In this document: positions 1-43,169 of the stretch, piece after piece
How positions within the stretch are numbered: the first letter of the stretch is position 1
Layout of the letters: every line of letters begins with the position of its first letter
Translations under genes and position numbers: made by a program
Origin: Nanobdellota archaeon
GTDB lineage: Archaea; Nanobdellota; Nanobdellia; Parvarchaeales; Parvarchaeaceae
Assembly (NCBI GenBank): GCA_021794235.1
Contig: JAJYRE010000002.1
Coordinates: 1-43,169 of the forward strand
Direction of reading: 5' to 3'
Length of the DNA: 43,169 bases
The notes under the pieces: model-generated
The model's input: the letters and a program-made list of their open reading frames with translations, nothing else
Told to the model about the DNA's origin: nothing
Databases searched by the model: none

Positions 1-77
1 TGATGATTGCATCAACCCTGTTCCTTACCCTTACACCGTATTTTGTAGTTCTCATAGATAATAGATACGCACATTAA
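1..77 (+). CDS. C-terminal fragment of a hydrophobic (membrane?) protein, truncated by the left window edge
   Basis: Frame 3 reads ...MIASTLFLTLTPYFVVLIDNRYAH* with TAA at 75-77; hydrophobic tail. Not in the ORF track because it is partial. Confidence 0.4.
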   Translation, partial: MIASTLFLTLTPYFVVLIDNRYAH

Positions 78-168
78 GTATTTGAAATTTTAGTATCTTA
101 GCGTATTTATACCTTTCCTGTTCTTTATATTGTAAAAATAACCCGTTCAGTGAAATAAAGAGGTTACT

Positions 169-175
169 TTTATAA
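169..175 (+). promoter_or_regulatory. Archaeal TATA-like box (TTTATAA) about 26 nt upstream of the ATG at 198
   Basis: TTTATAA centred near -26 of the start codon, consistent with a leaderless transcript. Confidence 0.55.
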
Positions 176-197
176 GAAAGAAGGCATTTGTAATGTT

Positions 198-1178
198 ATG
201 TATAAACCATTTTTTATTTTAATGCCGCTATTACTGGCCATACTGCTACTATCGACAGGGGTTGCTCACGCTTTTGTCTATTCGGATATACAGATAATGA
301 GCAATATAACACAGACCCATTCGCAGATATCAGTCTCATCGGTAGAATATATCGCTACTTTCTACAATCTGTCTGGAAACGTGCTTAATATCAGTTTTCC
401 CTCGGCCATAGAAAACCTGAAGCTAGTCGGGGGTGCGACTAAGGCCGATATACTGCCATTCAACGCGTGTAGCACCTTTTCACCCAACACTCATTGTACG
501 TTAGTAGAGGTTTATGGAGTACAGAACGGCGTACCGGTGTCATTTACCTATAATTTTAACGAAACCTACCCGGTGGGTTCAAGCTATTTCAATACTACAC
601 TTTACTTTTTACCACCTTCATTCACCAGATCCCTTTCAATAAAAGTTTCTCTTCCCAACGGCGCTTTCCTGCCTTCGAGTCCTTACTACGCACCGTCTAT
701 ATCCTCTTTTTACATACGGAACGGTCAGGTTTCAGCCACCTGGGTCCTGGCTAATCAGACATTCTCAAACAATCAGAATTTTTACATAGAACTGCCGTTT
801 ACAATCGAATATTCCGGCAATTTTTCCGCTAAGAGCGTTAATACCCTAAGTGATGCCCCGTTTCTAATCGGGATCCTAGCTAGTGTGGCAGTAATCGCGA
901 TAAGTGCGGTACTAGTTCTAATCAGGCGCAGAAAGGCAAATTCATCAAAGAAAAAATCAACAAACCACAAGAATAATCTCTTCACGAAACTACTAAGCGA
1001 TGACGAGAAAAAGGTCCTGAACTCCATAAGCGGAGTACGCTATACCCCCCAGTCTGCTGTTATAAGTGCGACTGGTTTCTCGAAAGTAAAAGTTAGTAAG
1101 ATACTATCCAAATTGGTAAAATACAGACTCGTAAAACTGAAATCAAATGGACGGCAGAACCTGCTCAGAAGATCTTAA
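198..1178 (+). CDS. Membrane-anchored protein with signal peptide, extracytoplasmic domain, one TM helix and C-terminal cytoplasmic winged-helix (wHTH) domain
   Basis: N-terminal signal-like FFILMPLLLAILLLSTGVAHA; TM IGILASVAVIAISAVLVLI followed by RRRK; C-term LLSDDEKKVLNSISGVRYTPQSAVISATGFSKVKVSKILSKLVKYRLVKLKSNGRQNLL resembles archaeal membrane wHTH regulators. Confidence 0.75.
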   Translation: MYKPFFILMPLLLAILLLSTGVAHAFVYSDIQIMSNITQTHSQISVSSVEYIATFYNLSGNVLNISFPSAIENLKLVGGATKADILPFNACSTFSPNTHCTLVEVYGVQNGVPVSFTYNFNETYPVGSSYFNTTLYFLPPSFTRSLSIKVSLPNGAFLPSSPYYAPSISSFYIRNGQVSATWVLANQTFSNNQNFYIELPFTIEYSGNFSAKSVNTLSDAPFLIGILASVAVIAISAVLVLIRRRKANSSKKKSTNHKNNLFTKLLSDDEKKVLNSISGVRYTPQSAVISATGFSKVKVSKILSKLVKYRLVKLKSNGRQNLLRRS

Positions 1179-1180
1179 TT

Positions 1181-1516
1181 ATGCTTAACAAGATGAAGGG
1201 ATATAGGGCTGAAAGAAAGGTGAAGCTTTTGCTTACCGAGGTGGGCTGGAAAGTCGTAAGAGCAGGGGGCAGCCTGGGTGAATATGATCTTATAGCATTC
1301 AAGGAAGGTTCCTGTATCTTCTTTCAGATAAAATCTACAAAAAAGAGCAAGTTCTACTATTACGGATACATGCAGGATACATACGAGGGGTTCCCCTTTA
1401 GGTTGGTCGTTGATTTTGGGAGGAACAACATCAGAATTTCTGAGCCGAGAAAGATGTTCGGACCCTCCGATGGGCAGAATTTCCATGAATTTCTGAATGG
1501 AAACAGTTTCCAATAG
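1181..1516 (+). CDS. Holliday junction resolvase Hjc-like / PD-(D/E)XK nuclease
   Basis: YRAERKVKLLLTEVGWKVVRAGGSLGEYDLIAFKEGSCIFFQIKSTKK matches the E...G..VVR..GS...D......(E/Q)xK pattern of archaeal Hjc-type nucleases. Confidence 0.7.
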   Translation: MLNKMKGYRAERKVKLLLTEVGWKVVRAGGSLGEYDLIAFKEGSCIFFQIKSTKKSKFYYYGYMQDTYEGFPFRLVVDFGRNNIRISEPRKMFGPSDGQNFHEFLNGNSFQ

Positions 1517-1573
1517 TTTCTAACAAATATTTTAATAGCATTAATTTTTACATATTCTTAGAAAATTAGAAAA

Positions 1574-1620
1574 AATTAAAGGCAGTTTTCGTTACTCGGA
1601 CTCGAGAACTGCCTTTAATT
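1574..1620. terminator. Long perfect hairpin between convergent genes (possible bidirectional terminator or structured RNA)
   Basis: AATTAAAGGCAGTT (1574-1587) is the exact reverse complement of AACTGCCTTTAATT (1607-1620); the stem extends further as TTCG/CGAG-type pairing with one G-U. Confidence 0.6.
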
Positions 1621-1631
1621 ATTAATTTTCC

Positions 1632-1814
1632 TTACCCGAATGCTATTCTAAGACCTATTACTATAACAATCAATACAACACCAAGTGCTATGACTACCTT
1701 GGGTTTTACGGTTATTTTACTCTTGTAATCGGCATAGTACTGCACCAATCCACCAAAAGAGGATGGCATTCTTGCTTGGCCTTTGTTGTTTAACATAATT
1801 TTATCTATGCTCAT
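1632..1814 (-). CDS. secG: Preprotein translocase subunit Sec61-beta (SecG)
   Basis: MPSSFGGLVQYYADYKSKITVKPKVVIALGVVLIVIVIGLRI: conserved archaeal Sec61-beta pattern and single C-terminal TM. Confidence 0.85.
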   Translation of the reverse strand: MSIDKIMLNNKGQARMPSSFGGLVQYYADYKSKITVKPKVVIALGVVLIVIVIGLRIAFG

Positions 1815-2350
1815 GCCTTGTTATTAAAACTTTCTATATGTGTTATATCCTTAAGATTCGGGCCGGTTTCTTTCGGCTTTGCTACGCTGTCAAGACTGGG
1901 GTATCCTATAGGTATAACGCCCCTTACAAGGTATCCTCCAGGTATGTTCAGCAGCTTCTTTACAGCGTCCTGTTGGACGGTGGCTATCCATGCACTTCCC
2001 AAACCAAGGTCCGTAGCATAAAGCAGTATGTTCTCTATCGCTAGGGACGCGTTCTCCACGCAGAAAGTCTGAGCGCTCTCAGAGTCGAATGCCCTGGTAA
2101 GCTTCTCCCTGTCGCACGCTACAACTATGATGAATGGGGCGGTCTCTATGTGGGGTGTAAGGCATATCCTGCTGAGTTCCAACTTCGTGGGTCTTTCAGT
2201 GACTACTACAAATTCATATTCGTGTATGCCACCAGCCGCGGGTGCGCTTTTGGCCGCTTCTAATATATCGATTATTATTTCGTCTTTTACCTGTTTTTCA
2301 AGAAACGAGAATACAGTCTTTCTGTTTGTTATAGCTTGACGGACGTCCAT
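1811..2350 (-). CDS. Nitroreductase family protein
   Basis: RKTVFSFLEKQVKDEIIIDILEAAKSAPAAGGIHEYEFVVV, ...NILLYATDLGLGSAWI..., IPIGYPS: nitroreductase/FMN-binding pattern; 4-bp overlap with secG. Confidence 0.85.
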   Translation of the reverse strand: MDVRQAITNRKTVFSFLEKQVKDEIIIDILEAAKSAPAAGGIHEYEFVVVTERPTKLELSRICLTPHIETAPFIIVVACDREKLTRAFDSESAQTFCVENASLAIENILLYATDLGLGSAWIATVQQDAVKKLLNIPGGYLVRGVIPIGYPSLDSVAKPKETGPNLKDITHIESFNNKA

Positions 2351-2374
2351 TACTATGTATGAAGCCAGCTTAAT

Positions 2375-2566
2375 TTAAGAATATCTCTCTACTATTTCTG
2401 CTTTTACTTCGGCCTTACCGCCCTTTGACTCTGCGAGAACCTCTTCGCATACCAAGCATTTTATAGTAGTAGCAGCATTTGCAAATATTACCTGTTCATT
2501 CTTGCACTTCTGGCACCTTACCTTTATGAACTTGCTTTCAGCCGGTTTGAATATTATCTCATCCAT
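2375..2566 (-). CDS. rps27e: 30S ribosomal protein S27e
   Basis: FIKVRCQKCKNEQVIFANAATTIKCLVCEEVLAESKGGKAEV: S27e zinc ribbon (CxxC...CxxC). Confidence 0.9.
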   Translation of the reverse strand: MDEIIFKPAESKFIKVRCQKCKNEQVIFANAATTIKCLVCEEVLAESKGGKAEVKAEIVERYS

Positions 2567-2571
2567 ATTAT

Positions 2572-2865
2572 CTATTTGATTTCTAATTTCCTCGCTTTGT
2601 TTCCCCTATTTTGGGTTGTCATTTTACCGCATTTAGTGCATTTATACCTTATATCGTATCTCTTTGACTGCTTTACGCCAAGCCTCTTTGCGTGCTCAAA
2701 CATTGGGTATGGTGTGGATCCGTATCCGTGCTCTAGATTCCAGCCCTTTCTTCTACTACCCGCTGTAAGAGTACCTCTCTTTCCACCCTTCACCTGTACC
2801 ACTTTTTGGAGGGTGTGCTCCTTACAGAACTTACAATAGCGTTTTACTTGTGATGGTAACTTCAT
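2572..2865 (-). CDS. rpl44e: 50S ribosomal protein L44e
   Basis: RYCKFCKEHTLQKV...GSRRKGWNLEHGYGSTPYPMFEHAKRLGVKQSKRYDIRYKCTKCGK: L44e signature. Confidence 0.9.
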   Translation of the reverse strand: MKLPSQVKRYCKFCKEHTLQKVVQVKGGKRGTLTAGSRRKGWNLEHGYGSTPYPMFEHAKRLGVKQSKRYDIRYKCTKCGKMTTQNRGNKARKLEIK

Positions 2866-2954
2866 TTACTTTGATAAAAATATATACTATTTAACTCTTT
2901 CTATGGTCATTTACTCCGTCAATCAGTCTAAAAACCATCGAAACTGGGTACAGA

Positions 2955-2961
2955 TTTAAAT
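2955..2961 (+). promoter_or_regulatory. TATA-like box (TTTAAAT) upstream of the sedolisin gene
   Basis: TTTAAAT about 26 nt upstream of the ATG at 2982. Confidence 0.5.
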
Positions 2962-2981
2962 CATAGAGGCATTAAATTAAA

Positions 2982-5384
2982 ATGAAATTGTTGGCGGTTC
3001 TACCTGTACTGGTATTATTGTTTAGCCTTGGGACCGCTCATGCTGCGGTATCGTTGAACTTAAACCAAGTGCCTTTTCAAGGAAGCAGCTGCAGCTTTCT
3101 GTCCCCACAGCAGATACAGAGTGCATATGGTTTTAACCAGCTCTATAACACGGGAATAAACGGGAGCAGACAGAGTATAGCCATAATCGACGCGTACGGG
3201 GATCCAAACCTCCAGGTGGACATCAATTCATTCGACTATCAATACGGCCTGTCCCCGCTGACAGTGGGCTCCAACCTGATAGTTAAAACACCTTTAGGCA
3301 CGCCAACGTCACATTTCAATAACTGGACCGCTGAGACTGCACTGGATGTAGAAGTCGCACATTCACTAGCTCCGGGGGCAAAGATATACCTGGTATTAGC
3401 ACCTAATGAGAGCTCATTGTTCAACGCCATAAACTATACCGTGAATAATCTGCCAGTAAACACGATATCCATAAGCTGGGGCAGCTCAGAATTAGGGTAT
3501 TCCAGCTCGAGTATAAACTACTTCAATAGTATTTTTTCTGCTGCAGAACAGAAAGGCATAAACATGTTTGTAGCAACAGGCGATTCCGGTGCCTACAACT
3601 CCGCGAATTCCCTGAATGTAAATTTCCCCGCATCCAGTCCGAATGTTGTAGCGGTTGGAGGTACTACTCTCTCAGTTTCATCCTCGGGTTTATATGGGGG
3701 CGAAGTCGGGTGGAACGGTAGCGGCGGCGGCCAGAGCCAGTTCTTTCCAAGACCGTCATTCCAACCTTCTCTAAGCAATTATAGAATGATACCCGATGTG
3801 GCATTCAATGCCGGTAATCCGATTTGCATAGTCGTTAACCAATCGGCCAGAGGATATTATGGGACTAGCGTAGCGGCACCATCATGGGCGGCTATAGACG
3901 CCTTGATAAACCAGAAAGTCGGCGGTGACAAAGCGTTTCTTTTACCAAATCTGTATAAAACTTATTCCAGCTACGGCCAATTGGCGTTTAACAATATCAC
4001 GAGCGGATGCAACGGGCAGTACTGTGCGGATGGGAGCTACAATGAAGTTACGGGTCTTGGTTCACCAAAAGTATACCAGTTAGTACAGATAATATCAAAA
4101 TCCTCGTATAAACTAACATTTGATCCGTCTAGCCTGAACGCGGTGTTTAATGTAAACGGTATAAACTACACATCAAAAGTTTCTTTGAACTTTACTTACG
4201 GGGAAAAGATTTCATTAACCGCATACTCCAGCAGCTCAAAGAGCGTAGGAACCACCAATTTTACTTCTTTCTCCGGCCTGGTAAACACAAAAAACAGAGC
4301 AGTGTCGTTTTTCGTGAATAGCTCGGGAGTTGTGGACATAAACTATCTGGATTTCTTTGATGTTAACCTGAATGGTGTAGATGGTAATTCCAGCTCTTCT
4401 CGCATGATACCTGGGGGTAATACAGCTGAGATAAGTTCCCCGGCACGTGTGAATTACAGCAATGTACAATACACTCTTCTCGGTTTCAGAATAAACAATG
4501 GGCCCATAATATACTCAGATGGATACAACGTAAGCGTGTATGAGCCTATGAATATCAGTTTTATATGGAACAAAGCCTACAAAACGGATCTCTCGGTAAC
4601 CCCGGTCTCATCTCTGTCCGTAAACGTGTCATTTTCAACATTCGAGCCCTTATCGAACAACATCATCAAGACTACCTCTACTATCTCGGGCAATGAGGGG
4701 ATTTTTGCCGTGAATAACACTAATATATCTGTTTACAGTAATCCGCAGATAGTAGCAAACCATAGGTATGTTCTCCAAGATTTTAGTTTCAAAGCAAATC
4801 AGATAGGCGTATCAGCGAATTTCCTAGAAGAGAAGCCGCTCCACATAAATTTCTACTCGACGGATGGGAGCAGCATAACTCCCGGCGTTATGGAAGTCGG
4901 TTTCAACAATACTAACTACACTTACATCAACAGTACAACCGTGTGGGGCCCCTTATCCGGTAACTTTACTATAAATCGAATAATCTATAAGGGGGTACAG
5001 ATGTTCAGCCAGCCCATCGCCCTAAACTCCAGTGTGCGTAACCTTAGTCTTAGTCTGCCCGTCAGCAACGTAGTGGTATTTTTGTCGACTTATTTTGGGG
5101 TACCCGTAATAGGCGCCAATGTTAAATTACTGGTCGGCAACAGCACTTTTTCCAATTCTACCGGGTTATCAGGCAAGACGGTTTTCTATAATATCCCACA
5201 AGGGAAATTCAACTTAGGGATAACCGCCTACGGAGATACCTACACATTCAATGATTTAAGCTCAACCTCTCCAAATCTAGTGGTTTCACCCGCCCTATAT
5301 CAGCTGTACATACTGCTCGGAGTCGTGTTGGTAGTGCTCATTGGGTTGTTTTTGTTTGAAAAAATAAAACACCGTAAGAGATAG
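2982..5384 (+). CDS. Sedolisin-family (S53) serine-carboxyl protease, secreted with C-terminal membrane anchor
   Basis: Signal peptide; IAIIDAYGDPN; ETALDVEVAHSLAPGAKI (ExxxD catalytic motif); ATGDSGAYN (oxyanion Asp); YYGTSVAAPSWAA (catalytic Ser); C-term TM LYILLGVVLVVLIGLFLF + KIKHRKR. Confidence 0.88.
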   Translation: MKLLAVLPVLVLLFSLGTAHAAVSLNLNQVPFQGSSCSFLSPQQIQSAYGFNQLYNTGINGSRQSIAIIDAYGDPNLQVDINSFDYQYGLSPLTVGSNLIVKTPLGTPTSHFNNWTAETALDVEVAHSLAPGAKIYLVLAPNESSLFNAINYTVNNLPVNTISISWGSSELGYSSSSINYFNSIFSAAEQKGINMFVATGDSGAYNSANSLNVNFPASSPNVVAVGGTTLSVSSSGLYGGEVGWNGSGGGQSQFFPRPSFQPSLSNYRMIPDVAFNAGNPICIVVNQSARGYYGTSVAAPSWAAIDALINQKVGGDKAFLLPNLYKTYSSYGQLAFNNITSGCNGQYCADGSYNEVTGLGSPKVYQLVQIISKSSYKLTFDPSSLNAVFNVNGINYTSKVSLNFTYGEKISLTAYSSSSKSVGTTNFTSFSGLVNTKNRAVSFFVNSSGVVDINYLDFFDVNLNGVDGNSSSSRMIPGGNTAEISSPARVNYSNVQYTLLGFRINNGPIIYSDGYNVSVYEPMNISFIWNKAYKTDLSVTPVSSLSVNVSFSTFEPLSNNIIKTTSTISGNEGIFAVNNTNISVYSNPQIVANHRYVLQDFSFKANQIGVSANFLEEKPLHINFYSTDGSSITPGVMEVGFNNTNYTYINSTTVWGPLSGNFTINRIIYKGVQMFSQPIALNSSVRNLSLSLPVSNVVVFLSTYFGVPVIGANVKLLVGNSTFSNSTGLSGKTVFYNIPQGKFNLGITAYGDTYTFNDLSSTSPNLVVSPALYQLYILLGVVLVVLIGLFLFEKIKHRKR

Positions 5385-5424
5385 TGCATATTAAACATAA
5401 AAATGTCTATAATATTTACTAACT

Positions 5425-7665
5425 ATGGAGAACAGAACCAAAGACTACACCATTTCAAGGGAGGAGGGGGATATTGTTCTCACATACAGGGTGGATCTCA
5501 ATGTATTATACCCCAATCCGGAAGATAATGAAGTCATCTTCGAAAAGATAATCAATGCTATACTGGAATCCGGAGACGTGACGTCACTTGTAATAGCTAG
5601 CGACAGAAATTATATCTACACGAAAGAGGCTGTAGATATCCTAAATAATCTGGCAGACATCTACAGGAAGATACTGGAATCCGATATGGTAAAGCAGTTT
5701 CCGGAAGATGTACAGAGGCAGTTTTCTGAGCAAATATCCTCCCTCAATTACGTAATATTCAACAGACTAAAAAGGGATCCTATAGGAGCTTACGTATTTG
5801 CGGTAAGGGCAGAGCGTGAGATAAGGGTTCTAGCCAGAAACAATCCATCCGCAGCTCTTTCAGAGGTACTAAACCGATTCTCCAGCCTTCTTTCTATACT
5901 CGCAACTTCTGAGATAATAAAGAAGAGCGCGAGCTACTTGCTGGGATACAGGATAGGCGACAGAACTCCTTATCGATCCCTGCTTAAGCCGCTGATAAGG
6001 CCAAATTTCACTTACACCAGAATACAGTCCGAGCCGCCGATATCGGCAGAGGAGGTGGATACGTACAAGATAGACGATGCGGACGGTACGGAAGTTACTA
6101 TATATAAGATACCCGGAGTATCGCAATACCTATACCATCTCTCCCCCCCGGAACTGCTTCTTAACGTTGACGAATACAATATACTGGACCAGGTCAGGAC
6201 AAACTTGATAAACTACAGGCCGCAGGAAGAGGAGTTCACAGACCCGGTAAGGATGAGGGACGTATTCTTTAACCTTAGTAAGGATATGATAATAGACATA
6301 AGCAGCAAGAGCAAGTACAACATAGGTTTTAAGGACGTAGAAAAACTAGCAAGAATCCTAGTGAGGCTAACGGTGGGCTTCGGAATCACCGAAGTGATTC
6401 TAGCAGACTCGAGAGTCGAGGATGTGTATCTAAACTCTCCCATAAGCCATTCCCCCCTATTCGTTAAGCATAGCGTATACGGGGAATGCGCATCCAACAT
6501 AATTCCTAATGCGAGGGAAGTCGACGCGTGGGCTTCAAGATTTAGGTTAATGTCCGGAAGACCTCTGGACGAGGGACACCCTGTTTTAGATACAGAATTA
6601 ATAACGAGTCTTCTCAGAGCCAGGGTCGCCATATCCCAGAAACCACTATCTCCGTACGGTTTGAGTGTAGCGTTCAGGAGACACAGGGAGAATCCATGGA
6701 CAATACCGTTGTTTATCAACAACGGCATGATATCCCCGTTTGCAGCAGGGCTGCTGTGGTTCTGTGTCGAGGGCGCCAGAACCGTCCTAATAAGCGGTAC
6801 AAGAGGCGCAGGTAAGACATCTTTCCTTACTTCTCTTATGCTTCTGCTTATGAAGCGCTACAGGGTAATAACCGTTGAAGACACCCTGGAGATACCAACA
6901 GATGCCTTTACGAACTTAGGCTACGACATCCTTTCGCTAAAAGTACAGAGTGCAATAACAGGAGAGAAATCTGAGATGACAGCAGAAGAGGGAATACGTA
7001 CAACGCTCAGGCTGGGAGACAGCTCACTGGTGGTGGGAGAGGTTAGAAGCACGGAGGCAAAGGCACTCTATGAGGCTATGCGTGTAGGCGCCCTGTCAAA
7101 CGTAGTCCTCGGAACAATACACGGAGAAAACGCATACGGTGTGTTTGACAGGATAGTTAACGATCTAGGCGTCCCAAAAACAAGCTTCAAGGCGACGGAT
7201 TTGATAGTTTCTGTGAACAAGATAAAATCCCAGGACAGGTTGACCGAGAAAAGGCGCGTTCTAAACATAACCGAAGTAAGAAAGGACTGGGTTGATGATC
7301 CGCTCTATGAGAACGGTTTTGTGGACCTGGTGAAATATGACATAAAACAGGACGCGCTTTTAGCTTCAAGCGATCTTCTGGAGGGAAATAGCGATGTAAT
7401 CAAGCAGATAGCCTCAAACGTAAAAGACTGGGCCGGCAACTGGGATGCCGTCCTTGATAATATTCAGGCGAGAGCCGATATACTCAAGATGCTGGTTGAC
7501 TATTCGCAGAAAAAGAAAGATCCTTCGATCCTGGAGGCTAAACACTCCGTCTCGGCTATCGACCAGTACTATGACATAGTAAGCAAGTTGAAGGAAGAAT
7601 ACGGTTCGGCCGAGAGAAGTAACATAGTAAAAATGTTTGATTTATGGCTAAGAGAACAAAAGTGA
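5425..7665 (+). CDS. Type II/IV secretion (pilus/archaellum-type) ATPase, GspE/TadA/FlaI-like, with long N-terminal domain
   Basis: Walker A LISGTRGAGKTSFLTSL, VITVEDTLEIP (Walker B/Asp box), GEVRSTEAKALYEAMRVG and GTIHGENAYGVFDRIVNDLGV His box. Confidence 0.9.
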   Translation: MENRTKDYTISREEGDIVLTYRVDLNVLYPNPEDNEVIFEKIINAILESGDVTSLVIASDRNYIYTKEAVDILNNLADIYRKILESDMVKQFPEDVQRQFSEQISSLNYVIFNRLKRDPIGAYVFAVRAEREIRVLARNNPSAALSEVLNRFSSLLSILATSEIIKKSASYLLGYRIGDRTPYRSLLKPLIRPNFTYTRIQSEPPISAEEVDTYKIDDADGTEVTIYKIPGVSQYLYHLSPPELLLNVDEYNILDQVRTNLINYRPQEEEFTDPVRMRDVFFNLSKDMIIDISSKSKYNIGFKDVEKLARILVRLTVGFGITEVILADSRVEDVYLNSPISHSPLFVKHSVYGECASNIIPNAREVDAWASRFRLMSGRPLDEGHPVLDTELITSLLRARVAISQKPLSPYGLSVAFRRHRENPWTIPLFINNGMISPFAAGLLWFCVEGARTVLISGTRGAGKTSFLTSLMLLLMKRYRVITVEDTLEIPTDAFTNLGYDILSLKVQSAITGEKSEMTAEEGIRTTLRLGDSSLVVGEVRSTEAKALYEAMRVGALSNVVLGTIHGENAYGVFDRIVNDLGVPKTSFKATDLIVSVNKIKSQDRLTEKRRVLNITEVRKDWVDDPLYENGFVDLVKYDIKQDALLASSDLLEGNSDVIKQIASNVKDWAGNWDAVLDNIQARADILKMLVDYSQKKKDPSILEAKHSVSAIDQYYDIVSKLKEEYGSAERSNIVKMFDLWLREQK

Positions 7666-9758
7666 ACGACCCACAGAGTCAGAACAATGTGGACTTCGCG
7701 TATGATTATTATAAACCGGGTGATGTAGTATCCCAAGAGATATACACGAAGGATACCCAGGTAAGAGAAGAGCTCAAGTCGCTAGAGTATAAGATATTCA
7801 AGGAAAAGAACCCTTCATTCCTGTCAAAATTCATAGTGTTCGGCTCATCCACTATAGGAAGGGTCATAAAGTTTAATATCAACAGAGAGGATGAGAAGAA
7901 ACTCAATACTATACTGTACCTGCTGGGATACGACTTCGATGCCAGGCAACTATACGGTTTTTCTGTATTTACACTCGTCATGGGCTTTATCTTAGGACTT
8001 CCGCTTATATTGATAGGGCAGCTGCTTGCGGGCCTGGGTGTCATAGTCCTTGGCATCATGGGTCTTTTCGGCATACAGTATTTTCCGAAACAGCAGATGA
8101 GTGTCAGATTAAGTAAGGCATCGGGGGACTTGGTAACAGCCGTCCTGTATATGGTGATATTCATGCGCCAGACTCCAAACTTGGAGGGGGCGGTACAGTT
8201 CGCGTCAGATAACCTGAACAGCTACTTATCATTCGACCTGAAGAAACTCATATGGGACACCGCCGCTAGAAAATATTCCAACATAAAAGAAGCTCTGGAT
8301 GATTATTCAAAGAAGTGGATAAAAACCAGCCCCGCGTTTACTGATGCGATCTTCCTTATAGAAAGTTCAGTTTCTCAAGAGGACGAAGGCAGGAGGCTCG
8401 AGCTACTGGATGAAGCTTCGGACAGGATACTAAGCGGAACTTATAACTCTATGACTAAATACGCATCTTCGCTTAAGGAGCCGCTCAATACCATATACAT
8501 GCTTGGTATGGTCCTACCCGTTCTTGGACTGGTACTGGCTCCGATGATGATGGCTTTCGTAGCAGTCCCGGACTTCGGGATACTTCTGGCTCTTATGTAC
8601 GACATTGCACTGCCTCTTATGGTGTATTTTCTGATAAGAAACAAGCTTCTCACAAGGCCCAGCGGTTTCGGTGCGCCGGATTTCAGCAATATACCCAATC
8701 TGCCAAAACTAGGCACATTCAACCTGAAAATAGGTTCCATGAAAATGCAAGTTAACGCAATAATCCCGGCAGCTGCGGTTTTCGTGATTCTTCTATTGCC
8801 GGTTTACTTCCTATCCTCAGCCCTATTTACTTTTGGTCCAAGCCAGATATACGTGTCGATGTTCATAACCGCAGCAATAGGATTCTCCCTTTATGTTTAC
8901 TTTAAACTATCCGTCATACAGTTGAGAGAGAGCGAAGAGGAGCTGGTAAGCATAGAATCATCGTTCGGGGTGGCCTTATCCCAGATGGGATCATTCCTTT
9001 CGCAGGGCTATCCGGCAGAAGCGACTATTATAAAGGTAAGCGAGAACATGAAGGATACGCCGGTAGCTTCTTTCTTCCAGATTACGGTAAACAACATGAG
9101 GAAGCTGGGTATGTCCCTTCGTGATGCGTTCTTTAACAAACTCAACGGTTCAGTCAGATTTTTCCCTTCGCCGCTGATAATATCCGCAATAAGGATATTC
9201 ATAAGTTCGGCCGAGAAGAGTGTAGGCAACGCTTCATCCGCCGCTATGTACGTATCTAGGCACCTATCGAATCTGAGGAAGATAGAGGAACAGGTACGCT
9301 CCCTTCTGGAGGAAGTTACCTCCGGTATGCGTATTGAAGTCGGGCTTCTGAGCCCCGCTATGGCCGGTATAGTCGTCGGTCTGACAACCCTTATAGGGAC
9401 GGTATTAAGATCGCTTTCTAGCAGCATAAGCGCTATACAGACCGGTCTGTCCACAGGTTCCAGCGGTGGAAACGTTGCATCAGTAGTGCCATTCGCTTTT
9501 GGCCTGTTCAACCTCAGCGGGGGCGCTATACCCCTATACACTTTTCAGATAATAATAGGGATATACTTGGTGTCCCTGAGTATCATAATAGGATACGCGA
9601 TATCCACGATATCTCAGCCTGGAGATAAAATACTCATGAGAGAAAATATGGCATCTATGATTCTAATGGCTATGATACTCTACATACTTATCGCGTTTAT
9701 AGTCACACTGGTCTTTTCTTCAATCGGCGGGCTTGTAATAACTGCGACCCATCTTTAG
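7644..9758 (+). CDS. Type II secretion system F-domain membrane protein (TadC/FlaJ-like), two repeats
   Basis: 704 aa polytopic protein overlapping the ATPase gene by 22 bp; two hydrophobic T2SSF-like halves. Confidence 0.8.
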   Translation: MAKRTKVNDPQSQNNVDFAYDYYKPGDVVSQEIYTKDTQVREELKSLEYKIFKEKNPSFLSKFIVFGSSTIGRVIKFNINREDEKKLNTILYLLGYDFDARQLYGFSVFTLVMGFILGLPLILIGQLLAGLGVIVLGIMGLFGIQYFPKQQMSVRLSKASGDLVTAVLYMVIFMRQTPNLEGAVQFASDNLNSYLSFDLKKLIWDTAARKYSNIKEALDDYSKKWIKTSPAFTDAIFLIESSVSQEDEGRRLELLDEASDRILSGTYNSMTKYASSLKEPLNTIYMLGMVLPVLGLVLAPMMMAFVAVPDFGILLALMYDIALPLMVYFLIRNKLLTRPSGFGAPDFSNIPNLPKLGTFNLKIGSMKMQVNAIIPAAAVFVILLLPVYFLSSALFTFGPSQIYVSMFITAAIGFSLYVYFKLSVIQLRESEEELVSIESSFGVALSQMGSFLSQGYPAEATIIKVSENMKDTPVASFFQITVNNMRKLGMSLRDAFFNKLNGSVRFFPSPLIISAIRIFISSAEKSVGNASSAAMYVSRHLSNLRKIEEQVRSLLEEVTSGMRIEVGLLSPAMAGIVVGLTTLIGTVLRSLSSSISAIQTGLSTGSSGGNVASVVPFAFGLFNLSGGAIPLYTFQIIIGIYLVSLSIIIGYAISTISQPGDKILMRENMASMILMAMILYILIAFIVTLVFSSIGGLVITATHL

Positions 9759-10240
9759 ATGTTTGGGTTGTATATTATCTTTCCGGTTACTGGGTTGGTA
9801 AGTACGCTACCCGTAGAGATACTCTGCTGATTGAACGCGCCGTTGTAGAAAGTGTAGACTATCGACACTTTATTGTTAGAGCCGCTAAATGAGCCGGGGA
9901 CGGTGCATAATGTCTGCTCACCGGTGTAAAGAGTAGAATTCTGGCAAGTGTATACCGTCAGGTTAACAGAATTCACCAAGACGTACACCGAGGCTATATT
10001 TATTTTATGAGAAAGAGTATTTGCTACTATTATCTCAAGCACCGTATAGTTTGTAACCGCTGCTGTAACGGTTACTCCGCTGAAGCCGCTCAGTACAGTA
10101 TTGGGCAGCGAGCCGCGGCTGTTAAATATACCCAAACCGAACACTATCGCCAGTCCTATGACTATGATTGCGATGACCCATGCATAGGTCGTCAGATACT
10201 CGAGTGCCGATTGCGATCGTCTATTCATGCTTACGCTCAT
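9755..10240 (-). CDS. Archaeal type IV pilin-like protein with class III signal peptide
   Basis: MNRRSQSALEYLTTYAWVIAIIVIGLAIVFGLGIF: R/K-rich leader + QSALEYL + hydrophobic H-domain. Confidence 0.85.
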   Translation of the reverse strand: MSVSMNRRSQSALEYLTTYAWVIAIIVIGLAIVFGLGIFNSRGSLPNTVLSGFSGVTVTAAVTNYTVLEIIVANTLSHKINIASVYVLVNSVNLTVYTCQNSTLYTGEQTLCTVPGSFSGSNNKVSIVYTFYNGAFNQQSISTGSVLTNPVTGKIIYNPNI

Positions 10241-11075
10241 TAAGAGCGATTATATCGGTGGCTATTTTGGCAGCTAGGACTTCTGTAATCTTGTTATCGG
10301 GTTCAGGTTTGACTTCCGTTATATCCATGCCAACAAGTTCAGAATTGTTGACTATCGCGAACAAGTAATTCATCATATCTGTGTATAATAAACCATTCGG
10401 CTGTGGAGTTCCTACCGCCGGCGCTATAGAAACATCGAAAACATCCATGTCGATACTTATGTAAACTTTGCGGCCCTTTACCTTCTTTGTAATAATGTCA
10501 ATTGTCTGCTCTTTCTTCATCTCATCCATGTATATCACAGTGAGTTTTCTTTTTTTCATCTCGTCCTTCTCTTCCTTGCTCAGGCTTCTTATCCCTACTA
10601 ATGCAACGTCATTTCTCTGGTTTACCAGCCTAGAATTGCTCGCATGGTTAAGTGATACCCCGTACACCGCATCTTTAAAGTCGGCATGAGCATCGAATAT
10701 TACGAAAATAACATCGGGGTCAAATGCGCCCGACGCTCCATACGTCACAAGATGTTCGCCACCCAAGAGTATCGGCAACTTGCCGCTAGACAGGACGTCT
10801 GACACCGTACCTCTTATAGCTTCGAGAGCTTTTTCAGTATCCGGTGGTACCTCTATGTCATTAGTTGTGAATATTTTGTTTTTTATCTCGTAGTCCAGCT
10901 CGTTGTTGTAGTTTTCTATCGATCTTGATGCGTCTATTATCGACCTAGGTGCAAACTTTGTTCCCTTCAGGTAGGAGTTTGTCAGCTCCATAGGTACTGG
11001 AAGTACAACATATTTAGCGCTCTCAAATTCCACTACTTCCTCCAGGAACGAGTTGCTTCCTTCGTAAAATAACAT
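10221..11075 (-). CDS. speB: Agmatinase/arginase (ureohydrolase) family protein
   Basis: GGEHLVTYG, IFDAHADFKD, ISIDMDVFDVSIAPAVGTPQPNG: ureohydrolase metal-binding motifs. Confidence 0.85.
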   Translation of the reverse strand: MLFYEGSNSFLEEVVEFESAKYVVLPVPMELTNSYLKGTKFAPRSIIDASRSIENYNNELDYEIKNKIFTTNDIEVPPDTEKALEAIRGTVSDVLSSGKLPILLGGEHLVTYGASGAFDPDVIFVIFDAHADFKDAVYGVSLNHASNSRLVNQRNDVALVGIRSLSKEEKDEMKKRKLTVIYMDEMKKEQTIDIITKKVKGRKVYISIDMDVFDVSIAPAVGTPQPNGLLYTDMMNYLFAIVNNSELVGMDITEVKPEPDNKITEVLAAKIATDIIALNERKHE

Positions 11076-11113
11076 ATCTAATCTACATTTTTTGGGCTTA
11101 AATCTATTTTTGC

Positions 11114-12844
11114 TCAGTTCTTTAGTTTAACACTCTTCTGGTCCTTGAACATTTCTATTATATCTCTGACTGTATTGCAGTCCTCAGCCCTTTTGTCCTT
11201 TCTTATAAATGAAACGGCTCTGGGGAATCTGAGGGCATAGCCTGTGCCGTTCTCCAGCCCGGCGGTATGGGTGGGGCTCCTGGTTATTTCATCGGCTTTT
11301 AGCGTCAGTACATACTTTGGACTTACCCAGATATCCGGTTGAAGTATAGAATCGACCCTGGCTGGTTTATGTTCAACTCTTATATCGTCCAAAATTCTTT
11401 TTAACTCCTTAAACTGTTCCTCGCTGAATCCAGACCCTAGCTTTGTTATCGTTTTGAAGGTATCCGCCTTCTCGTCAAATACTCCCACTAAAAGCCCGCC
11501 GAGGCCAAAACTGGCCCTGATGCCTTTGCCCCTGTAGTACCCCAGTATCACTACATCGATAGTGTCCTCTAGCGCCGCCCCGTACGAGCGCTTCAATTTT
11601 ATCCACCCGAAATTTCTTGCTCCCGCTGAATAAGGCGCGTCTAGCTTCTTGGCTACAACACCTTCCAAGCCGTTGCTTACCGTGTCATCGAAAAATTTGG
11701 TCATCTCGCTCTCGCTGTCCGTTATAATCATCTTTGTTCTGGCTAGGCTGGAATTCTCTTCAAACAGCTTATCGAGTATCTCTCTGCGCTTTATAAACGG
11801 CTCGTTTATCAGGTCCTTGTCGTCCAAAAGCATTATATCGAAAACAAACAGCCTGAGCGGCAGGCTCTGCGCCTTTTCTTCCACACCATGCTTTCTTTTT
11901 CTTTGCATCGTTATCTGGAAAGGGTACAGCATGTTCGTGTTTTCATCGTATGTCAGCGCTTCACTGTCAAATATAAACCTCTTATGTTTTAGTTTTTTCA
12001 CGGCTTCAGCCACTTCCGGCATAAAGTGTGTTATGTCCTCCAGATTTCTCGAGAATATCTTTACCTTGTCCCCGTCTTTGTGCACCTGCGAACGGAACCC
12101 GTCAAACTTCTGGTCTACTGCGAACTTTCCGAGCTTTTTTACTATTTCGTGGACGCTGGGGAGCCTTTCTGCCAGAGCGGGTCTTATGGGCCTCATGACT
12201 TCTATCTTGAACCGACGTATCTTCTCCTCTCCTCCTTTGTAGAAAACTTCCGCTACGTATCCAAGATCAGAGCACAGGTTGAAAGCCCTCTCCAATTCTA
12301 ATTTAAACTTCCTATCACCGGTCTTGCTTTTTGAAAGCGCTTCCATAATCGTAGCTTCTCCTACACCGAGTCTAAGCTTGCCGAGTACAAAACGGATTAT
12401 GTACTTTGACTCAAGGCCGGATACTTCTTTTATGAGAGTTGCCAACGACTTTATCTTAAGTTCAACGCTTCCGTCTCCGGTTATTTTTGTTATATCGAAT
12501 ATCTTATTGTATACATGAGATAGAGACACCTCGGAGCCGGTGTTTTTTTTATTGTATTTTTCGGCAAGCTCGCCAAGGTCACCTTTCTTGCTGTATTCCT
12601 GGGAGAGCCCCTTCACGTCCACCGAATAAGCTTCCGCTATAGCTTTCTCCGCCACTTTGTCGGCTATTCCTAGCTGCACATTGTAAAAGGGAGGAAGCAG
12701 CTCCTCTTGTATAAAATACACGGCTTTGGCTATCTCTTCATTGTCAATATTCGAGAACATATCAGACAGAGTATCAAACATTTCCAGCCTTTTGGTAGTC
12801 TTCTCTAGTTTTAGCAGGTAATCGCAGAATTCGGCGAACTTCAT
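11114..12844 (-). CDS. lig: ATP-dependent DNA ligase
   Basis: Adenylation motif DQKFDGFRSQVHKDG; FDSEALTYD; EGVVAKKLDAPYSAGARNFGWIKLKR; archaeal/eukaryal ligase I architecture. Confidence 0.9.
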   Translation of the reverse strand: MKFAEFCDYLLKLEKTTKRLEMFDTLSDMFSNIDNEEIAKAVYFIQEELLPPFYNVQLGIADKVAEKAIAEAYSVDVKGLSQEYSKKGDLGELAEKYNKKNTGSEVSLSHVYNKIFDITKITGDGSVELKIKSLATLIKEVSGLESKYIIRFVLGKLRLGVGEATIMEALSKSKTGDRKFKLELERAFNLCSDLGYVAEVFYKGGEEKIRRFKIEVMRPIRPALAERLPSVHEIVKKLGKFAVDQKFDGFRSQVHKDGDKVKIFSRNLEDITHFMPEVAEAVKKLKHKRFIFDSEALTYDENTNMLYPFQITMQRKRKHGVEEKAQSLPLRLFVFDIMLLDDKDLINEPFIKRREILDKLFEENSSLARTKMIITDSESEMTKFFDDTVSNGLEGVVAKKLDAPYSAGARNFGWIKLKRSYGAALEDTIDVVILGYYRGKGIRASFGLGGLLVGVFDEKADTFKTITKLGSGFSEEQFKELKRILDDIRVEHKPARVDSILQPDIWVSPKYVLTLKADEITRSPTHTAGLENGTGYALRFPRAVSFIRKDKRAEDCNTVRDIIEMFKDQKSVKLKN

Positions 12845-12882
12845 ATTAGTTATTGATATCTGAGGTATTAATAAATGAATCC

Positions 12883-13482
12883 TTATTTCTCCAAATTCGA
12901 AAGGATTTCATTTATTTTCTCTACTGCTTCATCTCTTTTCTGCGGTGGAATATCAAAGAGTTTTTTTGCCAGATCATAGCCAAAAAATGGCGGCTCTATG
13001 ACTATCGGAGGATTATTATCCCCCTTTTTACTGTAGGATTCTTCGCCCGGTGCTATCGCGACTAGTTGATGACCCTTAGTCTTTTCATACGCCCAGTCTT
13101 TTACGAGTCTCGGTACGTGATCCTTGCTGCTTATCGCGATAATCATGGCGTTCTTCTTAAGGGCCCATTTTAATATCTGGTCCACGTTTTCCTGCGTGTT
13201 TTTCGATTCTCTTTCCAGAAGTACGTCATCCACAATCTCAAACATCTCTGGAGCCACTTTCTTTGCGAGCTCGTACACCGCATCCGCCTCCACTTCGCCG
13301 TTCACGATTGTACCTCCGGATATGACCAGGTACACCTCTGCGCCAACCTCTTTCATGAATTTTGAAAATTTATTTGCAGTGTTTATTCTGTCACTTATAA
13401 CTTCCTTCCACGGTTTTTCGCCTTCCGGCGGATTCTGTGTATACCCGTGCAAACATATCAGTACGCTTTTTTTCTCCGTCAT
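12883..13482 (-). CDS. YdcF-like (DUF218) domain protein
   Basis: VLICLHGYTQ...AEVYLVISGGTIVNGEVEADAVYELAKKV...LLERESKNTQENVDQILKWALKKN...IISSKDHVPR: DUF218-like GG..E...ES..T.EN pattern. Confidence 0.55.
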   Translation of the reverse strand: MTEKKSVLICLHGYTQNPPEGEKPWKEVISDRINTANKFSKFMKEVGAEVYLVISGGTIVNGEVEADAVYELAKKVAPEMFEIVDDVLLERESKNTQENVDQILKWALKKNAMIIAISSKDHVPRLVKDWAYEKTKGHQLVAIAPGEESYSKKGDNNPPIVIEPPFFGYDLAKKLFDIPPQKRDEAVEKINEILSNLEK

Positions 13483-13483
13483 A

Positions 13484-13666
13484 TCAATTACCCCTTACCG
13501 GTATCGCCGCCGATGCTATTGAGAATACGAAAAGTACCGCGCCTACCGCAACACCTACTTCTTCGGCGGTAAGCGGAAGGCCCGCGTATTTGTATAGCAG
13601 AGCCGACAGTATCATGGCTATCATACCAAGTGCAAAAATAGGGTATCTATACCTGTCTGATATCAT
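13484..13666 (-). CDS. Small two-TM membrane protein downstream of sdhC-like gene
   Basis: 60 aa, two hydrophobic segments, 4-bp overlap with the upstream sdhC-like gene in the same operon. Confidence 0.6.
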   Translation of the reverse strand: MISDRYRYPIFALGMIAMILSALLYKYAGLPLTAEEVGVAVGAVLFVFSIASAAIPVRGN

Positions 13667-14379
13667 AGCCCCCTCAGTATCGTGAAATCTACAGGAAACC
13701 CTGCCAATAGCGCCCTTAAATACAAGTCTACAAGGATTATCACAATAAGGCTTATGAATGCAAATTCTTCGTGGTATTTGTTCAGCATAGACTGTGCGTT
13801 AAAAAATCTCTTTCTGCCGGTGGGTTGGAGCGCGCAATCGAAGCACTTAACGTTCCCGCCTGCGAATATGTGCCTGAACGCATGGCACGAGAATGTCCAT
13901 AGCGTGAGCAGGAGCGCGTTAGTAAGAAGCAATAGACTGCCGAATCTTAAGACGAAGTTCCCGCTGTACGTAAGTGAAACATAGAAATCATAGTAGAAGA
14001 ACGGCAGGAGCGCAATTCCTGCGTATAGGAGATACCTGTGGAGGTTATTGAAGGCAAACAAGGTCGTTTCCCCGGAATATCCTCTGGAACTCGAGTCCTC
14101 ACGGACTACGCAGCTCTGCGGGTGGTTAAAGATGTGGCGGTAATAGTCTTTTCTGTACGCGTAGCAAGTTAGCCTGAATAATCCCGCTACCGGAACTACT
14201 AGTATCGTCGGCGAGTAGAACGGATCTATGTATCCTGAAAATTCTTTGACCGGGAACATAAAAAGAGCCCCGAGCGAGAATATAAGGATAAATATAAACG
14301 ACCAAAGCCTCCAGTTCGGTTCAAAGAGCTCTGGGATGAAGGATGCTATCCCTTTCTTCTGCGCTTTTTCCGTTTCCAC
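13663..14379 (-). CDS. sdhC: Succinate dehydrogenase membrane subunit (actinobacterial-type SdhC-like)
   Basis: VVPVAGLFRLTCYAYRKDYYRHIFNHPQSC..., FNNLHRYLLYAGI, LWTFSCHAFRHIFAGG: several membrane His; directly downstream of sdhAB. Confidence 0.75.
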   Translation of the reverse strand: METEKAQKKGIASFIPELFEPNWRLWSFIFILIFSLGALFMFPVKEFSGYIDPFYSPTILVVPVAGLFRLTCYAYRKDYYRHIFNHPQSCVVREDSSSRGYSGETTLFAFNNLHRYLLYAGIALLPFFYYDFYVSLTYSGNFVLRFGSLLLLTNALLLTLWTFSCHAFRHIFAGGNVKCFDCALQPTGRKRFFNAQSMLNKYHEEFAFISLIVIILVDLYLRALLAGFPVDFTILRGL

Positions 14380-15131
14380 TACTTTTTGCCCCCGAGTCCT
14401 TTTTTCAGTTTCTTGTATAAAATAGTAACAGGGTCGTAGTAGCTATCAACAACAGCTTCCTTTTCCTGGATTATTGCGTTGTCAGTTATAGCGATGTGTT
14501 CTGGGCAGACCGACTGGCAGCATTTAGTTATGTTGCAAAGTCCTACTCCCCCTTCAGTGTGGAGGAACTTAGTCCTGTCAACATCATCAAGCGGATGAAA
14601 ATCAAGTGAAGCCGTTTTTACCATAAACCGCGGACCTATATAATCCGACCTGTGTTCGCGTATAACGTGGCATACATCCTGGCACAAGAAGCATTCTATG
14701 CAGTTTCTGAACTCCCTCGACCTGCTAACATCAAGTGCGCTTATCTTCCAAGGCCTTTCAAGACCCTGTTTTTGCTTGAATGGGGGTATTTTCCTCGCGA
14801 TCTCCCAGTTGCTGGATACATCCGTGACTAGGTCTTTTACTATCGGAAAAGCTTTCATCGGTGAGACCTTAATCGTGTCTCCTAACGAATCAACCCTCGT
14901 CTTGCACAGCAGACTCGGCTTATTGTCTATCTCTGCGGCGCATGAACCGCATCTCGCCGCTTTACAGTTCCATCTTACAGCCACCGTAGGATCCAAATTG
15001 TTTTCTACATAGTGCACAGCATCCAATACAACCATTCCTTCCGTTACAGGAACCTTGAAATCCTGAAATTTTCCCTCCTTGTCCCTGCTCGGGTCAAATC
15101 TGTATATGCTGAGGGTTATTTCCTTAGTCAT
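14379..15131 (-). CDS. sdhB: Succinate dehydrogenase/fumarate reductase iron-sulfur subunit
   Basis: CKAARCGSCAAEIDNKPSLLC [2Fe-2S]; CIECFLCQDVC and CNITKCCQSVCP clusters. Confidence 0.92.
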   Translation of the reverse strand: MTKEITLSIYRFDPSRDKEGKFQDFKVPVTEGMVVLDAVHYVENNLDPTVAVRWNCKAARCGSCAAEIDNKPSLLCKTRVDSLGDTIKVSPMKAFPIVKDLVTDVSSNWEIARKIPPFKQKQGLERPWKISALDVSRSREFRNCIECFLCQDVCHVIREHRSDYIGPRFMVKTASLDFHPLDDVDRTKFLHTEGGVGLCNITKCCQSVCPEHIAITDNAIIQEKEAVVDSYYDPVTILYKKLKKGLGGKK

Positions 15132-16842
15132 ACTTCTCCTCCGGAAGAAGTTTTTTCAGGTAGTCTGGCATTTCTGGAGGTATAAAGAATGATGTTTTTA
15201 TCCCGTTCTGGTTTTTAGTAAACACAATGTTCTTGAGCCAGTTTCTGTCTTTTTTTGGATAGTCCTTTCTGTAATGTGCGCCCCTGCTTTCCTTTCGCAT
15301 TTTGGCACCGATGACCAAAAGCTCTGCTATCTGGCTCATGTTTTCAAGTTCCATGCACTGCAGGAACCCTGGATTGAAAACCATCCCCCCCGAAACGCCT
15401 ATATCCTTTATCCTGGACTGGATCTCCTTTATCTTTTTAATAGCCTTATCCAACCCCTCCTCATCTCTGACTATGCCCACATTTTCTGACATAGTCTTTC
15501 TGAGCTCTTCAGTCAACTTGTATGGATTTTCCGCATTTTCTTTTATGAACGATTTAACTCTCTGTATCTCTGACTCTATATCACGTGAGTCTATCCTTGA
15601 ATTGTTAACTGACGATATGTAGGCGGCTACGTTAGAGCCGGTGGTTTTTCCGAATACTAGTAAGTCGGCAAGGGAATTGCCACCCAGTCTGTTTGCACCG
15701 TGTACGCCCGTCGCGGCTTCCCCTATCGCAAACAACCCCTTCACACTGGACATGCCCGTGTTTGGGTCCACTTTTATTCCACCCATATAGTAGTGTACGG
15801 TGGGCGCCACTTCCATTTTCTCTTTTGTTATATCTACTCCGGCAAAGTCCATAAACTGTTCGTACATCCCGGGTAGTTTCTTCATTATGAACTGTGAACC
15901 CTTGTGTGAGATATCCAGGTAGACTCCTCCGTGCTCGGTCCCTCTCCCTTCGGTTATCTCCCTGTATATAGATCTTGCAACGACGTCCCGTGCGTCTAAC
16001 TCCTTTTTTTCCGGAGAGTATTTTAACATAAACCGTTCGCCCTTCGTGTTCAGAAGGACTCCCCCCTCCCCCCTTACCCCTTCTGTTACCAGCAGGCCCT
16101 TTACGCCGGGAGGCCAGACCATGCCGGTCGGATGGAACTGTATCATCTCCATATCCATCATTTCTGCACCCGCGTTGAATGCGAGTGCCAACCCGTCACC
16201 GGTGGTTTCCCAGGAGTTTGACGTGACTTCATATATACGTCCGCATCCGCCGGTGGCTATTATCGTGGCTTTGGATTCGAATACTGTAAACGTTCCCTTC
16301 TTCAGGTCGATTCCCAATGCACCCGTGACTTTTCCATCTTTCTCGAAAAGTTTTGTTATGAAAATCTCATCAAATACATTTACGTTTTCACTGTGTAGAA
16401 TTCTGTCCTCAAGTGTTCTGATAATCTCCAATCCTGTTTTGTCACCTACGTGGCAGAGTCTTCTGTACGTATGTGCTCCAAACGCCCTCTGCATTATCTT
16501 TTTCTCAGGTGTCCTATCGAAAAGGGCACCCATCTCCTCAAGTTCGAATACCCTGTCGGGGGCCTCCTTAGCCAGCCTCTCGGCAAATCTCCAGTCCGAT
16601 ATATACACCCCCTCGACCATCGTGTCCATGAAGTGTACTTCCCAGTTATCCTTTGGGTCGACGTCTCCTAAGGATGCAGCTATTCCGCCTTCCGCCATCA
16701 CCGTGTGTGCCTTGCCTAAAAGCGATTTGGAAACCACCGTTACATTCGCACCTTCTGCTACCGCCTGCTCTGCGGCTCTAAGTCCGGATCCTCCCGCGCC
16801 TATTACAAGAACGTCCGTCGTTATAGTTTTGAAATCTCCCAT
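15124..16842 (-). CDS. sdhA: Succinate dehydrogenase/fumarate reductase flavoprotein subunit
   Basis: VLVIGAGGSGLRAAEQA Rossmann; GKAHTVMAEGGIAASLG (flavin-attachment His region); QFHPTGM; GANRLGGNSLADLLVFG; ESRGAHYRKDYP. Confidence 0.95.
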   Translation of the reverse strand: MGDFKTITTDVLVIGAGGSGLRAAEQAVAEGANVTVVSKSLLGKAHTVMAEGGIAASLGDVDPKDNWEVHFMDTMVEGVYISDWRFAERLAKEAPDRVFELEEMGALFDRTPEKKIMQRAFGAHTYRRLCHVGDKTGLEIIRTLEDRILHSENVNVFDEIFITKLFEKDGKVTGALGIDLKKGTFTVFESKATIIATGGCGRIYEVTSNSWETTGDGLALAFNAGAEMMDMEMIQFHPTGMVWPPGVKGLLVTEGVRGEGGVLLNTKGERFMLKYSPEKKELDARDVVARSIYREITEGRGTEHGGVYLDISHKGSQFIMKKLPGMYEQFMDFAGVDITKEKMEVAPTVHYYMGGIKVDPNTGMSSVKGLFAIGEAATGVHGANRLGGNSLADLLVFGKTTGSNVAAYISSVNNSRIDSRDIESEIQRVKSFIKENAENPYKLTEELRKTMSENVGIVRDEEGLDKAIKKIKEIQSRIKDIGVSGGMVFNPGFLQCMELENMSQIAELLVIGAKMRKESRGAHYRKDYPKKDRNWLKNIVFTKNQNGIKTSFFIPPEMPDYLKKLLPEEKYD

Positions 16843-16843
16843 C

Positions 16844-17995
16844 TCAACTCCTCCTTTCTATAGGTACATATTCCAGGTCCAATTCTCCGGTGTACACTTC
16901 CAAAGGTCTAAAGAGCTTATTGTTTCTCCAGTATTCTATTATATGTGTACACCAGCCCAGGCTCCTGCTCGATGCAAATATTATATCAAAGACTTCCGTC
17001 TGCACTCCTGCCCACAAGTAGAGCGGTCCGGCGAAGAAGTCTACATTCGGCCATATACCGTGGCTTTCCCCCAGTCTTTCTATCATAAGCTTTTCGGCTA
17101 TCAGTGATATCTCTATTAGTTTCCGTACATCCTCGTCTGCGCTGTCCTTTGCCCTTTCAAGGTACGCCTTCAGTATCCTTGCACGCGGGTCGTAAGTTTT
17201 ATAGACTCTGTGCCCGAATCCCATTATCCGCTTTTTGCCGGCTAACGCCTCATTTATATAACTCTCGGTGTTTTTCGGGTCTCCTATATCCCTCATCATT
17301 TTTATCGCCGCTTCATCCGCACCACCGTGGAGCGGGCCTTTGAGTGTAGAAACACCTGCCGTAACAGCCGAATAGATGTCAGCAAGCGTGGAACATGCTA
17401 CCAGTGTGGCGAAGGTCGAAGCGTTTGAACTGTGTTCTGCGTGTATAATAAACATGACATCCATGAATTTTGCCTTTTCCGCATTCGGTTTTTCGCCGCT
17501 CAGCATGTATAAGAAATTTTCGGAATGTCCGAGATTGCTGTCGGGCTCTATCGGGTCCTTTTTGTTTCTCAGTCTCCATATCGCGGCCGAGACTGTTGGC
17601 ATTTTAGCTATTATCCTTATTGCCTTCTCCACGTTTTCTGCTTCGTTATCCGAATATGGTTTACTGTCATCCTCAGCCGCAGCCGATACCGCAGTCCTTA
17701 GTAGGTCGAGCGGGCTCAACTTGTCAGCGAATCCTTCTATAAGACCCTTCGTGTCTTCAGATATCGCCCTTTCTTTTTTTAGTTTTTTATCAAGGTCGTT
17801 TAGCTGGTCTTCGGTCGGCAGTTTTCCGTATAACAGCAGATAGCATACTTCTTCAAAGCTAGAATTCTGTGCGAGAGTGTCTATGGAGTATCCTCTGTAA
17901 TAAAGGCGGCCGAGTGTACCATCTACCTTTGAAATACCGGATTCGGCTATGTAAACCCCCTCCAGTCCGTAGTGTATCTCCGGCTTGGTTTCCAT
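16844..17995 (-). CDS. gltA: Citrate synthase
   Basis: GLEGVYIAESGISKVDG...LYYRGYSIDTLA; HAEHSSNASTFATLV; GPLHGGADEAA; GFGHRVYKTYDPRARIL; YLWAGVQTEVFDIIFASSRSLGWCTHIIEY. Confidence 0.95.
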   Translation of the reverse strand: METKPEIHYGLEGVYIAESGISKVDGTLGRLYYRGYSIDTLAQNSSFEEVCYLLLYGKLPTEDQLNDLDKKLKKERAISEDTKGLIEGFADKLSPLDLLRTAVSAAAEDDSKPYSDNEAENVEKAIRIIAKMPTVSAAIWRLRNKKDPIEPDSNLGHSENFLYMLSGEKPNAEKAKFMDVMFIIHAEHSSNASTFATLVACSTLADIYSAVTAGVSTLKGPLHGGADEAAIKMMRDIGDPKNTESYINEALAGKKRIMGFGHRVYKTYDPRARILKAYLERAKDSADEDVRKLIEISLIAEKLMIERLGESHGIWPNVDFFAGPLYLWAGVQTEVFDIIFASSRSLGWCTHIIEYWRNNKLFRPLEVYTGELDLEYVPIERRS

Positions 17996-18918
17996 TAAAC
18001 CTCTAGGGATTTAAGGAGCGGCTCTATGTCTGTCAAGGACTTGCCGGAACCGTCTGTGATTTCCTGCGCTATCGGGGAAGTCATACCTCTCTTGGCTAGC
18101 CTATCCTCGAACACATCGGGGTCTTCGCACTGGTAGAATATACCCGTGTGTATGTTATCCTCATCCTCACTCAGAAGCATGCTTATAGCGTTCAGCTTTT
18201 TCTTGTTTATCTCATTATTATCCGCTGCATTTTTGACGATGCCGTCATATTCGCCCGGAAGAGGTTTCGTGTGTGCATTAAACCATGTAGCCGACGTAAA
18301 CTCCGGATTGTATGTTGGACATCCCTGTAATATATCCACCAGTGCCAGGCCTCTGTGTTGCAGGGCTTTTATCATTATGTCCGTCAGCTCCTTAACTTTG
18401 TAACTCTGTGCCCTCGCGACGAATGTGTATCCCGACATTATTGCCAGTGCTATAGGATTTAGTGCCCCGTTTATGTTTGGTGCAGGTAAGGACTTGGTCT
18501 TTCTTCCCTTCGGCAGGGTTGGACTGGCCTGACCTTTCGTCAGCGAGTACACCCCATTGTCGTGTATGAAAAGTTTAATGTCAACATTTCTTCTTCCTGC
18601 ACTTATGAAGTGCCCCACGCCTATCCCGTAGGTGTCTCCATCCCCGCTGTCTATAATTACAGACATCTCCGGATTTGCAAGTTTTATGCCTTCTGCAAAC
18701 GGGATAGCCCTACCGTGTAGAGTATGTACTCCGTTTACATTTACCAAGTGCGGTAGCTTCGACGAGCAACCTATTCCGGAGACTATAACAGTCTTGTTTG
18801 GATCCAGGTTTGCGCCTATTATCGCGTTTTTAACCGCCAGCACTATACCGGAATCGCCGCAACCCGGGCACCAGTCATTGAACTCATTTGATGTTAGGCT
18901 TTTCAGATCAGTAACCAT
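17995..18918 (-). CDS. korB: 2-oxoacid:ferredoxin oxidoreductase beta subunit
   Basis: WCPGCGDSGIVLAVKNA, GIGCSSKLPHLVNVNGVHTLHGRAIPFAEGIKLANPEMSVIIDSGDGDTYGIGVGHFISAGRRN: TPP-binding OFOR beta. Confidence 0.94.
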   Translation of the reverse strand: MVTDLKSLTSNEFNDWCPGCGDSGIVLAVKNAIIGANLDPNKTVIVSGIGCSSKLPHLVNVNGVHTLHGRAIPFAEGIKLANPEMSVIIDSGDGDTYGIGVGHFISAGRRNVDIKLFIHDNGVYSLTKGQASPTLPKGRKTKSLPAPNINGALNPIALAIMSGYTFVARAQSYKVKELTDIMIKALQHRGLALVDILQGCPTYNPEFTSATWFNAHTKPLPGEYDGIVKNAADNNEINKKKLNAISMLLSEDEDNIHTGIFYQCEDPDVFEDRLAKRGMTSPIAQEITDGSGKSLTDIEPLLKSLEV

Positions 18919-20761
18919 TCAGTATCACCTTGTTTTCGCCCTTCATTACCCTCGTCAGGGCCTCGGAGACCTCGTCGTACCTTACTAGCCTTCCGTTGTA
19001 CTTCAATATCTCGTTAGGTATAACGAATCCGGTAACTGAAGCTATGTGCTGCTTTAGCTGTGCGGTTATGTTCTCTTCGATTATAACCGTGTTCTTAGCT
19101 TTCTTAAGGATCTCCACAGCTTCTTTTGGCAGAGGATGTATAAGTTTTATCTGCATCACTGCTACCTTGTTATTTCCTTCAACGGCTTCTATCACCGCTG
19201 CGGATGGGCCACCCCATGTCACTGCCAACAGTTCCGCGTTATTTACGTCACCTACCATCTTGAACTTTTCTTCTGGTTTTAGATCCTGCAGTATCCTGTC
19301 GTATTTTCCGTTTCTCTTATCCATCATTTTAATTCTATTGGTTGGCTCTTCCGAAACATGGCCCCACTCATCGTGTTCATCCCCGGTAAGCCAGAATATC
19401 GCGTTTGGATTTCCGAGTTTTATTCTTGGAGATATATTGTCATCCGTGAATTCGAATCTCTTGTAAGGGGCTTTTACCTCATCAACCAATTTTCCCCTAT
19501 CCACCCTATACCTGTCTTTTATCGCTGTGACTGTGCTTTTGCTCATGTTCATGGATCCCTGCGATATCGCTTTTTCTCCAAGAACTATAACCGGTAACTG
19601 GTACCTTTCCGCATAATTGAACGCTTCAGCGGTCATCTCTATAGACTCTTCAACGTCGCCAGGTGCCATTATGATTCTGCCGAAGTCGCCGTGTCCCTGG
19701 TGGATCGCGAACATGAGGTCTCCCTGCTCGGTTCTTGTCGGTTGGCCCGTCGCCGGTGCACCCCTCTGGTGGTCTACAAGCACCAGTGGCACTTCGTTCA
19801 TGCCGGCCCATGTGACTGTCTCCGCCATCAGTGACATACCCGGTCCGGATGTCGAGCTTGAGGCCCTAACGCCCGCCACATTCGCACCAGCAGTCATAGC
19901 TAATACCGCAAGTTCACTTTCAGGCTGTATTACTCTTATACCGAGCTCCGGATGTTCTTCTATGAATACACTTTCATCACTGGCCGGGGTAATGGGATAG
20001 TAAATCTGCATCTTGCATCCTGCTATGGCCTTTCCTATGGCGGTCGATGCAAAACCTTCCATGTATATCTGCTGGCCCTGGTCGCCGTTTTTAAGAATCT
20101 TTTCGGGTGTCATGCCCTTTGATTTCATGTAGTTTATTGTTTCGCTTGCCAGTTCACCGTTTCTCGTCTTTAAGTACTCTACAGTCTCCTCCGAAACCGA
20201 AACGTCCAGGTCAACTACACTCTGAGGTTTCTTTGCGAATTCGCTTTTTATCGCCTCCACAACAGCATCATGGTCAAATCCCAGGAGATACGCCGAAGCA
20301 CTTACGCATATTATATTTTTAGCTATCACGACATCGCTTGTCGGTTTGTTGAACTTTTTCGCTACACCGCTTATTATAGAATCGAAATCTATATCCAAAA
20401 TTTTTATATCATTCCTGCCTATTTTCGCCTTCTCGAGCTTGCTGTCGACTACGAGAAGGCCGTCCTTCTTTATGTCTCTTGCGTGCCCTTCGTGGACTAT
20501 TTCTCCCCTCTCGTTCTTCTCCCCGAGCACGGACTCCGTATCCGCGAAAACTGCCATGTCTACAGTGCTAGGTATCGATGCGATTTTTTTATCGGATACC
20601 CTGACAGTAAAAAAGCTGTGCATGCCCTTAATGTTAGAGAAATACTCCCTGTAACCGTATATGTTGTATCCAAACTTCATCATAAGTCTGGAGAAAAGCC
20701 CGAGCGCTACATCTATACCGCTTCCTTGCTTTCCACCCGTCATCCAGGTTAATTCTACCAT
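18908..20761 (-). CDS. korA: 2-oxoacid:ferredoxin oxidoreductase alpha subunit (gamma-alpha fusion)
   Basis: N-term gamma domain GGKQGSGIDVALGLFSRLM; alpha domain YYPITPASDESVFIEEHPELGIRVIQPESELAVLAMTAGANVAGVRASSSTSGPGMSLMAE; 10-nt overlap with korB. Confidence 0.94.
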   Translation of the reverse strand: MVELTWMTGGKQGSGIDVALGLFSRLMMKFGYNIYGYREYFSNIKGMHSFFTVRVSDKKIASIPSTVDMAVFADTESVLGEKNERGEIVHEGHARDIKKDGLLVVDSKLEKAKIGRNDIKILDIDFDSIISGVAKKFNKPTSDVVIAKNIICVSASAYLLGFDHDAVVEAIKSEFAKKPQSVVDLDVSVSEETVEYLKTRNGELASETINYMKSKGMTPEKILKNGDQGQQIYMEGFASTAIGKAIAGCKMQIYYPITPASDESVFIEEHPELGIRVIQPESELAVLAMTAGANVAGVRASSSTSGPGMSLMAETVTWAGMNEVPLVLVDHQRGAPATGQPTRTEQGDLMFAIHQGHGDFGRIIMAPGDVEESIEMTAEAFNYAERYQLPVIVLGEKAISQGSMNMSKSTVTAIKDRYRVDRGKLVDEVKAPYKRFEFTDDNISPRIKLGNPNAIFWLTGDEHDEWGHVSEEPTNRIKMMDKRNGKYDRILQDLKPEEKFKMVGDVNNAELLAVTWGGPSAAVIEAVEGNNKVAVMQIKLIHPLPKEAVEILKKAKNTVIIEENITAQLKQHIASVTGFVIPNEILKYNGRLVRYDEVSEALTRVMKGENKVILNGY

Positions 20762-20771
20762 GAGTGTAAAC

Positions 20772-21095
20772 CTACTGCAGGTTGTCGTTTATCCACTTTA
20801 ACAGTGCATCTTTCTGCATTGCACCAACAACGCTTGTTTTTACCTGTCCGTCCTTTATTAGAAGTGTAGTGGGTATAGCTTCAACTCCGTACTTTGTGGC
20901 TATTTCCTGGTTTTCATCTACATTTATCTTGACCAGTTTTATTTTGTCCTTCATTTTTTCTGAAACGTCCTCTATTATCGGCGAGTACCATCTGCAAGGC
21001 ATGCACCACGGCGCCCAGAGATCTACAAGAACCGGGATTTTAGATTCAAGAACTTCCGTTTTAAATTTTTCCTCACCACTCACATCTATAGCCAT
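20772..21095 (-). CDS. trxA: Thioredoxin (WCMPC active site)
   Basis: PVLVDLWAPWCMPCRWYSPIIEDVSEK...KINVDENQEIATKYGVEAIPTTLLIKDGQ. Confidence 0.92.
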   Translation of the reverse strand: MAIDVSGEEKFKTEVLESKIPVLVDLWAPWCMPCRWYSPIIEDVSEKMKDKIKLVKINVDENQEIATKYGVEAIPTTLLIKDGQVKTSVVGAMQKDALLKWINDNLQ

Positions 21096-21333
21096 ATTAT
21101 GTTAACCTCCAAACAGTGTGCCTATCTATCACAAAGTCGTCTATTTTATATCCAATTATGTTTTTTCTGCTATTTAAGATTTCCCTGGATTTTTTATTTT
21201 TTTCTGGGCATCACCGCAGATTTTTGCAATGAACGTTAGTATTAATCCGATAGTAAGAAAAATATTCCATAGTAACTTTTCGGCAATCTTTATAAACCAT
21301 TATCGGATCCTTTCTATATAGAGGCGCTCTAAA

Positions 21334-21900
21334 ATGGTATTCATAGACTCACTGTCGGTCATGCTGCTGCTTTTGGGATTCAGTACCCTAATCATCGCAA
21401 TGTTCTTCTTCTTGTCAGCCAGGGGCAAAAAGGATATGAGTGTGCTCATAGCGCCCGGTTTTATCTTTGGACTATTCGACGCCGTCAGCGGGTTTTTAAT
21501 GTCATTCAGCTGGCCATTGCCAGGTGCTTATAACATGCTGTTCGGGGATCCACTGCTCGTTTTAGGGCTGTTCCTTATCGCAGGCGCCTTTATGCTTTAC
21601 AAAAAGATGGATGTAAGGATAATTTCGGTATTCGGGGTGTTCCTCGGAGTCTACCTTGCGATAAGTGCCGCTGCGATAGCTAACTTCAATCTTGAGACGG
21701 GGGTCAACTTCCTGCCGTCTTTCGGTTTATACGTCTTCTCAGCACTCTCCGGGATATTCTCTCCGCTAATATACGTAAAGGGAAACAGGAAGGGAAAGTA
21801 CGCTTACTATTTTGTTTTCGCACTGCTTATAATAACTACGTTCATAGCATTCTTTTTGGGGTATGGTTCGATATATGCCCATCTTAGGTCTCCACCGTAA
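21334..21900 (+). CDS. Multi-TM membrane protein, DUF981-like
   Basis: About 6 hydrophobic segments; GLFDAVSGFLMSFSWPLPGAYNMLFGDPLLVLGLFL resembles the DUF981 family as I remember it. Confidence 0.6.
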   Translation: MVFIDSLSVMLLLLGFSTLIIAMFFFLSARGKKDMSVLIAPGFIFGLFDAVSGFLMSFSWPLPGAYNMLFGDPLLVLGLFLIAGAFMLYKKMDVRIISVFGVFLGVYLAISAAAIANFNLETGVNFLPSFGLYVFSALSGIFSPLIYVKGNRKGKYAYYFVFALLIITTFIAFFLGYGSIYAHLRSPP

Positions 21901-21914
21901 TTTCTAAAAGTAAT

Positions 21915-22787
21915 TTAACTTTTGATCCTGTTCTTTATAAGCTCTTGTAGTTCCTTGAAATCCTTAGCCACCGGAACTCCCGCATCGTTGAAGGCTGCTA
22001 TCTTGCCTTTCGCGGTTCCTACATTGCCGGATATTATTGCACCCGCGTGGCCCATCCGCTTTCCAGGAGGGGAGAACACACCGTCTATGTATGCAACTAC
22101 CGGCTTTTTCATGCTGTTTTTTATAAATGCAGCAGCATTCTCTTCTTCTCCGCCACCAATCTCTCCGACTATAACCACGCCCTTCGTCTGATCGTCATCT
22201 TCCAGCATCTTGAGAACTTCGGTGAATCTCGTCCCTATGACCTTATCTCCCCCTATTCCGACTATTGTGCTTTCACCAAGGCCGGTTTTGTTTATGTTGT
22301 CAACGATTTCATACGTAAGCGTCCCGCTTCTCGAAACAACGCCGACTACGCCTTTTTTGAGTATTCCATTCGGTATTATCCCCATCTTCCCGATACCGGG
22401 GACCGCTATACCCGGGCCGTTTGGTCCTATAATCCGTGCTCCGTTTAACCTAGAATATTCATTTAGTTCAAGCATGTCCTGAGACGGTACATGCTCCGTT
22501 ATTATCACTATAAGTTTTATCCCCGCGTCTATCGCTTCTATTACGGCATCTTTTGTCAGTTTGGAAGGTACGAATACTACCGATGAGTTTGCACCAGTCT
22601 CATTAACAGCTTCCTTTACGCTGTCAAATATCTTTATCTTGCCGACCACCGTTCCGCCTTTTCCGGGTGTGACGCCCGCAACTACATTAGAGCCGAGTTC
22701 TATCATGGCATTCATATGGAAACTGCCCTGGTGCCCGGTTGCGCCCTGAACTAGTATCTTTGTATTCCTATCCATCATTATTGCCAT
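21915..22787 (-). CDS. sucD: Succinyl-CoA ligase (ADP/GDP-forming) alpha subunit
   Basis: ILVQGATGHQGSFH; VAGVTPGKGG; GPNGPGIAVPG; GVVSRSGTLTYEIV; GKRMGHAGAIISG (His loop). Confidence 0.94.
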   Translation of the reverse strand: MAIMMDRNTKILVQGATGHQGSFHMNAMIELGSNVVAGVTPGKGGTVVGKIKIFDSVKEAVNETGANSSVVFVPSKLTKDAVIEAIDAGIKLIVIITEHVPSQDMLELNEYSRLNGARIIGPNGPGIAVPGIGKMGIIPNGILKKGVVGVVSRSGTLTYEIVDNINKTGLGESTIVGIGGDKVIGTRFTEVLKMLEDDDQTKGVVIVGEIGGGEEENAAAFIKNSMKKPVVAYIDGVFSPPGKRMGHAGAIISGNVGTAKGKIAAFNDAGVPVAKDFKELQELIKNRIKS

Positions 22788-22788
22788 A

Positions 22789-23892
22789 TTATTCTCTCGC
22801 CAGTTTTACTGCCTCTTCTATAGCTTCGTCCATACCTTCGAATGTTCTTATGTTGTTCTTTTTCAGTATTCTGATCCCCTCCTCTTCGTTGAAACCTCTA
22901 AGTCTTACAAGTATGGGGCACTTCGGTTTTAGTTTTATTATTGCTTCGGATATTCCGGTCGCCACAGTATCAGCCTTGGTTACTCCCCCGAATATATTGA
23001 TCAGTATGACCCTCGGATCGGTTTCCATAACAAGTTCAACAGCCTGCGATACCTTCTCTGGGTCGTCCGTGCCGCTGAGGTCCAAGAAGTCTGCAGCTTC
23101 TCCTCCCTTCAATTTTATCTGGTCTATTGTTGCGAGGTTGAGTCCGGCCCCGTTTGCTATTACTCCCACCTTTCCGTCCAGTCTGACGAATGTCACCCCT
23201 ATCTTTTCCGCTTTGCTCTCTATCGGATCCGCCGGGTTTCTAAAGCGTAAATATTTATCATGTCTGAACAATGCATCATCTTCTATTATAATTTTTGAAT
23301 CAAGGGCAACCAATCCTTCTTTAGACAGGGCCAGCGGATTTATCTCTACCAGTTCTGCATCCTCTTTTCTGTAGAGTCTCCACATTGAATCCAGCATCGA
23401 TGAAAACTGCGGCTGTAACTCTCCGTCCAAGCCCAAAAACTTTGACAGCTCCCTTTTTCGATAATCAGGAACTCCGATAAAAATGTCTATATCTATTTTC
23501 TTTATGTACGCCTTGTCCACTCGTTCTATATCAACGCCGCCCTTCCGGGAGGCTATCAGCATTACGGACCGCTCTCCTCTATCAAGCACAAGGCTTAGAT
23601 AAAACTCTTTAGTGTGCTCCGTGAACTTTTCTAAAAGAAATTTTTCAGCTCTGAAGCCGTTGAAATCTAGCTTCTTTATTTTTTCTATCGCGCTCATCGC
23701 CTGTTTCTTGGTGGAGACTTTTACAACGCCGCCGGATGTTCCCCTGTGCCCCGTGGGCACCTGCGCCTTTATTACGTAGTTACCATGGAGCTCCCTGATG
23801 TCCCTGCCGCTTTTGATAAGCCTGCTCTCCGGTACCTTTATTCCGTATTCCTTGAACAGTAACTTGCCTTCGTGTTCTTCAAGGTCTACCAT
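22789..23892 (-). CDS. sucC: Succinyl-CoA ligase beta subunit
   Basis: LEEHEGKLLFKEYGIKVPES; VIKAQVPTGHRGTSGGV; VEINPLALSKEGLVALDSKI; GLNLATIDQIKLKGGEAADFLDLSG; ILINIFGGVTKAD. Confidence 0.94.
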   Translation of the reverse strand: MVDLEEHEGKLLFKEYGIKVPESRLIKSGRDIRELHGNYVIKAQVPTGHRGTSGGVVKVSTKKQAMSAIEKIKKLDFNGFRAEKFLLEKFTEHTKEFYLSLVLDRGERSVMLIASRKGGVDIERVDKAYIKKIDIDIFIGVPDYRKRELSKFLGLDGELQPQFSSMLDSMWRLYRKEDAELVEINPLALSKEGLVALDSKIIIEDDALFRHDKYLRFRNPADPIESKAEKIGVTFVRLDGKVGVIANGAGLNLATIDQIKLKGGEAADFLDLSGTDDPEKVSQAVELVMETDPRVILINIFGGVTKADTVATGISEAIIKLKPKCPILVRLRGFNEEEGIRILKKNNIRTFEGMDEAIEEAVKLARE

Positions 23893-23925
23893 ATTAATCT
23901 ATCCACTCCGGGATATTAATCATTT

Positions 23926-25224
23926 TTATTTCCCGGATATTTTTATGCCGTCTATCAGTAGTGACGGGCTGCTTGTGCCCATCATGCTCAGCTTATCGGA
24001 TCCTACACGTATTACATTCCGCATCATACCCAGCATATTCGCGCCCACCAGTGTTTCCTTTACAGGGTACTTTATTTCCCCGTTCTCTACGTAGTATCCA
24101 ACACTGACCATCGCAGAAAGATCGCCAGTCGATTCGTTTGGACGGTCTCCCGTATCTATCATATAAATCCCCCTCTTCACCTTCGATATCATGTCATTGA
24201 AATCCAGTTTTCCCGGCTTTACAACAAGGTTTGTTGCTGAGATCCCTCCCTTCGACGTCATAAAGTTGTTTCCAGTGGGTTTCTCATGCATCTTTTCGGC
24301 GCTGTAGATGCTATGCAGGTACGTTTTCAGTTTACCGCCCTTTACTATGGATTTTGACGATGTCGGCATAAGTTCATCATCGAATCTTCTGTTGTATAAA
24401 CTATCGCGCATGTAAACTTCCTCTTTTATGTCGACTATCTTCGATGCAACCTGTTTGTTTTTCATGCCGCTCAAAAAGCTTTTTTTCTTGTATATATCCT
24501 CCCCATCCAGCGAATCAGTGAAGAAGTTTACAAAAGATATAGCGGCCTTCGGATCCAAAAGCAGCTGTCCTGTGCACGTAGGCGCCGCCTTCGCATTAAT
24601 CATGGATTTCGCGATCTTCAGGGCGCTCGATAAATTTTTTTGTATGTCGATACCGTTAAGCCCATGGGATTCCGAGTACTCAGACCCGGTCCCCTGGTTT
24701 ATCCCATCTTTTGCTATAGCCTCGGTTTCGAGGGTCGCCATCTCCTTGTAGCCTTCCACGGCAGCACCGAAGCTGTTCGCTCCATAAAATCTAACCTTTG
24801 ATTCGGAGGCTATTGAATTTAGCGAGTACAGCTTAGGGTCTTTCCTTATCCCGTTCACATCTTTAATCAGACGGTTCACAAAATTTTCATCAGCAGGTTT
24901 TCTATAAACCAGTCTTTCCTTTATACTGTATCTTTTCCGGTAGAGGTACTTCTGGAAATCATTGGACCCCGCAGTCTTTGCGAGACTTATTGCATTGTCA
25001 ATCATCTTATCTAAATCGGACTCGTCTATTAGCGTGCCGCTCACTATGGAACCCTTGTTCCTGTATATGCATCTTATCATTACATTAGATGAATGGGATA
25101 TCTCGGAGCCTTTGAATTCTTTGTTTTCTATTTTTAGGCTTTCCGTCTGGCTGTCCGCACTTATGACTTCTATCTGCACCCCTTGTTTTCTCCCTATAAT
25201 CTTCCTTATTGATTCACTGTCCAC
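23926..25224 (-). CDS. TldE/PmbA-type modulator protease subunit
   Basis: TldD/PmbA family C-terminal KGGISATNLVVKPGKLDFNDMISKVKRGIYMIDTG..; no HExxxH; paired with tldD. Confidence 0.85.
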   Translation of the reverse strand: MDSESIRKIIGRKQGVQIEVISADSQTESLKIENKEFKGSEISHSSNVMIRCIYRNKGSIVSGTLIDESDLDKMIDNAISLAKTAGSNDFQKYLYRKRYSIKERLVYRKPADENFVNRLIKDVNGIRKDPKLYSLNSIASESKVRFYGANSFGAAVEGYKEMATLETEAIAKDGINQGTGSEYSESHGLNGIDIQKNLSSALKIAKSMINAKAAPTCTGQLLLDPKAAISFVNFFTDSLDGEDIYKKKSFLSGMKNKQVASKIVDIKEEVYMRDSLYNRRFDDELMPTSSKSIVKGGKLKTYLHSIYSAEKMHEKPTGNNFMTSKGGISATNLVVKPGKLDFNDMISKVKRGIYMIDTGDRPNESTGDLSAMVSVGYYVENGEIKYPVKETLVGANMLGMMRNVIRVGSDKLSMMGTSSPSLLIDGIKISGK

Positions 25225-26596
25225 CTACAACCACACCTCTTATTCTTATCTTCGGCCCGCCACTGGTCACAGGCACCCATTGTCCCAGTTTTCCGCATGT
25301 CCCTTCGTCCAGTTTTAAATCTTTTCCGATTGCATCTATCTTGTTTAGTACATCCAGCGTGCTGCCGGCCAATGCCGCATCCCTGACGTAGTCGCCAAAC
25401 ATGCCATTTTTTATTGTACGTCCATACTGTGACTTGAACATGAACTTTCCGCTTCCCGGGTCGGTGTATCCGTATTGGAAACCGTAGAATGCTATCCCTT
25501 CTTTTATCCCGTCAATTATATCATCACTAAAATCTCCGGGCGCTATAAATGTATTTGACATCCTAGGTATCGGGTTGGAAGAATAGCTCATGGCCCTTGC
25601 GGCTCCGTTCGGCTCCAACCCCATAAACTCAGCGGTCTCATTTGAATGCAGGTAGGACTTTAGGACTCCGTTCTCTACCAGGATTCTTTTCTTTGCCATG
25701 CTGCCCTCCTGGTCGAACATGTACGAACCGCGTGCATCTTTTATTGTCGGGTCATCGATTATCGTAACTATATCCGGGCCCACTGCCCTTCCGAGTTTAT
25801 TTTCCAATATGGAAGATTTATTCATAACAGCATCCGCTTCGGTTGCATGCCCGAATGCCTCGTGGGTGTACACCCCTGTCATTGAGTGATCCAGCACTAC
25901 ATCATAGTTTCCACCCTTAACCGGCTTTGCTCCTATGAGTTTTATCGCGTCAGCTGAAGCTTCCTTCGCGATTTTTATGATTTTATTGTAATCCATAATC
26001 TCAAAGCCTCCGTTCCCACCCAGCGACTTTGTAACACTCTGCATTGAAATCTGGTCTTTTACGAAAGATGACACCATCATCCTAGGATATGATTCATAGA
26101 ATGACACCCTTCCTCCGTTGGTGTTGCTTATCACCCAATGATCTACTTGGTCCGCGTAGGCCACTGTGACCATATTTATCTTTTTAATCCTCGCAGCTTC
26201 CTCCGCCCCCTTTATCAGGTCCAATTTATCGCTTATATCTACATCCCTCATGTCTTTTTTCCATGGCGGCGCCGCTTCAATCTCCTTTATTTTGTGGTCG
26301 AATTCGATTTTTCCCTTTTTTCCCGCAGGTATGGATGCGTACGCTCTTTCAACCGCTGTAGTCAAAGCTTTTTCTGTTAGGTTAGTGTCCGATGCGAGCG
26401 CCCAGAGTCCATTGCGGTATATCCTTATCCCGAACCCGGAGGAATGAGCTTGTGTCACAAACCTGTTCTTGCCTTTCTCCCTAAGTATCGAATTGCTTGA
26501 TCTGTTAAGAATTTTTATCTCTCCGAAATCCCCTCGTTTTACTAGCTTCTTAAAGTAGTCTATCAGTGAGTCGTCGGTCATTTCATTATTAACCAC
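25214..26596 (-). CDS. tldD: TldD-type metalloprotease
   Basis: VYTHEAFGHATEAD carries the HExxxH motif; C-term DPGSGKFMFKSQYGRTIKNGMFGDYVRDAALAGSTLDVLNKIDAIG; overlaps tldE by 11 nt. Confidence 0.92.
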   Translation of the reverse strand: MVNNEMTDDSLIDYFKKLVKRGDFGEIKILNRSSNSILREKGKNRFVTQAHSSGFGIRIYRNGLWALASDTNLTEKALTTAVERAYASIPAGKKGKIEFDHKIKEIEAAPPWKKDMRDVDISDKLDLIKGAEEAARIKKINMVTVAYADQVDHWVISNTNGGRVSFYESYPRMMVSSFVKDQISMQSVTKSLGGNGGFEIMDYNKIIKIAKEASADAIKLIGAKPVKGGNYDVVLDHSMTGVYTHEAFGHATEADAVMNKSSILENKLGRAVGPDIVTIIDDPTIKDARGSYMFDQEGSMAKKRILVENGVLKSYLHSNETAEFMGLEPNGAARAMSYSSNPIPRMSNTFIAPGDFSDDIIDGIKEGIAFYGFQYGYTDPGSGKFMFKSQYGRTIKNGMFGDYVRDAALAGSTLDVLNKIDAIGKDLKLDEGTCGKLGQWVPVTSGGPKIRIRGVVVGGQ

Positions 26597-26680
26597 GTTA
26601 TCACTTTTAAAGTCTACAATCTTTTCACTGAATATCGCGCGAAATAGGTATTTAACTTAATTAGGGCTCTAAATTTTATC

Positions 26681-27916
26681 ATGGTAGTGATTACAGCGGA
26701 AACTTCCCTATTTTTTATGTTGGGTCTAGCGGCCGTCCTAATAATAGGGTTCGTAGGCCGGGCCATAGCCAATAAGACGGCTGTTCCGTCCAGGATATGG
26801 CTGATAATATTCGGTATAATAATCGGACCGATATTGGGTTTCGTTAGGTATGAAAGTTTAGTCCCATATCTGCCATTTGTAACGAATCTTGTTATATTAC
26901 TGATACTTTTCAACGCAGGGCTGAACATAAAACTCGCCAAACTTATACACGGGGTGCCCAGAGGCCTAACCACATCTCTTGTAAATTTCTTGATAGTAGT
27001 CCTGTCCGTGGGCGTACTGATGTATTTTTTAGGATACAGTATAATCCTCTCGATACTGATAGGTCTTATCGTGGCAGGCGTAAGCCTCTCTGCGATGTCG
27101 GCATGGGGCCAGAAGAATCCCTACGAGGCCAGCAACAAAACGCTCCTGACTCTGGAGTCCTCGCTTTCCGAGCCGCTGAGCATAATATTAGTCTTGATAC
27201 TGATAAGCGCCATTCTTCTGCATAACTACAGCTTTTCTTTTGTTACAACCTCCCTTATCTCGGAGTTCTCGATAGGTTTCGTCCTCGGAGCGTTAGTAGC
27301 CATGGTATGGGTGCCTATGATGAGCCATTTCCAGAGAAAGCGCTATGAATATTCATACGTAGCTTCCCTCGCCATGGTCTTCCTGGTTTACACACTGTCG
27401 CAGGAACTAAACGGAAGCGGTCCGATCTCCGCGCTTATCTTCGGTATAATAATCTCAAACGGCGAGGAGATATTCCGTGCTCTGAAGTACAGGCACAGTA
27501 TCTCCTTCAACCTTAACAAGGAATCAAAATCCTTCAATAACCTAGTCACTTTTTTCACTACATCATTCTTCTTCGTATATTTCGGAGCGATGATTACACT
27601 CCAGGACTACCCGTCCTTCGTAGTCGGATTGGTAATAGCGCTGGTTATCCTGCTTGCCAGGTTCTCTGGCACCTACATCTCGCTCTTCAAATCGAAATAT
27701 TCCGGCACGGATAAGATAATAGTGTCATCTATGATGTCCAGGGGGATAGGTACGGCGATTGTCGCTACTATACCAATAGCGTATTCCATAAAGAACACAT
27801 CCAACCTGGTAGACGTCGTGTTTTCAGTGATATTTTTCACAGTATTCTTCAATAGTGTGCTGGTAGAACTCGCGAGAAAGAGGCAGGTCTCTATCGCAAA
27901 AACCGCTGGTGTTTAG
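26681..27916 (+). CDS. Sodium/proton (CPA-type) antiporter
   Basis: About 12 TM protein; RIWLIIFGIIIGPILGF...LFNAGLNIKL...; Kef/NhaP-like organisation. Confidence 0.82.
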   Translation: MVVITAETSLFFMLGLAAVLIIGFVGRAIANKTAVPSRIWLIIFGIIIGPILGFVRYESLVPYLPFVTNLVILLILFNAGLNIKLAKLIHGVPRGLTTSLVNFLIVVLSVGVLMYFLGYSIILSILIGLIVAGVSLSAMSAWGQKNPYEASNKTLLTLESSLSEPLSIILVLILISAILLHNYSFSFVTTSLISEFSIGFVLGALVAMVWVPMMSHFQRKRYEYSYVASLAMVFLVYTLSQELNGSGPISALIFGIIISNGEEIFRALKYRHSISFNLNKESKSFNNLVTFFTTSFFFVYFGAMITLQDYPSFVVGLVIALVILLARFSGTYISLFKSKYSGTDKIIVSSMMSRGIGTAIVATIPIAYSIKNTSNLVDVVFSVIFFTVFFNSVLVELARKRQVSIAKTAGV

Positions 27917-27919
27917 GCA

Positions 27920-29140
27920 ATGGCATACTCGATAACCGATGTTTTCTACATAGTCGCACTTATAATCCTGCTGGGGTTCCTGGGCGAGCAATTCTTTAGG
28001 CGTACAAAGATTCCCTCGTTTCTCTTCCTTATACTTGCCGGTTTTGTCCTAGGGCCCGTGCTAGGGATAATAAACAAAGTCGCTCTGACACCGTTTTTGG
28101 CGATAATCGCAGAGTTCACGCTTTTGATGGTCCTGTTTCACGGAGGCATGGATCTAAAGGTGACGAGCATACTCAAGGATGGGTGGAGACCTGTTGTACA
28201 AGTCCTTCTGTATATAGGAGTATCGGTCGGTCTGATATCTCTATTCTCGCACATAGTTTTGGGTTTCAGTATACCGGTAGCCCTGATATTCGCTTCAATA
28301 ATAGGCGGTGAAACCACCACTGTAATAATAATACCCCTGTCCCGCTCGCTGAATCTGCGTGAAAAGACGATAATGTTCCTCACCTTCGAAGCGGCTCTGA
28401 ACTCGATAATACTGGTGGTTCTTTTCCTTACGTTCGTAGGGCTCTACCAGAGCGGTACTGCGAGCCCTTACAACCTAACCGAGTCCCTCGTCTCCCAGTT
28501 TTCGATAGGTATACTCGTCGGTCTAGCCCTGTCCCTCATCTGGATCTATATACTTAATTATTTCAAAAAGGGGAAATACACCTACGTGCTTACGCTCGGC
28601 TTCCTGCTGCTTACCTACTCGATAACGAACAGCGTCAGCGGAAGCGGATTCCTTGCGGTTATAATCTTCGGAGTCGTATTCGGCAACCACCGGTTTATAA
28701 GCAACCTTATGAGGAGGAAAATAAACATGAACAATCTCACCAGGCAGATATTCACATTCCACGGTGAGATTACATTCCTGATGGAGACCCTTTTCTTTAT
28801 ATTTCTTGGATTGGTCCTTAGCATCTCATTATCAAGCCTATATGCGGGTCTCGGCGTGGGTCTGGCGCTGGTTTTGATACTGATGCTGTCGAGGTACCTG
28901 GCTGTAAACGTGTCAACTCTAAAGTCAGATATAGCAAAGGATAAGAAGATCATATTCGCATCAATGGCGCAGGGGCTTACTCCGGCGACCCTGGCGATAC
29001 TTTCGATAAATTACGGCATACAGCACGCCAACCTGTTCCTTACTTATGTTACCTATGTTATCATAATTACAAACATAGTGACTATGGTCGGTACATTCAT
29101 TATTACAAGAAAAGCCAATGCAGCCCATCCGAAAAAGTAA
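27920..29140 (+). CDS. Sodium/proton (CPA-type) antiporter, tandem paralogue
   Basis: FLFLILAGFVLGPVLGIINKVALTPFLAIIAEFTLLMVLFHGGMDLK; starts 3 nt after the stop of the first copy. Confidence 0.84.
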   Translation: MAYSITDVFYIVALIILLGFLGEQFFRRTKIPSFLFLILAGFVLGPVLGIINKVALTPFLAIIAEFTLLMVLFHGGMDLKVTSILKDGWRPVVQVLLYIGVSVGLISLFSHIVLGFSIPVALIFASIIGGETTTVIIIPLSRSLNLREKTIMFLTFEAALNSIILVVLFLTFVGLYQSGTASPYNLTESLVSQFSIGILVGLALSLIWIYILNYFKKGKYTYVLTLGFLLLTYSITNSVSGSGFLAVIIFGVVFGNHRFISNLMRRKINMNNLTRQIFTFHGEITFLMETLFFIFLGLVLSISLSSLYAGLGVGLALVLILMLSRYLAVNVSTLKSDIAKDKKIIFASMAQGLTPATLAILSINYGIQHANLFLTYVTYVIIITNIVTMVGTFIITRKANAAHPKK

Positions 29141-29147
29141 TTTAAAG
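29141..29147 (+). promoter_or_regulatory. TATA-like box (TTTAAAG) upstream of fumarase
   Basis: TTTAAAG about 26 nt before the ATG at 29168, directly after the antiporter stop. Confidence 0.45.
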
Positions 29148-29167
29148 TTCAAGCGACAATCCTTATC

Positions 29168-30595
29168 ATGAACTATAGGATCGAACACGATTACATGGGC
29201 GATGTCAAAGTCCCATCCGATGCCTATTGGGGCGTACAGACGCAGAGGGCTGTCGAAAACTTTCCAATCTCCGGACTAAGACCGCTGGAGGATTATACCA
29301 TTTCTATAGTAATGATAAAGAAAGCTGCTGCAGCCGCGAATGGGGAGATAGGGCTTCTCGATAAAAAGATAGCCCGGTCCATAATAAAAGCGGCTGACGA
29401 AGTCTTATCCGGTAAATTCTCGGATCAGTTCGTTGTCGACATATATCAGGCCGGAGAGGGCACATCCAATAATATGAATGTCAACGAAGTCCTTGCCAAT
29501 AGAGCCATAGAGCTGTTGAAAGGCAAAAAGGGCGATTATACGGTCGTGCACCCAAACGACCACGTGAACATGGGCCAGTCTTCCAACGATGTTATACCGA
29601 CTGCCGTAAAACTAGCGGCGCTGAAATTATCCTCAGAGCTTGTGAAATCCCTGGAGAAACTGTCAGGCTCCCTTCACAGAAAATCCAGAGAATTTAATTC
29701 GGTAATAAAGAGTGGAAGAACGCACCTGATGGACGCGGCACCGATACGTCTCGGGCAGGAGTTCTTGGCGTGGTCGGATCTGATAAAGGATTCCACCGCT
29801 AGGATAAATGCCTCCGCAAAGCGGCTCTTGGAGATAAACCTCGGCGCAACGGCTGTAGGCACCGGCGTTAACGCAGACCCTAGGTATGTAAAGCTAGCTG
29901 TAAAAAAGCTCTCACAATATACCGGATTTAAACTCACGCAGGCTAAAGACCTTCCCAAAGTGACTGAATCTTCATCGGATTTGTTAGACCTTTCCGGTTC
30001 TTTAAGGGTTCTGGCCGCTGACATTATAAAGATAGCCAATGACCTGCGCCTGATGAATTCCGGTCCGATAACAGGTCTTGCTGAGATAACACTTCCCGCC
30101 GTACAGCCAGGATCCTCGATAATGCCGGGGAAGGTGAACCCCAGCATAGCCGAGATGGTCGATATGGTCGGGTTTAGAGTCATAGGCGACAACGAAACTA
30201 TAATGCTGGCTACGCAGGCGGCACAGCTCGAGCTGAACGTAATGGAGCCTATAATAACTTACTGTCTGCTTCACGATTTAACGATACTAAAGAATGCAGT
30301 TTCTGTAATGTCGGAAAAGATGATAGACGGGATAACAGCTAACAAGTCCCACATGAAAGAGATGGTTGAGAAAACACCCGGCGTTGGTTTATTGCTAAAC
30401 CCTTATCTCGGTTACGAGAAGGCCGCCGGGCTGGTAAAAAAGGCGGTCTCCCAGAACAGGAGTGTGAGAGACGTTGTGGAAGAAAGCGGTCTGCTAGACA
30501 AAAAGACCATAGACAAGATATTCGACCCATACAACCTGACATCCCCCCGCAAGTTAACCGATTCGAAGAAAAAGAAGGGCACAGGTAAAACTTAA
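29168..30595 (+). CDS. fumC: Class II fumarate hydratase / aspartase family (fumarase likely from context)
   Basis: YWGVQTQRAVENFPISG; AGEGTSNNMNVNEVLANRA; HPNDHVNMGQSSNDVIPTA; GSSIMPGKVNPSIAEM signature. Confidence 0.9.
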   Translation: MNYRIEHDYMGDVKVPSDAYWGVQTQRAVENFPISGLRPLEDYTISIVMIKKAAAAANGEIGLLDKKIARSIIKAADEVLSGKFSDQFVVDIYQAGEGTSNNMNVNEVLANRAIELLKGKKGDYTVVHPNDHVNMGQSSNDVIPTAVKLAALKLSSELVKSLEKLSGSLHRKSREFNSVIKSGRTHLMDAAPIRLGQEFLAWSDLIKDSTARINASAKRLLEINLGATAVGTGVNADPRYVKLAVKKLSQYTGFKLTQAKDLPKVTESSSDLLDLSGSLRVLAADIIKIANDLRLMNSGPITGLAEITLPAVQPGSSIMPGKVNPSIAEMVDMVGFRVIGDNETIMLATQAAQLELNVMEPIITYCLLHDLTILKNAVSVMSEKMIDGITANKSHMKEMVEKTPGVGLLLNPYLGYEKAAGLVKKAVSQNRSVRDVVEESGLLDKKTIDKIFDPYNLTSPRKLTDSKKKKGTGKT

Positions 30596-30619
30596 ATTTC
30601 ATCCACCGTTTATAATAAG

Positions 30620-33397
30620 ATGGCACACGACACAGTTCTTAACGCAAGAAGCTCTTTCGACCTTAACGGCAAATCAATACAGTATCTCTCCATCCCGTAT
30701 CTGGAGAAGAACGGACTCGCGAAAGTGTCCCGTCTGCCTTTTTCGATCAGGGTAGTCCTAGAATCACTCATGCGGAATATAGACGGGAAAAGCGTAAAAT
30801 ACGAAGATGTCATCGCTCTGGCAAACTGGAATTCAAAATCACCCGGAGACAGAGACATCCCTTTCAAGGTAGCGAGGGTGCTCATGCAGGATTTCACCGG
30901 TGTCCCGGCGGTTGTCGATATAGCCGCAATAAGAGACTATGTGGCGAAGATGGGAAAGGATCCGTCAACGGTGGAACCTTTGATGAAAGTGGACCTTGTA
31001 ATAGACCACTCAGTTCAAGTCGATCTGTTCGGTGTTCCTGACGCATTTAAAGAGAACCAGAAAAAGGAAGTAGACAGGAACAGCGAGAGGTACAAGCTTC
31101 TCAAGTGGGCGAGCCAGGCATTCAAGAAATTCAACGTCTTTCCCCCTTCCGCAGGAATATGCCACCAGGTGAATCTGGAATACCTGGGAGAGGTAGTGCA
31201 CTTGGACGCTCATAGTCAGATCGCATACCCGGATACGCTGGTCGGTACGGATTCGCACACCACTATGATAGACGGGCTCGGTATAGTGGGTTTTGGCGTC
31301 GGCGGCATCGAAGCAGAGGCGGCGCTTCTAAACCAACCGGTATCGTTCACGACCCCAAAAGTCCTGGGGGTGCACATGACAAACAGGCTGAAGGAAGGCG
31401 TAACTGCTATGGATTTGGCACTGACTCTTACAAAGAAGTTCAGGGAGAAAGGAGTTGTCGGGTGGTTCATAGAATTTTATGGTGACGGTATAAAGACACT
31501 GTCGCTGCCCGACAGGGCAACGACTTCCAATATGTGTCCTGAGTACGGTGCTACGATTTCATTTTTCCCTGTGGACAATGAGACATTGAACTATATGAAG
31601 CAGACAGGCAGGAGCGAGGAGCAGATAGCCCTAGTCAAGAAGTATTACGAAGAGCAGGAAATGTTTAACATAAACTACGATGACGTAGAATTCAGCGATG
31701 TTCTCGAATTGGATCTGTCCGCCATAGAGCCATCCGTATCCGGGCCCAGCAATCCTAAGCAGACCGTTTCGCTATCCGATGTGCCGGACACGTTCCTAAG
31801 CGCATTTCTGTATGACGGTGGCGGTAGTGATTCTTCCAAGCTCAGCAAGGAGATGGTCAGGCTTGGCAGCGAGAGTAACATAATCGAGCCAAATACGGCG
31901 GTCTTAAAACACCAGGGCAAGAACCTCAAGTCTGCAAAGATCAGCATAAAAGGCACGGAGGAGGAGCTGTCCGACGGTGATATAGTCATATCAGCCATAA
32001 CCAGCTGCACAAACACCAGTAATCCGGTCGCTATGATTGCAGCGGGCCTGTTGGCGAAAAAAGCCGTTGAGAAAGGGTTGAGCGTAAACAAAAAGGTTAA
32101 GACCAGCCTGGCACCCGGCTCAAGGGTAGTTACGGACTACCTGGCCAAGTCAAATCTGGATGAATACCTTGACAAGCTCGGTTATTCCCTAGTAGGATAC
32201 GGCTGCACAACCTGCATAGGAAACAGCGGGCCACTCATACCGGAAGTATCCTCGGCGATACGCAGCAACGGAATAGCTACGGCAAGCGTCCTGTCAGGAA
32301 ACAGAAATTACGAATCCAGAATCCATAACGAAGTAAAGGGCAACTATCTGATGTCGCCTTCTTTAGTAGTCGCCTACGGTCTAGCCGGTTCGATATTGAA
32401 GGACCTGTCAAGGGAGGCGATAGGTAAGAACGCGAACGGCGAGGAGATATTCCTTAAAGACATCTGGCCTTCGGATATGGAGATACTGGAAGTATTGGAC
32501 AAAGTTTTGTCTCCTTCAGAATTCAAGGAAAAATACAAGGATAACCTTAGGGATGTGAACCCCTACTGGAATGATTTGGCCCCTGCTACTGGTTTATTGT
32601 ATGAATGGGAGAAAGACAGCACCTACATAAGGCTTCCGACATTTTTCGAATCATTCAATCCAAAAGAGAACGTGGAGGTAAAACCGATCGAAAACGCCGT
32701 GACGCTGGCAGTATTCGGAGATTCAGTGTCTACAGACCACATATCCCCTGCGGGCGCGATACAGAAGGACAGTCCCGCCGGCAAGTATCTATTGGAGCAC
32801 GGTGTTGACGTAAAGGACTTCAACACATACGGTTCCAGAAGAGGCAACCATGAGGTAATGGTTCGCGGAACCTTCGCAAACAACAGGATAAAGAACCTGC
32901 TCGTGGAGGGAACCGAGGGGGGATACACGATTCATTTTCCGGACAAGAAAAAGATGTTCATCTATGACGCCGCCATGAAATACAAGGAGGAAGGCAAGCC
33001 TCTTGTTGTCATAGCCGGTGCGGAGTACGGGAGCGGCAGCAGCAGAGACTGGGCCGCAAAAGGGCCTATGCTTCTGGGGGTAAAGGCCGTGGTCGCGAAA
33101 AGCTTTGAGAGGATACACAGGAGCAACCTTATAGGTATGGGAATAATCCCAATCCAGTTTAAGGAAGGCCAGGACGCCGCATCCCTCGGCATAGATTTTT
33201 CAAAACCGGTTTCAATCGATCTCAGTGATGGTATGAAACCGAAGGATGAACTGACTATCCGGTTTACTAAAAACACCGGTGAGGCAGCGGATGCCAAAAT
33301 AATCAGCCGTATAGATTCCGAGATAGAGCTTGACTACTACAAGTGCGGCGGCATACTGAACTACGTCATAAAGAAGATAGCTGGGGACAGCGGATAA
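30620..33397 (+). CDS. acnA: Aconitate hydratase (AcnA type)
   Basis: VPAVVDIAAIRDYV; VGTDSHTTMIDGLGIVGFGVGGIEAEAALLNQPVS; ITSCTNTSNPVAMIAAGLLAKKA; GYGCTTCIGNSGPL; GAEYGSGSSRDWAAKGP. Confidence 0.96.
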   Translation: MAHDTVLNARSSFDLNGKSIQYLSIPYLEKNGLAKVSRLPFSIRVVLESLMRNIDGKSVKYEDVIALANWNSKSPGDRDIPFKVARVLMQDFTGVPAVVDIAAIRDYVAKMGKDPSTVEPLMKVDLVIDHSVQVDLFGVPDAFKENQKKEVDRNSERYKLLKWASQAFKKFNVFPPSAGICHQVNLEYLGEVVHLDAHSQIAYPDTLVGTDSHTTMIDGLGIVGFGVGGIEAEAALLNQPVSFTTPKVLGVHMTNRLKEGVTAMDLALTLTKKFREKGVVGWFIEFYGDGIKTLSLPDRATTSNMCPEYGATISFFPVDNETLNYMKQTGRSEEQIALVKKYYEEQEMFNINYDDVEFSDVLELDLSAIEPSVSGPSNPKQTVSLSDVPDTFLSAFLYDGGGSDSSKLSKEMVRLGSESNIIEPNTAVLKHQGKNLKSAKISIKGTEEELSDGDIVISAITSCTNTSNPVAMIAAGLLAKKAVEKGLSVNKKVKTSLAPGSRVVTDYLAKSNLDEYLDKLGYSLVGYGCTTCIGNSGPLIPEVSSAIRSNGIATASVLSGNRNYESRIHNEVKGNYLMSPSLVVAYGLAGSILKDLSREAIGKNANGEEIFLKDIWPSDMEILEVLDKVLSPSEFKEKYKDNLRDVNPYWNDLAPATGLLYEWEKDSTYIRLPTFFESFNPKENVEVKPIENAVTLAVFGDSVSTDHISPAGAIQKDSPAGKYLLEHGVDVKDFNTYGSRRGNHEVMVRGTFANNRIKNLLVEGTEGGYTIHFPDKKKMFIYDAAMKYKEEGKPLVVIAGAEYGSGSSRDWAAKGPMLLGVKAVVAKSFERIHRSNLIGMGIIPIQFKEGQDAASLGIDFSKPVSIDLSDGMKPKDELTIRFTKNTGEAADAKIISRIDSEIELDYYKCGGILNYVIKKIAGDSG

Positions 33398-33405
33398 ACC
33401 GTCTT

Positions 33406-34254
33406 ATGCTATTAGAAGCCAATGGCCTGAGTCTTGGATATTTCGGTAGGAAAGTCCTTTCAGATATATCTTTCAAGATAGATGAGCCTGCAATATATGT
33501 TCTGCTCGGTCTTAACGGGAGCGGTAAGACCACACTGTTCAGGGGCATAACAGGGGTTCTGACCCCAATGTCCGGAAACGTTAAACTCGGCGGCAAAGAC
33601 ACTTTTTTAGACAGTGAAGCAAGGAAACAAGTGACCTATCTCGGGCACGCAAGCGGGATACTGGACGGTGTGAAGGTAATAGATTCTCTGAAGTTTTATG
33701 CCGACATAGAAGACGCCACCGAATCCGATATAGAGCGTGCGGTGAAGCTCGCAGAGGCGGAGCAGTTTCTTGACAGCTACTACAACAGCCTAAGCGAGGG
33801 GCAGAAAAAGAGAGTATCTATAGCGAGGGCCTTCATCAAGGAGAAGGAGATATACCTGCTGGATGAGCCGACAAGCAACTTGGACCCCAAGGCCGCGATG
33901 GGTATACGAGAAACGCTTCTTTCACTGAGCAAGGACAAGATAGTCATATACTCATCCCATAATCTCTACGAGGCGAGGGAGATAGGAAAGTATGTACTTG
34001 CGCTCAGTGATGGTAAGATGAAGTTGTTTGACAGGATAAGCAACCTGAAAAGCACCGGTTACAAGATAGGGATAAGGACCGACAAGGATCCGTCCAGTTT
34101 CCTTGCCAATCCTGAGAGGGACGGTGAATACTGGGTAGTCTCAGTAAAAGACCCCAGTGAGGTGTCCGCGATAGTAAGCGAACTGGTAAAAAACAACATT
34201 TCAATAACAGAGGTGAAGGAACTCAGCAATCCGCTGGAGGGCCTGTTCAAGTAG
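33406..34254 (+). CDS. ABC transporter ATP-binding protein
   Basis: Start MLLEANGLSLGYFGRKVLSDISF at 33406 preferred over the longer ORF start at 33343; Walker A GLNGSGKTT; LSEGQKKRVSIARAF; YLLDEPTSNLDPKA. Confidence 0.93.
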   Translation: MLLEANGLSLGYFGRKVLSDISFKIDEPAIYVLLGLNGSGKTTLFRGITGVLTPMSGNVKLGGKDTFLDSEARKQVTYLGHASGILDGVKVIDSLKFYADIEDATESDIERAVKLAEAEQFLDSYYNSLSEGQKKRVSIARAFIKEKEIYLLDEPTSNLDPKAAMGIRETLLSLSKDKIVIYSSHNLYEAREIGKYVLALSDGKMKLFDRISNLKSTGYKIGIRTDKDPSSFLANPERDGEYWVVSVKDPSEVSAIVSELVKNNISITEVKELSNPLEGLFK

Positions 34255-34255
34255 A

Positions 34256-35005
34256 ATGGAAAACGCATTCAGGAAATTCGTTATTCAGATAACTAGGCGC
34301 ACAATACACCAGACTAAGCTGTATATCATATTGATGTTTGCAGTAACCACTCTTGTATCAGTGGTATACATGTGGCAGATAAACGGGGCCGCATCATCCG
34401 CCAGTCACGCCGCAACGGCTCAGTTGGGTGCACTATCGGTCTTGATAGGGCCCCTGTTCATACCTATTCTAGCCTCTATAATAGGCTCCTTGCCGCTAGT
34501 GATATTCCTTAGCGACAAGGCAAGGGGAGTATACGAGTATCTTATGGCGTATGAATTCGATCTGGTGCAGATATACCTGGCGTTTATAGTTGCATCCATG
34601 ATTGCGGTGTTGATGTTCGTCCTTCCAGCCGTAGTTGTAGTGCTGCTCTCTGCACATCTCATGAACATAGCTGTCAGTTCGCTTCTTGTCGAGATGATAC
34701 TGGTTTACACTATACCATACTCTGTCCTTGTAACCGTTATTGTGATACTGATGTCATTGACCTGGTCAGCCCTAGCGCAGAAAAGGCAGTTCGTCAACTC
34801 CCCTACAGGAATAGCGCCTCTTATCGGCTCGGCACCTACATTCGTACTCTTATTCATATCCATATTCGGCTCAGCCAGCGGTGATATACCGGTATCTAAT
34901 ATCATAACTTATTCCGGCATACTCTCCGTATTCATAGCTCTGCTCCTCGTGGTCATGGTCTTCGTATCGATAAAGAAGATGGCCAGAGAAAGGTTCCTGC
35001 CTTAG
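34256..35005 (+). CDS. ABC-2-type transporter permease
   Basis: About 6 TM protein starting 1 nt after the ABC ATPase stop. Confidence 0.75.
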   Translation: MENAFRKFVIQITRRTIHQTKLYIILMFAVTTLVSVVYMWQINGAASSASHAATAQLGALSVLIGPLFIPILASIIGSLPLVIFLSDKARGVYEYLMAYEFDLVQIYLAFIVASMIAVLMFVLPAVVVVLLSAHLMNIAVSSLLVEMILVYTIPYSVLVTVIVILMSLTWSALAQKRQFVNSPTGIAPLIGSAPTFVLLFISIFGSASGDIPVSNIITYSGILSVFIALLLVVMVFVSIKKMARERFLP

Positions 35006-35156
35006 TCTAAAAGACTCCATCTTACTCCTCCAAAATCCCTTACGGTTTTTCATCTATTCACCGGTATTTTCATATTTCATAGTGTCTGCTGGCGGCCGTT
35101 TTCGATAGACCTTTGTTCCGTTAACGCATAAATAAGGGGGGCATTCTCTAATACGT

Positions 35157-36380
35157 ATGAAAATATCCAGGTTGGATAACGGCTTAACCTATGCAGTTCA
35201 TCCGATGGACGTAAGCTATGTAAGTATAGTTGCCTCCGTCGGCCTCGGCAGCCTCTACGAGAGCAAGAAGGAGTCTGCACACCTGCTAGAGCACCTTGTG
35301 TTCGAGGGCACAAAAACAAGGGACTACAGGGAAATACTGGACGAATTCGACAGTTCTACGGTCAACAATAACTATAATGCACAGACCTACCCTGATAAAA
35401 TACTTTTCATGTCGTTCGGAGCCAAGAACAAGGCAGATAAGATGATGGGAATAATCTCCGATATAATCCAGAATCCCACCTTTCCCCGTGACAGGATGGA
35501 TATAGAGAAGGAGGCTGTAAGAAGGGAGCTGGCATCCGCATCAGACGGCCTCACAACCGAGCTCGTCTCAGCGATGTACGGAAAGATGTTCCGCAACAGC
35601 GATCTCGATAACGCGCTCAGGATAGCTTCGGATGATGAAATAGCATCGCTTACGCGTGAGGACATCCTGAAGGAGCATGATTATTTCTTCAGGCCAGACA
35701 ACGTGGCTGTCGTCATATACGGCGGGATAAACACTATCAAAGGTAAGGGAATAGTCCATGAAAACTTCTCCGATTTCTCAGGCAGGTTTAGAGGAATAAG
35801 AAAACCCGTCATAAAACCGACTTACGACACCTCAGACGAAATTGTGAAATCCAAAATGGTATCAGGTCCGACTCTCGCTTTCGGTTTTCCGATTCCGGAG
35901 TACAGGTCGGATAACAGAGAGGAGAGGGTCGCTCTGGAGGTGGTTGCAGACCTCCTTAATAAACGCTTCATGGATGCGCTTCGGCACAAAAACGGATACG
36001 TCTACGACGTATCGGCAGACACAACGAATTACGCACAATTCGGGTCTTTGCTTGTCGCTACCGAGTGCTCTCATGAGAACATGGACAGGGTGAAGGAGGA
36101 GGTATCAAAGCAGATATCCCTCATGCACGGCGGAGAAATAGACGGTGTGGAGCTGGAAAAAATTCTTTATTCCTCAAGAGACGAGCAAAACGTTGCACTG
36201 TACACTCAGCCGGTGCCCGCCGCAATGACAATAGCCTCTGCCTACATATACACCAAAGATGCGAAATACACCAAGTCCTTAGATAAGGACCTAGATATCA
36301 ACATCGACATTGTAAGGGAAGTATCAGAAAAATACCTGAACCCCGACAGGATGTCTAAGGTTTCTCTGCTGCCGAAATAG
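35157..36380 (+). CDS. M16 family (inverzincin) zinc peptidase
   Basis: SAHLLEHLVFEGTKTRDYREI contains HxxEH; NAQTYPDKILF; M16 domain layout. Confidence 0.9.
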   Translation: MKISRLDNGLTYAVHPMDVSYVSIVASVGLGSLYESKKESAHLLEHLVFEGTKTRDYREILDEFDSSTVNNNYNAQTYPDKILFMSFGAKNKADKMMGIISDIIQNPTFPRDRMDIEKEAVRRELASASDGLTTELVSAMYGKMFRNSDLDNALRIASDDEIASLTREDILKEHDYFFRPDNVAVVIYGGINTIKGKGIVHENFSDFSGRFRGIRKPVIKPTYDTSDEIVKSKMVSGPTLAFGFPIPEYRSDNREERVALEVVADLLNKRFMDALRHKNGYVYDVSADTTNYAQFGSLLVATECSHENMDRVKEEVSKQISLMHGGEIDGVELEKILYSSRDEQNVALYTQPVPAAMTIASAYIYTKDAKYTKSLDKDLDINIDIVREVSEKYLNPDRMSKVSLLPK

Positions 36381-36421
36381 AAAAATCACGCTGGGAACGC
36401 CCCGCCGGCTCCTGCACAAGC

Positions 36422-36428
36422 TTTAAAT
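36422..36428 (+). promoter_or_regulatory. TATA-like box (TTTAAAT) upstream of Lys-tail protein
   Basis: TTTAAATATATAA with centre about 26 nt before the ATG at 36451. Confidence 0.5.
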
Positions 36429-36450
36429 ATATAAAATTGGAATATTAAAT

Positions 36451-36849
36451 ATGGCGATTGATAAAATCGAGTTACACGAAGTTGAACTAAATACGAAACA
36501 GGTCAAGGAAGCATCCGAGACCATAAAACAGCTCCAGGACGATCTTGAAGACACGCTTGATCAGTACCAGGATTCTTCGGAAAGATTTGATAACGGAGAG
36601 ATCTCAAGAAAGGAATTTTCAGACCTTACAAGGTCCAAGAACGAGCATATTATCGCTCTCAGAGAGAGATTGAATGAACACTTCAGCGTGTTTGCCAAAT
36701 CGGTGAACGCCCTTGATATAATACTTTCCAGAGCCAAGAAAGAACTGGCAGACTCGACAGGCAAGAAGAAAAGCGCTAAAAAGAAAGTGAAGAAAGCCGT
36801 CAAGAAGAAGGCCAAGAAGAAATCCTCAAAGAAACCTTCAAAGAAATAA
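36451..36849 (+). CDS. Small coiled-coil protein with lysine-rich (histone H1-like) C-terminal tail
   Basis: Helical N-term with many E/K/Q; tail KKKSAKKKVKKAVKKKAKKKSSKKPSKK. Confidence 0.75.
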   Translation: MAIDKIELHEVELNTKQVKEASETIKQLQDDLEDTLDQYQDSSERFDNGEISRKEFSDLTRSKNEHIIALRERLNEHFSVFAKSVNALDIILSRAKKELADSTGKKKSAKKKVKKAVKKKAKKKSSKKPSKK

Positions 36850-36886
36850 AGCGTGAACCTTTGCGGATTTTAAACATCATCACGAT

Positions 36887-37999
36887 ATGAAATCGGATGA
36901 TACAGAATTCTCTACCGGGATAAAGTTCGAAGACAGCATTACCTATGATTCTATAGAGAGGTTCGGGTACGACACATTCAACGCGCTAAAGCGGAATTAC
37001 GAACTTCTGAAAGTTGAGCGCAGCAGGGATCCGAGGCTTTTCAGGCACAGCGGATTCTGGGACTTTTCCCCTGTTCTGAAGGAGATGCCAAAGCTATCGG
37101 CGGACAAGAAGCAGAAGAAAAAGCTGGATGACTTTCTGCAGAAGAGCAGATCGGAGGCGGAGAAGGAGCGTGAAAGGTTCTGGAGCGGCGAGTACGGATA
37201 CTTCAAGAAAATAGAGGACAGCATAGCCGCATCCGGCGAATACGATCCTTTCTGCACCTTTCTTTCAAAGACTATGATAGACAGCCACAATGCCTTCAGA
37301 CAGGACGCGGCGCTGTTCGATACCGACAAACACTTCTATGCCTACACAAAAGCGCTTTTTATGTTTCACGAGAAGCTGCTGGTGAAAAACGCGCCTGAGA
37401 TACTCCTCTCCAGCATAAACTCGGAATTCGGGGGTTATATCGGCAAACCAAATGAAGACGAGAGTATACTCAGGAAGCTGCTGTTTGAGAAGGCGGACGA
37501 GATGAGCCTTCCCGCACTCTTCGGCGCCATACGCTTCTCGCTCGGAAGGGAAACTCCAATCGACGGCATGCTATGGCTCGGCAAGATAACACCGCTGGTG
37601 GAAAAAGGCCTTAGCCGGGAATTGGTGTCAGAACTGATAAAGAAGAAGATGGGGTCGAACGGCTTTTCGCGTGTGGTCCCCCGGTTCTTCGGCGGCCTCT
37701 ACCTGTCTGAGATGGGTATACTCGACGGGCACAGGGATTCCGGGCTTTATATGATAGGATTCACACTTGCATCCTGCTACAACAGGGATTATCTTTATCA
37801 TGTGCGAAGCCAGTACCTCCACTACTTTGACGGCGAACTCGTCACTCCAAAAAGCGGCAGGATGGAGACGGCCATGCTCTATTACAGAAGCATCAAGGAC
37901 GTCTACAACAATATGCGAAAACAGGCCGACGATCTTATAAATCCGAAAATAGTCTTCGCAGAGGAGCACAGGCGAAGGAGGAGATTCGGGTTCAGATAG
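36887..37999 (+). CDS. Hypothetical protein, predominantly helical, basic C-terminus (RRRRRFGFR)
   Basis: 370 aa intact ORF with coding character and TATA-like sequence upstream; no family recognised. Confidence 0.7.
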   Translation: MKSDDTEFSTGIKFEDSITYDSIERFGYDTFNALKRNYELLKVERSRDPRLFRHSGFWDFSPVLKEMPKLSADKKQKKKLDDFLQKSRSEAEKERERFWSGEYGYFKKIEDSIAASGEYDPFCTFLSKTMIDSHNAFRQDAALFDTDKHFYAYTKALFMFHEKLLVKNAPEILLSSINSEFGGYIGKPNEDESILRKLLFEKADEMSLPALFGAIRFSLGRETPIDGMLWLGKITPLVEKGLSRELVSELIKKKMGSNGFSRVVPRFFGGLYLSEMGILDGHRDSGLYMIGFTLASCYNRDYLYHVRSQYLHYFDGELVTPKSGRMETAMLYYRSIKDVYNNMRKQADDLINPKIVFAEEHRRRRRFGFR

Positions 38000-38896
38000 T
38001 CAAGATGATCGAGTTCTGTTCAGAAACTCATTCAGTTCTTTTTCAACTACAGATTCGCACTTTCTGACCTCGGCTTCCTTGTCCGGCTCGCTTACTGCGG
38101 ATAATTTTCTCAGCTCTTCTATCCCCGTTACATTTTTTCCGGAAAGGACGACAGGAACCGATATGTCGACAGCATATTCTGCACCGTTCACCGTTATTGT
38201 CTCATTCCCTTTGTAGGCACAGAATACGAACTTGTAACCCTCTACTTTATTGTCATCTAACGTCCCGTACTTCAAGCCGAAATTTTCCGCCAGTGATTTC
38301 GCGTTCAGGGGATTCCTGCTCATTACGATCCCGTTGATTCTGTGGTTTACGGAGAAACCGTTCAGAAACCTCCGCGCCTCATCGCCGGATCCGATTATAG
38401 CCATTTCGCCGCCGTCATAGACTCTGCCCAGATAATCTATCGCGAGTGAATAGGTCCCTCTCTTTCCCCTTGAAATCCCCGTTTCCGTCCTTGCCTTTCT
38501 GCCGGTGTACACCGCCTTCTTCAGGAGCTTGTCCAGTCCTCGCTTCATGTGGCCCTCCCTCATCTGCTCCAGGAAGGACTTGTTGAACTGGCCGAGTATT
38601 TCGTTCTCCCCCACCACTATGGATTCCAGGCCGGACGCGACCTTCAGTGCGTGCCTTGCAGCATCCTTCCCGATAAAGGTGTCGTGTTCATCATCGACTC
38701 CTACTCCCATCCGCTTCAGTGAAGCGACAGTATCATGCGGATCGCCGCAGCACAGGTAAAGTTCTATCCTGTTGCACGTTTTCAGAATCATGTAATCCGC
38801 ATCCAGCCCTTTCAGGGCAGACGGCTCTATATCATATCTGTACAGATTCTCCAGTCCCACGTTCTTGTGCGAGTAGCTTATCACCGCATAGTCCAT
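38000..38896 (-). CDS. hemA: Glutamyl-tRNA reductase (short)
   Basis: LKTCNRIELYLCC catalytic Cys; SGLESIVVGENEILGQ; RGTYSLAIDYLGRV.GGEMAIIGSGDEARRF NADP domain. Confidence 0.88.
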   Translation of the reverse strand: MDYAVISYSHKNVGLENLYRYDIEPSALKGLDADYMILKTCNRIELYLCCGDPHDTVASLKRMGVGVDDEHDTFIGKDAARHALKVASGLESIVVGENEILGQFNKSFLEQMREGHMKRGLDKLLKKAVYTGRKARTETGISRGKRGTYSLAIDYLGRVYDGGEMAIIGSGDEARRFLNGFSVNHRINGIVMSRNPLNAKSLAENFGLKYGTLDDNKVEGYKFVFCAYKGNETITVNGAEYAVDISVPVVLSGKNVTGIEELRKLSAVSEPDKEAEVRKCESVVEKELNEFLNRTRSS

Positions 38897-39058
38897 TACT
38901 ATCTTATTGCAGTGTGATTTTTATTCCTATGGTTTCCGCAGAAGGATGTGGAAACTCTATGTCAACCTTAATCTGATTTTAGCCCTCGAGCACGAAATAT
39001 GAAAGCTTTTATACCAGATGCCATCATCGATTTTGATTAAAAGGTTTATTTTTACTAT

Positions 39059-40426
39059 ATGGAAAAAATACCGTACTGGGAGATTGAAGCCAAGCTGGTC
39101 GGCAAGAACGACAAGTCACTTCCGATATGCCTTGTGGAGTACCAGATTACTCCTGACAGGGTGACCAAAAACTCGATGTTGAACGTCGGGGAGGACTATA
39201 CCGATTATTTCTACGTAAATCCCATGCAGGCCGTAGGAAGGAAAAACGGCGTATCCAATCCGGTTCTTGCAAGACCTCACGGCGGCAGGGCGGTTTCATT
39301 GATCGGAGAGGAGAAGATTACAGTCGGAAACAACGAATACACGGTGAACGTCAAAGGCGCTGGAACCATAGCACTCATGTGGGGCAAGCACACCGATGAC
39401 GGATACAACAAGATGACACTGTACACCGATGCTACTAGCGACATCGATCACGGACACTCCGTGAGGGTGAGAGAAACCGGAATACCGGGTCTTTCCTACG
39501 GAATGAAAATGGGAAAGTTCAAATTAGTGTCACTTATAACAAACCTGGATTTCGACCCTGGTGAAGAAGGTGCACACAGGCCAATAGGTGGGCAGGACCC
39601 GTACATAGCAGGAGAGGCGCTGAAAAGCTCAGTATCGATGCAAAAAGACGGGGTAAAAATGAATTTCTGTCCTGTATTGTCGACGGTCGAAATGGATCTC
39701 AAAAATTACACGAAAACGATATGCAGCGAGGAAGAGCACAAGTGCGAAACCGTAGAGAAGCCAAGATATGCACAGGAGATACGGCTGGTGCCTTCTAATA
39801 TCAGGATAGACACTCCCTCCCACCATTTGGGAATACTCCCCGTGAACGCCGCTGCGGATGTCATAAGGCAGGACCTCGTGAATAAGGCGGTTGACTTAGA
39901 CGGCTTCGTTGAAAACATGGTAAACACATCGAAGCAGATATACTTCCTGCCTTATTTTTCGAGAAAGGAAAACTCTGTCGATAGGTACAATGCATACACC
40001 TTCTCGGCTTCGGATGTTCCCGCTGATACCACCCTCGACGGCAGAGGAAACGCCTTTTACACCGATTTGGAAAGCATAGACAGAAGGGAACTCTCGAAAC
40101 TCGAACTTCTCCTCAAGACCGCCGGAGCGGTGTACGAGACTTCCAATGAGGGTCTCCCTGCGTTCATCTACACTCTTTTCATAGCAAACCAATTGGGCTA
40201 CAGAGAACAGGCTGGCAACACCACGGAAAAGCTGAAAAGGCTGAAGGAGGACTATAAAGGCCGCCTTGATGGATTTCTCTCTCCTGAAAGCTACATCAGA
40301 ATAAACCCTGATGATAAAACGATCGTTTCGCACGTAGAGCTCGACGGCGAGGGCATAACCGTAAAAAACGGGTTCAGGGGAAACCGGTTGCAGTTCCTTT
40401 CATCAATAATAGGCGGCGGCTTCTGA
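39059..40426 (+). CDS. Hypothetical protein (455 aa), no family confidently recognised
   Basis: Long intact ORF in an otherwise unexplained region; contains HGGRAVSLIGEEKITVGNNEYTVNVKGAGT. Confidence 0.7.
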   Translation: MEKIPYWEIEAKLVGKNDKSLPICLVEYQITPDRVTKNSMLNVGEDYTDYFYVNPMQAVGRKNGVSNPVLARPHGGRAVSLIGEEKITVGNNEYTVNVKGAGTIALMWGKHTDDGYNKMTLYTDATSDIDHGHSVRVRETGIPGLSYGMKMGKFKLVSLITNLDFDPGEEGAHRPIGGQDPYIAGEALKSSVSMQKDGVKMNFCPVLSTVEMDLKNYTKTICSEEEHKCETVEKPRYAQEIRLVPSNIRIDTPSHHLGILPVNAAADVIRQDLVNKAVDLDGFVENMVNTSKQIYFLPYFSRKENSVDRYNAYTFSASDVPADTTLDGRGNAFYTDLESIDRRELSKLELLLKTAGAVYETSNEGLPAFIYTLFIANQLGYREQAGNTTEKLKRLKEDYKGRLDGFLSPESYIRINPDDKTIVSHVELDGEGITVKNGFRGNRLQFLSSIIGGGF

Positions 40427-40472
40427 AACGAGAAAAACTTAGGTCAATAAAGCACTTCGTAATTTTTACGGC

Positions 40473-41117
40473 TTAGATATAGCTTTTTTGACTATCCTCA
40501 TATCCCATACATCTTAGTTTTTGCAAAGTCTTTAGGTCTCTTCTTGTATACCAGCCATCATAGTCGTTTATGGCGAAAGGATCGATAAGGAACGGTTTGC
40601 CATTCTGGATGATAACGTTTTTTCCGTGTATATCGCCATGCCCTATCCCGTTGGCAGAAAGTTTTTCCACATAACCGTTTAATTCTTGAAGTATCCTTTC
40701 GTTCTCCTTGTATCGTTGGTCATTGTCCAGAACCGCGAGATAACTCGACATCGTGTACCCCTCTACTTTCTTCATTATATACCCTATCTCTTTTCCACTT
40801 CCCTCCCTCACTTTAGTGATAGGCATGGGGACCGCTTCAGGCAGAACGTCATACATCTTGCTAAGCTTCTCGAATTGCCCCTTCTCTAGAAAACTTATGG
40901 GTTTGAAGAACAAGTCATCGCGGTCGTAATGATCTATGGAGGAATCCAGGCGGTATCCTTTGCTGTTCTCAGCCAATTCTTTCAGCATCGCTTCTGATCT
41001 ATCGTAAGTGGCTTTTTTACCCGTCTTGATCAGTCCTGTGAATCTGACCTGTATCCTGCCGGCCAGATTCCCTTTTACTCTGTCAAGAATCGAATCCAGA
41101 GTTGTCTGCTTTTTCAT
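40473..41117 (-). CDS. Protein kinase-like fold protein (RIO/Bud32/LPS-kinase-like)
   Basis: GIGHGDIHGKNVIIQNGKPFLIDPFAINDYDGWYTRRDL: HGDxxxxN catalytic loop and IDPF in place of DFG. Confidence 0.72.
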   Translation of the reverse strand: MKKQTTLDSILDRVKGNLAGRIQVRFTGLIKTGKKATYDRSEAMLKELAENSKGYRLDSSIDHYDRDDLFFKPISFLEKGQFEKLSKMYDVLPEAVPMPITKVREGSGKEIGYIMKKVEGYTMSSYLAVLDNDQRYKENERILQELNGYVEKLSANGIGHGDIHGKNVIIQNGKPFLIDPFAINDYDGWYTRRDLKTLQKLRCMGYEDSQKSYI

Positions 41118-41148
41118 ACTATAATATGAACTTTATTATTTAAATACT

Positions 41149-41173
41149 TTAATAACTAAATAGTAGTTATTAA
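41149..41173. repeat. Inverted repeat TTAATAACT-(7)-AGTTATTAA
   Basis: 9-bp perfect arms in the AT-rich gap upstream of the kinase-like gene. Confidence 0.4.
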
Positions 41174-41218
41174 TTAAATATTATAATACACTGTTTTCCG
41201 GAAGTGTTGCGGTAGATC

Positions 41219-42286
41219 TCAAAAAAGTCCACTGTACAGATTACCCAACTTATCCGATACCGACTTACTCGAACACTCGAAAGTGTCCGCATAAGCTTTT
41301 TTCGTGTTTATGCTCCTCCATGCCTGCGAATCGAGCATATTTGTAAGCTCCCCGGCATCGCGGAACCGCAGCGTATTCCTGCTGGTTATCTCAGGGATTT
41401 CTGCCTTGGCGTAGGTTATGACCGGCACCCTGCATTTTTTGGCCTCCATTATAGGCATGCCGAAACCTTCTCTTGTGGAGGGGAATACAAAAACGTCAAA
41501 TGAGTTCAACACTTCTACAATGTCGTTTTCCGGTATAAATCCTAATGATCTGATGCGTTTGTCATTAGTTCTAAATTGCAATGGCTTACCGTAAAGCCTG
41601 AGCTCCAGGCTCGGATTTTTCGTTTTTTCAAACGCCTCTATCAATGTTTTGACATTTTTGTTTGGTGCGTGGTTGCTTATATGGCCTATAACTATCTTGT
41701 TTTTATCTTTTTTCACACCGAGTTTCTTAAACCGCTCGGGTATGATGGGGTAGATTACGATGCACTTTGATTTATCAACTCTGAAATCATCTGTAACGTC
41801 CCTCATCGTATTCTCACTAACGCAAACGACCTTATCCGCAACCTTCAACGCGCGTTTTATGTCATATTTTAACGGAACGCTCCAGAACCCCCTGAATATT
41901 CATTCCTGCGGCCTCAGGAGCATCGAGAGCCAGCTGCGTGAAAATGCCGTCATGTTCGAAGATACGGGTGCGGGCTTTGCTACGAAAGTGTCGTGTATTG
42001 AAACAACAACCTTCTTGCTTTTTATGAAATGGCGTAAACCTATGGCACCCGGATCCAAGAAATGCACCACGTCGAACGTGTCTTCTTTATCTCTGCTGAT
42101 TCTGTAAGCCAAGGATGAAAACACTTGTTTTATGGAGTCTAAACTGAAAGCATTGATGATTCTGATCGAAATCCCTTTGTTATATCTGGATAACGAGCTG
42201 CGCACCCTGAAGGAATACTCTGTCACACCCCTGCCGCTCTCCGCATTGCTGAAGTTACTAACCAATCCCACCCTCAGTTTTTTCAT
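41219..42286 (-). pseudogene. GT4-type glycosyltransferase split by a single in-frame TGA (or readthrough gene)
   Basis: Track ORFs 41900..42286 and 41219..41848 are in the same minus-strand frame. Continuous translation: ...SMLLRPQE*IFRGFWSVPLKYDIKRALKVADKVVCVSENTMRDV...; C-part has GHISNHAPNKNVKTLIEAFEKT and PSTREGFGMPIMEAKKCRVPVITY. Confidence 0.82.
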
Positions 42287-42450
42287 ATCTGAATGGAATT
42301 TACACAGGGCTTTCCAGCGCTAATTTGTCCAGGCATCCAAATGGTTCTCCTTTTTCCTTTATATATTGTGATGGAGGACGCCGCTAGTGTCCCTGCCCTA
42401 TGAAAACTTCGGCATTCTTAATAAATGGACCATAATTACGTAATCAAATA

Positions 42451-43169
42451 ATGGCTATAACGCCCGAAGAGCGTAAGAAATTATGTATAAAAAGAGTACT
42501 TTGTGGTATTAGGCAGAAAGCAATTAAAGAAGACAGAAAGATTAAGATTTATAGTAAAAAAACGTTATATCTACCAATGCAGCTCGTAATCGACAAGTAT
42601 GGTTCCATTATAAAGCGTAAAGAGAACGTATTTCAGGTAGTCAACGAAAATGAAAAGAAGGAATTCTCGGCCGACATTATAAGTCAGATAATGATAAGTT
42701 CTGGCGCTTCGATAAGCTCGGGAGTAATAAAACTCGCGATGGAGAAGGACATAGACATCGTCTATTTGAACAAATTCGGCACGCCGTATGCTAGGATATA
42801 TCCTTGTAAATTAGGCGGCACGACACTCACCAGACGCAAACAAGCGACACAATATTATTCTGAAAGGATAGCCGACGTGATAAAGGAAATAATAAGAGCT
42901 AAGATAAAGAATCAAATCGGTCTTTTAAGATTAGTCGAAAAAACTAGAGATAATGTCGATTTTTCTAATATAATAAATTCAATAAAGAGTGATTCTGAAG
43001 GGATAGACGAATTGAATGGCACTATAGACGACATACGTAATAAATTACTCGGAATAGAAGGATTCGCAAGTCAGAGTTATTGGGGCGCTTTGACTATAGT
43101 ATTTCCGTTCAAAGAAAGGCAACAAGAAGCTAAAGACATTTTTAATTCGACGCTCAATTATGGTTATGG
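42451..43169 (+). CDS. cas1: Cas1, CRISPR-associated integrase (3' end truncated by window edge)
   Basis: Manual translation of a stop-free frame running off the edge: MAITPEERKKLCIKRV...MQLVIDKYGSIIKRKENVFQVV...ADIISQIMISSGASISSGVIKLAMEKDIDIVYLNKFGTPYARIYPCKLGGTTLTRRKQATQYY...LLGIEGFASQSYWGAL...FNSTLNYGYG. The SISS..I.LA...I.IVFL...G.PYAR, EG.A...YW and LNYGYG motifs are diagnostic of Cas1. Confidence 0.93.
   Translation, partial: MAITPEERKKLCIKRVLCGIRQKAIKEDRKIKIYSKKTLYLPMQLVIDKYGSIIKRKENVFQVVNENEKKEFSADIISQIMISSGASISSGVIKLAMEKDIDIVYLNKFGTPYARIYPCKLGGTTLTRRKQATQYYSERIADVIKEIIRAKIKNQIGLLRLVEKTRDNVDFSNIINSIKSDSEGIDELNGTIDDIRNKLLGIEGFASQSYWGALTIVFPFKERQQEAKDIFNSTLNYGY

Follow-up and report, generated by a model that had tools for sequence, protein, structure and literature searches.

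A CRISPR cas1 gene, probably of the type V-F lineage, beside a casposase relic at a contig end in a Parvarchaeaceae archaeon

The window analyzed here is a stretch of 43,169 nt, which constitutes an entire contig (G000:C22) in the draft genome of an archaeon of the family Parvarchaeaceae (714,732 nt in 25 contigs, estimated 78% complete). The original prediction had placed a cas1 gene at its right-hand edge, in an ORF without a stop inside the window and in a host of the ARMAN/Parvarchaeota kind, and both of these descriptions held. The frame 42451-43167 is open and runs to the window end, where the contig itself ends, and thus the gene is cut by the end of the assembly. The features at this edge are as follows:

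41219 to 42286, minus strand: glycosyltransferase-like left neighbor in two ORFs (41219-41848 and 41900-42286), from the ORF list
42434 to 42560, plus strand: decayed casposase 3' end (C-terminal tail, residues ~365-406) with two single-base frameshifts, from DNA and protein matches
42561 to 42576, plus strand: junction between the relic and cas1, from alignment of upstream regions
42577 to 43169, plus strand: cas1, probably of the type V-F (Cas12f) adaptation clade, 5' 197 codons, from HMM, PDB and DNA homology and the tree
43057 to 43059, plus strand: catalytic Glu codon of the LLGIEG motif, residue 161, from alignment with V-F Cas1 proteins

The Cas1 models recommended as a check matched the part of the gene that is present far above their cut-offs: TIGR00287 with 1.1e-39 (136.4 bits; curated cut-off 71.7) and PF01867 with 4.5e-37 (126.4 bits; cut-off 22.3; model positions 1-196 of 283). 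The PADLOC Cas1b model also matched (8.2e-51), and the sole match in the PDB was the Cas1 structure 4N06 (4.8e-23). These matches agree with the claim of a true Cas1. All model and structure matches of the ORF began around residue 43. Homology to other cas1 genes begins at the corresponding place, with DNA matches to the cas1 fragments of genomes G016 and G028 starting from 42577 and 42587, and we therefore set the start of cas1 at the ATG at 42577. In the alignment, the Cas1 proteins of full-length relatives start at the same residue as the product of this ATG, and 197 of ~327 codons are present. Consequently, the proposed ORF from 42451 is cas1 from 42577 onward, and its first 126 nt (codons 1-42) belong to a casposase relic. 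On account of its frameshifts and casposase homology, this stretch (residues 1-42) was rejected as an N-terminal extension native to Cas1. The first metal-ligand Glu was found in the predicted EGFAS segment (LLGIEGFAS), and the positions of the catalytic His and Asp lie past the contig end. Compared to G016, the window gene shows 48 synonymous and 11 non-synonymous codon differences over 97 codons, indicating selection at the protein level during most of the divergence. We are nearly certain that 42577-43169 is the beginning of a real CRISPR cas1.

The last 38 nt of the contig occur nowhere else in the genome, and the missing C-terminal half of cas1 was found on no other contig, so neither route joined this end to a second contig of the genome. 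A viral or plasmid source of the gene was likewise rejected, as a scan of 2.9 million viral contigs detected no relatives at its level of sensitivity.

Upstream of cas1, residues 1-41 of the ORF matched the C-terminal ends of ~400-aa casposases from the same genus in a search of 32 genomes of the family. The DNA at 42434-42560 is ~82% identical to the intact casposase gene of G012, a genome of the same genus, and carries two one-base indels, a -1 and a +1; the protein match to casposase residues 365-406 was 64%. The local alignment scored 122, whereas none of 300 shuffles exceeded 32. Judged from its sequence, this stretch is a pseudogene that stands in frame with cas1 by chance. The casposase tail is followed by cas1 in the same orientation after ~17 bp. 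The upstream sequence common to the G016 and G028 cas1 fragments, gggatataaaat, is missing from this junction, which indicates that the junction between the relic and cas1 is secondary. On the left, a glycosyltransferase-like gene, interrupted into two ORFs, adjoins the relic. This neighborhood is not syntenic, and relatives gave scattered partial DNA matches only; the neighbor genes did not form a syntenic block from which an empty site could be read. Neither a tRNA nor a recognizable terminal repeat was found in the left flank of the relic.

Cas1 is believed to derive from a casposase, and the two were told apart by structure matching and phylogeny. The region 42577-43167 did not match the casposase structure 6OPM at 0.001. 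A tree was built from 17 Cas1 proteins of one taxonomic class; forcing the window Cas1 onto the casposases cost 14 log units (p-AU 0.04), and we rejected the Cas1 domain of the window as a casposase. The tree placed it with the V-F Cas1 proteins in one clade (support 98/96); bootstrap values of 73/77 do not separate a position within the sampled V-F sequences from one immediately next to them.

A search of 383 genomes of the class gave best full-length Cas1 matches with 43-48% identity over all 197 residues. In G035, G182, G191, G363, G136 and G148, cas2, cas4 and a gene for a protein of 528-843 aa come after cas1; PADLOC identified this protein as Cas12f (Cas14a or Cas14b) with E-values of 1e-40 to 1e-186. 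The arrangement cas1-cas2-cas4-Cas12f (type V-F) was thus found in all six close relatives with a readable locus and effector. Arrays lie beyond Cas12f in G035 (17 units) and G148 (18 units). The unusually long Cas12f of 843 aa is encoded in the cas1-cas2-cas4 operon of L122 (G191:C1) at 683-3214. The next-nearest Cas1 hits, with far weaker scores, came from loci read as I-B-, V-A- and III-like. The window Cas1 shares with the DPANN type V-F (Cas12f1/Cas14a, Cas14b) Cas1 proteins the motif IYPCxLGGTTLTR, the catalytic motif LLGxEG and a clade in common, and it very probably belongs to the V-F lineage. However, the window differs from DPANN type V-F loci in showing only the first 197 cas1 codons, with no cas2, cas4, effector or array in view, and in having the native upstream region of cas1 replaced by the casposase relic. 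Since no array was found and the adjoining DNA is unassembled, only the gene is assigned to the V-F Cas1 clade, and the locus is not filed as a V-F system. Both the subtype and the putative cargo status discussed below are argued from relatives, the contig ending before any cas2, cas4, effector, array and tRNA.

The genus has genuine family-2-like casposons. The G021 casposase matched the casposase structure of Methanosarcina mazei (6OPM) over its whole length (2.1e-75) and is set among PolB-like, HTH-like and HNH genes. The G021 element carries terminal inverted repeats (TIRs) of 224 nt that are 100% identical, and it lies at the 3' end of tRNA-Ser(CGA), flanked by the 14-bp direct repeat CCCTATTCTGATTG. 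This casposon, at 559-14096 of L021 (G021:C8:45000-64900), is complete and recent-looking. Family 2 casposons are characterized by a casposase with 60-70 extra C-terminal residues and by features as in G021 (PMC4046053, PMC6977970). Elements of this genus thus resemble those of M. mazei and Aciduliprofundum boonei in their tailed casposase, PolB, HNH, TIRs and 14-bp duplications at tRNA 3' ends. In contrast, the window keeps only the casposase tail, frameshifted, at 42434-42560, and the Cas1 next to it falls outside the casposases. PolB and casposase between TIRs with a target duplication, as seen in G021, were absent from the window, which therefore holds a casposon remnant and not a casposon. 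A further difference from the family 2 elements is that 5'-truncated casposase tails recur in this genus at tRNA-anchored cargo islands.

A second casposon was found at tRNA-Arg, at 3117-13643 of L018 (G012:C7:229595-249500). Another terminal repeat lies directly outside its left duplication, which suggests tandem insertion. In the genome of the window itself, at ~41759 of G000:C4 (L102), the casposon-end-like sequence ATTAGTCTCATTTTAGGTAGATAGCATTATCCCC stands beside an apparent tRNA-Arg 3' end; no casposase was found there, and the site is probably a casposon scar.

A whole-casposase query recovered 22 fragments besides two intact genes. Eighteen of them reached residue 396 or beyond, and the midpoint lay in the C-terminal half in 21. 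Eighteen tail-reaching fragments were never equaled in 200,000 random placements of the same lengths, although this test ignores the common ancestry of the fragments and is descriptive. Downstream sequence of 4 kb or more was readable for 15 casposases, intact or relic. In 12 of them, the casposase or tail is faced by a tRNA 3' end on the cargo side, located 1.2-9.4 kb past the casposase with cargo in between; a tRNA 5' end was met first in none. Type IIG and type III restriction systems are among the cargo, and cargo genes begin within tens of base pairs of the casposase tail.

Comparison of G012 and G013 showed 99% identity on both sides of a segment that is wholly different, extending from inside the tail to just before tRNA-Gln. 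The left identity breaks within the casposase tail, and this one case looks like homologous exchange, for which the tail would have supplied one arm and the tRNA side the other. In the two near-identical genomes represented by L019 (9932-14070) and L024 (9252-12979), the cargo that separates the casposase tail from tRNA-Gln is a type IIG restriction gene in one and a pair of unknown genes in the other. A tail-specific cut site of the integron type was considered but gained no support: the common right edge of the fragments is the 3' end of the gene and the identity of the strain pair breaks inside the tail. In L020 (G007:C43), 14042-15657 contains three copies of the casposase tail among cargo genes, together with an HNH gene and tRNA-Gln. 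When the tRNAs near contig ends of the window's own genome were searched for casposon-like repeats that could mark the unseen side, no convincing partner was found.

Considering the Cas1 identity, its V-F clade, the relic ~17 bp upstream and the genus-wide pattern of tail, cargo and tRNA, all of which were observed, our best explanation, which we hold to be fairly probable, is that a cas1 of the V-F lineage, broken off where the contig stops, occupies the cargo slot of a decayed casposon. A V-F cas1 would head a cas1-cas2-cas4-cas12f operon, and its product, going by the function of the family, would integrate protospacers beside the array leader. The transposition half of the casposon, namely the PolB side and most of the casposase, would be gone, and the casposase 3' end would stay as a relic. 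The cargo, consisting of cas1 and whatever follows, would head toward a predicted tRNA 3' end; the 3' end of a tRNA gene is the usual target of casposons. The other V-F operon genes, or what remains of them, would then lie to the right, together with the tRNA, and cas1 would have arrived or been retained as cargo. That cas1 was casposon cargo is a slightly less than even prospect, and the tail-cas1 junction is known from one instance only. The original prediction had treated a CRISPR cas1 and a casposon as alternatives; the gene is indeed a CRISPR-type cas1, and the casposon relic is physically joined to it instead of being an alternative to it.

The strongest competing explanation is that the gene is a dying remnant in a genus that has lost V-F, and that immediately beyond the assembled sequence it is broken or solo, lacking cas2, effector and array alike. 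Decay of this cas1 was observed in the genus, where the same gene is cut to ~114 codons in G016, ~107 in G028 and ~46 in G008, at unrelated sites with different neighborhoods. Moreover, none of the 32 family genomes gave a Cas2 match, and the absence of the common G016/G028 upstream sequence from the window points in the same direction. Matches for Cas4 and Cas12f in these genomes were unconvincing. The Cas12f model matched in 15 of the 32, but the matches were partial, in frames mostly of 400-440 aa that were TnpB-like, and the model matched control genomes as well; we rejected them as Cas12f. On the other hand, the window gene has 197 stop-free codons with the catalytic Glu and a strong synonymous bias relative to G016. 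As had been stated for the window, no array, cas2 or effector is present there, and none was found in the assembly: all 714,732 assembled bases lack a CRISPR array, cas2, cas4, Cas9 (model TIGR01865) and Cas12f, with the DNA to the right of cas1 falling outside the assembly. This absence is uninformative, because a V-F operon would fall exactly in the unassembled stretch; any system would continue to the right, as predicted, the gene being cut there. The chances of a complete V-F operon to the right of the contig end appear evenly balanced, and those of a dying remnant somewhat below that.

A rearrangement may instead have set an unrelated cas1 fragment beside the relic, in which case cas1 would never have been cargo of a casposon. 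Pieces of both genes occur in differing contexts across the genus, and the single instance of the junction and the left flank described above are consistent with accidental neighbors. However, the ~17-bp spacing and the orientation fit the cargo slot seen in 12 of 15 testable loci, cargo genes elsewhere begin similarly close to the tail, and we regard an accident as possible but rather doubtful. A chimeric contig, joining a relic and a cas1 from different organisms or sites, is improbable: the junction lies ~600 nt from the contig end of a draft genome and no second copy of it is known, but there was no positive sign of misassembly, and the closest relatives of cas1 (80%) and of the casposase both come from this same genus, a pattern that fits a single source genome.

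Type II-D is common in DPANN (PMC12669027), and Cas9 proteins of ~970 aa occur in two same-genus genomes out of the 32 of the family (967 aa in G004, L134 (G004:C14), 8574-11477; the second in L135 (G018:C13)), but the ARMAN-type Cas9 (type II-D) locus expected from the related host group is very improbable here, given that neither Cas9 genome has a Cas1 or Cas2 hit, no tested genome ties Cas9 to a window-type Cas1, the nearest Cas1 relatives stand in Cas12f loci, and the type II Cas1 model TIGR03639 scored worse (1.7e-12) than several other Cas1 models.

Returning to the preferred reading of a V-F-lineage cas1 at the cargo site of a degraded casposon, a more far-reaching version is that the casposon carries a module for CRISPR adaptation as its cargo, namely V-F cas1 and perhaps the entire operon, and that casposase 3' relics by tRNA genes serve as homology anchors for the exchange of defense cargo between strains. 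We consider this version unlikely. The literature searched, whose coverage was incomplete and which is weak evidence in this respect, contained no description of casposons in Parvarchaeota-type archaea or of a casposase relic followed by a CRISPR cas1. These data add a DPANN genus that harbors both casposons and CRISPR-type cas1, the two being in physical contact on one contig. They redirect the search for an effector toward the miniature Cas12f instead of Cas9, and provide a testable case for defense genes that may move with casposon remnants at tRNA genes.
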